Positions 1 through 64,000 of a stretch of 64,000 nucleotides of DNA are shown piece by piece (within the stretch, counting starts at the first letter, position 1; the number at the start of each line of letters is the position of its first letter). Source of the DNA: Candidatus Sericytochromatia bacterium (lineage in GTDB: Bacteria; Cyanobacteriota; Sericytochromatia; UBA7694); assembly GCA_018780035.1 (NCBI GenBank), contig JADMKE010000013.1, positions 62,001-126,000 on the forward strand, given 5' to 3'. The notes under the pieces were generated by a model that was given only the letters and a program-made list of their open reading frames with translations, was not told the DNA's origin and ran no database searches. The translations under genes were made by a program, and so were the position numbers.

Positions 1-424
1 GGTCAATTTGCAGCACCGCAACGCCCTCAACAAGGCAGTGCCTCGCCTGCCTCAATACGAGTGGATCTATGCCCGTTTGATTCACAAAATACACGAATTA
101 AATCAGACCTATTATCATTTTAAATTAACAGCGATGAGTGATCCCCAGATTCTGGAATACCAAAACACAGGATTTTATGGCACCCACGTGGATATTGGCA
201 CGGGTGAACTGTCAAACCGCAAGCTGACACTGGTGGCCTTTTTATCCCCCCCCAATGATTATCTCGGCGGAGAACTGCTGATCAAACCGGCGGGCATAGT
301 CGTGCCCAACCAACAGGGAAATCTGGTCGTTTTTCCTGCTTTTTTGCCCCACGAAGTTCGGCCGGTCACCCAGGGTATACGGCGTTCGCTCGTGAGCTGG
401 ATTCTGGGAGAGAGCTTTAAATGA
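1..424 (+). CDS. 2OG-Fe(II) oxygenase family protein, 5' end missing
   Basis: The frame is open from base 2, so the N-terminus lies outside the window. The visible part is the double-stranded beta-helix core of a prolyl-hydroxylase-like 2-oxoglutarate/Fe(II) oxygenase. It shows the metal triad His (185-187) x Asp (191-193) and a distal His (350-352) in a PHEV motif, followed about ten residues later by the Arg that holds 2-oxoglutarate. The substrate is unknown; relatives hydroxylate proteins or small molecules. The stop overlaps the next start as ATGA. The two following genes are paralogs, so this is the first visible member of a tandem array. The nearby residues align with those of the third paralog, which supports reading the frame through the window edge. 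Confidence 0.8.
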   Translation, partial: VNLQHRNALNKAVPRLPQYEWIYARLIHKIHELNQTYYHFKLTAMSDPQILEYQNTGFYGTHVDIGTGELSNRKLTLVAFLSPPNDYLGGELLIKPAGIVVPNQQGNLVVFPAFLPHEVRPVTQGIRRSLVSWILGESFK

Positions 425-1020
425 CTGAACCCCTGATCAAGCCCTTTGCCCATCCAGTCAACGACACGTTGATGCGGGCCCTGTTCTTTCCCAATGAGTT
501 CAGCCCCGAAGAGTGCCAGCGTCTGCAAGCGATTCCCGCTGACGCCGATTTAACCCGCCATTATCAGCAGATCGCCGCGCAAGATATGCCTGTTTACACC
601 CAAAATGGACGCTTTGAATCTGAGCTTTTGCCTTATCAACCTCAAAACGAATGGCTCTTTGATCGGCTCGGAAAAATCCTGCAAAGCGTGAATCAGGACT
701 ATTATCAGTTTGAATTGGGCAATCTGGCAGGCACCCAACGCGTCAATTTTGGCCCCGGCGATTACCTCGACTGGCATTTGGAACTGGGTGAAGGCCTGTT
801 TTCGCTGCGCAAAATCAGCCTGATTCTGTTTTTGAGTCCTGCCAGTGAATACACAGGTGGCAAGCTTGAAATTGGCAGCAGCAGCCAGCGCCACCAAAAC
901 CAATCCCAGGGCAGTCTGCTGATTTTTCCCGCTTATTTTATGACCCGGATTCACGCGGTTCAAAGTGGAAAATTGGCGTTTTTACAGACCTGGGTGCATG
1001 GCAAGAATCCCTTTGCCTGA
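421..1020 (+). CDS. Degenerate 2OG-Fe(II) oxygenase paralog, probably without classical activity
   Basis: This 199-residue protein aligns over its full length with the genes before and after it, but the active site is altered. The proximal motif is His119-x-Glu121 instead of His-x-Asp. The position of the distal metal His is Thr175, and the position of the 2-oxoglutarate Arg is Leu185. The fold-defining segments are kept, such as the LFLSPASEYTGGKLE stretch and the FPAY strand. The frame is intact, so this is not a decaying pseudogene. It starts in a 4-base overlap with the upstream gene, and its last 23 bases overlap the third paralog. A non-catalytic partner of the flanking enzymes, or a binding protein, is a reasonable inference. 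Activity with an unusual metal site cannot be excluded. Confidence 0.75.
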   Translation: MTEPLIKPFAHPVNDTLMRALFFPNEFSPEECQRLQAIPADADLTRHYQQIAAQDMPVYTQNGRFESELLPYQPQNEWLFDRLGKILQSVNQDYYQFELGNLAGTQRVNFGPGDYLDWHLELGEGLFSLRKISLILFLSPASEYTGGKLEIGSSSQRHQNQSQGSLLIFPAYFMTRIHAVQSGKLAFLQTWVHGKNPFA

Positions 1021-1597
1021 GAACAGCGAAAACCCAGGCAGCCACAACCGCTATTTGGTGCGTTATGTCTCTTTACCGGGTTTTTTAAACCCAGACGAAT
1101 GCATGCAACTGATCGACAGCAAAGGGGCCTTTCACCAGGCCAAAGTGGTTGCCCAACAATCGGGAGACGTTCAACTCAGTTTAAACGAGCGCAAAACCGA
1201 CACAAAAAGCATTGAAGACAATCCCGAAACCCACTGGATTTACCAACGCTTGCGCGAGACCTTGGTACGACTCAATCGCCAGACCTTTTGCTTTCAACTC
1301 AAACGCTTTTCAGCCCCAGAGATCTTAAGGTATGAGCCAGGGGGATTTTATGCTCCCCACACAGATTTGGGCAAAGGAGAGACGTCTTCACGCAAATTAA
1401 GTGCGGTTGCGCTTTTGTCTCCACCAGAAAGTTATGTGGGTGGGGAATTGGTTTTTTATCCGCGTTTTGCCCCCTGCCCACGGGAGCAAGGCACCCTCTT
1501 TCTCTTTCCCACTTATTTAATGCATGAAGTAAAGCCCGTCAACCAGGGCCAACGCTATACCTTGGTGACCTGGGTACACGGGCCGTGTTTGCGCTAA
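998..1597 (+). CDS. 2OG-Fe(II) oxygenase family protein, intact active site
   Basis: From the ATG at 998 this is a 199-residue protein, the same length as the preceding paralog. An in-frame GTG lies 33 bases upstream but gives an N-terminus not shared with the paralog. The triad is complete: His121-x-Asp123, distal His176 in MHEV, and Arg186 for 2-oxoglutarate. The protein is expected to be soluble and cytoplasmic, since no signal peptide is seen. It overlaps the upstream gene by 23 bases and the downstream glycosidase by 13, so all four genes are likely co-transcribed and translationally coupled. The substrate is not evident from sequence. Confidence 0.82.
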   Translation: MARIPLPENSENPGSHNRYLVRYVSLPGFLNPDECMQLIDSKGAFHQAKVVAQQSGDVQLSLNERKTDTKSIEDNPETHWIYQRLRETLVRLNRQTFCFQLKRFSAPEILRYEPGGFYAPHTDLGKGETSSRKLSAVALLSPPESYVGGELVFYPRFAPCPREQGTLFLFPTYLMHEVKPVNQGQRYTLVTWVHGPCLR

Positions 1598-2829
1598 AAA
1601 AGACCTTTCCCCCCGATTTTCTCTGGGGCACAGCCACCTCGGCCTATCAAGTCGAAGGGGGTATTTTTAATGATTGGAGCGCCGCCGGACACGATGCGGG
1701 GACGGGTGTGGCCCATGCCGAACGTTACCTTGAAGATTTTGAATGGGCCCAGAGCTTAAACACCAACGCCTTTCGCCTCTCCTTGGAGTGGGCCCGTTTA
1801 GAGCCCCAAGAAGGGGTCTGGGACAGCGAAGCCGAGGCCCATTATCTGCGCGTCTTTGCGGCCTTAAAGGCAGCGAATCTCGAACCGATGGTGACACTTT
1901 TTCACTTCACCTTGCCCATCTGGTTTGCCGCCAAAGGGGGCTGGACCCGCTCTGAAAACGGGGTTTATTTTCAGCGTTTTGCCGAGCGGGTAGCGGAATG
2001 CTTTGGGCATTGTGCCCGTTTGTGGATCACGCTCAATGAACCGATGGTCTATGTCTTTAAATGTTTTGACGAAGGTCTTTGGCCACCCTTTGTCAAAGAT
2101 CGCCGTGTGGCCCTCAAGGTCTTTCAGAATCTCTTGAAGGGGCATACCCTGGCTTATCACAGCCTACACGCATCAGCAAAACAGATTCAGGTCGGGATCG
2201 CCAAAAATTTTACCTTGCTCGAACCGCTCAATCACCTCAATCCGCTCGATCAACTCCAGGCCTATTTTCAGGATCGGATCTTTAACCGGGCTTTTGTAAT
2301 AGCCCTGATGGAAGGGCATTTTGAGATGATTTTGCCCGGCGCGGGCAAAATCACTGTGCCCTTTGATCCAGCCATGCGCGGCAGCCTGGATTTTCTCGGG
2401 GTGAATTATTATACCCGCTTCCGGGTCAATGCCCAGGGGGCCCATCTGACGCCACACAACGCCCCCCATTCGGACTTGGGCTGGGAAATCTATCCCGAAG
2501 GCCTGCTCAAGGTGCTGCAACTGGCCCAGAGTTTGACTGCAGCCCGCGATCTGCCCTTGTATATCACCGAAAACGGGCTGGCCGATGCCTCAGATCTTCT
2601 GCGGGGGCCATTTTTGACCACTCATCTGGCCCAATTGGCCCAAGCGCTTCGAGCCAAGATCCCAATCAAAGGTTATTTCTATTGGAGTTTGTTGGATAAT
2701 TTTGAATGGGCCGAAGGTTATGGCCCCCGTTTCGGTCTGCTGGATGCCGAACGGCGTTTGCGGCCCTCAGCCAAACTCTACCAAAGTCTGATTCAAGCGG
2801 CACAGGCCGAGCCCCTGCGACCCAGCTAA
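1585..2829 (+). CDS. Glycoside hydrolase family 1 (beta-glucosidase-like)
   Basis: This is a retaining GH1 enzyme of 414 residues, slightly shorter than the usual 440-480. The family N-terminus FPPDFLWGTATSAYQVEGG is present. The acid/base Glu152 lies in TLNEP and the nucleophile Glu329 in ITENG. The C-terminal YWSLLDNFEWAEGY segment binds the glycone. There is no signal peptide, so it acts in the cytoplasm on an imported or released beta-glycoside; beta-glucosidase, beta-galactosidase and 6-phospho variants cannot be separated here. The start is a GTG inside the end of the oxygenase gene (13-base overlap) with no clear Shine-Dalgarno site, which points to coupled translation. Its place in an oxygenase operon suggests processing of a glycosylated metabolite, which is inference. 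Confidence 0.9.
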   Translation: MFALKKTFPPDFLWGTATSAYQVEGGIFNDWSAAGHDAGTGVAHAERYLEDFEWAQSLNTNAFRLSLEWARLEPQEGVWDSEAEAHYLRVFAALKAANLEPMVTLFHFTLPIWFAAKGGWTRSENGVYFQRFAERVAECFGHCARLWITLNEPMVYVFKCFDEGLWPPFVKDRRVALKVFQNLLKGHTLAYHSLHASAKQIQVGIAKNFTLLEPLNHLNPLDQLQAYFQDRIFNRAFVIALMEGHFEMILPGAGKITVPFDPAMRGSLDFLGVNYYTRFRVNAQGAHLTPHNAPHSDLGWEIYPEGLLKVLQLAQSLTAARDLPLYITENGLADASDLLRGPFLTTHLAQLAQALRAKIPIKGYFYWSLLDNFEWAEGYGPRFGLLDAERRLRPSAKLYQSLIQAAQAEPLRPS

Positions 2830-2852
2830 AACCAAGAAACCGTTGAAAAAAA

Positions 2853-2951
2853 TTAAGACCGCTTAAAAACACGGGCCCAGCAGGCCCCTTCCCCCATTAA
2901 AGCAAAAATTAAAAACACCAGTGCAATGGCACTTAAAATTTGCAGAAGCAT
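2853..2951 (-). CDS. Possible 32-residue single-span membrane peptide
   Basis: An ATG-started frame of 32 codons encodes a peptide with one hydrophobic stretch (LSAIALVFLIFALMG) followed by a basic tail ending in FKRS. A GGGGA sequence sits about four bases before the ATG as a weak ribosome site. It lies in the gap between the glycosidase and the large propeller gene, with its 3' end about 20 bases from the glycosidase stop, so the two would be convergent. The topology is typical of small membrane proteins, but with no homology evidence this could be chance. Confidence 0.35.
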   Translation of the reverse strand: MLLQILSAIALVFLIFALMGEGACWARVFKRS

Positions 2952-3126
2952 GATTTCCCCATTATTGTCATTTTAAAGGCATTTTAAAGGCGTTTAGAAG
3001 ACGCATTCAAATCGCTTTAAAGTCAGTTACCACAAGGTTTTAAGACTGATTAAAATAATCTTATTTTGACCTGCAAATGATTTTAACACAGCGCCGCTCA
3101 GAAAGGGAGAGTTTAAGAGCTATGAT
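2952..3126. promoter_or_regulatory. AT-rich intergenic region with short repeats
   Basis: This gap precedes the large propeller gene. An 11-base unit (attttaaaggc) occurs twice in tandem at 2970-2991, and ctttaaag recurs near 3014. Further on, gatta and taatc form a small palindrome around 3048-3060, and a TTGACC sequence is at 3066-3071. It probably holds the promoter, but I could not place a convincing -10/-35 pair. Confidence 0.3.
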
Positions 3127-3165
3127 ATGCTGAAAAAGAGAGAAAATGAGATTCAGGAGCCCCCC

Positions 3166-6100
3166 ATGGAAATCCCCTCCCTGTCGCAACAAGAGCAAGA
3201 TCTGATGGCCCGAATTCTGGCCAAAGGCTGGCTCTCTGAGGCTGAAATGCAAGCTGTTTTGAGCAAGCGAGAAGCTGCCTGGAAAAAAGCCTGGACACCA
3301 CTTCAGGGTCTCTCTGCTGAAATTTCGGAGGAAAGTGGCTGTCTCTGTTTTAATCGCTTTCCAGAGGGAAAACTGCAAGCCACTGTGCCCTTGGAAAAAG
3401 AAGCCAAAAAACCGGGCCCCCAAGTTTGGGGCCGAGATGTGGTTTATCTCAATCCCGAAGATGGGCGTCTGCTGGAATACCGTGCTCTGCCAGCAAGTTA
3501 TCAACCGCGCCTGATTCTGCCCGAAAATGGCCATGCCTATCTGGGCAATTTTGAAAAACGCGATCCCTACCTGGGGGCTGGCAATCAAAGCCTGGACGTG
3601 CGTCTCTCGCGCGAACCTGGCTTTCGCCCCTGCGATCTGACGGTCTCCCCGCGCAACCAATTGCTGCTGGTGAGCAACCGCAAAGCGGGCACCTTGCAGG
3701 TGATCTCGCTCTTAACCCTGCGCCAATTGGCCTTGGTTCAGGTGCGCCCGCCAGGCAGTTTAAAAGCGATCAATACGGACATTGACGCCGAAGAAAAAAA
3801 CGTCTATTTAACCGATCAGAGCAGCCCCCAATTGCATATCCTTGATTTGGGTTCGTTTCGCCTGCTCAGTTTACAAACCGGCCTGGGAATTTTGGGCAAT
3901 TTGGTCTGTGCACCGGATCCCCGCTATTTGTATTTGCTCACACTCAAACCCCAGATGCGCCTGTTTTATTTTGATGTCGAGAGCTTTCAATCGGTTCAGG
4001 AGCTGAGCCTCAAAGGCGTGGCCTTCAGCCAGATCAGTGATCGCCCCAGCGATCTGATGCATCTGAGCCCGAATCAAGAACACCTGGCGCTGATCACCTG
4101 TCTGAATGAACCCACCCCCCTGACCCCGGTGGTACATATTATTCGCACCGACACGATCAAAACAATCCGGCGTTACGCAATTAAAGAAGGTTGCCACCCT
4201 GCTGCGCTGGTGACGGGCCAACCAAATCCATTGCAAACCTTGGAGGCCCGCAAACTGGCAAATTGGCTCAGCGACAAAATTTCACTGGCCCAGATTCGCG
4301 AACTGAATGCACCCCAGGAAGCCATTTTAGCAGCGGCACCACTCACTCCAGAACCAGAGTCTGAGCCCTTTGCGGCCGTCGCGCCCCCCGAAACAGACTC
4401 AGAAGTCGCGGCCTTGCTCTCACGGCCAGCACCGCCGATCAGTTTGCCAGCAGAAGCCGAAGCGGCGCTGGTGGAGCTATTGGTTCAGGCTTTTTACCAG
4501 GAGACCCAGATTCACCTGCGCACGTATCCAGCTGAGGTCAAACGCCTGCGCCAAGCCGCCCACGATCTCAAACTGGAACTGGAGCAAAAATACGCGGTCA
4601 TGGCCCAGATCGACGAGGTCTTGGAACAGTATAATTTTCAGACCCTGATCACCCGCGATGCGCTGATTCAGACCACCTATCCGCTGATGAAAGGCAAACG
4701 CCTGCCCTTTGCGCCAGCAGAGAATTGCCCGCTCTGCCAAGCCTCTTTGGCCCCACCGGCCCTCTGTCATGCCTGTGGCTTTCATTTGCCCGAGGTGGCT
4801 GGCGAAGACAAAGGCCCTGAATTGGCCCCCTCGCTGGAGGCCTTTGACCATTTACTCGAAGGCCAAATTCTACTCTGTTTGCCCGAAAAGGCCGAATTGC
4901 AATTGCTGAATAATTGGCACCGCCCACTCTGGACACTCACCGGCCAAAAGGGGCATTTTCAAACCCCCGTTTATGCCGTGGCCCTTGAAAACAGCCACTA
5001 TTTGGTGACCGATCAAGGCGCCCAGAAAGTGCTGGAGATCAGTGCCAAAGGCCAGGTCATTTGGGAGAGCAAAATTCCCCTCAACCAGCCACAAATGGCC
5101 ACTCTCTGCACAGAAAATGGCGAAGAACTGATTCTGATCGCCGATGCCAATCGTGTGATTGCCCTCAACCGACAACAGCAATTGCGCCATGTCTGGGGCG
5201 ATGAGACGGGTCTGCCCCTAAAAAACCCCTGCGATATTCAGCGCACAGCCAAAGGCACCTGGCTGATCACCGACAGCAATGGCGTGATGGAAGTGACTGC
5301 CGAACGCCACATCTTGAATAAATGGGGCCGCTTTCAGGGACTCAAACGCCCCGTTTCAGCCCGCCGCATAGGCAAAGGTCAGGTGCTGATTGTCGATGCC
5401 GAACAGGGCAAAATCCTGATCTTTAAAGACAGCAAACAGGAACAGGTCTTTACCTATTGGCCGCCCCCCAAAGCCTCGCCGCTGATGAGCAAATCGCCCC
5501 CACCAGAACGGGTGCTGTATACCGCCAAAGGCGAATTGATCTTAATCGGCAGCAAGTTCTGGCTGCAGTTTCAACCTGAACTGGGCAAACACCGCTGGGT
5601 CTCGACCCTGCCCCAAGATCGCAGCACACATACCCATCAAACCGGCCCGATTCCGCAAATAGCAAAAATTACGCCGCCGTCTTCGCCTTATACGGCCTTA
5701 CTCAAACAGGTCAGTTTTCTGGCCGATGCCGAACCTGCTCTGATCAATACCTTGGCAGAAAAATTGGTGCCCGTTTCACTGGAAGCCGAGGAATGGGTCT
5801 TTCATGAAGGCGAAGTCGGTAGCACCCTCTATTTTGTTGCCGAAGGCGAAGTCGCTGTGGTGCAAGAAGCCAAAGCAAATGTGCTGGCCCAGCTGGGCCC
5901 TGGCGATCTCTTTGGGGAAATGGCCCTGATTCTAAGTGAACCCCGCAGTGCCGGGGTACAAACCCGCAGCCAATGCCAATTACTCATGCTGGAGCGCACA
6001 GATTTTAAAGCCGTGGTGGCCAAGTTTCCGGGCTTGGCCAAAGACTTGCGCGTGGTGGCCCATCGCCGCAAGGTTTTGGCCCATCAGCTCAAGACCTCCA

Positions 6101-7380
6101 AGAACCAAGATCTGGTTCACCGTCTCAAGTCCAAAATGGCGATTGGCAAATTGCGCGAAATGCCCTTTTTTGAAGGCGGCGAAGAGGCCTTTTACGATAC
6201 CCTGGCGACCTGTCTGCGGCCCTTGAATTTTTTACCGGATCAAGAGGTCTTTCAACAGGGAGATCCCGGCCACTCGGTCTATTTTATCAGCCGGGGGGCG
6301 GTGGGGGTCTTTCAGGACAAAAGCAAAACGCCCAGTATCGAATTGAGTGTGGGCGATGTCTTTGGCGAGATGGCGCTGGTCACAGAACAACCCCGCAACG
6401 CCACGGTGCGCAGCCTGGGCTATTGCCAGTTCTTTGAATTGGAGCGGGAATCCTTTGACCATGTCTGCCGCCAATTTCCGCATTTTTCTGAGCGCATGCG
6501 CCAATTGGTGCGCCAACGCCAAGAGATGAATCTGCTCAGCCAAACAGGCCAGCGGATCATGCCTGTGAATATCTCAGAGTGGCTTTCAGCCACTGAGGCC
6601 TGCTCCTTTTACACCAGTCCCCTGCAAGAGCGGCTGATGGCTTTAAACAAACACGGCGAGTTGATCGAAGCCTGGGGCCCAGACAAAGGCCTGCATCTCT
6701 TTCAGCCCTTTCGCGTCAATACCTGCAGTGGCAGTTTGATGTTGGCCGACACTGGCAATGACCGGGTGCTGGAATTGGATCAAAAAAGCCAGAAAGTGCT
6801 GAGAGAATGGGGAGATCACCGCCTAGGTCTGCAACAGCCGCGCTCGGCGGTCAAAACTTCGGGTGGTTTTTACCTGATTGCAGACGAAGGCAATCAACGC
6901 CTGATTGCGATTACGGGCGAAGGACAGATTGTCTGGGAATACACCACGCCCCACGAAATCTTGAGTCCGTATTATGCCGAATTTACCCCCGGAGATGGGA
7001 TCTTGTTTGCTGACACAGCGATGCACATTGTGCGCGAGATCAACCGCAATGGCGAAGTGCTCTGGAGCTACGGCTCGCTGCTGATAGCCGGTTCGGGCCC
7101 CGACGAACTCTGTGAGCCGATGTGTGCCCGGCGTCTGCCCGACGGCCAGACGGTGATTGCAGATACCGGCAACGAGCGTCTGCTCTGGGTCAATCCCGCC
7201 GGACGGCTGGCCCAAAGCTGGCACCCCCCGGCCCATGGCAAATTCCGCCGCCCTGTGCATATCGAGGTATTGCCAGAGGGTGAGTTATTGGTTTACTCAG
7301 GCCAGTCAGAGGTACTGACCCTGCTCAGTCCCCAAGGCAAACAGCTCTGGGAAAAAGAACTGCCTCAAGCCACTTATTAG
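3166..7380 (+). CDS. Multidomain beta-propeller protein with zinc ribbon and two cyclic-nucleotide-binding domains
   Basis: About 1404 residues. An in-frame ATG occurs at 3127, but the ATG at 3166 has an AGGAG site seven bases before it and is preferred. The order of parts is: a short N-terminal region; a YVTN/NHL-like propeller (about 100-370); an acidic linker with a helical stretch; a zinc ribbon (CPLC then CHAC, about 520-540); a second propeller; two cyclic-nucleotide-binding folds with FGEMAL phosphate-cassette motifs (bases about 5910 and 6360) followed by PRSAGV and PRNATV; and a third NHL-type propeller to the end. No signal peptide, kinase, cyclase or DNA-binding domain is visible. 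It looks like a cytoplasmic scaffold or sensor responding to cAMP or cGMP. The function is unknown. Confidence 0.8.
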   Translation: MEIPSLSQQEQDLMARILAKGWLSEAEMQAVLSKREAAWKKAWTPLQGLSAEISEESGCLCFNRFPEGKLQATVPLEKEAKKPGPQVWGRDVVYLNPEDGRLLEYRALPASYQPRLILPENGHAYLGNFEKRDPYLGAGNQSLDVRLSREPGFRPCDLTVSPRNQLLLVSNRKAGTLQVISLLTLRQLALVQVRPPGSLKAINTDIDAEEKNVYLTDQSSPQLHILDLGSFRLLSLQTGLGILGNLVCAPDPRYLYLLTLKPQMRLFYFDVESFQSVQELSLKGVAFSQISDRPSDLMHLSPNQEHLALITCLNEPTPLTPVVHIIRTDTIKTIRRYAIKEGCHPAALVTGQPNPLQTLEARKLANWLSDKISLAQIRELNAPQEAILAAAPLTPEPESEPFAAVAPPETDSEVAALLSRPAPPISLPAEAEAALVELLVQAFYQETQIHLRTYPAEVKRLRQAAHDLKLELEQKYAVMAQIDEVLEQYNFQTLITRDALIQTTYPLMKGKRLPFAPAENCPLCQASLAPPALCHACGFHLPEVAGEDKGPELAPSLEAFDHLLEGQILLCLPEKAELQLLNNWHRPLWTLTGQKGHFQTPVYAVALENSHYLVTDQGAQKVLEISAKGQVIWESKIPLNQPQMATLCTENGEELILIADANRVIALNRQQQLRHVWGDETGLPLKNPCDIQRTAKGTWLITDSNGVMEVTAERHILNKWGRFQGLKRPVSARRIGKGQVLIVDAEQGKILIFKDSKQEQVFTYWPPPKASPLMSKSPPPERVLYTAKGELILIGSKFWLQFQPELGKHRWVSTLPQDRSTHTHQTGPIPQIAKITPPSSPYTALLKQVSFLADAEPALINTLAEKLVPVSLEAEEWVFHEGEVGSTLYFVAEGEVAVVQEAKANVLAQLGPGDLFGEMALILSEPRSAGVQTRSQCQLLMLERTDFKAVVAKFPGLAKDLRVVAHRRKVLAHQLKTSKNQDLVHRLKSKMAIGKLREMPFFEGGEEAFYDTLATCLRPLNFLPDQEVFQQGDPGHSVYFISRGAVGVFQDKSKTPSIELSVGDVFGEMALVTEQPRNATVRSLGYCQFFELERESFDHVCRQFPHFSERMRQLVRQRQEMNLLSQTGQRIMPVNISEWLSATEACSFYTSPLQERLMALNKHGELIEAWGPDKGLHLFQPFRVNTCSGSLMLADTGNDRVLELDQKSQKVLREWGDHRLGLQQPRSAVKTSGGFYLIADEGNQRLIAITGEGQIVWEYTTPHEILSPYYAEFTPGDGILFADTAMHIVREINRNGEVLWSYGSLLIAGSGPDELCEPMCARRLPDGQTVIADTGNERLLWVNPAGRLAQSWHPPAHGKFRRPVHIEVLPEGELLVYSGQSEVLTLLSPQGKQLWEKELPQATY

Positions 7381-7397
7381 GCCAGTTTTTCCCCCGC

Positions 7398-8087
7398 TTA
7401 GGCCTTGTGGTAAACCGGAATCACGGCCCCACTGACGGCGCGGGCTTCTGGTGATGCCAAAAAGGCGATCACATGGGCCAGATCTGCGGGTGTCACCCAG
7501 CTGGAAAAATCCGCGTCGGGCATACTGGCCCGATTGGGTGGCGTGTCGATCACACTGGGCACGACAGCATTGACCGTGACAGACGTCTCGCGCAATTCTT
7601 GGGCCAAAGACTGAGTAAAATTGACCACCGCCGCTTTTGAAAGGGCATAAGCCGAGACCTGGGCGGCACCCGCCAAGGCCTGCCGGGCCCCAATATTGAT
7701 CACCCGCCCAGCGTCAGAGGCCAAGAGCAAAGGTAAAAGCGCTTGGGTGGTCAAAAAAGTGGTGCGCACGTTGAGATTGAGCATTTTTTCGAGATCGTCG
7801 GCTGAGGTCTCGGCAAACGCCCCCCAATGAAAGCCCCCGACAATATTCACCAAGCCGTCGAGCCCCCCAAATTGGCTTTGAATCTGCGCTGCAAACTGGG
7901 CCAGATCTTCGCCTGAAGTGCCATTGACCACAAAAGTATGAAGGGATTGACCTGCTGGGCGGCTTAAAAAGGCCTCGGATGCCGGGCGCACATCGCTGAC
8001 CAGTACCCGATCTCCCTGGGCCAGGAAACGATCTACCACCCCAGCGCCAAGTCCACCGGTGCCACCCGTAACCAATAGGGTTCTCAT
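7398..8087 (-). CDS. Short-chain dehydrogenase/reductase with atypical active site
   Basis: 229 residues from an ATG with GAGGAG seven bases upstream. A longer in-frame start exists at 8147 but has no such site. The Rossmann motif TGGTGGLG (7-14) binds NAD(P), and the catalytic pair Tyr147-x-x-x-Lys151 is present. The Ser normally 13 residues before the Tyr is Ala134, with Gly133 beside it. Loss of this Ser occurs in some SDRs, for example dihydropteridine-reductase-like proteins, and can mean another substrate chemistry. NVRTTF and a C-terminal VSGAVIPVYH match the classical SDR layout. The gene converges on the propeller gene with a 17-base gap. The substrate is unknown. Confidence 0.85.
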   Translation of the reverse strand: MRTLLVTGGTGGLGAGVVDRFLAQGDRVLVSDVRPASEAFLSRPAGQSLHTFVVNGTSGEDLAQFAAQIQSQFGGLDGLVNIVGGFHWGAFAETSADDLEKMLNLNVRTTFLTTQALLPLLLASDAGRVINIGARQALAGAAQVSAYALSKAAVVNFTQSLAQELRETSVTVNAVVPSVIDTPPNRASMPDADFSSWVTPADLAHVIAFLASPEARAVSGAVIPVYHKA

Positions 8088-8285
8088 TGTCGCTCTCCTC
8101 ACTTTGTCTTGTTTCAGGCATTTTAGCAAATTTTCGAGCAGCACCACAGCCAGGAATTGCGCGGGCTCTCAGCAGATTCTCAGGGTAATTTAACCACAAC
8201 TTAACCAATAAATGCCGCCTTGAGGTTGAAAACGAAGATCATCTGAGCTTTAATTAAAATAAGCTCAAGTAAAGGTTGTCTTTTG

Positions 8286-9287
8286 ATGAAACTATTGAAC
8301 CGTACCCTTCTTGCATCCAGCTTCCTGGCCCTTTTAGCGGCCTGCCAAAGTTTGCCTCTCAGCAATGGCCTCAATCCGGCGCTGAATCAGACAACCTTGA
8401 ACCCTTCACAACTTCAAAGTTTTGCCCGTTCCAGCGCTCGCAATGATTGGTTTACCCAACTTCCCCCCGCCCTTCAGAGTTATTATGCTGAGGCCCGTGG
8501 CAAAACAGGCGCCGAACTCTTAAGCGCTCTGCACACAATTATCTCCCGCAATACCACAGCTTTGGGATATGGCGAAGCCCGCGCATATATGTATGGCCTG
8601 GCAGATAATTTCAGCAATGGCAATCAGACCGGTGTGGTGGATGTCTACTCGGATCTGTTTATTCCAGGCAAAACCGGCAATGGCAACGATTATCGCGAAC
8701 AGGGAGACATGAACCGCGACGGTACTTCTGGCGATTTTATCAATTGCGAGCACACCTGGCCGCAGTCCTTTTTCAACAAACAGCTGCCGATGGTCTCGGA
8801 TATGCACCATCTCTTCCCGACCTTGAGCAAACCCAATGGTATGCGCGGGCACCATCCCTTTGGCATGGCCAGCGAAGGCCGCGTGAGCTATTCGACCATC
8901 AGTGGTTCCAAGCTGGTGGTTCGCAGTGGCCGCATGAGCCCCAGCACCGCTCCCGATCTTGAAAAAGGCCTAACCCCGTTTAGCGACAGCGATGCCGTCT
9001 TTGAGCCCGGCAATAAACAAAAGGGCAATACCGCCCGCGCTATGTTGTATTTCTGGGTGCGCTACTATGATCGCAATATCCGTGGCGGCGAATTTGATGC
9101 CCAAGACTTCTGGGCCCGCCGTGTGCCGATGTTCAAACAGTGGGCTGAGCAAGTGGATCCCGTCGATGAGCGCGAACGCACCCGGCACGATCTGGTCGCA
9201 AAAAAACAGGGCAATCGCAATCCCTTCATCGACATTCCCAATCTGGTTAGCCTGATTGGCGAAGCCAATCTGCAAAAGGTCAATTAA
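8286..9287 (+). CDS. Endonuclease I family lipoprotein nuclease
   Basis: 333 residues, starting at the ATG directly after an in-frame TTG, with an aaagg site upstream. The N-terminus is a lipoprotein signal (LLASSFLALLAAC), so the mature protein is predicted to be lipid-anchored outside the cytoplasm. The nuclease core shows the beta-beta-alpha metal motif around NCEHTWPQSFF and SDMHHLFP, typical of the EndA/NucM/Endonuclease I family that cuts DNA (and sometimes RNA) without sequence specificity. Likely roles are nutrient DNA use or biofilm DNA turnover; this is inference. It is a single gene, divergent from the SDR and closed by a strong terminator. Confidence 0.9.
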   Translation: MKLLNRTLLASSFLALLAACQSLPLSNGLNPALNQTTLNPSQLQSFARSSARNDWFTQLPPALQSYYAEARGKTGAELLSALHTIISRNTTALGYGEARAYMYGLADNFSNGNQTGVVDVYSDLFIPGKTGNGNDYREQGDMNRDGTSGDFINCEHTWPQSFFNKQLPMVSDMHHLFPTLSKPNGMRGHHPFGMASEGRVSYSTISGSKLVVRSGRMSPSTAPDLEKGLTPFSDSDAVFEPGNKQKGNTARAMLYFWVRYYDRNIRGGEFDAQDFWARRVPMFKQWAEQVDPVDERERTRHDLVAKKQGNRNPFIDIPNLVSLIGEANLQKVN

Positions 9288-9314
9288 ACAGTCGTTATTT
9301 GAACTTCCCCTCTT

Positions 9315-9342
9315 GGAGGCTTCTCACGAAGCCTCCTTTTTT
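9315..9342 (+). terminator. Intrinsic terminator after the endonuclease gene
   Basis: A 9-bp perfect stem (ggaggcttc with gaagcctcc) and a 4-base loop are followed by six T residues. It lies 28 bases after the stop codon. Confidence 0.92.
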
Positions 9343-9368
9343 CGTGGCGAAAAGACTGGGCCGCCCGA

Positions 9369-11399
9369 TTATAAAGCCTGAAGCGCCGCCTCGATCGCAT
9401 AACGCACATCGGCATGACGGGCTTTGGGCAAGAGCTTTTGCAAATCGGGTTTGGCCTCACTGGCCGCTTTGCCCATACGCGAAAGAATTTTGACCAATTT
9501 GTATTGCAAGCCGGTTTCGTTGAGATCGAGCCCCATCAATTTTTTGCGCAGAGCGGGCACAGCCGGTTTGCCAATTAAGACCAGGGCCTCTTGGGCATTT
9601 TCAGCAAGTGCGTAATGGGGCTCGCCCAGCACTTTGAGCAGAAAGGCCAGGGCTTCGGGTTTGCTGCAGCGCTGTTGTCCCAATAAAAGCAAGGCCTGGG
9701 CCTGCATATCTTGCAATTCACGCATATGTTCGAGATCTTTGAGCTGCAAGAGCCGCAACAGGGCCGTTTCTGTTTGGGCTGCCGGGGGCTTGGATTTGCT
9801 TAAAAAATCCATCGCCGTCTTGCGCTGGCTCCAATCAGAAGCGCTGAGAATGGCCTGGGAGGCCTCCTGCACAGAGGGAATCAGGCCGGGAATAGCAATT
9901 CGCTGGCGAATGCAAAAATCGATGCGATCTTGCTTTTGACTGGTATAACGAGCCTCTCGGGTATATTTGGCCAGAGCCGCCTGATTCAAGCTGACAAAAT
10001 CAGGCAAAATCGCAGTGGCATCAGGGGCTTTCTCAATCAGATAGGCCAAGTCAAAGAGTTTGTCCCCGATTTTATCCGTCACATCGGCCCGGTTTACCAG
10101 TTCTGCAGCCATCTCGACCAGGGCTTTGTGTTTGTTGGCGGGCAAGGCCGGGTAAATCCCGGCCATAACCTCCAAGATTTCAACCTGCTCACGGGTTTCG
10201 CGCCCAGCAAAGGCGCCAAATTGTTTCAAGACATAAAAACGCAAATCGGGGCGCTCGCGCAGACCGGGCAAGAGCTGAGAGACCGCTTGGGACTCCGTCA
10301 GCGGACGCGGGCGGCCCAATTGTCCCTGGCGCACGCGCCCAAACCACTGTTCGATGCGGGCCTGGTCGCGGGCGGGCTGCGGGGCATAGAGGTCATCACC
10401 GATCAAACGGTGCAGGCCAATATGTTGAATGCCTGGCGGGGTTTTCTCAAGTGCGGCCAGTCCAGCCTCCCACTCAGCGTTGTCGATCTGTTTATCGACG
10501 CTAAAATAATGCAGGATTTCTTGCATGCGGTAATCGTCGCCGGTATAACTCAAGCTGCGCAGGGTGTCTTGCAAAAAGGTCTGGTAAAGGGGCTGCACCC
10601 ATTTATAGCGGTAAAAAGCCCCGATCAGACTGTAGTGAATCTTGCCGCAGGGGCCGTTGTCGAAGGGAATTTGCACAGCCGCTTTGACAATGGCTTCGAC
10701 CTGGGCGGGCTGGCTGAGATCTTTGAGCGCGGCCATCAGCTTTTCGGGTTTGCCGCCACAGGGATCCGGCGGTGGACCCGAGGCTTGGGGCAAAGGCGCT
10801 GAAGATTTTTGAAAGAGTTCAAGCTGCTCGGATTTTAAACTGGCCCGCACTGAGCCACTGAAGAGGATCTCGCCCGTGACGGCGCTCAATAGGCGCACCT
10901 GCAGTTCCAGCCCCCCAGACAAGGAGAGATAAGAGCCCGTCAAAATCGCGTCGATCGGCAGAATTTCCCCCAATTTTTGGGCCTGGCTGCCACTGACCAA
11001 TTCCGACAATGAGAGGGCCTGCTCTTTGACAACCAAATCCAAACGCTGACGTTCAAAGAGCCGAAACGACTGCTTTTGGGGAGCCAGTGCCGTGACCAAA
11101 GCGTTGCCCAAATACTCCCCCATGCCCAGATCGCGCAGGCCCGAACCAGCCACCAAAGGCAAAACAGCCAAACGCAGCGGTCGCCCCTGCCCCTGAGAAG
11201 CCACCATTTGCTGGGCCAATTGAGAGAGCCCTTGCTCCAAAGGGAGGCTCTCTTGGGCCTGGGCGCTGGAAACGAGGTCGAGAGATTCAAAGCCAACAGG
11301 CACGGGCAGAGACACGGGCAGAGGCAGAAAGCTGAAAAATGCCAGTCCCAGACCCAGCGAGACAGATCCCAGGGGCTTAAAACAACGGTGGATCCCCAT
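9369..11399 (-). CDS. Secreted CsgG/FlgO-like domain protein with HEAT-like repeats
   Basis: 676 residues from an ATG with AGGAG nine bases upstream. The N-terminus has a hydrophobic signal sequence ending near SSAQAQ. Next comes a domain resembling the CsgG/FlgO family of periplasmic lipoprotein-type proteins, recognisable from AVLPLVAG, LGNALVTALAP, FRLFERQRLDLVVKEQ and DAILTGSYL (about 75-185). The middle is helical without a clear family. The last roughly 120 residues carry HEAT-like repeats (ALLRLLQL, AVPALRKKLMGLDL). It overlaps the glycosyltransferase gene upstream by 23 bases and is the last gene of the surface-glycan operon. A role in assembly or export at the envelope is inferred from the CsgG resemblance and operon position. 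Confidence 0.65.
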   Translation of the reverse strand: MGIHRCFKPLGSVSLGLGLAFFSFLPLPVSLPVPVGFESLDLVSSAQAQESLPLEQGLSQLAQQMVASQGQGRPLRLAVLPLVAGSGLRDLGMGEYLGNALVTALAPQKQSFRLFERQRLDLVVKEQALSLSELVSGSQAQKLGEILPIDAILTGSYLSLSGGLELQVRLLSAVTGEILFSGSVRASLKSEQLELFQKSSAPLPQASGPPPDPCGGKPEKLMAALKDLSQPAQVEAIVKAAVQIPFDNGPCGKIHYSLIGAFYRYKWVQPLYQTFLQDTLRSLSYTGDDYRMQEILHYFSVDKQIDNAEWEAGLAALEKTPPGIQHIGLHRLIGDDLYAPQPARDQARIEQWFGRVRQGQLGRPRPLTESQAVSQLLPGLRERPDLRFYVLKQFGAFAGRETREQVEILEVMAGIYPALPANKHKALVEMAAELVNRADVTDKIGDKLFDLAYLIEKAPDATAILPDFVSLNQAALAKYTREARYTSQKQDRIDFCIRQRIAIPGLIPSVQEASQAILSASDWSQRKTAMDFLSKSKPPAAQTETALLRLLQLKDLEHMRELQDMQAQALLLLGQQRCSKPEALAFLLKVLGEPHYALAENAQEALVLIGKPAVPALRKKLMGLDLNETGLQYKLVKILSRMGKAASEAKPDLQKLLPKARHADVRYAIEAALQAL

Positions 11400-13485
11400 C
11401 AAACGATTCTCCTTGCAGCATGTTTTCGAGGCGAGTCAGCAGAGCTTGCTCTTCGTCGGCAGTGGGAACATACGGCTGGACAAACTGCGCATGTGCCAAA
11501 GGCCCCAAACGCAATTGCGCCTGCAGCGCTTGCAGCGGAATCGGCAAGGCCAAAGGCGCAAAACCACTGGATTTAAGTTCTTCTGGAGACAAAGTATTCG
11601 GCAAAAACACCGGACCCCGCAGCCAGCGTGAGCGCATCCAGGGCCCGGACATCAGCACAGGGTCCCACAAGATCGCGTCAAAATGTCCTGCCCACTCCAC
11701 TTCGGGCCCAAAGTCTTCGGGATTGAGCAAAACCAGCTCGGGACCAGATTCGGGGTCAAAGCCCTCTGAAGCCATCCAATCCAATAATTGGTCTTGCGCC
11801 TCTTCAAGCGAGCCCTGTTTGGGCATGATCACCAGGGCTATTTCAGATTCGGCGGTATAGGCCTGTAAATAGGCTTTCAGCCAATTTTCAAAATGCCCAC
11901 AATCCACAGTGCCGAGCTGAAAAAAGAGCAAGAGGCAAAAAGGCTGCTCGGTCGGCAATTCCCCCAAAGGGGTCGGCCACAGCCCGGGCCACTTTAGCGG
12001 CAGCACCGCATGGGGCAAAGTGGATAGTTGCGGCTGCGCCTGAGACAAAAGTGCAGGCTCAGAGACCGAGAACCAGCTGGCATTCTGAAAAACCGACTCG
12101 GGCACAGTCCCCGCTGGCACAATCAAATCTACGCCACAGCCGTCTTGGGGCTGTGCCAACGGTAGCAGGGTTTGTGAATCGTAATACATCCACTCGGGGC
12201 GGCGCTGTTTTAAAAATTGGTTCAAGCTGTGCTGTCGGCGTTTTTCTCTGCCACTGGCAATTGCCGTTGCATAGCGCTGCTCCAAGGCCTCAACATAATC
12301 CACAAAAGAGAGCGGAGGCGTCATCAGGGCCTGCCAGCGCAAAATCGGGGAAGGGTCGTCGATCAGGGCCTGAAGCTGCTTGGCCAGGGCCCGCGCGTCA
12401 CCAGCGGGGTAGAGCGCCCCTGTACCGGCTTGCAGATAGTCGGGAATGCCGCCAATCTCAGCCCCAACCACGGGCACCCGCGCAGCTTGAAATTCACCAA
12501 TCACCAGCGGTGAGTGGTCGTAACAGACCGAAGGCACCACGCCCAGGTCCAATTGACAGAGCAAAGCCGCATGGTCGGCGTCTTCAAAGCGCCCGGCAAA
12601 GGTTACGCAGTTCTTGCGGTCAAAGGCCTTGAGCTGTTGCAAATAGTCGGGGGGCCCTTCGCCATAGATCACAATCTCAAAATCGCCTTGCAAATACTGG
12701 GCCGCTTCAACCAGGGTATGCACCCCTTTGATCGGCAGCACGGCCCCGGTAAAACCAATCCGCAATTTAGAATTGACAGCGGGAATACGTTTTTCGCCGG
12801 CTTCTTGCCAAATCTTGACGGCGCGTTCGTTGCCCAGTTTGAGAATGTCGATCTGGGCCGGATCATAGCCATTTTCGACCATCAGGGTTTGCACAGATTG
12901 GGACGTGGCCAAACAGGTGCCCACCCGCTCGCGGTAATGGGCCTGCAGGGTGTCGCGCCGGTGGATGTAGCGCTCGCCAGGAAGCTTTGCCTGGGTACAG
13001 TTCAGGCAATTGCTGCCACTGGCATTGACCCCTTGGCAAAGGGCCAAATTGGGCAAATTGAGATAGAGGGTGGGGCAGAGCAACCAAAAATTGTAAGGGG
13101 TGTAAAAACTAGGCAAACCCGCTTCCCAGGCCAGATCGGCAATGCCCAGCGAGAGCCCGAGGAAATTGTGGTAATGCACCAGATCCGGTTGAAACTGCTC
13201 AAAATAATGCCTAAAAATGCGCAGGATATGTGGATCGTGAATTTCGCGTTCGGGGTTTTGATCATCCAGAAAAAAGGCCGGACGGTTGTGAATGCCTACC
13301 CATTGGACCCCTTCGTCGATCTGCTCCTGCACACTGTAGAGCGGCGCGCCTGGAATCTGGGGCACAGCAGCAGAGATCACCAGCACTTCGTGGCCCCGGC
13401 GCACGAGTTCCAGGGCCAATTGACGCGGAAAAATGGTGCCTCCGCCCCCGTCACGCCAGCCAAACATCGACATCAAGAGGCGCAT
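11377..13485 (-). CDS. GT-B glycosyltransferase (GT4 type) with extra C-terminal domain
   Basis: 702 residues. The first roughly 400 form a GT4-type enzyme: a GGGGTIFPRQLALELVRRGH N-terminus, the GAVLPIKGVHTLVEAA sugar-nucleotide half, and the late motif ending VIGEFQAARVPVVGAEIGG. A Cys cluster in the acceptor half (CPTLYL ... C ... NCLNC) is shared with a subset of GT4 enzymes and may bind metal. The last roughly 280 residues do not match the GT fold and look like a second Rossmann-type domain of unknown role. The start overlaps the epimerase gene by 13 bases. It probably adds a sugar made by the three upstream nucleotide-sugar genes to a surface glycan. Confidence 0.85.
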   Translation of the reverse strand: MRLLMSMFGWRDGGGGTIFPRQLALELVRRGHEVLVISAAVPQIPGAPLYSVQEQIDEGVQWVGIHNRPAFFLDDQNPEREIHDPHILRIFRHYFEQFQPDLVHYHNFLGLSLGIADLAWEAGLPSFYTPYNFWLLCPTLYLNLPNLALCQGVNASGSNCLNCTQAKLPGERYIHRRDTLQAHYRERVGTCLATSQSVQTLMVENGYDPAQIDILKLGNERAVKIWQEAGEKRIPAVNSKLRIGFTGAVLPIKGVHTLVEAAQYLQGDFEIVIYGEGPPDYLQQLKAFDRKNCVTFAGRFEDADHAALLCQLDLGVVPSVCYDHSPLVIGEFQAARVPVVGAEIGGIPDYLQAGTGALYPAGDARALAKQLQALIDDPSPILRWQALMTPPLSFVDYVEALEQRYATAIASGREKRRQHSLNQFLKQRRPEWMYYDSQTLLPLAQPQDGCGVDLIVPAGTVPESVFQNASWFSVSEPALLSQAQPQLSTLPHAVLPLKWPGLWPTPLGELPTEQPFCLLLFFQLGTVDCGHFENWLKAYLQAYTAESEIALVIMPKQGSLEEAQDQLLDWMASEGFDPESGPELVLLNPEDFGPEVEWAGHFDAILWDPVLMSGPWMRSRWLRGPVFLPNTLSPEELKSSGFAPLALPIPLQALQAQLRLGPLAHAQFVQPYVPTADEEQALLTRLENMLQGESFDGDPPLF

Positions 13486-14345
13486 AAGAGTTCCTTGAGA
13501 CCGCTTTCGAGTGAAATCTGTGGCATCCAGCCGAGCAGGGCCTGGGCCCGGCGAGTATCTGCGACCACATCATCGACTTCATTATTGCGCACACTCTGGC
13601 TATAAGCGACGGGCAAGGCGTGACCGTACAAGCGCACAACCAAGTTCACCAATTCGTGTACCGAAAGCGAATGCCCAGAACCCAGATTAAAAATCCCTTC
13701 AGCGCCAGTCTGCAGCACCAAGCGAAAGGCCTCGGCCACGTCGGCGACAGCGACAAAATCGCGGCGGGGGGCGGCATCGCGCAGGTGAATCTGGCCAGTC
13801 GGCAATTGGGCCAAGAGGGTGGGCAGCAACATGCGCGCATCTTGGCCCGGCCCATAGACATTAAAGAGTCTGAGAATACTGAGTTTGAAGCCGCAGTCCC
13901 GGGCATATTGTTCGGCCAATTGCTCGCAGAGGTATTTGCTGCGCTGGTAAGCGTGGTGGGGCTGAATCGGGTGTTTTTCGTCGACCGGCAAATACTGCGG
14001 CGGACCATAGACATAGGTCGAAGCCAGTACAAAGTGCTGAATCTGGTGAAGGCGGGCGTATGCGAGCAGATTTAAAGTGCTGAGAAAATTGGTGCGCCAG
14101 GCCGCTTCGGGATCGGCGTCAAAGGCAAAGGTGGTGCTGGCCCCCGCCAAATGCACAATTTGTTTGACAGGCGGCAGGCTCAGCACGGCATCGCGGTCAC
14201 AGAGATCAAGTTCTTTGCGCCCAGCCAGAGCCAGACAGCCGCCCTGCTCAGCCAAGTCCAACGTCAAAAGCGGCGCCAAAACCCGGCCAATAAAGCCCCC
14301 GGCCCCAGTCAGCAGAACCGAAGCGGTCGCTCGCTCAGCACTCAC
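13473..14345 (-). CDS. NAD-dependent epimerase/dehydratase (extended SDR)
   Basis: 290 residues starting at a GTG that shares GTGA with the upstream stop; AGGTGG lies four to five bases before it. The NAD motif TGAGGFIG is near residue 14 and the catalytic Tyr-x-x-x-Lys is in AYQRSK. STYVYG and RLFNVYGPGQ are typical nucleotide-sugar epimerase/dehydratase segments. The likely substrate is a nucleotide sugar (UDP, dTDP, GDP or CDP), not resolvable further. It sits between the nucleotidyltransferase and glycosyltransferase genes of the same operon, so it most likely converts the activated sugar before transfer. Confidence 0.88.
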   Translation of the reverse strand: MSAERATASVLLTGAGGFIGRVLAPLLTLDLAEQGGCLALAGRKELDLCDRDAVLSLPPVKQIVHLAGASTTFAFDADPEAAWRTNFLSTLNLLAYARLHQIQHFVLASTYVYGPPQYLPVDEKHPIQPHHAYQRSKYLCEQLAEQYARDCGFKLSILRLFNVYGPGQDARMLLPTLLAQLPTGQIHLRDAAPRRDFVAVADVAEAFRLVLQTGAEGIFNLGSGHSLSVHELVNLVVRLYGHALPVAYSQSVRNNEVDDVVADTRRAQALLGWMPQISLESGLKELLCAS

Positions 14346-15115
14346 GCGCCACCTGCTTTTGGGGCCTGGCTGTGCTCCGGATTCCAAAAACGCTCTTGGT
14401 GTTCGGAAAAGAGAGCCTGGGCCTCGGCGTAGTCTTCGGGCCTGCCAATGTCGAGCCAAAGATCGTCAAAGAGGTAGGCATAAGGCGATTGCCCAGCGAC
14501 AATCAGGGCCTTCATCAGATCCGGCAGGTCGAGTCGCTGCTGGGGCGGGATATAGTCGAGAATCTGGGGCTTAAAAAAATAAATACCCATGCTGACATGG
14601 TAATGCAGCGTCGGCTTTTCGATATAATCGCGGATCTGCTGGTGCTCGTCCAATTCGAGCACCCCCAAGGTGATGGGCACGGCTTTGCGGTAGGTGCCAA
14701 TCGTGGCCAGCCCGCCATGCTGGATATGAAAGTCAAACATCTCACGAAAATTCAGGGTGCAGAGCACATCGCCATTCATGACGAGAAAGTCCTGATCGAG
14801 GTTGGCCACCTGCCGAATCGGACCCGCGGTGCCCAGCGGCTCGCTTTCGCGCGAGTAGTCGATTTCCAGGCCGAGTTTTTCGCCATCGCCAAAATAGGTC
14901 TGAATGAGTTCGGCCAAATAGCCCACCGCCAAAGTGATCTGGCTAAAACCCGCCTGTTTGAGCTGGGTGAGCACAATTTCGAGAATCGGCTTTTCGAGAA
15001 TGGGCATCAGCGGTTTGGGAAAAACCGTGGTGTAAGGATAGAGTCGACTGCCTTTGCCTCCTGCCAAAATCACGGCGCGTTTGGGGCTCGCGGGAGTATG
15101 TGTAGAAACGTTCAT
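14342..15115 (-). CDS. Sugar-phosphate nucleotidyltransferase
   Basis: 257 residues with the NTP-transferase signature AGGKGSRLYPYTTVFPKPLMP, followed by VMNGDVL (metal-binding Asp) and WLDIGRPEDY near the C-terminus. This matches the glucose-1-phosphate thymidylyl- / mannose-1-phosphate guanylyltransferase superfamily in the short form without a left-handed helix domain. It activates a sugar 1-phosphate with an NTP in the cytoplasm. ATGA overlaps tie it to both neighbours. With a LegB-like dehydratase before it and a second epimerase after it, it supplies a dedicated activated sugar for the glycosyltransferase. The base and sugar specificity cannot be read from the sequence. Confidence 0.9.
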   Translation of the reverse strand: MNVSTHTPASPKRAVILAGGKGSRLYPYTTVFPKPLMPILEKPILEIVLTQLKQAGFSQITLAVGYLAELIQTYFGDGEKLGLEIDYSRESEPLGTAGPIRQVANLDQDFLVMNGDVLCTLNFREMFDFHIQHGGLATIGTYRKAVPITLGVLELDEHQQIRDYIEKPTLHYHVSMGIYFFKPQILDYIPPQQRLDLPDLMKALIVAGQSPYAYLFDDLWLDIGRPEDYAEAQALFSEHQERFWNPEHSQAPKAGGA

Positions 15116-16062
15116 GGGGCCACCTGCTTTCGGGCCATCAACCAGGCCAGGGTGTCTTCAAGCCCCTGTTCCAGCGAGACTTGAGGCCGCCAATTGAGCA
15201 AAGTCGCAGCTTTGTCGAGATTGGCACAGAGATGTTCACGCAAAAAACAATCCAAACCGGGGCTCTCACCCACTATCAGCGGTTTGTGAATGCCCATTTG
15301 CGACATGATCCGCTCCGCCAATTGGGTGACCGACAGCTCCTGCCCAGAGCCAAAATGGATCACATCCACCGGCAAGTCGGCCTGCTCGGCCACGGCCAAG
15401 AAAGCCGAAACCGCATTGGCAATGGGGCTGAGATCCAGCCGGGCCGTTAGCGAGGGCAATGAAATCGCCTCACACAGAGGATCGCTGAGACGATCAAACA
15501 ACCAGGGCACCAGGGCTGAGGCGTGCTGGCGCGGGCCAAAGACCGGAAAGAGCCGCACCACACTCAGGTTGAGCTGAAACGAGCGAAAAAAGCTCTCCGC
15601 CAGCATATCTGCTGCAATTTTGGAGGCCACAAAGGGCGAACGGCCTTGCAAGGGATGTTTTTCGTCTACGGGCTGGTAGAGGGGATCGCCATAGACCTCT
15701 GCCGTCGAGGTGTGAATCACGCGGCAATCGTGGGCCAGAGCGGCATGGAGCAAATTGAGGGTGCCCGTGACATTGGTGTCGATATACGCGCGGGAGTGTT
15801 GGGCCGTAAAACCCCGTGTCAGCGCCGCCAGATGGATGATCAGGGCCTGTTTTTGCACCAATTGGCGCATGCCTTCGGCATCACAGATATCCCCCCTGAA
15901 AATCTGCAATTCTTGCAAAATAACAGGGGGCAGATCTTCGAGCCACCCCAAGCCTGATTCGGCATGAACCAAGGCCTGCACCTGCCAACCTGCAGACACC
16001 AAGGCTTCGCAGACATGGCTGCCCACAAAGCCACCGGCACCGGTGACCAGAACCTGATCCAT
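15112..16062 (-). CDS. LegB-like nucleotide-sugar dehydratase/epimerase, catalytic Tyr replaced by Phe
   Basis: 316 residues, extended SDR with NAD motif TGAGGFVG (7-14). The region PVDEKHPLQGRSPFVASK and the following AESFFRSF resemble LegB-type 4,6-dehydratases of the legionaminic acid pathway. The usual catalytic Tyr of YxxxK is Phe144 (codon TTT), while Lys148 and the S/T of HTSTAEVYG are kept. The gene is otherwise intact. It opens the five-gene minus-strand operon and ends with an ATGA overlap. It may be catalytically altered, act by another residue, or be a binding subunit. The LegB assignment is by recalled motif similarity only. Confidence 0.8.
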   Translation of the reverse strand: MDQVLVTGAGGFVGSHVCEALVSAGWQVQALVHAESGLGWLEDLPPVILQELQIFRGDICDAEGMRQLVQKQALIIHLAALTRGFTAQHSRAYIDTNVTGTLNLLHAALAHDCRVIHTSTAEVYGDPLYQPVDEKHPLQGRSPFVASKIAADMLAESFFRSFQLNLSVVRLFPVFGPRQHASALVPWLFDRLSDPLCEAISLPSLTARLDLSPIANAVSAFLAVAEQADLPVDVIHFGSGQELSVTQLAERIMSQMGIHKPLIVGESPGLDCFLREHLCANLDKAATLLNWRPQVSLEQGLEDTLAWLMARKQVAP

Positions 16063-16111
16063 AATTTATGCGTTAACTCCCAGGGAATCTCTGCTTCATG
16101 ATACCAGATTC

Positions 16112-16165
16112 CGCTGGTTTCGACGCTGCTCAACCAGCGTTTCGACTCCGCTTAGCCAGCGTCGA
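16112..16165. promoter_or_regulatory. Interleaved inverted repeats between divergent operons
   Basis: Two inverted repeats overlap here: cgctggtt/aaccagcg (16112-16119 with 16132-16139) and tcgacgctg/cagcgtcga (16120-16128 with 16157-16165). They cannot both form fully as hairpins. The site lies between the glycan operon and the divergent gene at 16235, a fitting place for an operator or a leader switch. No T-run follows. Confidence 0.4.
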
Positions 16166-16234
16166 GAAGCCCGTACTCTTGCGATTAGCACCGCCCAATG
16201 GGGTAGAATAGAATAAAGAACAGGAGGCCGCCCG

Positions 16235-16840
16235 ATGGATGTTTCTCTTTCTGCTGGCACCCATGCCATTGGCCGCGTTGAAAGCACCGGTTTTGCCGCT
16301 CCGCGTTCAACCCGTCCCGCACCGCCTGACCCCTATGATTTTCAACAGGCCCTGGCCTTTTTTTTGCGGCCTCCGCAAGGCTCAGTGGCCAACCAGAGTC
16401 AAGACCAAGAATCCCTGCTGACCATCAATCCCAACCTCAATCTTAAATTGATCACGCGCCTGCATCCGGGGGCCAGTTTGGTGCATGACCAAGGCCGCAC
16501 CCGCTTGGAAATTGCCGATGCCCCCCTCAAAGCGCCTGAGCTACAGGTCAGCGACCAGAATGTGATGCAATGGGCCCAATTTCAGACCCCCAAACCGATT
16601 GAAATGTCCCAACAGCCGGTGATTTCAGCACAGAGCCCCGATCTGGCTTTTGGCCAAACCCTGGCCCCCAGTGGTTTATCTGCCCTGTTTATGGGCCAAG
16701 GCGTGGCCCGTGGTCGCTCATTGGCCCCCGAGAGCCTGAACCGCCTGTTGCAGGGCCGGATTCCACCCCCGCCTGTAGAGGCCAGCAAAGAGGCCACCCG
16801 CCTGGCCAACGACTTTAGCCATTGGCAAATGGCGGCTTGA
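16235..16840 (+). CDS. Hypothetical protein, Pro/Gln-rich
   Basis: 201 residues from an ATG with a strong AGGAGG site seven bases upstream. I do not recognise a family. The composition is rich in Pro, Ala, Gln and Leu, with no signal peptide, membrane span or Cys. The N-terminal third is predicted to be disordered (RPAPPDPYDF), the middle has a beta-like stretch (LNLKLITRLHPGASLVHDQ), and the C-terminus is helical (ATRLANDFSHWQ). It overlaps the following propeller gene through a TTGA and a hairpin, so the two products are likely made together. Both may belong to one envelope or surface pathway; this is inference. Confidence 0.7.
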   Translation: MDVSLSAGTHAIGRVESTGFAAPRSTRPAPPDPYDFQQALAFFLRPPQGSVANQSQDQESLLTINPNLNLKLITRLHPGASLVHDQGRTRLEIADAPLKAPELQVSDQNVMQWAQFQTPKPIEMSQQPVISAQSPDLAFGQTLAPSGLSALFMGQGVARGRSLAPESLNRLLQGRIPPPPVEASKEATRLANDFSHWQMAA

Positions 16841-16859
16841 ACCCCGGCGGGTTCAAGCC
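16834..16859 (+). promoter_or_regulatory. Hairpin over the stop/start junction
   Basis: A perfect 11-bp inverted repeat (ggcttgaaccc / gggttcaagcc) with a CGGC loop covers the stop of the upstream gene and the likely TTG start of the next one. No T-run follows, so it is not a terminator. A ribosome finishing the first gene would open it, which fits obligate translational coupling. Confidence 0.6.
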
Positions 16860-19800
16860 TGAACGCCTGAGTTGGCTTTGGCTTGCCTTCTGGTTTGTAC
16901 TCTGCCTAAACCTGCTCTCTGCACCTGTGGGTTGGGCAAAGCCTTCAGAACCCACACTCAAGCTGGGGGTCAATATCGGTTGGCAGCAATTACACGCCTT
17001 GGCCCTCTCTGGCAAGGATCTGGTGGTGGTGGCCGACAGTCGCTTGGAGTTATGGGACGCTCAAGCCATGCGCTGGCGGAGAACGTTAGGACCCAGTCCA
17101 TTTAAAGATTGGGCCAGCGAAACGATTGGCTCTCGCTCAGGCCAACAGGTCAATCTCTGCCAAGCCCTGGTTGAGTCAGAAATATTGGCCCTCAAATGCC
17201 ATGTTTATCCAGGGATACAACTCTGGAGTCTTAAAACAGGGAAATACCTGGGCCGTTTAAACAGACAACTGTTTCAAATGCCCAAATTAGAGCCCGACCC
17301 CAATGACCACCTCCTTTCAGCCAGTGATGGCCGGATTGCGTTTAAGTCCTTTCGCTCCCGACTCAAAATCTGGGACCGCCGCAGCGGCCAATTGCGCCAC
17401 AGTTTGGAAGTGCAAGGCCCAACGATTCAAAAACTCACAATCGCCGAAAATCGGCTTTTTTGTCTGCTCACTGATCACAGTCTCGTGCGTTATTCCCTGG
17501 AAACGGGGGAGCGGCAACTGCTTTTTCCGGCTGCCCAAACCGCGATCCGCGATTTTGAAATTGAAGACCAAACCCTGGTCATGCTCTATGCAGATAACCA
17601 CATCGAAGCCTGGGATCTCAACGGGCAAAAACGGATTTACAATCTGAAAGGCAAAACCCGTCCAGATCACCCCCAAATCAGCCAAGCAATTACCAATCGG
17701 TCTTTCTTGGGCGAATTCGACTATTTGCCACACGAATTCGCCCAAATGGCGCTGGCCCCCGGTTATCTGCTGACCCAAGGAACAGGCAAATGGGGCCTCG
17801 ATCTGAGAGCTTTAAAAACGGGCAAATTATTGGCCCATTTTGAAGCTGACCCCGCTTATCTGCTCAACCCAAACAGCAGATTTGAGCTTCAGGGGAAAAC
17901 ACTGAAATTCACAGATACACCCAACCCCCAATTGGAAGCCCTGCAATTGAGAAGTGCTGATGAATGGCAAAATACTGAGCCTTTACTCAGCAGCGAAAAT
18001 GGGGGTCATCTGGCTGTGGGTCTAAACAGGGGAGCCATTTATCTCTTTCGGGGCCAAGCCTTGCAGAGGGAGAAGAGCATCCCCGGTTTTTCTCACAGCT
18101 TGGATCACTTGGCTTTGCAAGCAGACACAGTGGTGGGCAGTGGTTTGGATGAGGTCTTTGAGGTCTGGGAATTAAAAACCCAAAAGCCTTTGTTTCAATT
18201 GGAAAACCCTGCCAACACACCCTACACCGCTCTGGCTCTGGGCCCGCAAAAACTTGCGCTGACAAATGCCAAGCGCCTGAGCTTTTTTGCGGCTGAAAGT
18301 GGACAGTTTGTAGGAAGTCACCCCGCACCTGTGCTGGAAAAAATCTCCGCTTTGCATTGGCTGGGCCCAGATCTGTGGTTGGGAGGTCAAGGCGGCTCCC
18401 TGTATCATTATGAAGCAAACAGAAACCTGCTCGACAGGCATTTTTCACCCGAGGCAAAGCACTCCCCTCCCACAAGCAAGGCTCTGCGCTTCCCTATCAC
18501 AGAGATTCAACACAGTGGGGAATTCCTGGTCTTGGGCTATCAAGAGGGCCATCTTGCTATCTGGGACATCTCAGCCCGGCAATTTCGCTTTGAACAACTC
18601 CCTGATTCTGACTGTGGTTCTCGCTCTCCGCTCTTTGCCCTGCATGGGCCTTGGCTTTTTCACGCGTGTGACCGCGGGGGGTATCAAACATGGCTGCAGA
18701 AACACGCATTGAACACTGGGAAACTTCAAGCGGATTTTAATACTTTGAATCTTTACACAGACAATCGCTTGGCAGATTCAGGCAAAACCTGCCTCTATCA
18801 AACAGGTTTTGTAAACAAAACATCACTGTCTCTGCAATGTTTGGAACTGCCCTCGGGGCAGCAAAAGACACTCTGGCAAAAACAGCCCTCTGTCGCGGAA
18901 GAGCTCTTGGATTACCAGGCCCCCCACCTCTTGTTGAAGGAGGGAAACAAGCTCAAAATCATCCAGACCCAGACCGGTCAAATCTGGCACATTCCCAACG
19001 GCTATCACCCCATCGACCTCCCCCATTGGCAAGGAAGTGTCATGCCAAATGACCAGATCAGACAAACCGATCTGCTCAGCTATTTGCCCAAACCAGCTCA
19101 GAAAAGCACGGACAACGGTTCTGAGCCTGTGGGACTGAGCTGCAGAGACCTCAAGACAGGCCAGTTGCGTTGGCAAATCTATTGGCCTGGCCGCTTGGAG
19201 CAGACAGGCCTAAACGAAAAACAGTTTTGGGCCCTGACAGGCCAAGACTTCTGGCTAACTGCCTGGGATCTCAAAACAGGCAAACAACGCTATCGCCTCA
19301 AACTGGGAGACGAAAGACATTTACATATCGCCTGGAAACAACACCTGCTCTTAAGCCTCAAACCTGGGTTTGAAAGCAAAGTGTTGGAATGGGTGGATCT
19401 CAATAGCGGAAAGCAGAAAAAAATCAAATTGGCGGAAAAGGTGCTCAAAACAGACCTGGGAGAGCCGGGTCTGGTAGCGGTGCTGGAAAGTGGGAAAATT
19501 GCCATCATTGACCCCACAACTGGCAAAGTACAGAAAATCTTAAACCAGCATTTACATGGCTTGGCCCCTTTTCAATTGCAAATCAAAGGCCTGCAATTGG
19601 GAGACGGTGTGCTGATTGCCCATTTCTGGGAAAAGCCCCCCAACCTGAGACACCCAAGCATTGTTTTGGATTGGCTCACACACATCAAAGAACACAGCTT
19701 TGTCTGGAAAATGCCCGAAGGCAAACTCAGCCTCAGGATTCAAGAACCTCTCGTTTTACACACCAGCCGCCCTGGCTATATGACCTTGCGCAAAGACACC

Positions 19801-20085
19801 TCTCTGCGCGAAGTTTGGGATTTAGAAACAGGCAAAGCCGTGAGTAAGTATTCCGAATTGTATTTTACAGATGGGCTGCTCTTGTACACGCCGCAGGGCT
19901 ATTTTACGGGTCTGGGCGCTTATCACTCATATCTGCATCTGCTTAAAGACCACACCCCGATCTCAGATCCAGCTCTACTCAAGCGCTTTGAGCGCCCAGA
20001 CTTGGTCTATCGGGCCCTTCGTGGAGAAAGTCTGAGTGCTTGGCCCCACATGCCCATTCGCAGTGATCCTGACACCCCTCATTAA
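16837..20085 (+). CDS. Large secreted WD40/PQQ-like beta-propeller protein
   Basis: About 1082 residues from a TTG sharing TTGA with the previous stop. An alternative TTG lies 15 bases upstream, and no ATG or GTG is available before the signal peptide. The N-terminus is a signal sequence (LAFWFVLCLNLLSAPVGWA), so the protein is exported. Repeated blades carry the WDLKTGK / WDLETGK / WDLNGQ pattern along the whole length, indicating two or more WD40- or PQQ-like propellers. No catalytic motif is seen. It probably acts as an envelope binding or assembly platform. Confidence 0.75.
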   Translation: MNPGGFKPERLSWLWLAFWFVLCLNLLSAPVGWAKPSEPTLKLGVNIGWQQLHALALSGKDLVVVADSRLELWDAQAMRWRRTLGPSPFKDWASETIGSRSGQQVNLCQALVESEILALKCHVYPGIQLWSLKTGKYLGRLNRQLFQMPKLEPDPNDHLLSASDGRIAFKSFRSRLKIWDRRSGQLRHSLEVQGPTIQKLTIAENRLFCLLTDHSLVRYSLETGERQLLFPAAQTAIRDFEIEDQTLVMLYADNHIEAWDLNGQKRIYNLKGKTRPDHPQISQAITNRSFLGEFDYLPHEFAQMALAPGYLLTQGTGKWGLDLRALKTGKLLAHFEADPAYLLNPNSRFELQGKTLKFTDTPNPQLEALQLRSADEWQNTEPLLSSENGGHLAVGLNRGAIYLFRGQALQREKSIPGFSHSLDHLALQADTVVGSGLDEVFEVWELKTQKPLFQLENPANTPYTALALGPQKLALTNAKRLSFFAAESGQFVGSHPAPVLEKISALHWLGPDLWLGGQGGSLYHYEANRNLLDRHFSPEAKHSPPTSKALRFPITEIQHSGEFLVLGYQEGHLAIWDISARQFRFEQLPDSDCGSRSPLFALHGPWLFHACDRGGYQTWLQKHALNTGKLQADFNTLNLYTDNRLADSGKTCLYQTGFVNKTSLSLQCLELPSGQQKTLWQKQPSVAEELLDYQAPHLLLKEGNKLKIIQTQTGQIWHIPNGYHPIDLPHWQGSVMPNDQIRQTDLLSYLPKPAQKSTDNGSEPVGLSCRDLKTGQLRWQIYWPGRLEQTGLNEKQFWALTGQDFWLTAWDLKTGKQRYRLKLGDERHLHIAWKQHLLLSLKPGFESKVLEWVDLNSGKQKKIKLAEKVLKTDLGEPGLVAVLESGKIAIIDPTTGKVQKILNQHLHGLAPFQLQIKGLQLGDGVLIAHFWEKPPNLRHPSIVLDWLTHIKEHSFVWKMPEGKLSLRIQEPLVLHTSRPGYMTLRKDTSLREVWDLETGKAVSKYSELYFTDGLLLYTPQGYFTGLGAYHSYLHLLKDHTPISDPALLKRFERPDLVYRALRGESLSAWPHMPIRSDPDTPH

Positions 20086-20091
20086 AGCCCG

Positions 20092-20586
20092 TTAAGCCCA
20101 GCGCACATCCGTCCAGAGCTGGCGATCGGCATATTCTTCCATGAGGTCCTGCAGTGCGGTTTTGACGGCCTCGGTGCTGGCCAGCCAGCGTTCCCACTGG
20201 GCATCGGCTTTGTCAAAGCGGGCTGCAAATTCTGCGTCAGGCAAGTCAAAACCATTGGTGGCAAAATCCAGATCGCGGGCAATCGCCCGTTCAATCGCAT
20301 CGCGCCAGATCAGACCCAAGATCGCCTGGGCAATGGCCATGGCCTCATCAGAGCTGGCCCCATCGGCCAAAAACAAGCTGGCGCAAAAGAGTGGGCATTG
20401 CGAACAGTAGGTGCGGGCATCCAAGGTGTCGTAATGGCCTTCTTTGTCGCTGTTGGGCTGGGGCAAACCCAGGGCCAGGATCGCTGCCGGGGTGGTTTCA
20501 GGCGGCAAATCCGCCGCTTGCAAAGCCAGGGGCCAGAGCTTCTGCTGAAGCCATTCTCGCGCCAATTCTGAGAATAATTCAGACAT
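20092..20586 (-). CDS. Hypothetical protein with CxxCxxxC motif
   Basis: 164 residues of acidic, mostly helical composition, no signal peptide. A single Cys cluster (YCSQCPLFC, about 60-68) could bind a metal or Fe-S cluster. I recognise no family. It converges with the propeller gene (6-base gap) and stands alone. Its codon usage resembles its neighbours, so it is probably a real gene. Confidence 0.65.
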   Translation of the reverse strand: MSELFSELAREWLQQKLWPLALQAADLPPETTPAAILALGLPQPNSDKEGHYDTLDARTYCSQCPLFCASLFLADGASSDEAMAIAQAILGLIWRDAIERAIARDLDFATNGFDLPDAEFAARFDKADAQWERWLASTEAVKTALQDLMEEYADRQLWTDVRWA

Positions 20587-20680
20587 ATTTTTGCTCCTTG
20601 CCAGCCCAAACAGGGCCTCTGTTTCAGACTTTTTACCCAGCCCTCTTCAGCATAACAAATTGGGCTTAACAACATACATT

Positions 20681-20777
20681 GACAAGATCAACCTGACTGA
20701 CGCAGGTTATCTTGTCTGAGAGAATCCCCCAAATGCAGGCTATCTTTGTCTGAGAATACTCCAAATGCAGGTTCTTG
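20681..20777. repeat. Hairpin and 33-base direct repeats
   Basis: A 14-bp stem with one bulge (20681-20695 with 20703-20716) is followed by near-repeats of a 32-33 base unit beginning gcaggttat (20702), gcaggctat (20735) and gcaggttct (20767, partial). Units share tctgagagaat or tctgagaatac and caaat ends. The block lies in a 296-base gap upstream of the carboxylesterase gene, which otherwise holds only its promoter. Confidence 0.6.
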
Positions 20778-20811
20778 TGTTTGTGAACAGCCAAATAGTT
20801 TTTATTTTGCC

Positions 20812-20817
20812 TATAAT
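20812..20817 (+). promoter_or_regulatory. Likely -10 element of the carboxylesterase gene
   Basis: A perfect TATAAT lies about 65 bases before the start codon. A matching -35 at 17-base spacing is weak. TTGTGA at 20781 is too far (25 bases), so an activator may be used. Confidence 0.45.
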
Positions 20818-20882
20818 GGCAGAACACACCTTGTCCGAAAACGAAACAACCCGAAACCCACCAAACCACCCCGGAGGCCCCC

Positions 20883-21569
20883 ATGCCCTTGCTCCCCCAC
20901 CTCGAACGCTACAGCATCAGCAAAGATCTGCCCGTGATCGGCACCGTGATTTGGCTGCATGGCCTCGGGGCCAGTGGCCACGATTTTGAACCGCTGGTGC
21001 CTGTACTTGGCCTCAAACAAAATCTGCGCTTTCTCTTTCCCCATGCGCCCAATAAACCTGTGACCATCAATGGCAGCATGGTCATGCCCTCCTGGTACGA
21101 TATCCTCTCGATGGGCTTTTTGCGTCAGGTCAGTTGGCCCGAAGTCGAAGCTTCCGTGCAGGCTCTAAAAGACTTCATCGCTGCTGAAGCACAAAAAGGC
21201 ATTCCGTCTGAGCGAATTATTTTGGCCGGATTCAGCCAAGGAGGCGCGATTGTGCTGCACACGGCTTTGCGACTGGAAACAAAATTGGCGGGCATTCTCG
21301 CCCTCTCGACCTATTTGCTCGATCTCGACAATGTGCCCCCAGCCGCTGGCTCGGCCAATGCCAAAACCCCGCTGGAAATGATGCACGGCACCTTTGACCC
21401 AGTGGTACCTTTTGCCTTGGCGGAGCGTTCATCCGAAGCCATACAAAAAGCCGGGTATGCCCTGCACTGGCAAACCTATCCGATGGAGCACCAGGTCTGC
21501 GACGTTCAAATTCGCGATTTGGCCAAATGGTACCAGGCCCGTGCTGCGGAGTTGGAGCAGCTCAGTTAG
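20883..21569 (+). CDS. Phospholipase/carboxylesterase family serine hydrolase
   Basis: 228 residues, the usual size for the EstB/YpfH-type alpha/beta hydrolases. The triad is visible: Ser118 in GFSQGG, Asp172 in GTFDPVVP and His203 in MEHQV. The oxyanion WLHGLGASG segment precedes it. It cleaves carboxylic esters, with a soluble cytoplasmic location expected because there is no signal peptide. GGAGG lies five bases before the ATG. It is a single gene upstream of secA with no evident functional link. Confidence 0.93.
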   Translation: MPLLPHLERYSISKDLPVIGTVIWLHGLGASGHDFEPLVPVLGLKQNLRFLFPHAPNKPVTINGSMVMPSWYDILSMGFLRQVSWPEVEASVQALKDFIAAEAQKGIPSERIILAGFSQGGAIVLHTALRLETKLAGILALSTYLLDLDNVPPAAGSANAKTPLEMMHGTFDPVVPFALAERSSEAIQKAGYALHWQTYPMEHQVCDVQIRDLAKWYQARAAELEQLS

Positions 21570-21748
21570 TTTCTCAAGCAAGGGAAAGCGCTCAAAAGGC
21601 CATTGCCAAGGCGGATAAAGGGGCAAAATTCATCGCCTGAGACAGCGTATTGCCACCGACCAGGACAAATGGGAGTAAAATAGGAAAAGTAAATTTCTAT
21701 TTTATGACCCTCGGGCTGTGTGCCCGCCTCAAAGGATGTACCGTCAAG

Positions 21749-24559
21749 ATGTTGAAGTTATTGCAAAAGCTCGTAGGCGATCCCCACAAGCGCACAATTG
21801 AAAAGATCCAGCCAATTGTGGCACAGATCAACAGTCTCGAAGATTCGATTCTGCCCCTCAGTGACGACGACCTGCGCTCCAAGACCTATGAGTTTCGCCA
21901 AAAGCTCGACAATGCCACCCGCGACCTGACCGACAAAGACAAAAAATACCAAAAAGAACAAGAAATGCTCGCGGACATGTTGCCCGAAGCCTTCGCCGTT
22001 GTACGCGAGGCCTCCCGCCGGGTCTTGAACCAGCGCCACTTCGATGTGCAGCTGATCGGCGGCATTGTGCTGCACCGGGGCCAAATTTCAGAGATGAAAA
22101 CCGGCGAAGGTAAAACCCTGGTTTCGACCAGCCCCACCTACCTCAACGCCCTGGCCGGACGTGGCGTACACGTGGTCACCGTCAACGATTATCTGGCGGG
22201 CCGCGACTCGGAGTGGATGGGCCAGATTCACCGCTTTCTCGGCCTCAAAGTCGGTGCGATTTTGCACCACCTGACCCCCCACGAACGCCGCAAAGTTTAT
22301 GCTGGCGACGTGATCTACGGGACCAACAACGAATTTGGCTTTGACTACCTGCGCGACAATATGTCGACCGAAATGAGCCAATGTGTGCAGCGCGAACTGC
22401 ATTACGCCGTGATCGACGAAGTTGACAGCATTTTGATTGACGAGGCCCGCACGCCGTTGATTATTTCAGGCACCTTGGCCCAGCCCGCCGAGACCTACCA
22501 ACAATTCAACCGGATTGTGACCCGCCTCGAAGGTAAACAAAAAGACTACAACAAAAAGAAAAAACTGCTCGACGAAATCGACTACGAAGAAGACGAAAAA
22601 GACTGCGATTATGTGATCGACGAAAAGCAGAAAAATATTATTCTGACCGAACAGGGCATCCTCAAGGCCCAGAAGGTCTTAAATATCCCTGATCTGTTCA
22701 GCGCGGAGCACCCCGAACATGCCCACCATCTGATTATCGCGCTCAAAGCCAAAGAGCTTTACCGCCGCGATGTGGAATATGTCGTGCGCCCCAATGAACG
22801 GGGTGAGATGGAAGTCGTGATCGTGGATGAGTTCACAGGCCGCCTGATGTTTGGCCGCCGCTATTCCGATGGTCTGCACCAGGCGATCGAAGCCAAAGAG
22901 GGTGTCAAAATCCAAGACGAAACCCAGACCTTGGCCACAATTACCCTGCAGAACTATTTCCGCCTCTACCGCAAACTCGGCGGCATGACCGGCACCGCCA
23001 TCACCGAAGAAGCTGAGTTTGGCAAAATCTACAACCTGCCCGTGGTCGTGATTCCCACCAACCGGCCCGTGGTGCGCAAAGACCAGCCAGATATTATCTA
23101 CAAAAATATTCAGGCCAAATTCAAGGCTGTGGCGGATGAAATCGAAGAGATGCACAAAACAGGCAGACCCGTGCTGGTCGGTACCGTCTCGATTGAAAAA
23201 TCCGAGCAGATTGGCGATGTGCTCAAGCGCCGGGGCGTTCCCCACAATGTGCTCAATGCCAAAAACCACGAAAAAGAAGCCGAGATCATTGCCCAGGCTG
23301 GCCGCAAAGGCGGGGTAACCATTGCCACCAATATGGCTGGTCGCGGAACCGACATTCTGCTCGGGGGCAATGCGGACTTTTTGTTGCTGCGCAAATTGCG
23401 CATGGAAGGAGAAGATCCCGACACCGTGGATCCCGCCCTCAAAGCCAAGCTCTTAAAAGAAATCGAAGCCCAGATTGCCGCTGAACGCGACGATGTGCGC
23501 AGTGTCGGCGGCTTACACGTGATCGGCACCGAGCGCCACGAGTCCCGGCGTATCGACAACCAATTGCGGGGCCGTGCAGGCCGTCAGGGCGACCCTGGCT
23601 CCAGCCGCTTTTTCCTCTCGCTCGAAGACGATTTGATGCGCATGTTTGGCGGAGATCGTGTCTCAAAAGTCATGGACATGCTCAAAGTCGAAGAAGATGA
23701 GCCGATTGAATCGGGCATGGTCAGCAAAGCGATTGAAAACGCCCAGAAAAAAGTCGAAATGTACCATTTTGGCGTGCGCAAAAGCATTCTCGAATATGAC
23801 GAAGTCATGAACAGCCAGCGCACGATCATCTACCAACAGCGCCGCAAGATTCTCGAAGGCGACAGCCTGCGCCCCGTGGTCGAAGAAATGATCTCGCGCA
23901 ATATGGAAGACATGTTGGGCCGCTATGCCCAGAACGGAATTCCCCAAGAAGAGTGGGATCTGCCTGGCTTGCACCAAGAATTGTCACACCATATTCCGCT
24001 CTTGGGCTCGATTCATCTCGATGAATTGCGGATTCCAATCGAAGGCCTGCTGGTCTTTTTAAAAGACCAGGCCCTCGATGCCTACGAAGCCAAAGAGACG
24101 ATTTTGGGCGAAGAGCTGATGCGCGATCTGGAGCGCATGGTGATTCTGCGTGTGATCGACCAAAAGTGGATCGACCACCTGCACGAAATGGATGCCCTGC
24201 GTGAAGGGATTGGTCTGCGGGCCTACGGCCAAAAAGATCCCCTGATTGAATACAAAAAAGAGGCCCGTGGCATCTTCCAAGAGATGATGACCAATATCCG
24301 CACAGAAGTGGTCACCACCCTCTTCCACATTCAGGTTGAATACCAGATGCCGATGATGCCTGGCATGATGGATATGGCGGTGGATTACCAAGAATTTGAT
24401 CCAGATGGTGAGATGTCCATGCAAGAATTGACAGGGGAGATGAACAACCTCATACCCGGTATCCTGGGACTCGGAACCATGGGAGTCGGTATGGGAAATG
24501 ATACCTCACAAGGCCTTGAATCCAATCATGCTGATCTGGATGGCAGTGACCCCGTCTAA
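21749..24559 (+). CDS. secA: Preprotein translocase ATPase SecA
   Basis: 936 residues from the ATG of MLKLLQKLVGDPHKR; AAGGATG lies upstream. Earlier in-frame starts add a tail not seen in the family. Walker A MKTGEGKT (about 116-123), the DEVDSILIDEARTPL Walker B/DEAD segment, GTAITEEAEF, TNMAGRGTDI and GRAGRQGDPGSSRFFLSLEDD are all present. SecA drives protein export through SecYEG by ATP hydrolysis at the inner membrane. The C-terminal Cys-rich zinc tail (SEC-C) is absent and the protein ends in an acidic Met-rich stretch, as in cyanobacterial SecA. It has its own terminator, embedded in the convergent gene. Confidence 0.98.
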   Translation: MLKLLQKLVGDPHKRTIEKIQPIVAQINSLEDSILPLSDDDLRSKTYEFRQKLDNATRDLTDKDKKYQKEQEMLADMLPEAFAVVREASRRVLNQRHFDVQLIGGIVLHRGQISEMKTGEGKTLVSTSPTYLNALAGRGVHVVTVNDYLAGRDSEWMGQIHRFLGLKVGAILHHLTPHERRKVYAGDVIYGTNNEFGFDYLRDNMSTEMSQCVQRELHYAVIDEVDSILIDEARTPLIISGTLAQPAETYQQFNRIVTRLEGKQKDYNKKKKLLDEIDYEEDEKDCDYVIDEKQKNIILTEQGILKAQKVLNIPDLFSAEHPEHAHHLIIALKAKELYRRDVEYVVRPNERGEMEVVIVDEFTGRLMFGRRYSDGLHQAIEAKEGVKIQDETQTLATITLQNYFRLYRKLGGMTGTAITEEAEFGKIYNLPVVVIPTNRPVVRKDQPDIIYKNIQAKFKAVADEIEEMHKTGRPVLVGTVSIEKSEQIGDVLKRRGVPHNVLNAKNHEKEAEIIAQAGRKGGVTIATNMAGRGTDILLGGNADFLLLRKLRMEGEDPDTVDPALKAKLLKEIEAQIAAERDDVRSVGGLHVIGTERHESRRIDNQLRGRAGRQGDPGSSRFFLSLEDDLMRMFGGDRVSKVMDMLKVEEDEPIESGMVSKAIENAQKKVEMYHFGVRKSILEYDEVMNSQRTIIYQQRRKILEGDSLRPVVEEMISRNMEDMLGRYAQNGIPQEEWDLPGLHQELSHHIPLLGSIHLDELRIPIEGLLVFLKDQALDAYEAKETILGEELMRDLERMVILRVIDQKWIDHLHEMDALREGIGLRAYGQKDPLIEYKKEARGIFQEMMTNIRTEVVTTLFHIQVEYQMPMMPGMMDMAVDYQEFDPDGEMSMQELTGEMNNLIPGILGLGTMGVGMGNDTSQGLESNHADLDGSDPV

Positions 24560-24562
24560 GTT

Positions 24563-26689
24563 TTAGGTTTCACTTTTGACTCCCGGCTCAGGCTGTGCCT
24601 GAGCCGGGAGTTCAGTTTTTTGCCAAGCCACCAACAGCGTTTGCAATTCAGCCAGCAGGGGCTGGTAATCAACCGGGGTCAACGAAGCAAAACGCAGTTG
24701 ATTGAACAAAGTCTGCATTTGCTCAAAGGTCTCATGTAACTCGGGGTGCTCTGTAGCAATGTGCAAGCCAATCTCCCCAAGGGTCTGGGTTTGGGCTGTC
24801 GAAATACCCCGGCGAGACAATTCCTGCTCAAACAGGCTGTTTAACTGCGCCAATTGGGGCTCAAGCGGCAAATAGTTCAGTTCACCCGGTGTCGGTCTCG
24901 CTTGAATGGGTTTGGCCCGCAGCCGCTTTAAAAAGGCATTGAGCCCACCGAGCAAAACCAGCACCAGATAAAAAATGGGTTGACTGAGCAAAGCCAGCGC
25001 GCCCGCTTGCAAATTGCTGAGTAGATCTTGCCACTGCAGCCCAACACCCTCACTCAAACGCGCTTTTAAGAGGCTGAAAAACAGGCGAAGCCCATCAAAT
25101 TGGCGCTGCAAGGCATTAAACATATCTGCTTTTTCCAGCAGGGCATCCAATTGCTGACCTGGGGTCGGATCAAAGGGCACCCAGGTACCTGAAAGGGGCT
25201 CAAAGACCTCGACCCAGTCATGGGCCTGCTTTTCACGCACCACCCAGGTTTGGCTCAGGGGGACGTGCTCCATACCACGCCAACCACTGACCAAATGGGC
25301 GGGGATGTCCAGGCTGCGTAACATCAAGACCATGCCAGAGGCAAACCAGGAACAATAAGCAGGTTTGCGGTTCAGAACAAAGTCCACGGTCGGGTCGACA
25401 TCAGGAGGCACAGCCTGGGTTTGCAAACTATAGCGAAAATTCTGTTTAAACCACTGTTCCAAACGGGCTGCTTTTTCAAGGGGCGAAAGGGCACCCTTTG
25501 TAATTTCTTGTGCCAGGGGGCGCAGGGCCAGGCGCACATCAAAGGGCACCCCCAGATTTTCTTTGCGCAGCTCAGCGCCTTCGGGCAAAACAGGAGAAAA
25601 ACCCTGTTCAACCCAAATCCAATAGTCCAACTCCAAACTCTGCCGCTCCTGGCGCAAAAGCCCGTACTGATTTTGATAGACCGGTGAATGATTGGGAATG
25701 GCAGCCAGCGAGGCCTGAGCGGGCAAAAACAGCAGGCCATTGTGGTGGTTTTTGAGCTGAATTTGGGCCCAAAAACCGGTCTCACTGGGACGGTGATCGG
25801 AACCGGGAATGATCAAAAATTCCTTTTTAAACTGCGGAGCTTTGGTTTGGGGTACCGGGCCATTTAAGAGCAGAGGCACGGTGATATAGTCTTGGGGAGA
25901 CCAGAGCCCTTTGTGGTAGGCCGTGAGCACATTGCCACGCAGGTATTCCAGGGGTCGGGGAGAGTTGATCAGCAGCGCAATCCGCTCCGAAAGCTGAACA
26001 TTGGCATTGCCCTGCAAATGGGTGGTGCCTGAAAAGCCACTCCACCCCGACTGCTGGCGCATTACAAACTCAGAAAAGTTTTCCGAGAAACTGTCATCGA
26101 CCCATTCCGCCAGGGCGATAATATTGGTCGAGATCAGAATAAAGAAGCCAAAAGACAAGAAGACATGAAAGACATATTTGTGTTGATTGAGCAGAGAGGG
26201 ACGGGCGCTCCAATGGGCAGACAAAGGCAAACGTGAGAGCACAAAGGCCGAGATAAAGCTCAAAACCAACCAGATATATGCCAGTTTGTACGTAGCAAGC
26301 CCTGTAAATACCGTCGAAAAAAGCAAAAACAGACCGATCGAAAAAAACAGCCAGTCAAAGCGACGCGAAGACCAAGAGTACCACTGTAAGACAATCATCG
26401 CCAAAAGACAGAGGCCCAGGGCCTGAAACTGACGTTGACTGTAAATCAGGACAAAGGTCTCCGCAGAATCTGCGTAAATCACAAAATAGGCAAAGAGAAA
26501 GGAAAACAGGGCCCCAATAAAAAAAGTCAGGGGTTTGGGGCGCAAAAGCAGGGGCGTACGATAGGCAAAAGCCACACAACCCAAAACCCCCAAAGCGCCC
26601 AGCCAGCGAGCCGGAGCCTGCAAAGACCAGACCCCCAAGGCAGAGGCCAGCAGAAAAAAATACAAAACCGGCGGACGTGTTTCGTTCAT
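24563..26689 (-). CDS. TgpA-like transglutaminase-domain membrane protein
   Basis: 708 residues. The N-terminal part holds six or more membrane spans (LYFFLLASALGVW, FFIGALFSFLFAYFVIY and others). An extracytoplasmic transglutaminase-like domain follows, with the catalytic Cys in AYCSWFASGMVLMLRSL, His in AHDWVEV and Asp in PFDPTPG. One more span lies near LALLSQPIFYLVLVLLGG, followed by a cytoplasmic tail. This is the DUF3488/TgpA layout. The gene is coupled by ATGA to a DUF58 gene and follows a MoxR gene, the standard trio thought to act in envelope or protein-complex maturation. The substrate is unknown. Confidence 0.9.
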   Translation of the reverse strand: MNETRPPVLYFFLLASALGVWSLQAPARWLGALGVLGCVAFAYRTPLLLRPKPLTFFIGALFSFLFAYFVIYADSAETFVLIYSQRQFQALGLCLLAMIVLQWYSWSSRRFDWLFFSIGLFLLFSTVFTGLATYKLAYIWLVLSFISAFVLSRLPLSAHWSARPSLLNQHKYVFHVFLSFGFFILISTNIIALAEWVDDSFSENFSEFVMRQQSGWSGFSGTTHLQGNANVQLSERIALLINSPRPLEYLRGNVLTAYHKGLWSPQDYITVPLLLNGPVPQTKAPQFKKEFLIIPGSDHRPSETGFWAQIQLKNHHNGLLFLPAQASLAAIPNHSPVYQNQYGLLRQERQSLELDYWIWVEQGFSPVLPEGAELRKENLGVPFDVRLALRPLAQEITKGALSPLEKAARLEQWFKQNFRYSLQTQAVPPDVDPTVDFVLNRKPAYCSWFASGMVLMLRSLDIPAHLVSGWRGMEHVPLSQTWVVREKQAHDWVEVFEPLSGTWVPFDPTPGQQLDALLEKADMFNALQRQFDGLRLFFSLLKARLSEGVGLQWQDLLSNLQAGALALLSQPIFYLVLVLLGGLNAFLKRLRAKPIQARPTPGELNYLPLEPQLAQLNSLFEQELSRRGISTAQTQTLGEIGLHIATEHPELHETFEQMQTLFNQLRFASLTPVDYQPLLAELQTLLVAWQKTELPAQAQPEPGVKSET
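24579..24620 (+). terminator. secA terminator inside the 3' coding end of the convergent gene
   Basis: A 15-bp perfect stem (actcccggctcaggc with its complement) and a TGT loop are followed by ttcagtttttt. It overlaps the last codons of the transglutaminase-like gene on the minus strand and has no T-run on that side, so it serves secA. Confidence 0.88.
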
Positions 26690-27954
26690 AAGACAATTTT
26701 CCGCCAGGCTTCTGCAGAAAAGGCCATCACGCCCGGTAAATCAGGGGGTTCTGCCTCTGCTTCAGCAGGTGACTGAATCAAGAGCACCTTTAAAACCAAT
26801 CCCTGTTCCCGCAGCATTTGCAAGAGGGCCTTGCGCTCGTCATCCCACCTTAAGAGAATCACCACCATGGCACTCAATTCAAAGATATGCGGTTGCACCG
26901 CACTTTTGAGCAATTCGGTTTGAAATTCTTGCACCCCCTGAATCGAAGCCAAAATTTCGAGCAGGTATTCCAAACGGGTGTGGGCATTGCCCGTGGGAAA
27001 ATGGTAAATCTCATGGCCCGCAGCAAAGATATCAATTAAAAATTCCTGGCGCGCAATCCATTCAGAGATACTGGCCACCAACGAAATTCCCGCTTCAAGC
27101 TCTGGATTGACACTGTCTGGTTCAGCAATCTGGGTATCGAGAATCACACCCAGGCGAATAAAATACTCCTCTTGGTATTCGCGCACCATCAATTTGCCGG
27201 TTTTGGCCAAGGCCGGCCAATAGATCTGACGCAGGGGATCACCCTCCATATATTGACGAATGCCCCGAAACTCCAGGGCCTCTCCCTGTTGCTGACTCAG
27301 CACCTGGCCACCGCTTTGGTATTTGCGCATCAGATCGAGCTGCAAATAGGTCAAAATGCGGTATTCGGGATAGACCAATTGTTGCCCATTTAAAGGCCAG
27401 GGGGTGCGCCAATAGAGAATATCAAAAGGGAAAGTAGAAATGACCACCAATTGGTGGCAGAGGTAGGTGCCGCGCCGGGCCAGCTCACCGCGAAATTTGA
27501 GCAAGACACGCTGACCGGGTTCGAGCAAATCCAGAGCGCTGAGACAGGGCAATACCAAGAGACGCTGTTGCGGGGTGCGCAAGACCAATTCAAAGCTGAG
27601 ATGGTAGAGATTGCGCTTGCCCTGATAACTCAGCCAAACCTGAATCTCAGCTTCGGCCCCCGAGATCACTGGGGCCCGAGAGACAGATTGGATGTCAAAG
27701 GCCCGGGGCCGGTGCCAGAAGCCTTCAAAGACCACCACCGTCCACAGAGCAGTCAAACAGACCATCAAGACATAGATCAAAATTTCAGTGCCGACCATGC
27801 CCAGCGAAATCGAAAGAATCATCAGCAAAAACAGGGCCTTGCCCGCAGGGGTCAGGTGGGTTTCATAGACCGATTGCAGCAGCGAAAAGGCATTTTTTTG
27901 CTGGTAGCTTTTGATCTGATTTAGCAGAGAACCCCAGAGCGATCTGCCCGACAT
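26686..27954 (-). CDS. DUF58 family membrane-anchored protein
   Basis: 422 residues. Two N-terminal membrane spans (ALFLLMILSISLGMVG and ILIYVLMVCLTALWTVVVF) lead into a beta domain. The DUF58 signature EFRGIRQYMEGDPLRQIYWPALAKTGKLMVREYQEEY follows in pieces, and a vWA-like C-terminal region contains GVILDT. DUF58 proteins are partners of MoxR ATPases. ATGA overlap to the transglutaminase gene and a 17-base gap after moxR make this one operon. Confidence 0.9.
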   Translation of the reverse strand: MSGRSLWGSLLNQIKSYQQKNAFSLLQSVYETHLTPAGKALFLLMILSISLGMVGTEILIYVLMVCLTALWTVVVFEGFWHRPRAFDIQSVSRAPVISGAEAEIQVWLSYQGKRNLYHLSFELVLRTPQQRLLVLPCLSALDLLEPGQRVLLKFRGELARRGTYLCHQLVVISTFPFDILYWRTPWPLNGQQLVYPEYRILTYLQLDLMRKYQSGGQVLSQQQGEALEFRGIRQYMEGDPLRQIYWPALAKTGKLMVREYQEEYFIRLGVILDTQIAEPDSVNPELEAGISLVASISEWIARQEFLIDIFAAGHEIYHFPTGNAHTRLEYLLEILASIQGVQEFQTELLKSAVQPHIFELSAMVVILLRWDDERKALLQMLREQGLVLKVLLIQSPAEAEAEPPDLPGVMAFSAEAWRKIVL

Positions 27955-27971
27955 GCTGAAGACTCCCTGTT

Positions 27972-28955
27972 TTAGCGCGGTACCGCGACTTGTTCAAGAC
28001 ATTCCAGAACCACATCGACTTTGCCCATCCCCTGATACCGGGCTTTGGCATCCAATTGCAAACGGTGGGCCAAAACAGCCGCCGCCAGGCTTTTGACATC
28101 TTCGGGCAAAACATAATCGCGCCCAGCGAGCAGGGCATGGGCTTTGACGGCCTGAAACAAAGACAAACCGGCACGTGGACTTGCACCCAACTGAATTGCC
28201 GCATGTTTACGCGTAGCATCCACCAATTTAATAATATAGGCCCCAATATCACGGTGAACAGCAACATTTTGCACTGTTTTCTGAAAATAACAAATCTCAG
28301 AAGGACTCAAAACAGGCGTCAATTGCTGCAGGGGCAAACTGTGTTCATGATCGTAGAGCATCGCCAATTCCTGCTCCAGGTCGGGGTAGCCCAGACGCAG
28401 ACAGAGCATAAAACGATCGAGCTGGGCTTCGGGCAAGGGGTAAGTACCTTGGTATTCGACCGGATTTTGGGTGGCGATCACCATAAACGGTGATTCCAGG
28501 GTATAGGCCTGACCGTCTACCGTGATCTGTTGCTCAGCCATCACCTCCAACAAACTGGACTGGGTGCGGGGAGAGGCGCGGTTAATTTCATCGGCCATCA
28601 AAATCTGGGTAAAAACCGGGCCCGATTTAAAGTGAAAGGCATGATCCACCGGATTGTAAATCGAAGCGCCAATCACGTCTGATGGCAAAAGATCGGGTGT
28701 AAACTGAATGCGCCGAAACTGGCAGCCCGTGGCCAAGGCAAAGGCTTTGGCCAAAGTTGTTTTGCCAATGCCCGGAATGTCTTCAAGCAGAACATGGCCC
28801 CCAGCGAGCAGGGCAATCAACATTTGATCCACCTGATCTGGTTTGCCCAGAATCACCCGGTTTAAAGCCGCACGCAGGGCCTGCAGCTTGGGATGAACCT
28901 CACTGAGAGCGTCTGGCAATACGGAGTCAGACGGATGGCTTGCTTGTTTTGGCAC
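27972..28955 (-). CDS. MoxR-family AAA ATPase
   Basis: 327 residues. Walker A PGIGKTT (61-67), the MADEINRASP Walker B, TQNPVEYQGTYPLPEAQLDRF sensor region and the GASPRAGLSL helix are those of MoxR chaperone-type ATPases (AAA_3). It probably remodels or activates protein complexes with its DUF58 and transglutaminase partners encoded just downstream. Its start overlaps the end of the peroxidase gene by 29 bases, so the peroxidase is likely transcribed with it. Confidence 0.93.
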   Translation of the reverse strand: MPKQASHPSDSVLPDALSEVHPKLQALRAALNRVILGKPDQVDQMLIALLAGGHVLLEDIPGIGKTTLAKAFALATGCQFRRIQFTPDLLPSDVIGASIYNPVDHAFHFKSGPVFTQILMADEINRASPRTQSSLLEVMAEQQITVDGQAYTLESPFMVIATQNPVEYQGTYPLPEAQLDRFMLCLRLGYPDLEQELAMLYDHEHSLPLQQLTPVLSPSEICYFQKTVQNVAVHRDIGAYIIKLVDATRKHAAIQLGASPRAGLSLFQAVKAHALLAGRDYVLPEDVKSLAAAVLAHRLQLDAKARYQGMGKVDVVLECLEQVAVPR

Positions 28956-30033
28956 TGGAAGGTGGCAATTCTGGTAATATTTTAGCTTCAGAGGGCAATT
29001 CTCCGGTCAAAGCAGACAGGAAAACAACAATGCTTTCAATTTCAGAGGGGTCCATACTCAATCCCAATTGGGTCTCGCCCATAATTTTGACCGCCTCTTT
29101 GAGTTCCCAGACTGCCCCGTCGTGAAAATAGGGATAGGTACGCGTGATATTGCGCAGCGAAGGCACCTTAAAGACAAATTTATCTTCTGCTTTTTTTGTC
29201 AGATCGTATTTGCCGCCATCTTTGCGGTTGGCATAGGGTTTGATGATGCCAAATTTCTGGGCCATCCCCCCGCCGACCGCCACGCCACTGTGGCAGGCGG
29301 TACAGCCTTTATTGATAAAGATCTCCAGGCCCTGCTTCTCTTCTGGCGTCAGTGCCTCAGCTTTGCCTTTTAAGAAATCGTCAAAGCGGGAAGGCGTGAC
29401 CAAGGTGCGTTCAAAGGCCGCAATCGCCTCAGCCATATTCTGGTAAGTCACTGGTTTTTCGCCCTCGGGAAAGGCTTTTTTGAAATGCACCTGATAGCCT
29501 TCAATACTGGCCAGTCGGGTCACGACATCCGCTTCATTGGGCATGGCCATTTCCACAGGGTTCAAAACGGGGCCTTTGGCCTGCTCGGTCAAATCTTTGG
29601 CACGCAGGTCCCAGAATTGGGCGGTGTGAAAGCCTGCATTTAAGACTGTCGGCGAATTGCGGGAACCTGTTTTAAAACCATGACCGAGTGAAACAGAACG
29701 GTTATCCACCCCGGCACTGGCCAAATTATGACAGCTATTGCAGCTAATTGCCCCACTTTTGGAAAGGCGTGGGTCGTGAAAAAGCTGTTTGCCCAATGCC
29801 ACTTTTTCGGGACTGTCGGTGAGGCCAGCCGGAGCGGGTATCCGCTCTGGCAAGGGGGCAAACAGCCCTTTGGCCTTGGTCCAGAGGGCTTTATCCTGGG
29901 CACTCATGCTTGCAGCAGAATCGGCTGCAGTACTGGCTTCAGAAGCTGTTTTTTCAGGTTTTTCGGCAGGCGCACAGGCCAAACCAAAACAGATCCAAAA
30001 ACCGAAGATCATTGACGCAGCAGCGCGTTTCAT
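28927..30033 (-). CDS. Diheme cytochrome c peroxidase / MauG-family lipoprotein
   Basis: 368 residues. A lipoprotein signal ends in GLAC with Cys20. Two heme-c motifs are CNSCH (98-102) and CTACH (244-248), typical of bacterial diheme peroxidases and MauG-like proteins. The segment between them keeps the family pattern (SLGHGFKTGSRNSPTVLN, FWDLRAKDL). It reduces peroxide, or performs a MauG-type oxidation, at the periplasmic side of a membrane. It heads the MoxR operon, an unusual neighbour. A cytochrome c maturation system must exist elsewhere in the genome. Confidence 0.93.
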   Translation of the reverse strand: MKRAAASMIFGFWICFGLACAPAEKPEKTASEASTAADSAASMSAQDKALWTKAKGLFAPLPERIPAPAGLTDSPEKVALGKQLFHDPRLSKSGAISCNSCHNLASAGVDNRSVSLGHGFKTGSRNSPTVLNAGFHTAQFWDLRAKDLTEQAKGPVLNPVEMAMPNEADVVTRLASIEGYQVHFKKAFPEGEKPVTYQNMAEAIAAFERTLVTPSRFDDFLKGKAEALTPEEKQGLEIFINKGCTACHSGVAVGGGMAQKFGIIKPYANRKDGGKYDLTKKAEDKFVFKVPSLRNITRTYPYFHDGAVWELKEAVKIMGETQLGLSMDPSEIESIVVFLSALTGELPSEAKILPELPPSSAKTSKPSV

Positions 30034-30160
30034 GGGAAGACACTCCTTGTTCAGGCTATGCCTACAGTTTAACAGGAATCAGGGCCGCTCGAAATTATGC
30101 ACAGCGGAAAAGCAATCGGGTTATACTTCAAAACATTGATAAATAAAGGACAGACATGCC

Positions 30161-31444
30161 ATGAGCCCAGATCTTCTGAAAGCCTTGCAAGAGCGAGGTA
30201 TGTTAGAGCAAATTTCAGATCCCGAAGGCATCAGCCAAGCCCTGGCGCAGGGCCCTGTCACTTTGTATATTGGCTTTGACCCCACCGCCACCAGCCTGCA
30301 TATCGGCAATTTACTGCCGATTATGCTCTTGGCCCATTTTCAACGAGCAGGCCACCGCCCGATCTGTCTGGTCGGAGGCGCCACTGGTATGATTGGCGAT
30401 CCCAGCGGGCGCAGCAGTGAGCGCGTACTGTTGACCAACGATAAAGTGGATGAAAACGTCAACAAAATCCGCACCCAACTCGGGCGTTTTCTGCGTTTTG
30501 AGGGCCCGCAAGCGGCCCTCATGACCAATAATCACGACTGGATCGCCCCCCTGAGTTATATCGACTGGCTGCGTGATGTCGGCAAACATTTTAGCGTCAA
30601 TTATATGATCGCCAAAGAGTCGGTCCGCCGCCGCCTCGAAGACCGCGACCAGGGCATTTCTTATACTGAATTCAGCTATATGTTGCTGCAGTCTTATGAC
30701 TTTTTGCATCTCTTTCGCACAGAGAATTGCAAAATTCAGGCCGGGGGCAACGATCAATGGGGCAATATCACGGCAGGGATTGATCTCGTGCGCAAGGTGA
30801 CAGGGCAAACTGCTTACGGCCTCACCATCCCACTTTTGACCACCGCCAGCGGGGAAAAATTTGGCAAATCTGCAGGCAACGCTGTCTGGCTTGATGCTGA
30901 GATGACCTCCCCTTACCAGTTTTACCAATACTGGATTCAGGCCGATGATCGCGATGTCGAACGTTACCTGCGCATTTTCAGCTTTTTGGAATTGGACGAA
31001 ATAGCAGCGATCTGCTCAGAACATGCCGAGAAGCCCGAATTGCGCTTGGCCCAAAAGCGGCTGGCATCAGAAGTGACCACAATTGTGCATGGTGCCGAAG
31101 CGGTTGAGAAAGTCCTGCAAGCCACCGAAGTGCTCTTTGGCCGGGAAATCAATGGCCTCTGCGATGCCGATTTACTCGCAATTTTTGCCGATGTACCCTC
31201 AACCCAATTGGAACGCAGCCGCCTCGGTGGAGATTTGACACTGACCCAACTGCTGCGGGAAACAGGTCTGAGCACTTCCAATGGTGAAGCTCGCCGCCTG
31301 ATACAAGCGGGGGGGGTCTATCTCAACAACCGCAAATGCAGCGATCCACAAATGCTGATTGATGCCAATAGTCTGGCCTCTGAGACCACCTTGGTTTTGC
31401 GCAGTGGCAAAAAAAATTATCATCTGGCCCGATTTCAAGCCTAA
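30161..31444 (+). CDS. tyrS: Tyrosyl-tRNA synthetase
   Basis: 427 residues. The class I motifs are HIGN (47-50) and KFGKS (about 233-237, for KMSKS). YIGFDPTATSLHIGN and the SYMLLQSYDFLHLF helix belong to the bacterial TyrRS group that uses tyrosine. A C-terminal S4 RNA-binding domain (EARRLIQAGGVYLNNRK) completes the enzyme. A ggtataatgg promoter-like sequence follows the gene, so the kinase gene probably has its own promoter. AAAGGA lies 11 bases before the start. Confidence 0.97.
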   Translation: MSPDLLKALQERGMLEQISDPEGISQALAQGPVTLYIGFDPTATSLHIGNLLPIMLLAHFQRAGHRPICLVGGATGMIGDPSGRSSERVLLTNDKVDENVNKIRTQLGRFLRFEGPQAALMTNNHDWIAPLSYIDWLRDVGKHFSVNYMIAKESVRRRLEDRDQGISYTEFSYMLLQSYDFLHLFRTENCKIQAGGNDQWGNITAGIDLVRKVTGQTAYGLTIPLLTTASGEKFGKSAGNAVWLDAEMTSPYQFYQYWIQADDRDVERYLRIFSFLELDEIAAICSEHAEKPELRLAQKRLASEVTTIVHGAEAVEKVLQATEVLFGREINGLCDADLLAIFADVPSTQLERSRLGGDLTLTQLLRETGLSTSNGEARRLIQAGGVYLNNRKCSDPQMLIDANSLASETTLVLRSGKKNYHLARFQA

Positions 31445-31502
31445 AGCAACTCACTCTGATCAGAAGGTATAATGGCGACCAGTAATCTGTTAAAATGTTA
31501 GT

Positions 31503-31543
31503 TTGACACGTCTGATTGACACCTTTATTCGAGTTTATTCGAG
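31503..31543 (+). promoter_or_regulatory. Promoter region of the kinase gene with duplicated elements
   Basis: TTGACA occurs twice (31503-31508, 31516-31521), and tttattcgag is repeated in tandem at 31524-31533 and 31534-31543. A TATAAT at 31468-31473 upstream is another candidate -10. Spacings are not ideal, so I cannot choose one start point. Confidence 0.4.
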
Positions 31544-31577
31544 ATATTTGCACAGAAGGGCTGCCCGTAGCTGAATC

Positions 31578-33176
31578 ATGTCCGCACAAAAAAAATACTG
31601 CCTGGAGTGCTTTGCAATTATTGATGCAGAGCTTGAAACCTGCTCGCAGTGTGGTTATGTTCAGCCCACAGAGTACAACCCCCTCTATTTGAAGCCCCCG
31701 TTTCGGCTCAATCGCCAATATGTGATTGGCAAGGTGCTCGGACACGGTGGTTTTGGCATTACCTATCTCGGTTTTGATCGCCATCTCAATACCCGTGTTG
31801 CCATCAAAGAGTATTTTCCGGCCGAATTTGCCAGCCGGGCCCCCGATGGCCAGCAGGTCATTCCCTACAGTGGCGACAAAAGTGAATTGTTTAAATTGGG
31901 CCGAGACAAATTTATCGCAGAGGCCCGCCTGCTGGCTTCGCTACGCAGCCCACATATCGTACGCATTCGCCATTTCTTTGAAGAGTGCAATACCGCTTAT
32001 TTTATTATGGAATACCTCGAAGGTAACACCCTGAGCCAGCATGTGGCCAATCAGGGCGGGCGAATCAAACCCGAAAAAATCAAAGGCCTGCTGCTGCCCC
32101 TCTTGGAGGCACTCGAAGAGGTCCATGCCAAGAACTCCTTCCACCGCGATATCAAACCCGACAATGTCTATGTCACCAGCAAAGGCCAACCCATTTTGCT
32201 CGACTTTGGCGCGGCCCGTCAGCAAATGTCGGGGGCAACCACCAATTTATTGGCCTTTTTAACCCCAGGTTTTGCCCCGGCTGAACAGTATTCCACCAAT
32301 GGCATTCAGGGGCCTTGGACAGATATCTATGCCTTGGCCGCCACCATGTATTATGCTCTGACGGGAAATATCCCGCCGGTTCCCCATGACCGCATGATGG
32401 GCGACCAGGAATTGATCCGTCCTTCAGCTCTGGGTGTGAAGATCAGCCCCAAAGACGAAGAATGGTTGATTCAGGGTTTGGCCCTCAAATGGAGCCAACG
32501 TCCCGAAAATATCACCCAATGGCGCAAACTGATCGAAGCAGCTGATAACACAGCGGCCCCCATGAATAATTTTAAGCGTTCAGAAGAAGAAAACTTCATG
32601 CGGATCGCCATTTTGCCGCGTTTGGTTTCGCGCTTTTTAACCCCCACAGCAGAAGCCGAGATCCATGAATCAGCTGGATTTATGGAGATCTCGCGCGAAC
32701 GGGTCGAAACCCTGATCGAAGAAGCTCTGATGATGACAGGCTCGACCCGACGCGACCCAGATGCAGAAAAGCGCAAGGAACAAGAGCGCCGCAAACAATT
32801 GGAAGAAGACTTAAAGCGGCGCCAAGCCCGTGATGCCGCAGATGAGGCTCACCGGCAGGAGCAAAGGCTAAAACAAGAAGCCGAAAAAAAACGGCAAGAC
32901 GAAGAAGAGCTACAGCGCAAACAAGATGAGGAAAAAAGGACCACGGAACGGGCTCAGCAAGAGACGGCAAGACGAGAAGAGGCCCTGAGGCAATCACAAA
33001 AACAGCCCCCCCCCCCGTCAAAGAGCCCATGGCCGAAGCCCCAAAACCGGAAACACCCGGCAAAGGCAGACCCCACAAGCCACCACCGGCCACGCCGCCC
33101 CCTGCCGCTCCTCCTCCTACAGCCGACATCCCCCCTGCGGCAAAGATCAAAGCAGCCCCACGTTTTACCAACTTGA
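31578..33176 (+). CDS. Ser/Thr protein kinase with zinc ribbon, frameshifted at a poly-C tract
   Basis: A zinc ribbon (Cys8, Cys11, Cys22, Cys25) opens the protein. A complete Hanks-type kinase follows: GHGGFG loop (55-60), Lys77, HRDIKPDN (189-196) and DFG (209-211), all intact. A Glu/Arg/Gln-rich coiled coil then runs to residue about 476. There the frame passes through 11 consecutive C and continues for about 50 residues of out-of-frame sequence (rich in Arg, His and Pro) to the stop at 33176. The other frame carries the FGE-sulfatase-like domain. One extra C would join both into a 751-residue kinase-FGE protein, as known in Cyanobacteria. Confidence 0.85.
   Translation: MSAQKKYCLECFAIIDAELETCSQCGYVQPTEYNPLYLKPPFRLNRQYVIGKVLGHGGFGITYLGFDRHLNTRVAIKEYFPAEFASRAPDGQQVIPYSGDKSELFKLGRDKFIAEARLLASLRSPHIVRIRHFFEECNTAYFIMEYLEGNTLSQHVANQGGRIKPEKIKGLLLPLLEALEEVHAKNSFHRDIKPDNVYVTSKGQPILLDFGAARQQMSGATTNLLAFLTPGFAPAEQYSTNGIQGPWTDIYALAATMYYALTGNIPPVPHDRMMGDQELIRPSALGVKISPKDEEWLIQGLALKWSQRPENITQWRKLIEAADNTAAPMNNFKRSEEENFMRIAILPRLVSRFLTPTAEAEIHESAGFMEISRERVETLIEEALMMTGSTRRDPDAEKRKEQERRKQLEEDLKRRQARDAADEAHRQEQRLKQEAEKKRQDEEELQRKQDEEKRTTERAQQETARREEALRQSQKQPPPPSKSPWPKPQNRKHPAKADPTSHHRPRRPLPLLLLQPTSPLRQRSKQPHVLPT
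33006..33016 (+). repeat. Homopolymer of 11 C at the kinase/FGE junction
   Basis: Eleven C in a row lie where the kinase frame and the FGE-domain frame should join. Twelve (or nine) would keep the frame open. The tract can slip in replication or transcription, or be miscounted in sequencing. Confidence 0.9.
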
Positions 33177-33832
33177 TGGGCATGGACTTTGTCTTGGTTG
33201 AACCCGAAATGCAGGCTTTTCAAATGGGCAAAGCGGATAATCATTACAACGTCATTTTGAGTCGCGCCTATTATTTGCAGACCACTCCCATTACCCAGGG
33301 CCAGTGGCGCATGGTTATGGGCATCAACCCCTCTCGCTTTCAAGGTGACGAATGGCGCCCGGTTGAACAGGTCAGTTGGGATGATTGCCAAATCTTTATT
33401 CAGCGCCTGAATTCACTCAAAGAGGGCAATTACCGCCTGCCTACCGAAGCCGAATGGGAATATGCCTGCCGCTGGGGACAAAGAACAGCTTATGGCTTTG
33501 GTGATACCGAAGAGGAATTGCTTGAAAATGGCTGGTTTGACCGCAATTCCGAAGGCGGCACCCATCCTGTTGGCTTAAAAAAGCCGAATAAATGGGGTCT
33601 GTACGATATGCATGGCAATGTCTGGGAATGGACCCAGGATCGTTTTTCGGCCTTTCCCACAGGCACATTTACCGATCCCAAAGGCTCAGACAGTGGGGCC
33701 TCACGTGTCATGCGTGGAGGCAGTTGGAATCTGGGTGCCAGCTATTGCCGGGCCGAAAGCCGCAATTATGAGATTCCCAGCTACCGCTTTCAGAATTTGG
33801 GCTTTCGGCTTTTGCTTGAAGTCAAAATTTAA
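33017..33832 (+). CDS. FGE-sulfatase-like domain, second part of the split kinase
   Basis: The frame continues from the poly-C tract as a Pro/Ala-rich linker, then a formylglycine-generating-enzyme-like (SUMF1) domain. Key segments are FTNLMGMDFVLVEPE, TQGQWRMVMG, LPTEAEWEYACRWG, LYDMHGNVWEW, SRVMRGGSWNLG and FRLLLEV. An ATG at 33029 has no good ribosome site, so independent translation is doubtful. Domains of this class attached to kinases often act as substrate or C-type-lectin-like binding modules, not true formylglycine enzymes. The stop overlaps that of the transporter on the other strand. Confidence 0.8.
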   Translation, partial: VKEPMAEAPKPETPGKGRPHKPPPATPPPAAPPPTADIPPAAKIKAAPRFTNLMGMDFVLVEPEMQAFQMGKADNHYNVILSRAYYLQTTPITQGQWRMVMGINPSRFQGDEWRPVEQVSWDDCQIFIQRLNSLKEGNYRLPTEAEWEYACRWGQRTAYGFGDTEEELLENGWFDRNSEGGTHPVGLKKPNKWGLYDMHGNVWEWTQDRFSAFPTGTFTDPKGSDSGASRVMRGGSWNLGASYCRAESRNYEIPSYRFQNLGFRLLLEVKI

Positions 33833-34764
33833 ACAGAAGCGCCAAACGGCACGTCTTCAGCAGGTTCAAAATGCAGGGGACGGCTGCGCCAAAACGAAGC
33901 CAAAGCCAAGCCTGAGATCAGGTGCCAAACACCCCACCAGGCACAAATCAGCGCCATGCCCCCCAAGCCATTAAAAAAATTAAAGACCAGTATCAGGCCA
34001 AAGCCTGCGTTTTGAATACCCACTTCGATTGAGACGGCACGGGCATCATAGGGAGTGAGTTTGAGACCTCGGGCGGTAAAATAGCCCATCGCCAATGCCA
34101 AGGCGTTGGTAATCGCCACGATCCAAGCAGCCATACCAATAAATTGGATAAAATAGCTCAAATTTTTGCTCAGAGCCAGGCCAATAAAGATCACCAGAAA
34201 AATCAGAGAGAAGATCTGAAAGGGCTTTTTGAGTTGTTGAGCCCGCTTGGGCAATTTCACATGGACGACCATGCCCAAAACCAGTGGCAAAATCAAAATC
34301 TGCAAAACCGTGATAAAGATATCGGCAGGATCCATGGCTATGCTTTTGAGCAAGGCCGCTGTGGCAGGGTTCATCTGCCCCCAAAAACTGAGATTGAGGG
34401 GAGTCATCAGGATCGACACCGCGGTTGAGATCGAAGACATGGTCACAGAAAGCGCCACATTGCCGCCCCCAAAATGGGTCAGAAAATTGGAAAAATTCCC
34501 GCCTGGGCAAGCGGCCACCAGAATTAAACCCAGGGCAATGCTCGGCTGGGGCTTAAACAGAAGGGTCAAGCAAAAAGCCAGGGCAGGCAAAAGTAAAAAT
34601 TGACAGGCCAGACCAATCACCGGCGCGCGGGGCGAGCGCAAAACACGGCGAAAATCATCGGGGTGCATATCCAAGGCCACACCAAACATGATCACGGCAA
34701 TGGCAATATTTAAGATTTGCAGACTTTGGGGACTGAAATTCAAGCGAACCAGATCGATCTCCAT
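33829..34764 (-). CDS. SBF/bile-acid:sodium symporter-family membrane transporter
   Basis: 311 residues from an ATG with GAGG close before it; a longer frame to 34854 is less likely. Nine or ten hydrophobic spans are seen, including IAIAVIMFGVALDM, FLLLPALAFCLTLLF and GLILVAACPGG. The ACPGGNFSNFLTHFGGGNVALS segment is the sodium-site crossover helix of the ASBT/SBF family. It probably carries an organic anion with Na+. Its stop shares TTAA with the converging FGE-like gene. An oxygenase gene lies upstream. Confidence 0.9.
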   Translation of the reverse strand: MEIDLVRLNFSPQSLQILNIAIAVIMFGVALDMHPDDFRRVLRSPRAPVIGLACQFLLLPALAFCLTLLFKPQPSIALGLILVAACPGGNFSNFLTHFGGGNVALSVTMSSISTAVSILMTPLNLSFWGQMNPATAALLKSIAMDPADIFITVLQILILPLVLGMVVHVKLPKRAQQLKKPFQIFSLIFLVIFIGLALSKNLSYFIQFIGMAAWIVAITNALALAMGYFTARGLKLTPYDARAVSIEVGIQNAGFGLILVFNFFNGLGGMALICAWWGVWHLISGLALASFWRSRPLHFEPAEDVPFGASV

Positions 34765-34817
34765 CGGGGCCTCACTGCAAAAGATTTGTTTTAGCATACC
34801 ACGGGGGTTGCTCGGGT

Positions 34818-35579
34818 TTAACGTCGCAAGACCTTTTGCAATTGGTGCTTCCATTCACAGAGACAAGAACCAGCCACATGCCCACAGGGCAGCAGGTAAT
34901 ATCGGGATTGTTTTTGAATATTCTTTTTAATCAAGGGCCAGTCTTGCCATTGCTCCGAACCAAAGGTCAAACTGACCAAAACGCGCAGGGTATCTGTAGG
35001 GCCATAAGGCTGAGTGCTGTGTAAAAAACCCGTGCCAAAGATCAGGGCCTGATGCGGGCGATAGTGATAGGTTTGGATCTGTCCAGCGCTGTCTTCGTAG
35101 AGCAGGTGGCCCATTTGGGGCGTTAATTCAAACAGCGGGACAATCAAGGTAAAGGCTGCAGCCCCGAGATGATAATCGTAATGCCAAAGGGGCTGAGGGG
35201 CCTGTTTGCCGACCACAAAAAAGCCGCCATACATACACAGCGAACGCGGAGGAACTGTCTTTTCGGCAAAGTGTTGGGCCAAATTAAGTTGTTTGTACAG
35301 CTCCCAAAACAATGACAGGGTCAGGGCCGTATTCGCCGAGAGCCAGAGCAGAGGATAGTCCTCATACGAAAAAAGATAATAGGGGCTCTCACGCCTGGCA
35401 ATCGGCTGCCGAAGCAAACGCCCGCCCTGAAAGAGCGAAGTCTGTTCGGGGGCATTTAAATAGGCGCTCAGATCCTGGAAAAAACTCTGGCGCAGGGGTT
35501 CCAGCCAGCGTGGGTCAAAATCCAGTGTAAAGGCATTGGGAGCAAAAGGGAGTGGTTTGAGAGCGCGCGAATGTGACAT
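34818..35579 (-). CDS. Putative 2OG-Fe(II) oxygenase
   Basis: 253 residues. The cupin-type core shows His133-x-Asp135 in LWHYDYHLG, distal His187 in GTGFLHSTQPYG and Arg199 in TLRVLVSLTFG, spaced as in 2-oxoglutarate/Fe(II) oxygenases. It shows no close similarity to the three paralogs at the window start. A Cys/His-rich C-terminus (LLPCGHVAGSCLCEWKH) may bind a metal. It lies 53 bases before the transporter gene on the same strand, suggesting a joint small-molecule function. The substrate is unknown. Confidence 0.6.
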   Translation of the reverse strand: MSHSRALKPLPFAPNAFTLDFDPRWLEPLRQSFFQDLSAYLNAPEQTSLFQGGRLLRQPIARRESPYYLFSYEDYPLLWLSANTALTLSLFWELYKQLNLAQHFAEKTVPPRSLCMYGGFFVVGKQAPQPLWHYDYHLGAAAFTLIVPLFELTPQMGHLLYEDSAGQIQTYHYRPHQALIFGTGFLHSTQPYGPTDTLRVLVSLTFGSEQWQDWPLIKKNIQKQSRYYLLPCGHVAGSCLCEWKHQLQKVLRR

Positions 35580-35596
35580 GATACTGGATTTTAACA

Positions 35597-35671
35597 GGTG
35601 TTAGGTTCTAGAAGTTAGGTTCTCAGCGAAGCAGCTGTTCCCGAACACCAGACACCTTCCCCCCTAACACC
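35597..35671. promoter_or_regulatory. Direct and inverted repeats upstream of gap
   Basis: A direct repeat of gttaggttct (35600-35609 and 35614-35623) and a 9-bp inverted repeat ggtgttagg / cctaacacc (35597-35605 with 35663-35671) lie between the oxygenase gene and gap. Direct-repeat operators upstream of glycolytic genes are known in other bacteria (CggR), but no such regulator is visible here. Confidence 0.35.
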
Positions 35672-35738
35672 GACCCCTCGTGCTATCCTGAAGCAGAAGT
35701 TTATTCACGCAGTTTATTTATAAGGAGAGTATAAATTT

Positions 35739-36743
35739 ATGGCTATTCGTGTTGGTATTAATGGTTTTGGCCGCATTGGACGCCAGGTTTACCGCGCCGC
35801 GGCAGAGATGAATGATATTGAAATTGTGGCAGTCAACGATTTGACCAATGCCAAAACCCTGGCCCATTTATTAAAATACGACTCGGTCCACGGCCATTTT
35901 CCTGGCGAAGTCAATGCTGAAGGCGACACCATCTACGCCAATGGCAAAGCGCTCAAGGTGTTAAGTGAGCGCGATCCCGCCGCTTTGCCCTGGGGTGAAC
36001 TGGGCGTAGATATTGTGATTGAATCCACGGGTCTGTTTACCGATGCCAAAAAAGCAGTGGCCCACCGCAACGCGGGCGCCAAAAAGGTGATCATTTCTGC
36101 CCCCGCCAAAGGCGAAGACATCACCATCGTGCTGGGTGTGAACCATGAAAAATATGATCCCCAGAACCACCACATCATCTCCAATGCCTCTTGCACCACC
36201 AATTGTCTGGCCCCTGTGGCCAAACCCCTGCACGACAAGCTGGGCATTGTTCGCGGGCTGATGAATACGATTCACTCTTACACCAATGATCAGCGCATCC
36301 TGGATTTGCCCCACGAAGATCTGCGCCGGGCCCGCGCTGCGGCCATGTCGATCATTCCCACCACAACCGGTGCAGCCAAAGCCGTAGGTCTGGTCATCCC
36401 CGAACTCAACGGCAAACTCAATGGTATGTCCCTGCGGGTCCCCACCCCTGACGTCTCAGTGGTCGATTTGGTCTGCGAAGTCAGCAGAGACACCAGTGTC
36501 GAAGAAGTCAATCAAATCCTGCGCGACTTTGCTGCCACTGCCTACCCCAATGTACTCAAGGTCTCTGATGAGCCATTGGTCTCCATGGACTACAAGACCT
36601 GCCCGATCTCTTCGATTGTGGATTCGGCTTTAACCATGGTCTTGGAAAAACGCATGGTCAAAGTCATCTCTTGGTATGACAACGAGTGGGGCTATTCCAA
36701 CCGCGTGGTGGATTTGGTTCACTATGTGAGCAAATCGCTCTAA
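35739..36743 (+). CDS. gap: Glyceraldehyde-3-phosphate dehydrogenase
   Basis: 334 residues, type [11 protein letters not shown] binds the dinucleotide, Asp34 after the second strand favours NAD over NADP, and the catalytic Cys152 is in SNASCTTNC with His179. It oxidises glyceraldehyde 3-phosphate to 1,3-bisphosphoglycerate in glycolysis. AAGGAG lies about 11 bases before the ATG. Expected as a highly expressed gene, it is flanked by its own repeats upstream and a strong terminator downstream. Confidence 0.97.
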
Positions 36744-36757
36744 ACCCAGACAGATTT

Positions 36758-36786
36758 AAAGGCCCCCGCTCCAGCGGGGGCCTTTT
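36758..36786 (+). terminator. gap intrinsic terminator
   Basis: A 12-bp perfect stem (aaaggcccccgc / gcgggggccttt) with a TCCA loop is followed by a short T-run. Confidence 0.9.
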
Positions 36787-36833
36787 CTCTGGGACCAAAA
36801 TAGTGTCGGGACAAAAGCAATTAACGTTGGTAA

Positions 36834-37388
36834 CTAACTCTTTACCTGTTTTTTGCTAAAGGCTTCGTAATCCATGGTCCGATAAGAGCCGGTTTCGATA
36901 AATTGCAACATGCCTCTAAATTCCTTGGGGCCGAGATAGCCAGGAATTTTGCCAATCACTTTGCCATCGGGCTCCATAAAGACCAAAGTGGGAAACCCCT
37001 GTACGCCATGGGCGGCGGTCAATTCCCGCTCGGTCATGACCTTGCCCTGATGGGTGACCTTGTCTTCGGAGCTTTCGGTCACTCGCACAGCCACAAATTT
37101 TTTCAATTGGGCCTGCACTTTGCTGTCGGTAAAGGTCTCTTGGTCCATTTTGCGGCAATAGCCACACCAAGTGGCATAAAACTGTACAAAAACAGGTTTG
37201 TTCTTTTTTTGTGCTTCTTGAAGGCCTTTGTTATAACTGCGCCACTTAACCGGCCCAGCCACCGTTTTGGCAGTCGCTTCGCCCACTTCTTCCATGCCCA
37301 TTTTTTCAGGCAGGATCGAAAAACCAATGCCCCCCACAGCCAACAGGCCAAAAACCATTAAAGACGCAAACAAAGGACTTTTTTTCAT
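36834..37388 (-). CDS. Membrane-anchored thioredoxin-family protein
   Basis: 184 residues with an N-terminal membrane anchor (FASLMVFGLLAVGGIGFSIL). A thioredoxin fold follows, with the active-site pair Cys75-Gly-Tyr-Cys78 in FYATWCGYC and the cis-Pro loop GFPTLVFMEPDG. The spacing and the Lys-rich N-side resemble the DsbD C-terminal domain and DUF255-like thioredoxins. It acts in thiol-disulfide exchange outside the inner membrane. It stands as a single gene between gap and the J-domain gene. Confidence 0.9.
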   Translation of the reverse strand: MKKSPLFASLMVFGLLAVGGIGFSILPEKMGMEEVGEATAKTVAGPVKWRSYNKGLQEAQKKNKPVFVQFYATWCGYCRKMDQETFTDSKVQAQLKKFVAVRVTESSEDKVTHQGKVMTERELTAAHGVQGFPTLVFMEPDGKVIGKIPGYLGPKEFRGMLQFIETGSYRTMDYEAFSKKQVKS

Positions 37389-37461
37389 TGGGCCACTCCC
37401 AGATCAAACATTTGTCTTTATCTTAACAGGTCTGGCACCCATTTGTAATTTGAAATGCCGC

Positions 37462-38379
37462 TTACTTCTGATTCTCAGCGGCTTCTTTGGCCAAGGTCTC
37501 ACCCTGGTGGATCAGGGCCTGGGCCAGATGCTCAGGCTTGATATATTTCATGCGGATCAAAATTTCGCCCAGGAGCAGCTTCTGGTCACTCTGCTGTTTA
37601 AGTGCCTGCTGCAATTGATCTTTTTGCAGGTGGCCCTGTTGAATCAGAATATCGCCAATGCGATTGCTGCTTCCCCCTTTAAACATATTCAAGAGCTTAA
37701 ACCCAAGTGAATTGCGGGGAATGCTCAGACCTGCGCTGGGCTGGTAGTGTTTGAGTGCCACTTTGTCGGTGGGATCAAAGTGCAAAGCCACTTTAAACTC
37801 CGCCTGGGCATAGCCCCCCCATTTTTTCTTCTCCAAGGCCATTCCCAATTGGCTGTGGTACTTGGCCACATCGTTGCAGAGCCGAATCGCCTCTTGGTAC
37901 TCTCGCACAGCGTCATCGAGCTGATTTTTGGCCTCAAATTGTTTGCCCTGTTTAAAATGACCTTCGGCCTGATCTTTGCGGGCCTGCAGGGCTTTTTCTT
38001 CGGCTTGTGGGTTGCTTTGCGGGCGAGGAGGGGCCCCCGGAAAGGGACGGGTACCAGAGGGCGGCGGTGGCGGTGGCGCTGCTTTGGCTTTTTCGGCTTC
38101 GCGGGCCCGTTCTTCGGCCTCACGCACACGGTCGAGGGTGCGCTCGTAGTCTTTGCGTTTAAACGGGTCACGCAGGGTATTAAAGGCATCACTGATGCGG
38201 ATAAAGGCCTGTTCGGCTTTGGCTTTGAGCTCGGGCTCAATAAACATATCCGGGTGGGCCAATTTGGCCAGTTTTTTATACGCCATACGCACATCTTCAG
38301 GACTGGCTGTGAATTCCAGGCCCAAAACCCTGAAGAGGTCTGACTCTTGAATAATTGCGTCGAGCTGTGAGTTTTCCAT
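37462..38379 (-). CDS. J-domain/TPR protein with MshEN-like C-terminus
   Basis: 305 residues from an ATG at MENSQLDAIIQ; a frame reaching 38526 exists but lacks support. An N-terminal J domain has the HPD motif (KKLAKLAHPDMF) that stimulates Hsp70. A Pro-rich, coiled linker leads into one or two TPR motifs (AKNQLDDAVREYQEAIRLC). The C-terminal 60 residues match the T2SSE N-terminal/MshEN pattern: RIGDILIQQGHL then LLGEILIRMKYI, each followed by Leu and Gln repeats. MshEN domains bind c-di-GMP in type II/IV secretion ATPases. The second motif has Lys in place of the Gly. Confidence 0.8.
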   Translation of the reverse strand: MENSQLDAIIQESDLFRVLGLEFTASPEDVRMAYKKLAKLAHPDMFIEPELKAKAEQAFIRISDAFNTLRDPFKRKDYERTLDRVREAEERAREAEKAKAAPPPPPPSGTRPFPGAPPRPQSNPQAEEKALQARKDQAEGHFKQGKQFEAKNQLDDAVREYQEAIRLCNDVAKYHSQLGMALEKKKWGGYAQAEFKVALHFDPTDKVALKHYQPSAGLSIPRNSLGFKLLNMFKGGSSNRIGDILIQQGHLQKDQLQQALKQQSDQKLLLGEILIRMKYIKPEHLAQALIHQGETLAKEAAENQK

Positions 38380-38471
38380 AGCGACTCTACCCCAATAAGC
38401 CTCTAGTTTACCTGATCTCTTTGATTCTGAGGAGATCCCCTTAAAGTCTGCCCGTGGGCGGGAGGTCTGTG

Positions 38472-38501
38472 TTAGACTGAACAAAATTAGACTCAACAAA
38501 A
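38472..38501 (+). promoter_or_regulatory. 15-base tandem repeat upstream of clpP
   Basis: ttagactgaacaaaa and ttagactcaacaaaa lie head to tail, 14 of 15 bases identical, with a degenerate third copy (starting atagacc) behind. The block ends 30 bases before the clpP start. This spacing fits an operator for a heat-shock or stress regulator, or a minisatellite. Confidence 0.55.
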
Positions 38502-38531
38502 ATAGACCGCAGACAAGGATGGACAATCCCG

Positions 38532-39152
38532 ATGATTCGATTTGAAGAAGATGATGAAGATGATGAAAAGAGCCCTGTGAAGGATCTCTTGGAAGGTCTT
38601 TCAGACACCCGACTTTTTCATAAAAAATTTCTCGAAAAGCGCAAAGTCTTTCTCTGGGGTCCAGTCATGGATGCCTCTGCCCGCGACGTCGTCAACCGCC
38701 TGATGTACCTGGAGTCCGAAAAACCCGGTGAAGAAATTACACTGTATATCAACAGCCCAGGTGGCGTGGTTACCTCAGGCATGATCATTTATGACACGAT
38801 CAAAATGATCTCCTCACCCGTTTCCACCGTTTGTATGGGTTTGGCTGCCTCGATGGGTTCAATCCTGCTCTCCGTCGGAGAAAAGGGCCAACGCTATATC
38901 TATCCCAGTGGCCGGGTCATGATCCACCAGCCCAGCATTGGCGGTGTGATTCAAGGTGCTGCGGCAGATATCGCGATTCATGCCAAAGAAATTGTCAAAA
39001 CCAAAGAAATGGGCGCGCGAATTCTGGCTGAGAATTGCAACCAGAGCTTTGAAAAAATCATGAAAGATTTTGACAGAGACTATTGGATGGATGCCCGCGA
39101 ATCGTTAGAGTACGGCATCGTCGACGCCATAATCGACAAAATCGACTTCTAA
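38532..39152 (+). CDS. clpP: ATP-dependent Clp protease proteolytic subunit
   Basis: 206 residues. The catalytic Ser107 is in LAASMGS, His132 in VMIHQPS, and an Asp in the KDFDRDYW segment (179 or 181). It forms the proteolytic barrel used with ClpX or ClpA/C. The N-terminus is unusually acidic (FEEDDEDDE), where typical ClpP propeptides are shorter or not so charged. The Gly-Leu-Ala-Ala-Ser core replaces the common Gly-Gln-Ala-Ala-Ser. No clpX lies next to it. A terminator follows. Confidence 0.97.
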
Positions 39153-39169
39153 AATACCCGTCCCGAATG

Positions 39170-39202
39170 AAAACCGGCTGCCATTTGCTTGCAGCCGGTT
39201 TT
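39170..39202 (+). terminator. clpP intrinsic terminator
   Basis: A 12-bp perfect stem (aaaaccggctgc / gcagccggtttt) with a 9-base loop runs into a T-rich tail. It could act in both directions. Confidence 0.88.
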
Positions 39203-39244
39203 GTTTTGGCTGTTTTCAAGTGGCAAAGGCCAACCAAAGGCCAA

Positions 39245-39436
39245 CTAAGGCTGGGGAACCCCATTCAACGAATACCAGGCGAAGACAATCCCCATCATAC
39301 ACAGGGTCAAAGTACCAAAGCCCGAGCGCATCAATTTATTGCGCTCGGCAGGGTCTTGCTCTTTAAAACCCGCCACAAACATACTCAAAGAGATATAGCC
39401 AAACCCAGCGGAGACCAAAAACAAGAACCAGGGCAT
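39245..39436 (-). CDS. Small two-span membrane protein
   Basis: 63 residues with two hydrophobic helices (FLFLVSAGFGYISLSMFVAG and TLTLCMMGIVFAWYSL) and a charged loop (KEQDPAERNK). GGGAG lies eight bases before the ATG. It begins three bases after the stop of the diguanylate cyclase gene on the same strand, so it is probably co-expressed. Function unknown. Confidence 0.7.
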   Translation of the reverse strand: MPWFLFLVSAGFGYISLSMFVAGFKEQDPAERNKLMRSGFGTLTLCMMGIVFAWYSLNGVPQP

Positions 39437-39439
39437 GAC

Positions 39440-41383
39440 TTAACTCCCGTGTTTGGGGTGATGGCGAAAGAGCTGTAAAAGAGAGGCGTTGAGCTGGTCT
39501 GCCAATTGGTCAATCGCCGAGCCCACCCATTGGGTATCCCGTTCGGAGAAATGCCCGTCCTGGACCACCTGTTTGAGCGACTCTTGCAGGAGAATGACCG
39601 CCATTTCAAAGCTGATCAGCGAGAGTTCTGTCGAGCCATCGTGAATCTCACGGGTCAAACGCAGGGGCAGCAACTCGCGTTGCTTAAACTCTTCGGCACT
39701 GAGGCGCTTGTCGAGAACTTCCGCCAAGGCGATTAAAAACTCCGAAAGCGCGGGTTTGATCCGCCAAACCGCGTCGGTCACTTCGGGGACGGCGTAGTTT
39801 TGGGTCTGTTTGAGCCACTCGGTTTTGACCTGCTCTTCCTGTTTGCGGAAAAATTCAGCCCAGCGAAACTGTGAATTGTTTTCTGTCTTGCCGGTGGCGC
39901 TGGCCTCAAGCAGGGGTTGGCTAGAGACCAAGGCCCGGTGGACCCGCACCTGATTGCGGCCATTTTCTTTGGCTTCATACAGGCAACTGTCAGCGGCGGC
40001 AATGATCTCTTCACGGCGGCTGGGTTCTGGTGCCAAAAGACCTGCCACACCCAAACTGGCGGTGACTTTCAGCGGGGTTTCAAAACTGCCTTTGATCTCT
40101 TCTGCTTCAATATTTTCCCGCAGGCGTGAGGCCACTTGTTCAGCCGTTTCAAGGCTTGTATTGGCCAGCAAAACCGCAAATTCTTCGCCCCCATAACGGG
40201 CGGCTATATCCCCTGTGCGCAGGGTTTTGCGGATCACGGCCGCCACCTGTTGCAAAACCTTGTCACCCTGCAAATGGCCATGCACATCATTGACCTGTTT
40301 AAAGAAGTCGATATCCACCAGGATCAGGGAGAGAAAGGTCTTTTTCTGTTGGGCCAAACGCATTTCTTCATCAAAGCGTTGCTGAAAATAGCGGTGGTTA
40401 TAAAGATGGGTCAGGCCATCGGTGATCGCCATCTGTTGGGCCCGCTCGTGTTTGTGGTACTCCTCTAAATACGAGGAAAGCTGGGCTGCCACGGTCTTCA
40501 GGGTGATCTGTTCCTCGACGGTCAGCATGTGTGCCGGGGCATAATAGATGTCGATAATCCCCATCAGATCCTGCTGATGGGAAATGGGCAGCGAATAGCG
40601 GTTGTACATTTCATGGCCCGAGAGAATATCCCGGCGCTCTTGCAAGACCTGCCCCAATTGGCCGGGACTGCCTACTTTCACGGCCCAAGTCGAACTGGAT
40701 TGTAAAAATTCCATGTGTTTTTTGCTAAAGCTGGCCGCACAGGACAAACTCTCTTCGGTACTGCCTTCGAGCAGGAAAATATGGCATTGCCAAAGGCTGA
40801 ATTTTTCGACGATCAAATTGCAGATCTCTTGGAGTTGGGCATTGAGCGCCAAACCGACTTTGAGCAAAATCTGACAAACCGAATAATGCAATTGCAATTT
40901 GCGGTGTTTGTAATAGAGATCGTTAAAGCTCAGATCCTGTGGGTTGTCGGCACGGGGCTGAAGCCAACCATCGGCAGGGGCCCGACTCTCTTCGTGGTTA
41001 GGCGGGGGTTCAGCCGTTCGCCGGGTCGAGTGGGGCAAGTCATTGGCATCGCTGTCCAAGGGCAAAAGCGGGCGTTTAACTCGGCCCGACTGGGTGCGGG
41101 GCAAAATGGTGTTGCGTTCAAACAACTGGTTAAAATAAGCCAGGTCTTCACTCTCCTGCTCTTTTTCAGGCAGGGGCTCAGCATCCATGCGCTCTTCAGT
41201 CGGCAAAGGCCTGCGGGAATAAATACTTTTTAGGCCCAAATTGATCTCCGAACGCGCTTTGATAAATTGTTGCACAGAAGCAGAGGGGACTTTTTTGTCT
41301 GTGCCCTCTGTTTTACGGCGAATGGTATTTTTGGCAAACAGGCTGCTCAGATCCTGCTCGGGCTCCGGCGATATTTCAAACAT
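39440..41383 (-). CDS. GAF-GGDEF diguanylate cyclase with extra C-terminal domain
   Basis: 647 residues. A Lys/Arg-rich N-terminus is followed by a GAF-type sensor (about 165-310) and a GGDEF domain (about 325-485) with the active motif GGEEF. The inhibitory I-site RTGD lies exactly five residues before it, so product feedback is expected. A further domain of roughly 150 residues with helical segments has no assignment. The protein is soluble, makes cyclic di-GMP, and is cytoplasmic. Its gene lies next to clpP and a putative c-di-GMP-binding J-protein. Confidence 0.92.
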   Translation of the reverse strand: MFEISPEPEQDLSSLFAKNTIRRKTEGTDKKVPSASVQQFIKARSEINLGLKSIYSRRPLPTEERMDAEPLPEKEQESEDLAYFNQLFERNTILPRTQSGRVKRPLLPLDSDANDLPHSTRRTAEPPPNHEESRAPADGWLQPRADNPQDLSFNDLYYKHRKLQLHYSVCQILLKVGLALNAQLQEICNLIVEKFSLWQCHIFLLEGSTEESLSCAASFSKKHMEFLQSSSTWAVKVGSPGQLGQVLQERRDILSGHEMYNRYSLPISHQQDLMGIIDIYYAPAHMLTVEEQITLKTVAAQLSSYLEEYHKHERAQQMAITDGLTHLYNHRYFQQRFDEEMRLAQQKKTFLSLILVDIDFFKQVNDVHGHLQGDKVLQQVAAVIRKTLRTGDIAARYGGEEFAVLLANTSLETAEQVASRLRENIEAEEIKGSFETPLKVTASLGVAGLLAPEPSRREEIIAAADSCLYEAKENGRNQVRVHRALVSSQPLLEASATGKTENNSQFRWAEFFRKQEEQVKTEWLKQTQNYAVPEVTDAVWRIKPALSEFLIALAEVLDKRLSAEEFKQRELLPLRLTREIHDGSTELSLISFEMAVILLQESLKQVVQDGHFSERDTQWVGSAIDQLADQLNASLLQLFRHHPKHGS

Positions 41384-41497
41384 GTACTATCCAGGACAAT
41401 AAGATAAGATCTTAGCTATTATAGGGCTGAGAGACACGTGGCATCTGTGCCCGGAGTTACAGCGCCTGTGTCAGAAAAAAATGCCCTGGAGGCCCCT

Positions 41498-42340
41498 ATG
41501 TTGATTGGCGATTATCAGGTAAGCACCCTGGAGACCGGACGTTTTGCCTTGGATGGCGGTGCGATGTTTGGGGTCGTGCCCAAGGTGATCTGGCAAAAAA
41601 AACACCCCGCAGACGAACTCAACCGCATTGATTTGGCTCTGCGCGTGGTGCTCCTGCAAGGCCAAGAGCGCGTTATTCTGGTCGATACGGGTATTGGCGA
41701 TAAATTTCCCGAGAAACAGGCCCACATGTATGGCATCGATCAGAGCCAGAGCCATTTACTCAGTTCATTGGCCCAAGCAAACCTGCGCCCTGAAGACGTG
41801 ACCGATGTGATTCTGACCCATTTGCACTTTGACCACGCCGGGGGTGCCACCTGCCTGCGGGACGGTCAATTGGCCCCGACGTTTCCCCGGGCCCGCTATT
41901 GGGTTCAGCGAGAAAATTGGGACTGGGCCCTAAATCCGAGTGAAAAAGACCGGGCCAGCTATTTGCCTGAAAACTTTCTGCCCTTGCACGAGAGTGGCCA
42001 GTTGCACCTGCTCGAAGGCCCTGGAGACATTTTTCCGGGCATCCGCGCCCGCCTGTCCCAGGGGCATACAACCGGCCAGCAATTGATCGAAATTTATTCC
42101 CCAGAGGAAACAGCCATTTATTGTGCCGACATTATTCCCACGGCTTCACATATAGCTGTGCCCTTTGTGATGGGTTATGACCTGCGCCCCTTGCAGACGA
42201 TTGCAGAAAAAAAAGACATTCTCGCAGACGCCCAAACGGGCAATTGGATCTTGATTTTTGAACACGACCCCCACATTGCCGCCTGTCGGATTCAAAGGGG
42301 AGAAAAGGGGCTGGTTGCAGGAGAGATCTTGCAATTTTAA
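41498..42340 (+). CDS. Metallo-beta-lactamase-fold hydrolase
   Basis: 280 residues from the ATG with GGAGG six bases before it; an in-frame GTG at 41438 is less likely. The zinc motif HLHFDHAGG is complete, with a later His in GHTTGQQ and Asp in CADIIPT. VDTGIGD precedes it. The family includes lactonases, glyoxalase II and RNases. This layout resembles quorum-quenching lactonase-type proteins but cannot be specified further. The stop overlaps that of the converging response-regulator kinase gene. Confidence 0.88.
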   Translation: MLIGDYQVSTLETGRFALDGGAMFGVVPKVIWQKKHPADELNRIDLALRVVLLQGQERVILVDTGIGDKFPEKQAHMYGIDQSQSHLLSSLAQANLRPEDVTDVILTHLHFDHAGGATCLRDGQLAPTFPRARYWVQRENWDWALNPSEKDRASYLPENFLPLHESGQLHLLEGPGDIFPGIRARLSQGHTTGQQLIEIYSPEETAIYCADIIPTASHIAVPFVMGYDLRPLQTIAEKKDILADAQTGNWILIFEHDPHIAACRIQRGEKGLVAGEILQF

Positions 42341-43524
42341 GGCTGGAGCTCAGGGTGAAATTCGGGCTGAGACTCAGTGCTGGGCTGGGAATTTTCGGGA
42401 GCTGGCTCCAAATCCTGAGGCAATTCCAGCACAAAACAACTGCCCTGGCCCCACTCACTGCGACAGCTGACTTTGCCGCCCAAAAGTTCGGCCAGCTTTT
42501 TGACAATCGCCAGCCCCAGACCGGTCGAGCGCTCGCCATCGGCCAAGGGTGAAGACAGCGGCGAAAAAGGTTTAAACAGATGAACTTGCTCATGGGGGGC
42601 GATGCCCGGCCCTTGGTCTTCGACTTCAAAACGCACGGGGTATTGGGGTGAATCTTGCTGAATCAGGCGCAGCCAGATTTTTTTATCGGAGGGGGTGTAT
42701 TTGAGCGCATTGGAAAAAAAGTTTTCGAGGATTTGCTGCAGGGCCAAGGGATCCGTGGAAATACTCAGGCGGGTATTTATCTCCAGATGCACCTCAACAG
42801 CCCGCAAACTGGCCCATTCTTGGTAATGAGCCGCCAGGGTTTTGAGCATTTCATGGGCATGCACGGATTCGGGCTGCAAGCGCAAGCGCCCCGCTTCCAT
42901 GCTCTCCAGACTGAGAAAATTGGCCACCAAGGCGTTCATGCGCTGCACAGCGATCAGCATATTGTTCAAACGCCGCGAAGAGCCCGCTGAAATCTGTGTT
43001 TCTTTGTTGCGCAGATAGTCCACCCCCGACAAAATCACAGTCAGTGGATTCTTGAGATCGTGGGCCACCATACTCATTAACTCACTTTTTTCGCGGCTCA
43101 GCCTTTCTAATTCCTGATTTTGCCAGCGGATTTTGTCCCAGGCATTTTTAAGTGAAATCTGGGTACGCACACGCGCTTGCAGCTCCAAAGGTTCAAAGGG
43201 TTTGGTGATATAGTCCACGGCGCCCATGCGCAGCCCTTTGACGATCTGGTCTGTTTCAGACACGGCTGTCAGAAAAATAACCGGGATGGCCTGCAATTCG
43301 GGCTGTTTTTTTAAGCGCTCGCAGACTTCAAAACCGTCCATTTCGGGCATGTGTAAATCCAAGAGCACCAAGTCGATGGGGCGCTGCTGCAAAATTTGCA
43401 GGGCATCTAAACCGCTTTGGGCAAAACTCAGAGCGTAGTTTTCCTGTTTGAGAATCGAGGCCACCAATTGGATATTGGCGGGAATATCATCGACAATTAA
43501 GATCCGTGAACGTGACTCAGCCAT
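42337..43524 (-). CDS. Response regulator-histidine kinase
   Basis: 395 residues from the ATG overlapping the hybrid kinase gene by eight bases. A receiver (phosphate acceptor Asp56 in LLDLHMP) is followed directly by a HisKA (His155 in MVAHDLKNP) and a HATPase domain ending in ERSTGLGLAIVKKL. The receiver before the kinase is the reverse of the usual hybrid order and suggests that another kinase controls this one. It has no DNA-binding output. It is coupled to the upstream 903-residue hybrid kinase. Confidence 0.92.
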   Translation of the reverse strand: MAESRSRILIVDDIPANIQLVASILKQENYALSFAQSGLDALQILQQRPIDLVLLDLHMPEMDGFEVCERLKKQPELQAIPVIFLTAVSETDQIVKGLRMGAVDYITKPFEPLELQARVRTQISLKNAWDKIRWQNQELERLSREKSELMSMVAHDLKNPLTVILSGVDYLRNKETQISAGSSRRLNNMLIAVQRMNALVANFLSLESMEAGRLRLQPESVHAHEMLKTLAAHYQEWASLRAVEVHLEINTRLSISTDPLALQQILENFFSNALKYTPSDKKIWLRLIQQDSPQYPVRFEVEDQGPGIAPHEQVHLFKPFSPLSSPLADGERSTGLGLAIVKKLAELLGGKVSCRSEWGQGSCFVLELPQDLEPAPENSQPSTESQPEFHPELQP

Positions 43525-46228
43525 GGGTTTCACCCAAGTTGGTCTGAGTGAGGGGCTGTGCGACATCAGGAAACACAGCCAAGATCTGATTGATGCGTTC
43601 AATGTGATAATCGGAAACGGCTTCAAGCAATTGATTGGAATAGTGAATCACCGGTGTTAAAGCCGCCTCTTCAGCCAAATCTGCCAATTCTTCGGCAAAG
43701 GCTTTGATCTCTTCAAACGATCCACTGTGTGCCACCTGTGGCCAGCGCTCACTCAAGATCAATTGCAATTGTTTTTCCAATTCTGGCGCAATCCCTTTGG
43801 GCCAATCGGGCAATTGAAATCCCTCAGGAATGTCAGCCACCCATTCCGGACAGACATCTAAAAAGCGCCCCAAGACATCAAACAGGGCTTCTTGGCTGAT
43901 CGGTTTGGGTAAAAAGGCCTTAAATCCAGGGCAGTCTTCAGAACTGAGATTTAAAGGTGAGGCGGAGACGGCAATCACAGGAATGGCTGCCAAAGTGGGC
44001 TGGCTCTGCAGGCGCTGACAGAGTTCACGGCCATTGCTATAAGGCATAAACACATCCAATAAAATCAGGTCGGGCCGAATCTGCAGGGCCTTTTCAAAGC
44101 CCTCTTGGGCATTTTCAGCCTCTTCGACAGTCAAAGATTGGCCTGAGAGATAGGCTTTGATCAATTTACGGTTATCCGCATGTTGATCGACAATCAAGAG
44201 ATTTTTCCCCGGTGAGAAGCGCCAATGGCTCAAGGCAAAAGGAGATTCAGTTAAATGCTGGGCAACAGGCAAAACGGGAATATGCGGCAAATAGAGTGCA
44301 AAACAACTGCCTTTGCCCAATTCGCTGGAAACAGAAAGTTCACCCCCCATCATTTCGATCAAACGTTTGCTGATCGTCAATCCCAAACCTGTTCCGCCAA
44401 AGCGTTTGGTCAATTGGCGATCCTGCTGGCTGAAGGGCTCAAAAATTTGGGCCAGAAAAGCCGGAGCAATGCCAATGCCCGTGTCTTTCACATGCATCCA
44501 AAGGTTGATCTCCTGGGGTTTGCGGTCAGCGCCCGCCTTCGCATAATAGCCCACACTTAAGTGAACGGTACCCGTCTCCGTAAATTTGACTGCATTGCCC
44601 AGTAAATTAAACAAAACCTGACGCAGCCGGGCTTCATCCAAAAACAATTGAGGCGGCAGATCCGGCTCACATTCCAAAATAAATTGCAGGCCTTTTTGCT
44701 GAATTCTAAGTGAAAAAATCTGCTCAATCTCTTGCAAAAGCCGATGAATCAAAACCGATTCGGGTTGAATTTCGAGTTTGCCAGCTTCGATTTTAGACAG
44801 ATCGAGGATATCGTTGATCAGAGTCAAAAGCGCTTTACCACTGGATTTAATCGAAGCGAGATAACCCTGTTGCCGGACATCTTGAATCAATTCTTCGAGC
44901 AGATCGGTAAAACCCAAAACGGCATTTAAAGGCGTGCGAATTTCATGGGAGATATTTGCCAAAAACTCAGATTTAAATTGATTGGCTTGCTCCGCCGCCT
45001 CTTTGGCCGCCTGCAATTCCAGGGTACGCTCGAGCACACGCTTTTCCAAATCCTGATTGAGACTGAGCAGGGCCTCTTCGTTTTTTTTGCGCTGGGTGAT
45101 ATCGCGGTTGATAATCACACAGCCCGTGACAGTACCCTGATCGCTAAAAACGGGGTTAAACAAAAACTCTAAAAAAATTTCGTGACCGCGAATCCGTCGC
45201 TTCTGTTCAACCAATTGGGCTTCACCAGCCAGTGCTTTGGCCATATTTTCACTCCACATCTGAGCCTGTTCAGAGGGCTGTGCCTGGATGAATTCCCACA
45301 AGGAGATTCCGGGAACGAGTTCGAGCCCTGCATATTCACGGGCGGCATTGCGGACACGGGAATTGAGTGCCACCAATTCATAATTGGGATTGATGAAAAA
45401 GATACTGTCGCCGCTGTTTTCAATGATCGACAGCAGGTTCTGCCGATTTTGCAACATTTCCTCTTGGGCCCGCTTGAGTTCGCTGATATCTCTGGCATTG
45501 AGGGAGACCGCCCAAATATCGCCATTGTGATCGCTCACGGGATTCAACAGCAGATGCTTCCACATACCCGGCCCATTGGGAAGCGGTAAAAAACTCTCAA
45601 ACGAGAGCGATTCGCCCGCAAAAACCGCTTCCAAACGGGTTTTAAACAAGGTGATATCGGGAAAATCATAATCTGTAATAATCGCTTTTTCAGTCAGATC
45701 CACCCCAAAAAACAGCCGCATCTCATAGGCCGCCTCGCGATTAAAAGCCAAAATTTCGTGGTTTTTTCCCAATAAGAGATTGGCATCAGTGGTGCTGTTA
45801 TAAATTGCATTGAGTTTGTATTCAGACAGGCGCAATTCCTCTTCCAGACGCCGTTGCTCGGTAATGTCGCGGGCCAGGGTAATGATCATCGACAAAGGCA
45901 ATTGTGAATCCTGGGGCAAAAGTGAAATGCTGGTTTGCAAAAAGCGAGGCCCTTGGGGAAAATCAACCCGAAACAGCCCCTCTGCCCGATGCTCTTGGCT
46001 CAGTCGTTCGGTAAAAGTGGCGATATCTTCGCTCATGCATTGATAAGGAGGTAAAAAGTCCAAGAAAGGTTTGCCCAAAGCCTCTTGCTCAGAAACCCCA
46101 TAAAAACGGGCCGCAGCCTCATTCCACAAAATCACTTCCCGTTCAGCGTTCTGGATCAAGACAATGTCATTTAAGCCATGTAAGATTTGAGGCAAATGCA
46201 ACGCCAGATTTTCAGGCCTGAGGGGCAT
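43517..46228 (-). CDS. Multi-PAS hybrid histidine kinase
   Basis: 903 residues from the ATG with AGGAG seven bases before it; a GTG three bases upstream is possible. Three PAS domains come first (about 10-130, 140-255, 265-385), then a coiled coil, HisKA with His in SHEIRTP (about 428), a HATPase, and a receiver with LILLDVFMP. A C-terminal helical domain (about 830-903) resembles an HPt domain, but I cannot confirm the phosphoacceptor His. It is soluble, so it senses an internal signal. It overlaps the upstream radical SAM gene by 17 bases. Confidence 0.92.
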   Translation of the reverse strand: MPLRPENLALHLPQILHGLNDIVLIQNAEREVILWNEAAARFYGVSEQEALGKPFLDFLPPYQCMSEDIATFTERLSQEHRAEGLFRVDFPQGPRFLQTSISLLPQDSQLPLSMIITLARDITEQRRLEEELRLSEYKLNAIYNSTTDANLLLGKNHEILAFNREAAYEMRLFFGVDLTEKAIITDYDFPDITLFKTRLEAVFAGESLSFESFLPLPNGPGMWKHLLLNPVSDHNGDIWAVSLNARDISELKRAQEEMLQNRQNLLSIIENSGDSIFFINPNYELVALNSRVRNAAREYAGLELVPGISLWEFIQAQPSEQAQMWSENMAKALAGEAQLVEQKRRIRGHEIFLEFLFNPVFSDQGTVTGCVIINRDITQRKKNEEALLSLNQDLEKRVLERTLELQAAKEAAEQANQFKSEFLANISHEIRTPLNAVLGFTDLLEELIQDVRQQGYLASIKSSGKALLTLINDILDLSKIEAGKLEIQPESVLIHRLLQEIEQIFSLRIQQKGLQFILECEPDLPPQLFLDEARLRQVLFNLLGNAVKFTETGTVHLSVGYYAKAGADRKPQEINLWMHVKDTGIGIAPAFLAQIFEPFSQQDRQLTKRFGGTGLGLTISKRLIEMMGGELSVSSELGKGSCFALYLPHIPVLPVAQHLTESPFALSHWRFSPGKNLLIVDQHADNRKLIKAYLSGQSLTVEEAENAQEGFEKALQIRPDLILLDVFMPYSNGRELCQRLQSQPTLAAIPVIAVSASPLNLSSEDCPGFKAFLPKPISQEALFDVLGRFLDVCPEWVADIPEGFQLPDWPKGIAPELEKQLQLILSERWPQVAHSGSFEEIKAFAEELADLAEEAALTPVIHYSNQLLEAVSDYHIERINQILAVFPDVAQPLTQTNLGETHG

Positions 46229-48197
46229 CACTGAACTCCTTTTCAGACAGGTTTAAACCGGTATCAGCAGCGGAATAGGCAGACAGCTCAGAGGGCATCG
46301 TTTGGGGCAAAAAGAGGCAACTCAGACTGTGAATATCCAAATCAACAGGCTTGCCCACCAGCGCCAGCAACTTTAAAACGGTCGGATCAGGGCTAAAACC
46401 GGAGATGTGTTTTAGCTCCGAGCCCACCTGATAGCCCTGAGAATCAAACAAACGCCGCAAAGAGCGGGAGGTAAAATAGCGCAAATTCCTGCGCATGCGC
46501 AAGCCATAGATCCCCTCTTCCCATTTGCCCAGCAGCAAAAGCACCCAAGAATAATAAAATCCCGCATTGTGGTTGAGGCTCAAAACAGGCAGATGTCGAG
46601 GCAAGCGGGCCAGCAAAGTCTCGGGCTCACGCACGTGATCAAGGGCATAATAAAGCACCACAGCCTGGGCTGTGGCAGGGATTTCGGCATCAGGGGAAAG
46701 CAGGAGAAAACGCGGGTCGGCAGGCAAATGGGTTTCTTGGGAAGAGATCACAGCCACCTGCCTCCAGCCTTGTTGCTCAGCCATCTGCATGAGAAAGTCG
46801 GGCCATTCCTGCCGTTCAAAGCGGCTGAGTTCACGCAAAAAGGCCTGTTCTTTGTAATAGCGATCGTTGAGATGGATTTCCAAACCTTTAAAAGCAGCAT
46901 AAGCCGACTGGTAAAAGTCTTCGTCATAGTGCAAATTGAGAAAAACACTGCTGCCGCGTTCGTATTCCAAATTTAAGACGCGGTAATCCAATTGCGCCGG
47001 AATCAAGCCAGCCTGCTCAGCTTCACTCCAGACACGGGTGCCAGGGAAAGGGGTCATGTGGCTGAAATAAACCGAAGCCAAGCGGTCGAGATTGCGCTGC
47101 ACAAAGGCATAGGTCTGATGCAGATCCTCTGCGGTTTCGTCTTGGGCCCCGGTAATAAAATTACCATGGGCATAGATCCCAAAGCGCTCACAGAGAGCCA
47201 ATACCCGTTCATAATCACATTGATGGGTTCCTATGCCTTTGAGATCGCGCACCAGTCGATCTGAAGCCGATTCAAAGCCAAAACTGACCATTAAGACATT
47301 CATATCCCGCAGCAAGCGGCACATATCTGGGGTCAGGGTATTGGAACGCGAAGAGCAGAAAAACTGGAAGCGCTTGTGGAATCCAGCCGCCCGAATGGCA
47401 GCCACCAACTCTTCAAGCCGGCTTTTTTTGAGTGTAAACAGATCGTCTGAAATGGTAATATCCGTGATTCCTGGGAATTGCCGGGCAATCTCTTCCAATT
47501 CAGCAATCACCCAAGCCGGGCTGTGAAAACGCCACTGGGGATTGACCAGCGGCGCAGAGCAAAAAGAGCAGCGATACGGGCAGCCCCGCGCAGTGTGAAT
47601 ATGCAAAATGGGTTTAAAATCGGGCAAGCCTTTGATCATCGCTGCAAACATCCGTTTGCGATCGGGGTGGGCCAGCCGGTCGAGGTCTTGAATTGCGGGG
47701 GCCCGCCCCTGGGCAATGACAAGGCCCTGCTCCTGATAAGTCAAACCCATGATGCCCTGCAAATGTTTGGGCACAAACGCATTTTGGTCCAATAAGCGCA
47801 ACACCTGCAGCAAGACTTCTTCGCCTTCACCCGCCACCCCAGCATCAAATTCGGGCGGCAAATCGCAGGGATTAGAGGCCATGTGTGCCCCGCCGAGAAT
47901 CAAGGGCACATTCAGTGCGCGCAAGTCACGGGCGGCCTCACGGGCCTGCAAAAGCGTCTCGCTATACGCCGAAACCCCGATTAAATCGGGTTTCCAGTCT
48001 TTGAGAGCCGCTGCTGAAATGGCAATTTCGACCTCACAGCCGGGTGCCTCTTGTTGAAGCCAGGCAGCCAAATAACCCAGTCCCAACGAGCCGATGCGCT
48101 GGCTGCGGGGCTGTTGAAAATCATCCACATAGAGCAATCCGACCCGCAAAGCCTCACGCAGAGGGAGCGGCGCCTGTTCCCCCTGGGGTGCCGTCAT
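46212..48197 (-). CDS. B12-binding radical SAM protein with methyltransferase-like C-terminus
   Basis: 661 residues. A cobalamin-binding-type N-terminal domain (GLGYLAAWL, ILGGAHMASNP) precedes a radical SAM domain with CPYRCSFC (CxxxCxxC). The C-terminal third has a stretch close to class I methyltransferases found with glycosyltransferases (LGKWEEGIYGLRMRRNLRYF, then TSRSLRRLFDSQGY), but the Gly-rich SAM motif is not visible. This part is probably a degenerate methyltransferase. It shares ATGA with the upstream radical SAM gene and overlaps the kinase. The methylation or coupling substrate is unknown. Confidence 0.9.
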   Translation of the reverse strand: MTAPQGEQAPLPLREALRVGLLYVDDFQQPRSQRIGSLGLGYLAAWLQQEAPGCEVEIAISAAALKDWKPDLIGVSAYSETLLQAREAARDLRALNVPLILGGAHMASNPCDLPPEFDAGVAGEGEEVLLQVLRLLDQNAFVPKHLQGIMGLTYQEQGLVIAQGRAPAIQDLDRLAHPDRKRMFAAMIKGLPDFKPILHIHTARGCPYRCSFCSAPLVNPQWRFHSPAWVIAELEEIARQFPGITDITISDDLFTLKKSRLEELVAAIRAAGFHKRFQFFCSSRSNTLTPDMCRLLRDMNVLMVSFGFESASDRLVRDLKGIGTHQCDYERVLALCERFGIYAHGNFITGAQDETAEDLHQTYAFVQRNLDRLASVYFSHMTPFPGTRVWSEAEQAGLIPAQLDYRVLNLEYERGSSVFLNLHYDEDFYQSAYAAFKGLEIHLNDRYYKEQAFLRELSRFERQEWPDFLMQMAEQQGWRQVAVISSQETHLPADPRFLLLSPDAEIPATAQAVVLYYALDHVREPETLLARLPRHLPVLSLNHNAGFYYSWVLLLLGKWEEGIYGLRMRRNLRYFTSRSLRRLFDSQGYQVGSELKHISGFSPDPTVLKLLALVGKPVDLDIHSLSCLFLPQTMPSELSAYSAADTGLNLSEKEFSDAPQA

Positions 48198-50110
48198 GGA
48201 CGTCCGATCAAGAGGCCATAGGCAAAGACATCGCTGTCTTGGAGAAACTCTTGCAGCGGCAAGACCTGGCTCATGCTCTGCAAAAGGGCCTGAACCGATT
48301 CTTTGGCAGGCATTTGCCCGTTTAAACGATAGGGGTGAATCTGGCGAATCTGCAGCCCTTGAGACGCAAGCTCTTTGCTCAAAGAACGCAAGGTATAGCG
48401 GTAATTTTGTTTAAACATTTCCAATTCTTCAACCGCTGAGGGAAAATGGCCTTGCAGCAGATTGAGCAGATGCAGCAAATGCCCGCTGTTTTCGACCAAT
48501 AAATAAACAGGCCCCTCAAAGGCTTGGATGGCCTGCCATTGAGAAGAAGCCAGGCCAAATTTTTCCAAGACATGGGTCAAAACCAAGAGATCGGGCAGAT
48601 TCTCACTGGCGGGGCTTAAATCCAGTGGTTCAGTCCAATGTTGGGACTGAAAGAGGCTGTGTTTTTCGAGTTCATATGACAGCCAGCGATCGCCCCGCCC
48701 CAGTTCAAGTACCCGCTGTTGGGGCGAAATCAATCCCAAGAGCTGGGGCAAGACCTGTTTAAAATAGGGCTCCAGCATTTTTTCGTATTCCAGCACCTGG
48801 CTAAAGACCCGTGTGGTCCATTGCATCAGCGGATTAAAATGCTGATCATAGGCCTCTTTGAGTTCGGGCAGGCTGTAATTTTCGTTGAGGTGTAAATAAT
48901 GCTGCGGATCGAGATGCAAAAACTCGAGGTGCTCCCAATTGTCAAAAGAGGGGTCGAGCAGGCCCCGGTTTTGGGTCTCTTGCCAGAGGGTCGTACCGGG
49001 CAGGGGAATCAGCGGAAAGACACTGATCAGCGGCATTTTGGGTTGGTTCTTGCGAATAAACCAGTAGGTTTTGGCCATTTCTTCGTAGGTCTCCAGCGAA
49101 GAACCCACTATAAAATAACCCCCCGAAAAAATGCCGTAGCGATTGCAAATATCCACCGCCTGTTGGTGCTTGCGCACACTGGAGTGGCGGTCTTTGAGAT
49201 AGTGCAAAACCCGATCGGCCCCGCTTTCAAAGCCCCAAGAGATCACGCGGATATTCATATCGCGCAGGATCATGGCATACTCTGCATCAAAGAAACTGGT
49301 TTTGGCCATGCAGCCAAAAGACACCCGCTGATGTAGTTTTTCGGAGCGAATCGCGTCGGCAAGTTCTTTGAGCCGGGATTTTTTGGTGACAAAGAGATCG
49401 TCGTAAAAAATAATATGCCGCTGTTCGGGGTAATTGGCGACAATCTGGAGAATGTCCTCCATGACCTTGTCGACCGAGACGTAGCGGATCAAATTGGCCC
49501 GCTCAGAGTACATACAAAAATGGCAGCGAAAGGAGCAGCCTCGCGAAGAATAGACCCCGCGGTCAAAAACCACTTCTCGGTTTAAAGAGGGCCACCAGGC
49601 TTTCATCATGTCTCGGCGAGGCAGAGGCAAAACATCGAGGTCTTTGATGCGGTCTTCAAAGACCGTGCGCTGCAACTCCCCTTCGGGATTCCAGTAGACC
49701 AAATTCTGAATCTCGTTGAGGGCAGAGGAGGTCAGCTCTTTGCCCTGCATCAGGTGCTGTACCAAGCTAAACATCGGCTTTTCACCCTCACCAATCACCC
49801 CCACATCGATCAGCGGATGAAGCGAATGTGGCAGAGCGGAGATATGGGGCCCTCCGAGAATCAAAGGGGCTTCTGGGCGGACCTTGCGAAAAAGTTCGGC
49901 GGCCCGAATCACATCTTTGTATTTTTCGGAAAAAGCGGAGATCGCAATCAGATCGGGTTTGCGTTCGAGCAAACGCTCAGGGTCAACTTCGAGGAAAACA
50001 TCGTCGAGACCCAATTGTTCAGACAGATAAGAGGCGATATAGGCGATGCCCATCAGTGGGCCGGCCTGCCGGTTAAATTCATTACAGGGGGCAAAAAAAC
50101 CAATGCGCAT
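48194..50110 (-). CDS. B12-binding radical SAM protein with C-terminal methyltransferase-like domain
   Basis: 638 residues from the ATG at MRIGFFAPCNEF. An extra 24 in-frame residues upstream lack a ribosome site and would include the leader ORF region. It has a B12-binding domain (LILGGPHISALPH), then a radical SAM core with CSFRCHFC (CxxxCxxC). The C-terminus keeps a SAM-like motif VLELGRGDRW and the family tail RYTLRSLSKELASQG. It is a paralog of the gene after it, sharing ATGA. The two may work together on one substrate. It follows the leader ORF by 19 bases. Confidence 0.9.
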   Translation of the reverse strand: MRIGFFAPCNEFNRQAGPLMGIAYIASYLSEQLGLDDVFLEVDPERLLERKPDLIAISAFSEKYKDVIRAAELFRKVRPEAPLILGGPHISALPHSLHPLIDVGVIGEGEKPMFSLVQHLMQGKELTSSALNEIQNLVYWNPEGELQRTVFEDRIKDLDVLPLPRRDMMKAWWPSLNREVVFDRGVYSSRGCSFRCHFCMYSERANLIRYVSVDKVMEDILQIVANYPEQRHIIFYDDLFVTKKSRLKELADAIRSEKLHQRVSFGCMAKTSFFDAEYAMILRDMNIRVISWGFESGADRVLHYLKDRHSSVRKHQQAVDICNRYGIFSGGYFIVGSSLETYEEMAKTYWFIRKNQPKMPLISVFPLIPLPGTTLWQETQNRGLLDPSFDNWEHLEFLHLDPQHYLHLNENYSLPELKEAYDQHFNPLMQWTTRVFSQVLEYEKMLEPYFKQVLPQLLGLISPQQRVLELGRGDRWLSYELEKHSLFQSQHWTEPLDLSPASENLPDLLVLTHVLEKFGLASSQWQAIQAFEGPVYLLVENSGHLLHLLNLLQGHFPSAVEELEMFKQNYRYTLRSLSKELASQGLQIRQIHPYRLNGQMPAKESVQALLQSMSQVLPLQEFLQDSDVFAYGLLIGRP

Positions 50111-50129
50111 AATAAAGGGAGTGTCTCCC

Positions 50130-50237
50130 TCAGGGGAGAGGAGGACGGGTCCTGACTGCAATGGGTTGCAAGGCAGGCACACGGGGGGTCAACAGCCCAA
50201 GCAGGAAATTGACCAAGCGGGAAAGCGTGTGGTTCAT
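50130..50237 (-). CDS. 35-residue leader ORF before the radical SAM genes
   Basis: An ATG with a perfect AAAGGAGG five bases before it opens a frame of 35 codons. The peptide has a basic, Ser/Thr-containing start, a hydrophobic middle (VNFLLGLL) and a Pro/Arg-rich end (RTRPPLP). The next gene begins 19 bases after its stop. Between them, agggag and ctccct form a 6-bp hairpin that may hide the downstream ribosome site, so translation is probably coupled. It may be a leader peptide, a small protein, or a precursor for radical SAM modification. None is proven. Confidence 0.6.
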   Translation of the reverse strand: MNHTLSRLVNFLLGLLTPRVPALQPIAVRTRPPLP

Positions 50238-50421
50238 GATTTCCTCCTTTGCCCAAACGCGTAGATTCTTACCTGTATCTTATAGTCCGACCCAACTTGA
50301 GCTGAAGGAATGCAATCAATTTTTAACAAGCTTTTAACAGAGGCGCGTAAAGGGCTTTCCTCGCCCTGGTCGGGCAGTGGTATACTGACTCCATCCCAAA
50401 ATTGTATTGAGGCTTTTGTTA

Positions 50422-50775
50422 ATGAAACCCCTTGGTAAACGCAATAGTAGTGCCCCGATGAATATGAACAGCATGCTTGAACAGGCCCAGAAAATGCAGC
50501 AATCCCTGCTTGAAATTCAGGAAAAGCTGGCCGAAGAAGTGGTCGAAGGCAGCGCAGGCAATGGTGCTGTCAAAGTCTCCCTGACCGGCAAACACGAAGT
50601 CAAATCTGTGAAAATTCAGCCCGAAGCGGTGGATGCCGATGATCTCGAAATGCTCGAAGACCTGCTTGTAACCGCATTTAACAATGCCGTTGAACAGGCC
50701 AATATCCGCGCTTCTGAGCAGATGAGCTCCGTTACCGGCGGCCTGCCCATTCCCGGTTTGGACAGCATTTTTTAG
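50422..50775 (+). CDS. ybaB: YbaB/EbfC family nucleoid-associated protein
   Basis: 117 residues from the ATG at 50422 with TGAGG ten bases upstream; starts at 50407 (TTG) and 50458 (ATG) are possible. The family core runs from [19 protein letters not shown] through [16 protein letters not shown]. It binds DNA as a small dimer and is often beside recR, as here. dnaX, the usual upstream partner, is not present; the divergent radical SAM operon takes its place. Confidence 0.93.
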
Positions 50776-50777
50776 CC

Positions 50778-51392
50778 ATGTCCTATCTCACGCCCCCTCT
50801 GGGTCGTCTGGTGGGGGCTTTTCAAAAACTGCCTGGGATTGGGCCCAAGTCAGCACAAAGACTGGCTTTCCATATCCTCAAACAGCCCCAGAGCACCGTT
50901 GAAGAACTGGCCCAAGCCTTGCTCGATGCCAAGGCCCAAATTCGCTTTTGCTCGATTTGCAGCAATCTCAGTGCCCAAGACCCCTGTGAGCTGTGCACGC
51001 ATCCCCAGCGCAGCAAGGCCACAATTTGCATTGTGGCCGACTCTCGCGATGTCTTGGCCCTGGAAAAGACCCACGAATACACGGGTTCTTACCATGTGCT
51101 GCAGGGCCTGATCTCTCCGATGGACGGAATTGGCCCTGAACAGCTTAAAATTCGCGAATTGGTCCAGCGTCTCCGTGAACACTTGCAGGCCGACGGGCAG
51201 ATCGACGAAATCATCTTTGCCCTCAGCCCCTCGATCGAAGGGGAGGCCACCACACTTTACCTCTCAAAATTGCTGCGCCCCATGCAGATCCGCATGAGCC
51301 GCATTGCCTATGGTTTGCCCATGGGGGGTGATCTGGAGTTTGCCGACGAAGTGACCCTGGCCCGCGCCATGGAAGGCAGACAGGAAATTTAA
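50778..51392 (+). CDS. recR: Recombination protein RecR
   Basis: 204 residues. A helix-hairpin-helix ([12 protein letters not shown], 18-29), a zinc finger of Cys58, Cys61, Cys70, Cys73, and a TOPRIM domain with [15 protein letters not shown] are complete. It acts in RecFOR-type recombinational repair at DNA gaps, loading RecA with RecO. It follows ybaB after two bases and is followed at once by a glycosyltransferase gene. Confidence 0.97.
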
Positions 51393-52478
51393 ATGGGTTT
51401 TGATCTCTTGGATCAGAGCTTCGCAAGAATCCTGCTGATCAATTTTGGTGGCATCGGTGATGAAATCCTCTTCTTTCCGGTGATCGAAGATTTGCGCATG
51501 CACTATCCCGATGCCCAGATCTCTGTGGTGGTAGAGCCCCGCTGCCGCAGCATCATGGAGCACAATTATTTTATCGACCGGGTGCTCTGCTTTGATATCA
51601 AAAAAAACAAAGCCCCCGGCGATCTGTTGGAATTGCTGGGCCTCTTGCGCAATGAAGCCCCGGATCTGATTGTCTCCAGCGGCGGATCACCGCTGGTGGC
51701 AGGCCTGCTCTTTCTAAGTGGGGCGCCTGTGCGCGTGGGTTATGCCTCGCGTTTAAAATTTTTATTGACCCATCCAGTGGAACTCAACAAAGACCAATAT
51801 GCTGCGCGCATGTATCACGATTTGCTCAACCCCCTCGGCTTCCCCAATAAAAACCCCGTGCCGCGCATCCATTTGCCCCAACAGATCAATCACTGGGTCT
51901 CTGACTGGTTGGAACAACACGGTATCGGCCAAGAGGAGCCCTATGTGTTGATTCATCCGGGTGTCAGCCTGCTCAGCAAAGAAAAACAATTGATCAAAAG
52001 CTGGGCCCTGGAAAAATGGGAGGCCCTGATTCGCCAATTGCTGGCCGAAAACAGGCGTGTGATTTTGGCTGGGGGCCCCGATGATGCGGACGAACTGGCC
52101 TATCTTTTGGCCCATCTTGACCATCCCCTTTTGACCTCGATCTACGGCCAAACCCGTGATATGTATCAGCTCGGCGGATTTATTCAGCGCGCCAAAGTCA
52201 TGGTCTGCGTCGATTCCGCCCCACTGCATTTGGGGGTGGGGCTGGGCACCAATCTGGTGGCGATCTTTGGTCCGACCGATGAACACAAACTCCTGCCCCC
52301 TGAGAGCCCCCAGATCAAAGTGATTCAGGCAGGCACACACTGCCGCCCCTGTCTCTGGGCCACCCGCCAAACGACCTGTGAGGCCTTGAGCTGTTTAAAA
52401 GACATCGAAGTGGCCCAGGTTTATCAGGCCACAATGCAATTTTTGCAGGCCGAAACCGCCTTGCCCAGCAAAGATTAA
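51393..52478 (+). CDS. GT9 family glycosyltransferase (heptosyltransferase-like)
   Basis: 361 residues. LLINFGGIGDEILFFPVIEDLR and the late VCVDSAPLHLGVGLGTNLV with AIFGPTDEHK are typical of family 9 ADP-heptose:LPS heptosyltransferases. It probably adds a sugar to the LPS core or a related glycolipid at the inner membrane. Its ATG directly follows the recR stop, so it is in the same operon. Donor and acceptor are not certain, but it supports an LPS-type outer membrane. Confidence 0.92.
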   Translation: MGFDLLDQSFARILLINFGGIGDEILFFPVIEDLRMHYPDAQISVVVEPRCRSIMEHNYFIDRVLCFDIKKNKAPGDLLELLGLLRNEAPDLIVSSGGSPLVAGLLFLSGAPVRVGYASRLKFLLTHPVELNKDQYAARMYHDLLNPLGFPNKNPVPRIHLPQQINHWVSDWLEQHGIGQEEPYVLIHPGVSLLSKEKQLIKSWALEKWEALIRQLLAENRRVILAGGPDDADELAYLLAHLDHPLLTSIYGQTRDMYQLGGFIQRAKVMVCVDSAPLHLGVGLGTNLVAIFGPTDEHKLLPPESPQIKVIQAGTHCRPCLWATRQTTCEALSCLKDIEVAQVYQATMQFLQAETALPSKD

Positions 52479-52582
52479 TTTGAAATTAACGGAGGTTTGA
52501 GATTTATTTTACCTTTGTGACGTCAGATCGCAGCAAAGATCGGCGATAATCAAATTAGCAAAAAGGAAGGAATTTCAATTCC
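52479..52582. promoter_or_regulatory. Intergenic region before the EF-hand-like protein gene
   Basis: This gap has a palindrome tgacgtca (52518-52525) and an AAGGAAGGAA ribosome site near the start codon. No clear promoter box pair is visible. Confidence 0.3.
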
Positions 52583-53239
52583 ATGGCAAATTTTTCAATC
52601 CGAGTTAAACCCGAAGTCGTTCAGGAGCGCGTTACCGCCGCTCAAACCCGTGATATCGATCGTTTGGCCGCCCAGTTCAAACTGGACAAAGGTCAGATCC
52701 TGGGAGATGGTGTTGACTTAAACGAAGCTGAGCATCTGCCCTTTGATGCCTTTATGCAGCTCTCTGGCAACGACACCAAAATCACCAAAGCCGACCTGCT
52801 CAAATTTGCAGGTACCGAAACCGAAGAAGATGTGATCCGCGAGTATGCCCGCAATATTGCCGCTTCTCTGCCGGCCAAAATTGCCGACACCACCCCCCGC
52901 CCCGACAGCCAGCAGGTCGGAACCTTCTTGGAATTCAAAGTTAAAAAACGTGGTGAAGAAATCATCGTTCAGGCTGAGCGCTCACTGCCCCACCAAGGCA
53001 CCGAAGCCACTGCCGCTGGTGTCTTCAGCATCATCAATGGCCGCGACGCCAACCACGACGGCAAAATTGCCCTCGGTGGCGAATTGATGGGCAGCGCCTT
53101 TGTCAATACCGCCGGTGATGCCTTGAAACTGGCTCAGGGCGACAGCTTTGTCACCCCAACCGAAGCCCTCCAGGCCATTTTCGAAAAAGCCCAAAAATTC
53201 GCCCCTGCCGATGTGAGCATCAGCTACAACGCCCAATAA
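52583..53239 (+). CDS. Hypothetical protein with EF-hand-like loops
   Basis: 218 residues, no signal peptide. The segment DANHDGKIALGGE resembles an EF-hand calcium loop but with the Glu one position late, and SGNDTKITKADLL is a weaker second copy. The middle (LEFKVKKRGEEIIVQAERS) is probably beta-rich. I recognise no family. It has its own ribosome site and a bidirectional terminator downstream, so it is a single gene. Function unknown. Confidence 0.75.
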   Translation: MANFSIRVKPEVVQERVTAAQTRDIDRLAAQFKLDKGQILGDGVDLNEAEHLPFDAFMQLSGNDTKITKADLLKFAGTETEEDVIREYARNIAASLPAKIADTTPRPDSQQVGTFLEFKVKKRGEEIIVQAERSLPHQGTEATAAGVFSIINGRDANHDGKIALGGELMGSAFVNTAGDALKLAQGDSFVTPTEALQAIFEKAQKFAPADVSISYNAQ

Positions 53240-53289
53240 GCGCCCAATAAGCGAATTTTGGCCTTCCTGAATTTTTGCTAGATCGTTTA

Positions 53290-53319
53290 AAAGTCCCCTT
53301 CAATTGAGAAGGGGACTTT
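53290..53319. terminator. Bidirectional terminator between convergent genes
   Basis: A 12-bp perfect stem (aaagtccccttc / gaaggggacttt) with loop AATTGA lies between two convergent genes. The T-run is better on the minus strand (ttttaaacg) than on the plus. Confidence 0.8.
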
Positions 53320-53340
53320 GTCATGTCTGATTCTCGGATA

Positions 53341-54294
53341 TCAGTGCTTGAGCTTTTCGAGGTAGTCAGGGTAAAGCTGTTCAAAACAGGGTGGGCAGAC
53401 CCCATGGCTGAAGCGCATTTGGTAATACTGCCGAAAAAAGACCTCAAAGCTGCTAAAACTGCCATCGGGATTGCGAATTTGTTTGCAAGCAGCACAAACG
53501 GTTAAAAGCTCATTCCCGCTCTGGGTCCCCCGCAAAGGGCCTGTATCGACATGCAGGGAATGATCCAAGTAGAGATGCAACATGCGCCCCTGAAAATGCC
53601 CATGAAGATCGTGTAAAGCCGAGGTATACACCCGCACATGGCAATGGGACTGATCCGCACGGTGCAAGACCAAAGGCGTCAAGGCCTCAATCTGGGCCAG
53701 TTCTATAACCCGTTCACCACTTTCGGGCCAAGAGAAATATAAGACATCATCCAGATTGTGCCCCTGAATTGTTTCAAAAGCCAAGGCCAGCAGCTTTTCT
53801 GCCGAGGGATTCATAAATTGAATCTGCTGTTGGTGATTGAGCACCAAAATCGCATCTGGGGTGTTTTGCAGGGTTTGTAAAAAGAGATTTTGGCGCACCC
53901 GCGCGCGTTTTTCTTGGGCGTGTTTGTAGAGCGAAATTTCGACCAAGGCATGTAATTCCCGCTCGCGAAAGGGCTTGATAATATAGCCAAAGGGGCTGGT
54001 CATTTTGGCCCGCTGCAGGGTCTGGCTGTCGGCATTGGCCGTGAGATAAATAATCGCACAATCGTGAATTTTTTGGATCGCCTGGGCAGTCGAAATACCA
54101 TCGAGATCGCCCTTGAGATTAATATCCATCAAGACCAGATCCGGTTCCCCCTGTTGGACTTGACGAATGGCGTCGACCCCAGAGTGCGAAGGCAAAAACA
54201 CCTTATACCCCGATTCTTCTAAGCTCTCACAGAGATCTTCAGCAATCATCGGCTCATCATCCACCACCAGGATCGATTTTCCCTGATAACTCAA
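53341..54294 (-). CDS. Response regulator with PAS and Cys-rich C-terminal domain
   Basis: 317 residues starting at TTG, which shares TTGA with the upstream kinase stop; GGAGG lies seven bases before it. A receiver (acidic Asp12/Asp13, acceptor Asp57 in LMDINL) is followed by a PAS domain (about 140-255) and a C-terminal motif CAACKQIRNPDG ... SHGVCPPC. This last part occurs in other bacterial signalling proteins and may bind a metal. There is no DNA-binding or enzymatic domain. It is paired with the histidine kinase. Confidence 0.9.
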   Translation of the reverse strand: MSYQGKSILVVDDEPMIAEDLCESLEESGYKVFLPSHSGVDAIRQVQQGEPDLVLMDINLKGDLDGISTAQAIQKIHDCAIIYLTANADSQTLQRAKMTSPFGYIIKPFRERELHALVEISLYKHAQEKRARVRQNLFLQTLQNTPDAILVLNHQQQIQFMNPSAEKLLALAFETIQGHNLDDVLYFSWPESGERVIELAQIEALTPLVLHRADQSHCHVRVYTSALHDLHGHFQGRMLHLYLDHSLHVDTGPLRGTQSGNELLTVCAACKQIRNPDGSFSSFEVFFRQYYQMRFSHGVCPPCFEQLYPDYLEKLKH

Positions 54295-55319
54295 TGCGAC
54301 GCCTCCACATACGGCAAAAGTAGGCGAAAGGCCGTTCCCGCCTGTTCATCGACAAAAATCTGCCCGCCGAGTTGGCGGCTGAGGCTGTTCACCAATCGCA
54401 AACCGAGAGAATCCGGACTGAGCGGATCGACCTGGGAGGGCAGACCCACCCCATTGTCCACCACACTGAGTTCAAACACCCCCGCATCCTGCGCATGAAT
54501 GTGAATCCAAATTTCACAACTGGGTGAGACAAAGGTTGCTGGAAAGGCGTACTTGATCGCATTGCTGATCAACTCATTCAGAATCAGGCCGCAGGAAATC
54601 GCCGCATCGACGCCCAGAAGCAGCGGCTCGCAATCATAGTGGAGCTGAATGGCAGACAGCCCCAAACCATAATTGTGAAACAGATGTTGGCTGAGATCCT
54701 GGGCATAGTCTGCCAAATTGAGCTTTTCCACTTGCGGAGATCGGTACAGTTTTTCATGGGCCAGGGCCATGGTCAAGACGCGATTTTGGGTTTCGCGCAA
54801 GACATTCAGGGTTGTCAGCTCTTGGGTGCGGCGCACCTGCAAACTCAAGAGGCTCGAAATGACCTGCAGATTGTTTTTCATGCGGTGATAGACATCTTGC
54901 ACCACCCTGGGCACAACCGGACCAGTGTCCAACACCGGTTGAGGTTCTCTGTTTTTGACATTGATAGCCCCCTGGATCAGGGCCTTTTTTAAAGTTGCCC
55001 GAGCGGGATGAGGCCCCAATAAAAAATCATCCAGCCAGCCAGCATCCAACCAAGTAATTGCTTGCTCTTCCAATTGTTCGGGCACAATGCCCAGCAACCA
55101 ACCTTCAGGCCTTGCCACTTTCCAAGCCCGCCAAAAATCAAAATCAGCAGACGCCGTCAAACACGTAATTAAAATCAGGGGATTTTTTGTGTTTTCGGTC
55201 AAGAGCTGAGACAGGGGCAATTCCAAAAAGGGGATATCCAGACCAACCAAAGCCTGTCTGACAGCGTCAGGCAGATCTGTACCACTACATATAACCGGCA
55301 GAAAAGACAATTGAGCCAA
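54291..55319 (-). CDS. Histidine kinase (HisKA_2 type) with receiver-like N-terminus
   Basis: 342 residues. The kinase half has His145 in YHRMKNNLQVISSLL, the HisKA_2 H-box, then an ATPase with ELISNAIKY, DNGVGLP and LGLRLVNSLSRQLGG. The first 120 residues look like a receiver fold without the acceptor Asp. The start is probably TTG at 55319, with a weak ggaag before it. It is coupled to the response regulator through TTGA, forming a two-gene system. Confidence 0.85.
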   Translation of the reverse strand: MAQLSFLPVICSGTDLPDAVRQALVGLDIPFLELPLSQLLTENTKNPLILITCLTASADFDFWRAWKVARPEGWLLGIVPEQLEEQAITWLDAGWLDDFLLGPHPARATLKKALIQGAINVKNREPQPVLDTGPVVPRVVQDVYHRMKNNLQVISSLLSLQVRRTQELTTLNVLRETQNRVLTMALAHEKLYRSPQVEKLNLADYAQDLSQHLFHNYGLGLSAIQLHYDCEPLLLGVDAAISCGLILNELISNAIKYAFPATFVSPSCEIWIHIHAQDAGVFELSVVDNGVGLPSQVDPLSPDSLGLRLVNSLSRQLGGQIFVDEQAGTAFRLLLPYVEASH

Positions 55320-55451
55320 ACTTCCAACCCCGGTGAACCCGAATTCTGTCTAAATTATAACAGCTTGGCCACTGAGCGCACGAAAATCCATCCAGAGAGC
55401 CTGTCCAAGCCAAGCAGCCTGTGTTAAGATGGGCGGTAATTCTGTCTAGAA

Positions 55452-56627
55452 ATGGCCTTGCCCATGAATATTGTCTTACTCTCCCCCCACTTCCCCGATC
55501 AACATTTTCGCTATGCTTGGCATCTCAAACAAATGGGAGCCAATGTGATTGGCTTGGCAGATGAGCCCCCCCATTTTCTCAAGCCCCATGTGCGCGAGGC
55601 CCTGACCGATTATTTCTGGGTCTCTAATTTGGATATTTATGAAGATCTGGTGCGGGCCTGCGGCCAGATCACCTATGAATATGGCAAAATTGACCGGATC
55701 GAATCCCTCAACGAACATTGGCTCGAAACCGAAGCGGCCCTGCGCACAGACTTTAATGTCTTTGGAATCAAAAACGACACCATTGCCCAGATCAAGAAAA
55801 AGTCTGAGATGAAAAAGGTCTTTCAGGCCAATGGCATTCCCTGTGCCAAAGGCAAGGTGGTCTACAGCCTCGATGAAGCGGTGCAGACCGCCGAACAATT
55901 TGGCTACCCAGTGGTACTCAAACCGGATATTGGCGTGGGTGCCAACCACACCTACAAGGCCCACAACGCAGAAGAAATCATCGAAATTTTTGCGAAAAAA
56001 TCCAATGTACCGTATATTCTCGAAGAGTTTATTAGTGGCCAGATCTGCAGTTTTGACGGTTTAACCGATCGCAGCGGCACGCCCGTCTTTTACACCTCAA
56101 CTGTATATAGTTCAGGGGTGATGGAAGTGGTCAACAGCAATGATCATATCTATTATTACACCCTGCGCAATGTGCCCCCCGATCTGAAAGAGTTGGGCAT
56201 GAAGTTGCTTCAGCTCTTTGACGTGCGCGAGCGCTTCTTTCACTTTGAATTTTTTAAACGCAGCAATGGTGATTACGTGGCCCTGGAGATCAATATGCGG
56301 CCCCCCGGAGGGCCAACCGTCGACATGTTTAATTATGCCAACGATTTTGACCTCTTCCGCGAGTGGGGCCATGTGATGTTACACAACCATTTTAATGCCC
56401 AAGTCACCCGGCGTTACCACTGCGGCTATGCCGGCCGCAAGAACCACATTGCCTACCGCCATTCCCACGCCCAGATCATGGATGCCTGCGGCGCGTGGAT
56501 GCTACAAGAGGGCCAGCTTAGCCCAATTTTCAGACGGGCCATGGGCGACCATTATTATATTCTGCGTTCGGCTGACGAAGCAGAATTGTTGGAGTTGCTG
56601 CAGTTTATTCAAGCTCCAGCAGATTAG
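55452..56627 (+). CDS. ATP-grasp family carboxylate-amine ligase
   Basis: 391 residues (387 if the ATG at 55464 is the start). An N-terminal pre-ATP-grasp domain is followed by the nucleotide fold: KKVFQANGIPCAKGKVV, YPVVLKPDIGVGA, PYILEEFISG and EINMRPPGG with the metal-binding Glu and Asn. It joins an acid to an amine or thiol using ATP. The substrate is not known. A methyltransferase gene follows 15 bases later, so a small modified metabolite is possible. Confidence 0.85.
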   Translation: MALPMNIVLLSPHFPDQHFRYAWHLKQMGANVIGLADEPPHFLKPHVREALTDYFWVSNLDIYEDLVRACGQITYEYGKIDRIESLNEHWLETEAALRTDFNVFGIKNDTIAQIKKKSEMKKVFQANGIPCAKGKVVYSLDEAVQTAEQFGYPVVLKPDIGVGANHTYKAHNAEEIIEIFAKKSNVPYILEEFISGQICSFDGLTDRSGTPVFYTSTVYSSGVMEVVNSNDHIYYYTLRNVPPDLKELGMKLLQLFDVRERFFHFEFFKRSNGDYVALEINMRPPGGPTVDMFNYANDFDLFREWGHVMLHNHFNAQVTRRYHCGYAGRKNHIAYRHSHAQIMDACGAWMLQEGQLSPIFRRAMGDHYYILRSADEAELLELLQFIQAPAD

Positions 56628-56642
56628 AGGCCAAAGAGATCC

Positions 56643-57416
56643 ATGGGCTGGAATCCAAAACAATACGAAAAATTTAAAGCCGAGCGCTTTGCGCCCTTTG
56701 AGGATCTGCTCGCCCTGATCGACAAACAGCCAGATCTGTCGTTTGTCGATCTCGGCTGTGGCACAGGAAAGCTGACAGCCCGCCTGCAACAAGCCCTGCC
56801 TGGAAGCCGCGGCCAGGGCTATGACAGCTCGGAAAATATGCTCAAACAAGCTGAGGCCTGGCAAAATGAGCAGCTCCACTTTGAAGAAAAAGCGATCGAA
56901 GCAGTGAATGATTCGCTCCATCGCCAATGGGATTTGGTTTTTTCCCATGCCGCGCTGCAATGGGTCGATGACCACCCTGCACTCTTTGCAAAGGTCTGGC
57001 AACAGGTCAAACCTGGCGGCCAATTGGCAGTCCAAATGCCAGCCAATCACAGCCACCTGACCCACCGACTCTTGACCCAAATGGCCGCTGAAGAACCTTT
57101 TTACAGCGCTTTGCAAGGCTGGCATCGACACTCGCCCGTCCTGGGCTTGGAAGCTTATGCCCAATTGCTGTTTGAACTCGGCGCAGAGGCCCAAGTGGTA
57201 ATAGAAAAGGTCTACCCCCACGTGTTAAACGATGCCACAGGTATGGTCGAATGGGTTAAAGGCACGGCTTTGGTACCTTACCTCGAACGACTCAGCCCCG
57301 AATTGCAAGCCCAATGGCTTACAATTTACACTCAGCGGCTTGCCGACGCTTATCCTCAAACACCGGTCTTTTACGGCTTTCGCCGCCTTTTGCTCTGGGC
57401 CCGCAAACCGCTTTAA
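56643..57416 (+). CDS. Class I SAM methyltransferase, trans-aconitate 2-methyltransferase-like
   Basis: 257 residues. The N-terminus MGWNPKQYEKFKAERFAPFEDLL and VDLGCGTGKLTARL are close to the Tam family, with ALQWVDDHPALF later. It transfers a methyl from SAM to a carboxylate, classically trans-aconitate. It follows the ATP-grasp gene at 15 bases and is likely co-transcribed. The assignment within the Tam family is by recalled pattern. Confidence 0.8.
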   Translation: MGWNPKQYEKFKAERFAPFEDLLALIDKQPDLSFVDLGCGTGKLTARLQQALPGSRGQGYDSSENMLKQAEAWQNEQLHFEEKAIEAVNDSLHRQWDLVFSHAALQWVDDHPALFAKVWQQVKPGGQLAVQMPANHSHLTHRLLTQMAAEEPFYSALQGWHRHSPVLGLEAYAQLLFELGAEAQVVIEKVYPHVLNDATGMVEWVKGTALVPYLERLSPELQAQWLTIYTQRLADAYPQTPVFYGFRRLLLWARKPL

Positions 57417-57520
57417 GTCCCAGCCACAACAGCCCTGTCACGCCTGGGCAAATTGTTTTCTTTTCATTTCTTCCGCTTTTTAATTTTTTTAAATTTTAAT
57501 TAATTTAGTTCTCAAAACAA

Positions 57521-57566
57521 TTAATTAACATATATGCACATATGGATAGTTATATGTTTTAATTAA
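57521..57566. promoter_or_regulatory. AT-rich palindrome upstream of the PQQ-type lipoprotein gene
   Basis: The arms ttaattaacatata (57521-57534) and tatatgttttaattaa (57551-57566) pair except for two extra bases. The surroundings (57420-57595) are far more AT-rich than the rest of the window. This probably contains the promoter and an operator for the two surface-protein genes that follow. Confidence 0.45.
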
Positions 57567-57595
57567 TGATTATTTTGAGAGCGGAGATTGTCGCC

Positions 57596-59695
57596 ATGTC
57601 AATTCTGAAGCAGCGTTTGAGCCGTTTATCTTTGGCATTTGGCCTGGGTGTTCTGGGTATTATTCAGAGTGCCTGTCACACCGGAGTGGTTCCTCCCCAA
57701 CCAGAATCAGCTCCTGCTCGGCAAAACAACCAACCGCAAAGTCCAACAGCCATCCCCTTGGTCAAAACCCATCCAGTCAAGCTCACGGCCCGCTTTGACC
57801 GGGGATTTAAAACCCTCTGCAGCAATTGCCGAGCCGAATACGTGCGTCTCGAACTGCGTGGCCCAGGGCATGTCAGCACGCCGCTTTATGCCATGGGTGC
57901 CGATCAAAATGGCTTTGTCAAAGTGCTCAACAATTCCCTGCAACTCTCAGCCAACGTGCCCGAAGGCCCGAATTGGACGGCTGTCGCCGGGCTCTATGCC
58001 AATGCCGATCCTCACGGGTCACCCATTTTAAAGGTGGGCGCGGCCTTTCATGTGCCCGTGAATGATCCCCAAGTTGAAATGGATTTGCGCGCCCTGCAAA
58101 CAGCAGAGATCGTCAATGCCCTACATGAAATTGGCTCACCCAAAGTCTTGGACCCACTTCAATTGGAACAATACCAAGCCTTTACCGATGCCCTGCTCGG
58201 GGTTGAAATGCAGCCGGATGGCACCTATAACATGAGCCGTTTGCCTGCAGGCCAGGATCCCACGCAGTTTCTCGACAGCCGCAAACTGGCCCAATTGATC
58301 CATCAAAACACAGTCGCCGAAGTCAGCGAAAATACAGGCGAAAACCTGAATCCCAGTCAACTCAGTGCAATGCCTGAGCCCTTTAAAAATTACCGGGCCC
58401 GAGAATTAACCGCTGGTTTGAGCCCTTTGGTAATGAACCCAACCACAGGCAGCCTCTTCAGCTTTGATATTTTGCAAAACAGCAAGCGGATCTATGTCCT
58501 CAGCTCGGCCCTCGCCCCCCAGTCCCTGCAAACGCTGTTTAATCCGGTGGACTTGGGCCAGGTACAAAATGTCTATCTCTCACTGGGCCAAGCCAATCCC
58601 TCGGGCCAAGTGCCGGAGCCCGTGATCTACGTGATGGAATATACAGGCGTCAACCGCATGACGCTCAAGGCCCTGAGCCAAAATACGGGAACCCCGATCT
58701 GGAGCTATAACTTTAACCAAACCGACAGCCTGCAGACCCGCTTCATTCCTGTCAGCCAGAGAGATGATCGCGGCACAGCCACCAGCGCCGATGATACAGA
58801 TACGGTTTATACAGCGCTGTTGGCTGATCATTGGACCTATCCTGGCACCCGTGGCATCTATGCTCTGCGCGACGGCCAACTGCTCTGGCGCTTCTCCCAC
58901 GATCAGGAATTCACAAGCTCGGGTGCCCTTTCTCGCGATGGGCAAAAACTCTATCTGATCACCCGCTCAGATCCTTTTACCAGCGCCAAGTTAATGGCAG
59001 TCAAAACCAAACCCGAGCAGCCCCCGGTCGGCCAAAGTGCCTGGCTGCAGCCCGTGGATCTGGGGTATGAAGCCTTTGATACCTCCACACCGGTGGTGGG
59101 CAGCGATGGCACCATTTACGTGAATACCGTCAACACCGCCAATCAGCAGGCCTTTGTGCAAATGCCAGGCCATTTGCAGGCCATCTCTCCCGAAGGCCAG
59201 CTCAAATGGCGGGCCCCATTGGCTGTGGCATCGTTTTTTCCTCCGATTGTCTCACGCCAAGCAGGTGAGGATGTGATTTATACCAGCACAGAGGGGGCCA
59301 AGCTTCATGCCCTGCGTGCCGATGGCAGTGAAAAATGGCAAATTTCACTGCCCGGCACCGTGGGAGAAGGTCCGACCGGTTCACCGACGGTGGGCCTGGA
59401 TCTCGCGGGAGAAAACGTGGTCTACGTGCCCTGGGGCAATGGCTTGATCTACGCAGTCAAAGACCAGGGCAACAGCGGCAAAATCCTCTGGGCCCAGGCT
59501 CCCGGAGGAAAAAACAACCGGACGCTCTTGCTCAAAGACGGGGTGCTTTACGCCACGACCCTCGATGGCGGCGAAGGCCAATGGGTGCAGGTGCGCTCGT
59601 TTAAAGTCAATACCCCCAATCCCCCTGCCGATGCCCCCTGGCCCATGCTGGGTGGCAATTACCAGGCCTCTGGCCGCAGTCAACTCCAGAACTAA
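57596..59695 (+). CDS. Lipoprotein with PQQ-like beta-propeller
   Basis: 699 residues from an ATG with GGAG about ten bases before it. A lipoprotein signal ends at SAC (LGVLGIIQSAC). A region of about 250 residues without clear family follows, then a propeller built of repeats such as IWSYNF, LLWRFSHD, LKWRAPL, EKWQISLPG. It is anchored outside the cytoplasm and may bind or assemble surface material. The next gene encodes the giant protein, 14 bases later, so they likely work together. Confidence 0.85.
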   Translation: MSILKQRLSRLSLAFGLGVLGIIQSACHTGVVPPQPESAPARQNNQPQSPTAIPLVKTHPVKLTARFDRGFKTLCSNCRAEYVRLELRGPGHVSTPLYAMGADQNGFVKVLNNSLQLSANVPEGPNWTAVAGLYANADPHGSPILKVGAAFHVPVNDPQVEMDLRALQTAEIVNALHEIGSPKVLDPLQLEQYQAFTDALLGVEMQPDGTYNMSRLPAGQDPTQFLDSRKLAQLIHQNTVAEVSENTGENLNPSQLSAMPEPFKNYRARELTAGLSPLVMNPTTGSLFSFDILQNSKRIYVLSSALAPQSLQTLFNPVDLGQVQNVYLSLGQANPSGQVPEPVIYVMEYTGVNRMTLKALSQNTGTPIWSYNFNQTDSLQTRFIPVSQRDDRGTATSADDTDTVYTALLADHWTYPGTRGIYALRDGQLLWRFSHDQEFTSSGALSRDGQKLYLITRSDPFTSAKLMAVKTKPEQPPVGQSAWLQPVDLGYEAFDTSTPVVGSDGTIYVNTVNTANQQAFVQMPGHLQAISPEGQLKWRAPLAVASFFPPIVSRQAGEDVIYTSTEGAKLHALRADGSEKWQISLPGTVGEGPTGSPTVGLDLAGENVVYVPWGNGLIYAVKDQGNSGKILWAQAPGGKNNRTLLLKDGVLYATTLDGGEGQWVQVRSFKVNTPNPPADAPWPMLGGNYQASGRSQLQN

Positions 59696-59709
59696 GGAAG
59701 GACACTCCC

Positions 59710-62700
59710 ATGACCAGCATTTTTTCAGGACAGCTGTACCACAATTTCCTCAAAGACAATAACCAATACCGGCTCGAAACCTATGATGTCAATCGCTTTC
59801 AGCGCACAATAGAACAAATGTCCAATCAGGGACTCGCTGAAAAAGAACTGCGCGAGGGTCTGGAGTACCAACAGGCCAAAATGGCCGATATGCAATCCAA
59901 ACTCAACGAGCTGATCGAAAAGCTCAACAATGTCTACCGCCAATTTGTCGAAAACAAAACCATGTTCCGCAAAGTCAGCCAAGAGCCCAAATACTATGGC
60001 AGCAGTTCAATTCTCAACGGCCTACCAAATGTCGACAATCCTTCGGGACTACCGGGGGTCTACCCCACTGGGCCCGACGGTATTTTGCCCTTTGACGATC
60101 CCGGACGCATTCGCAATTACAGTTACAATCCGTTTTTTGGCTCAAAAGCAACCGATGAAAGTGACAAAACCCTCAACCGCACTTTTTGGGAAGAGCCCAA
60201 CCAGATCTTGGAACAGGCCTATACCGAAAACGGCGCCTTTTGGAGCTCAATTGCCTACCTCTGGGGCTGGGATCTCGACCGTATCAACGCCACGTATGCC
60301 ACCACCAGCAATAACAATACCCTGCAGGTCAATGTCACGGCTTTGCAGCCGAATAAACCGCAATACCCGCCCCTGCGGCCAGGAGATCGCTTTCCGCTCA
60401 ATTGGCTCAATGGCCCCGGCGGTGCCCCCGCCGATTATCCGGCGATCAATTTACGCGGCCTGCGGCCGGGTGGGGTGGATTATAGCCATGCCACTGACTC
60501 CATTGGCACAGGAGGGGATGATGTGACCTATACGGCCAATATTATTGGCCCGCCGGGAAACGGCTCTCCCGGCAACGGTTTTTTTGTGGATAACTCCTCG
60601 TTCCTGGCTGTGGGAGACGCCATTGTGATTGGAGGGACAACCGGTTTGGCCAACCGCCAGATCACAGCCATCATTCCTGCTCCCCTGCCTGGTTTGCCCA
60701 ATCGTGCCGAAATTGTGACCAATGGCTGGAATCCCTATGGTTCTCCCATCGACGTTGGCACGATCAGCAAAACCGTTCCCAGCAGTACCGCCCACATGAA
60801 CGTGGCAGGCCAAAACAGCGTCAATTGGGGTTGGGAATTTGACGATCTGCCGCTCTCGCTGGAAGTAACTTCGGTCTCGGCTCAGCCCGATGGCAATACC
60901 GTGCCCACCGGCTACCGGGTGGTTTATGATATCCCCCCGACCCACCCTTTTTATGAAGATCTCAAGGTGCTCAACGGCACCGAACCCCAGATCAAAGACG
61001 CTCCCACAGAAATGGTCAAAGAACGCCTGAACAATGCGGGCTTTGACTATACTGGCTCGGCCTATTTCCCAGGCTCAAACGTGGTCGGTTTTCAGGTCGG
61101 CCCACTCTTTCGCACCAGCCGGGGGGCTTGGGTGGTCTCCCAACCCGGTGAAAACGAATACTCTGCACCGGGGGTTTATACCCCCGCAGATGGCCCAATT
61201 GCCGCCTTTGACCTCTATACCTGCTTGCCCGGAAGTGCCCTCACCGAAAATACCCGTGTCTCCTTTCGCTACCGCTACCGGGTGCATCAAAATTCAGCCC
61301 AATTTGGCTCAACCTGGGACGACAGTGGCCCTGGCGTACCCAGCCGCTTTGGCTTTAGCCGCCACGACTGGTCAAGCAACCCTGCCCAGCCCGATGTCTA
61401 TGGCGGTGGCAATACCTATGGTACCCCTATGCCCGCCACGTACCGCACAGTGACAAACGAGGCCATCCGCACAGCCGGAGGAGTGCCCATCAGTCTGAGC
61501 CTGGGTACAGCCAAAAATCCCAATACCTTTGGCTCAGATTATCTGCAAACCAGTGGTTTTGAAGAGCTCTTTGCCCAGGTCGTGCCTGTGCCTGGCCAAC
61601 CCGACGCTGTGCGCGTGCAATTTCTCTTTCAAGGCGACTTAAATTCTCTCGAAATTGAAGTGACTGATTTTCAGATCGTGACCTACGATGGCGATCTGAA
61701 TACCTGGGAACAGGGCAAATACAATTCGGGCAATGTCGATCCCGTGATTTGGGAGGGAGACCCAGCCTTTACCCAGGCCGACAGCCCCTATGAGGTGATC
61801 AGCAAATACGTCCCAAACACCTACCAATTTACCCAATTTAACGATCAATACACCAATGCCTTCAGCGTCTCCGACCGCAACGATATCGTGCGCAGCCCCT
61901 GGGAATTTGGCCAATTGAATATCGACTCGGGCTCAGGTCTCAGTGGGGAGATGTGGCTCGATCTCAATGGCCGCCGCCTCAACCTCGACCATGATGCCGT
62001 GGTCGATCAGGTCACGCTCTGGGATGGCACGGTTGCCGCCCCCGTCAACAGCAATACAGATATTTTGCAAAGTGCTGCTGTGGCCAAGGCCTATGCCTTT
62101 ATCGACGTAGAACACCCCGAAGATGACTGCGGCCCCAATCCCGAAATGGAGGTCGAGGCGGGCTCTGGCCCAGGCAATCCCTTTGATCCCAGTGCGCCCA
62201 CCGGCGGCATTCGTGTCGACTCTGTGGCGGGTTTTACGATCGGCGATCAGATCTTGATTGGCGGTGCGGGCCCCTATACGATTGTGGGCCTGGTCAATGA
62301 TGCAGGCTCTCCTGCCGCCGTCTCCACCGACCCGGTTTTTGATGACCCGGCGATTCCAACCTATGAATACCGCCCGCCTTTTGATGGCTTGCCCCCTGGG
62401 GATCGGCTGGGAACCAGCTTGCCCGTGGACCCTGTAGCAGATTTCCCGCTGACCATTGGCGCAATTACTTACAATACCTATGCCGATCTGGCTGCGGCGT
62501 TTACCCCACCCGCTTGGCATCCCCATGCAGGCGATCCGATGAACCCACTCTATTGGGCCGAATACACCCAGTCCAGCTCCCCTGCAGTGCCTGCACGCCA
62601 AGAGGTGTATATCAATGTCCCGATTGCCCCCCCGGCGGCAGGCGTCTTGATTACCCTGTTTAACGCCACTCCTGTGCCGCCCCACGAGGCCCAATTTGCC

Positions 62701-64000
62701 GACTCCGACCCCCTGAGCAATTTTGCCCAACGGGCAGTTCTGATGGGCGATGAGGTTTTGCTCGGTGAGGCTGCCCGCAATCCTGCGACCACCGGGATTG
62801 CTCCCCGCGATCCTGGTCGCACAGCCAACCCCACTGCCGGGGATCCCAATAATAACGGTTTTACCTGGGCTGACGCAGATTTTTATGCCAATTTTGGTGT
62901 GTCAACCGAACACGCGCCCTTTCCCGGTGAAGCCTTTACCGTGGGCAATCCCAGCCAATTTATTACGGGCACCGAAAACGACCGCGGTATCACCACCAAT
63001 CCAGATACCGCTGCAGCAGGCATCAATGGCACAGTCGATCGGGTGATGGGCTCAGACCTGAATATCGAATACAGGGTTTCGATTCCCACCAACGATGTCA
63101 ATGTGCTGCGCAAAGAAAACAACCTGCTCTTCAATTTTGGCTCAATCGACGAACGCGACTGGAGCATTGATATCCGCAATCCGTATATGGAATTCCGCAC
63201 AGCGGGAGGTTATACCACTGTGCCCCGCTACCGCGTAGATGCTGGCGGCAATATCTTTGACGCCTTTGGCAAAGGCGCTTTTGAAGACGATACCAGCCGG
63301 ACCCAATACAGCGCCCAGGACGCCCTCTCCGTACAGCGGGTCTATACCACAGCGGGTGGGGCGACCCTCAATAACCAGGTCAGCAATGCCGACAAAGGCT
63401 ACGATATGAGCAATTATGCCGCCTATAACAACGGTGCCGCTGACTTTGAGGACTATATCACCAGCCACAACCGGCTCTCGATGAATGGCGACGATTATAA
63501 CCTCTTTGACTATGTGCCCGATTTAAATCTGATTCCCGGTGACAGCGAAGGCCGCCGCTTTGGTGAATTGTATGTGGGCTCGCTGCCGAGCAATTTTTAT
63601 TATTACCGCGAAAACCTCGACAATGGGGCTGTGGGCACAGGCGCGCCTTACACCGTGGACCGCGAGCTGAATGCCGCCCTGCAGCGTTTTAATAACGATG
63701 GTATGGGCACCCTCAATTTTAATGGACGAGCCCAAAACCTGCTGGGCCATTACGATGCAGCCGAGACCACAGTGGTCCACAACCCGAATATGCCCGCTTG
63801 GTCGGGCGTGGTACTGGGGGTGGCTGAACAAGATGCCAAACTCCGCAATGCCCAGCGCACCACCACCTCGGCTTTCTGGCGTGGGTTCAGCGGTGCAGAT
63901 GTGCCTCTGGACTATTCCCGCAACGTGATCCTGGGCCAGACCAGCAATGTGACCGGCCCGGAACGGGCTGTGGGGGCCTCCAACAGCGTCTACGCCACCA
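59710..64000 (+). CDS. Giant protein of unknown function, open at the window edge
   Basis: The frame runs from ATG at 59710 without a stop to the end of the window, at least 1430 residues. AAGGAAGG lies about nine bases before the start. There is no signal peptide; the first 100 residues hold a coiled coil (QQAKMADMQSKLNELIEKL). The rest is rich in Gly, Pro, Asn, Asp, Tyr and Thr, with few Cys, as in secreted adhesins or fibre proteins. The segments FLAVGDAIVIGG and FTIGDQILIGG look like copies of one small motif. GDPNNNGFTWADAD may bind calcium. No family is recognised. Confidence 0.85.
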   Translation, partial: MTSIFSGQLYHNFLKDNNQYRLETYDVNRFQRTIEQMSNQGLAEKELREGLEYQQAKMADMQSKLNELIEKLNNVYRQFVENKTMFRKVSQEPKYYGSSSILNGLPNVDNPSGLPGVYPTGPDGILPFDDPGRIRNYSYNPFFGSKATDESDKTLNRTFWEEPNQILEQAYTENGAFWSSIAYLWGWDLDRINATYATTSNNNTLQVNVTALQPNKPQYPPLRPGDRFPLNWLNGPGGAPADYPAINLRGLRPGGVDYSHATDSIGTGGDDVTYTANIIGPPGNGSPGNGFFVDNSSFLAVGDAIVIGGTTGLANRQITAIIPAPLPGLPNRAEIVTNGWNPYGSPIDVGTISKTVPSSTAHMNVAGQNSVNWGWEFDDLPLSLEVTSVSAQPDGNTVPTGYRVVYDIPPTHPFYEDLKVLNGTEPQIKDAPTEMVKERLNNAGFDYTGSAYFPGSNVVGFQVGPLFRTSRGAWVVSQPGENEYSAPGVYTPADGPIAAFDLYTCLPGSALTENTRVSFRYRYRVHQNSAQFGSTWDDSGPGVPSRFGFSRHDWSSNPAQPDVYGGGNTYGTPMPATYRTVTNEAIRTAGGVPISLSLGTAKNPNTFGSDYLQTSGFEELFAQVVPVPGQPDAVRVQFLFQGDLNSLEIEVTDFQIVTYDGDLNTWEQGKYNSGNVDPVIWEGDPAFTQADSPYEVISKYVPNTYQFTQFNDQYTNAFSVSDRNDIVRSPWEFGQLNIDSGSGLSGEMWLDLNGRRLNLDHDAVVDQVTLWDGTVAAPVNSNTDILQSAAVAKAYAFIDVEHPEDDCGPNPEMEVEAGSGPGNPFDPSAPTGGIRVDSVAGFTIGDQILIGGAGPYTIVGLVNDAGSPAAVSTDPVFDDPAIPTYEYRPPFDGLPPGDRLGTSLPVDPVADFPLTIGAITYNTYADLAAAFTPPAWHPHAGDPMNPLYWAEYTQSSSPAVPARQEVYINVPIAPPAAGVLITLFNATPVPPHEAQFADSDPLSNFAQRAVLMGDEVLLGEAARNPATTGIAPRDPGRTANPTAGDPNNNGFTWADADFYANFGVSTEHAPFPGEAFTVGNPSQFITGTENDRGITTNPDTAAAGINGTVDRVMGSDLNIEYRVSIPTNDVNVLRKENNLLFNFGSIDERDWSIDIRNPYMEFRTAGGYTTVPRYRVDAGGNIFDAFGKGAFEDDTSRTQYSAQDALSVQRVYTTAGGATLNNQVSNADKGYDMSNYAAYNNGAADFEDYITSHNRLSMNGDDYNLFDYVPDLNLIPGDSEGRRFGELYVGSLPSNFYYYRENLDNGAVGTGAPYTVDRELNAALQRFNNDGMGTLNFNGRAQNLLGHYDAAETTVVHNPNMPAWSGVVLGVAEQDAKLRNAQRTTTSAFWRGFSGADVPLDYSRNVILGQTSNVTGPERAVGASNSVYAT

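Follow-up and report, generated by a model that had tools for sequence, protein, structure and literature searches.

Why do a Ser/Thr protein kinase and a conserved C-terminal domain, which together look like one protein, lie in different reading frames on either side of a run of eleven cytosines? The locus lies in a stretch of 64,000 nucleotides from a Sericytochromatia contig, here called the window, and the assembly to which the window belongs (G000) comprises 6.47 Mb in 64 contigs. An earlier reading made from the letters alone (the sequence-only reading) had described the kinase as intact to residue 476 and then shifted by 11 C away from the frame of an FGE-sulfatase-like domain, and our reading of the ORFs and the Pfam matches confirmed this description. 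The features of the locus are:

30161-31444, + strand: tyrS-like gene (named by resemblance), upstream neighbour and synteny anchor
31578-33005, + strand: kinase half, read without a frame change as far as the tract (residues 1-476), 75% identical to the same-genus orthologue
31599-31652, + strand: zinc-ribbon-like motif of four Cys near the N-terminus (CxxC...CxxC; C8/C11/C22/C25), conserved without change in 5 orthologues
31719-32381, + strand: Hanks-type Ser/Thr kinase domain (Pfam PF00069, E 2.3e-32) with VAIK, HRDIKPDN and DFG intact
32754-33005, + strand: charged, coiled-coil-like linker rich in Glu, Arg, Lys and Gln, variable among relatives
33006-33016, + strand: C11 tract and site of the frame change, at a locus that is single-copy in the assembly
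33017-33166, + strand: Pro-rich linker in the FGE frame (VKEPMAEAPKPE...AAPRF), read from the sequence
33017-33176, + strand: tail read out of frame past the C11 tract, ending in TGA at 33174-33176 (ORF reading)
33167-33832, + strand: FGE-sulfatase-like domain (C-type-lectin fold) with its stop codon (Pfam PF03781, E 1.3e-39)

With 11 C in the assembled sequence, the kinase and the FGE-like domain are not in one frame. The kinase ORF (31578-33176, + strand) is 532 aa long, of which residues 1-476 are encoded ahead of the tract, while the FGE-like frame is open from upstream of the tract to the stop at 33830-33832 and has an ATG at 33029. The proposal that one added C creates a 751-residue fusion is correct, and the loss of two C would serve equally: any multiple of three (9, 12 or 15 C) gives an in-frame fusion, and a length of 12 is not singled out. 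The TGA at 33174-33176 overlaps an ATG at 33176-33178 (TGATG), and this ATG is in the FGE frame and at the start of the FGE-like domain.

Orthologues were compared in one genome of the same genus (G001) and three genomes of the same family (G002, G003 and G004); the scan for relatives found no second genome of the same species. In all four, the orthologue is located downstream of tyrS, as it is here, and forms a single unbroken kinase-FGE ORF (812, 723, 813 and 737 codons, respectively). Another five fused copies likewise have no break: one in the assembly of the window itself (G000 C44, 812 codons) and one in each relative (G001 C41, 888; G002 C1, 687; G003 C142, 663; and G004 C302, 680), with the FGE-like part checked in four of them and inferred from length in G002 C1. 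The frame break is a singleton among the ten fused copies of this kinase-FGE family. An HMM of the FGE-like domains was run over about 100 loci; it detected the domain only inside kinase ORFs and no separate FGE ORF beside a kinase. No second, in-frame copy of the locus was found in the G000 assembly. Since the orthologues are fused, the two ORFs are not neighbours by chance, and judging from these comparisons the kinase-FGE fusion is ancestral. The fusion that the sequence-only reading had suggested looking for in related genomes is therefore present in the four syntenic orthologues and in the five further copies, and the alternative it had named, that kinase and FGE domain are always separate in relatives, is the opposite of what was observed. 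It had also asked whether relatives show 12 C, a comparison that does not apply because the C tract is absent from the join in all four orthologues. Within the protein, conservation is lowest in the linker. The Zn-ribbon family also includes kinases that stand alone, without the FGE-like domain (L073, G000:C44:213000-216500, 413 aa, and L075, G001:C61, 405 aa); they are about 58% identical to the window kinase.

The domain downstream of the tract is under the same degree of constraint as in the same-genus relative and shows no sign of decay. Between G000 and G001, for which synonymous sites are near saturation, pN is 0.144 and pS 0.661 in the FGE-like region (ratio about 0.2), and the corresponding values for the kinase region are 0.133 and 0.704. 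The G000 sequence keeps 94 of the 96 FGE columns that are invariant in the four relatives, and the lineage-specific changes of G000 and G001 are equal with each of three outgroups (9 vs 8, 12 vs 12, and 14 vs 15). The FGE-like tail was accordingly under selection until very recently; the pattern excludes long disuse and is still compatible with a very recent break.

Homopolymer and N-run statistics were obtained from whole-genome pattern counts and a 464-kb sample of the genome. The assembly contains 59 C runs of length nine, while lengths of 10, 11, 12 and 14 occur six, three, two and one times, respectively; this gives 71 runs of at least 9 C, 12 of at least 10 and 6 of at least 11. With an extension probability of ~0.25 per base, about 4 tracts of at least 11 C are expected, and the C11 tract itself is not extraordinary for this genome. 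CCC accounts for 476 of the 1013 Pro codons (47%) in the long ORFs of the window; with this codon favoured for Pro and many Pro residues in the hinge, a long C run readily arises here. Among the 11 other tracts of at least 10 C, eight are gap-free and coding, one is outside a clear ORF and two abut N gaps. All eight gap-free coding tracts (C10-C14) sit in intact ORFs, and in several of these the tract lies within or beside the domain matched by homology (RNase J, an MFS carrier, a DsbD-like protein and a twin LysM protein). The 12 tracts of at least 10 C thus display no genome-wide excess of frame-breaking C tracts of the kind expected for contingency loci. Two of the six tracts of at least 11 C directly adjoin N gaps (C12 in L063, 2538-2559, with 10 N; C11 in L068, 2520-2548, with 18 N), compared with a single N run in the 464-kb sample, which indicates that assembly trouble concentrates at long C tracts. 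The longest run, 14 G at L071 2545-2558 (G000:C63:78044-78057), encodes a glycine run in an intact ORF of 255 residues without a Pfam match. In one relative, an 18-C run near a contig end (L090 2546-2563, G002:C134) interrupts an apparent histidine-kinase ATPase domain and is another suspect tract.

We consider, with a probability of roughly 0.7, that the locus encodes a fused kinase-CLec/FGE sensor whose tract length was mis-assembled or is passively variable. Of the three explanations offered by the sequence-only reading (an on/off switch, a programmed slip or a sequencing error), error, widened here to incidental variation, is favoured because the break is a singleton, the relatives lack the tract, no other gap-free tract breaks an ORF and N gaps are found beside long C tracts. 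A wrong tract length in the assembly has, taken by itself, slightly less than an even chance of being the cause; that the tract changed in length without selection, or varies passively within the population sampled, is a more tentative possibility. It is expected that singleton frameshifts validated by homology are mostly sequencing errors (PMC3711429), and the real lengths of G/C tracts can differ from those in database sequences (PMC9187656). Several points argue against mis-assembly: eight comparably long tracts (C10-C14) in the same assembly keep their frame, showing that errors are not universal; the N gaps beside C tracts could equally reflect true length heterogeneity; and eleven C are long enough for slippage in living cells. 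A genuine recent frameshift that became fixed in the strain is unlikely in our estimation. Its kinase would work without the FGE-like domain, or the two halves would be made separately through re-initiation at TGATG (33174-33178), and both the stand-alone kinases of the same clade (L073 and L075) and the exact overlap of the shifted-frame TGA with an ATG at the start of the FGE-like domain are consistent with this. However, constraint in the domain is not relaxed, so that the break would have to be very recent, and the TGATG stems from a Leu-Met codon pair that is also found in the same-genus relative (TTGATG), which has no need for it. Inspection by eye revealed no evident Shine-Dalgarno-like sequence ahead of 33029 or 33176. 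In the 11-C state the FGE-like domain might still be made separately from TGATG, and the overlap may be accidental.

Slipped-strand phase variation, in which gain or loss of C during replication would give some cells a kinase with the CLec/FGE domain and others a kinase with a short out-of-frame tail, seems improbable. The tract is intragenic, located at a domain boundary and long enough to slip, and the downstream domain is conserved as though in use. Poly-C switches in regulators are known from bvgS of Bordetella (C6/C7, PMC1891110) and mga of group A Streptococcus (C8/C7, PMC10330708), and in Bifidobacterium breve a G tract splits one gene into two ORFs (PMC9187656). These genes share with the present locus an intragenic C/G homopolymer whose length sets the downstream frame; however, length variants were shown experimentally for bvgS, mga and the B. 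breve pilus genes, whereas here there is one assembled length and the relatives have no tract. What speaks for a phase switch at this locus is the tract itself, beside these good precedents, and against it stand the tract-free join in 4/4 relatives, the unbroken ORFs at the other gap-free long C tracts and the cytosolic kinase, which is atypical as a surface contingency gene. Slightly more improbable again is a switch that toggles a lectin-fold sensor on a cytosolic kinase in a non-photosynthetic cyanobacterial lineage, where cells with 11 C might make two separate proteins through re-initiation at TGATG. A true switch would mean that a signalling kinase exchanges a module by phase variation, in a lineage whose contingency loci have been little studied. 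Programmed slippage at the tract, either transcriptional or by -1 ribosomal frameshifting, would produce the short and the fused protein from one gene, and a homopolymer can in principle slip. We regard it as very improbable: the RNA 3' of the tract is not unusually stable (z -0.95; 41/200 shuffles fold as well), no Rfam element was found at the locus, documented bacterial transcriptional slippage occurs at A/T runs (PMC6260861, PMC1088944) and the tract site is absent from the relatives. The practical value of the favoured reading, a fused sensor with a mis-assembled or passively variable tract, is that the annotation is to be corrected to one conserved fused sensor kinase, and that C-tract lengths in this assembly are not to be trusted.

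The fused product would be one cytosolic protein with a Zn-ribbon, a Hanks Ser/Thr kinase, a helical region, a coiled-coil-like linker, a Pro-rich hinge and a C-terminal FGE-type domain of the C-type-lectin fold. Cytosolic location is predicted from the lack of an apparent membrane segment, the four-Cys motif probably binds zinc, and the amino acid composition of the linker (32754-33005) suggests a coiled coil. In the kinase domain, K77, D191 and D209FG are invariant in the orthologue alignment. The FGE-like domain contains one of the two FGE active-site cysteines: the first is replaced by Gly and the second is kept (NLGASYC, compared with MCHRSYC in human FGE). FGE/SUMF1 and the present domain share the Pfam FGE-sulfatase fold but differ in this respect, and with only one of the two cysteines the formylglycine-generating oxidase reaction is unlikely. 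The domain probably binds a ligand or substrate instead and would present it to the kinase, and ligand sensing by the lectin-fold domain may be its role. Among solved structures, TvpA of Treponema denticola (2y3c), a DGR-diversified protein, comes closest in both sequence and fold, followed by FGE and PvdO. Confidence in the AlphaFold model of the FGE-like domain is low (mean pLDDT 62.6, six sequences), so that the fold matches serve only as support. The kinase also matches the defence families mad6 and PD-T4-6; these matches were ascribed to general kinase-domain similarity, and no defence role was derived from them.

Proteins of this kind are known, as kinase-FGE fusions have already been reported in Cyanobacteria (PMC2176072, PMC1262709, PMC7517822), which bears out the sequence-only reading on this point. 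Cyanobacterial Ser/Thr kinases with a C-terminal DUF323 (= FGE-sulfatase) domain form the subfamily cbSTKII (PMC2176072; also PMC1262709) and resemble the present protein in the N-terminal Hanks kinase, the C-terminal FGE-like domain and the phylum. The present protein differs in that it comes from the Sericytochromatia and carries a four-Cys motif at its N-terminus as well as a long coiled-coil/Pro linker; in other classes of the phylum, the best matches to its kinase reach only about 37-39% identity. In Cyanobacteria, DGRs often target kinase-CLec proteins (PMC7517822), and the DGR variable proteins and their paralogues (PMC7517822, PMC10907252) share with the present protein a kinase and a C-terminal CLec domain of the FGE subtype. 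In contrast to these variable proteins, the C-terminus is here conserved between relatives rather than hypervariable.

Because TvpA is the nearest structure, we considered whether a DGR diversifies the CLec domain and rejected this, as no DGR reverse transcriptase was found in the assembly (94.8% complete), in which only two RVT_1 matches are present. The first is a retron type XIII-like reverse transcriptase (L076, G000:C37:20000-28000, 2664-4346; PADLOC E 1.2e-173). The second is a UG5-nitrilase reverse transcriptase of the DRT type (L077, G000:C52:98000-104500, region 610-6499; PADLOC E 3.5e-262). It is encoded on the same strand as, and between, a PglX-like N-terminal half (610-2418) and an apparent C-terminal specificity half of a protein of that kind (5726-6499), an arrangement resembling a methyltransferase gene split around it.
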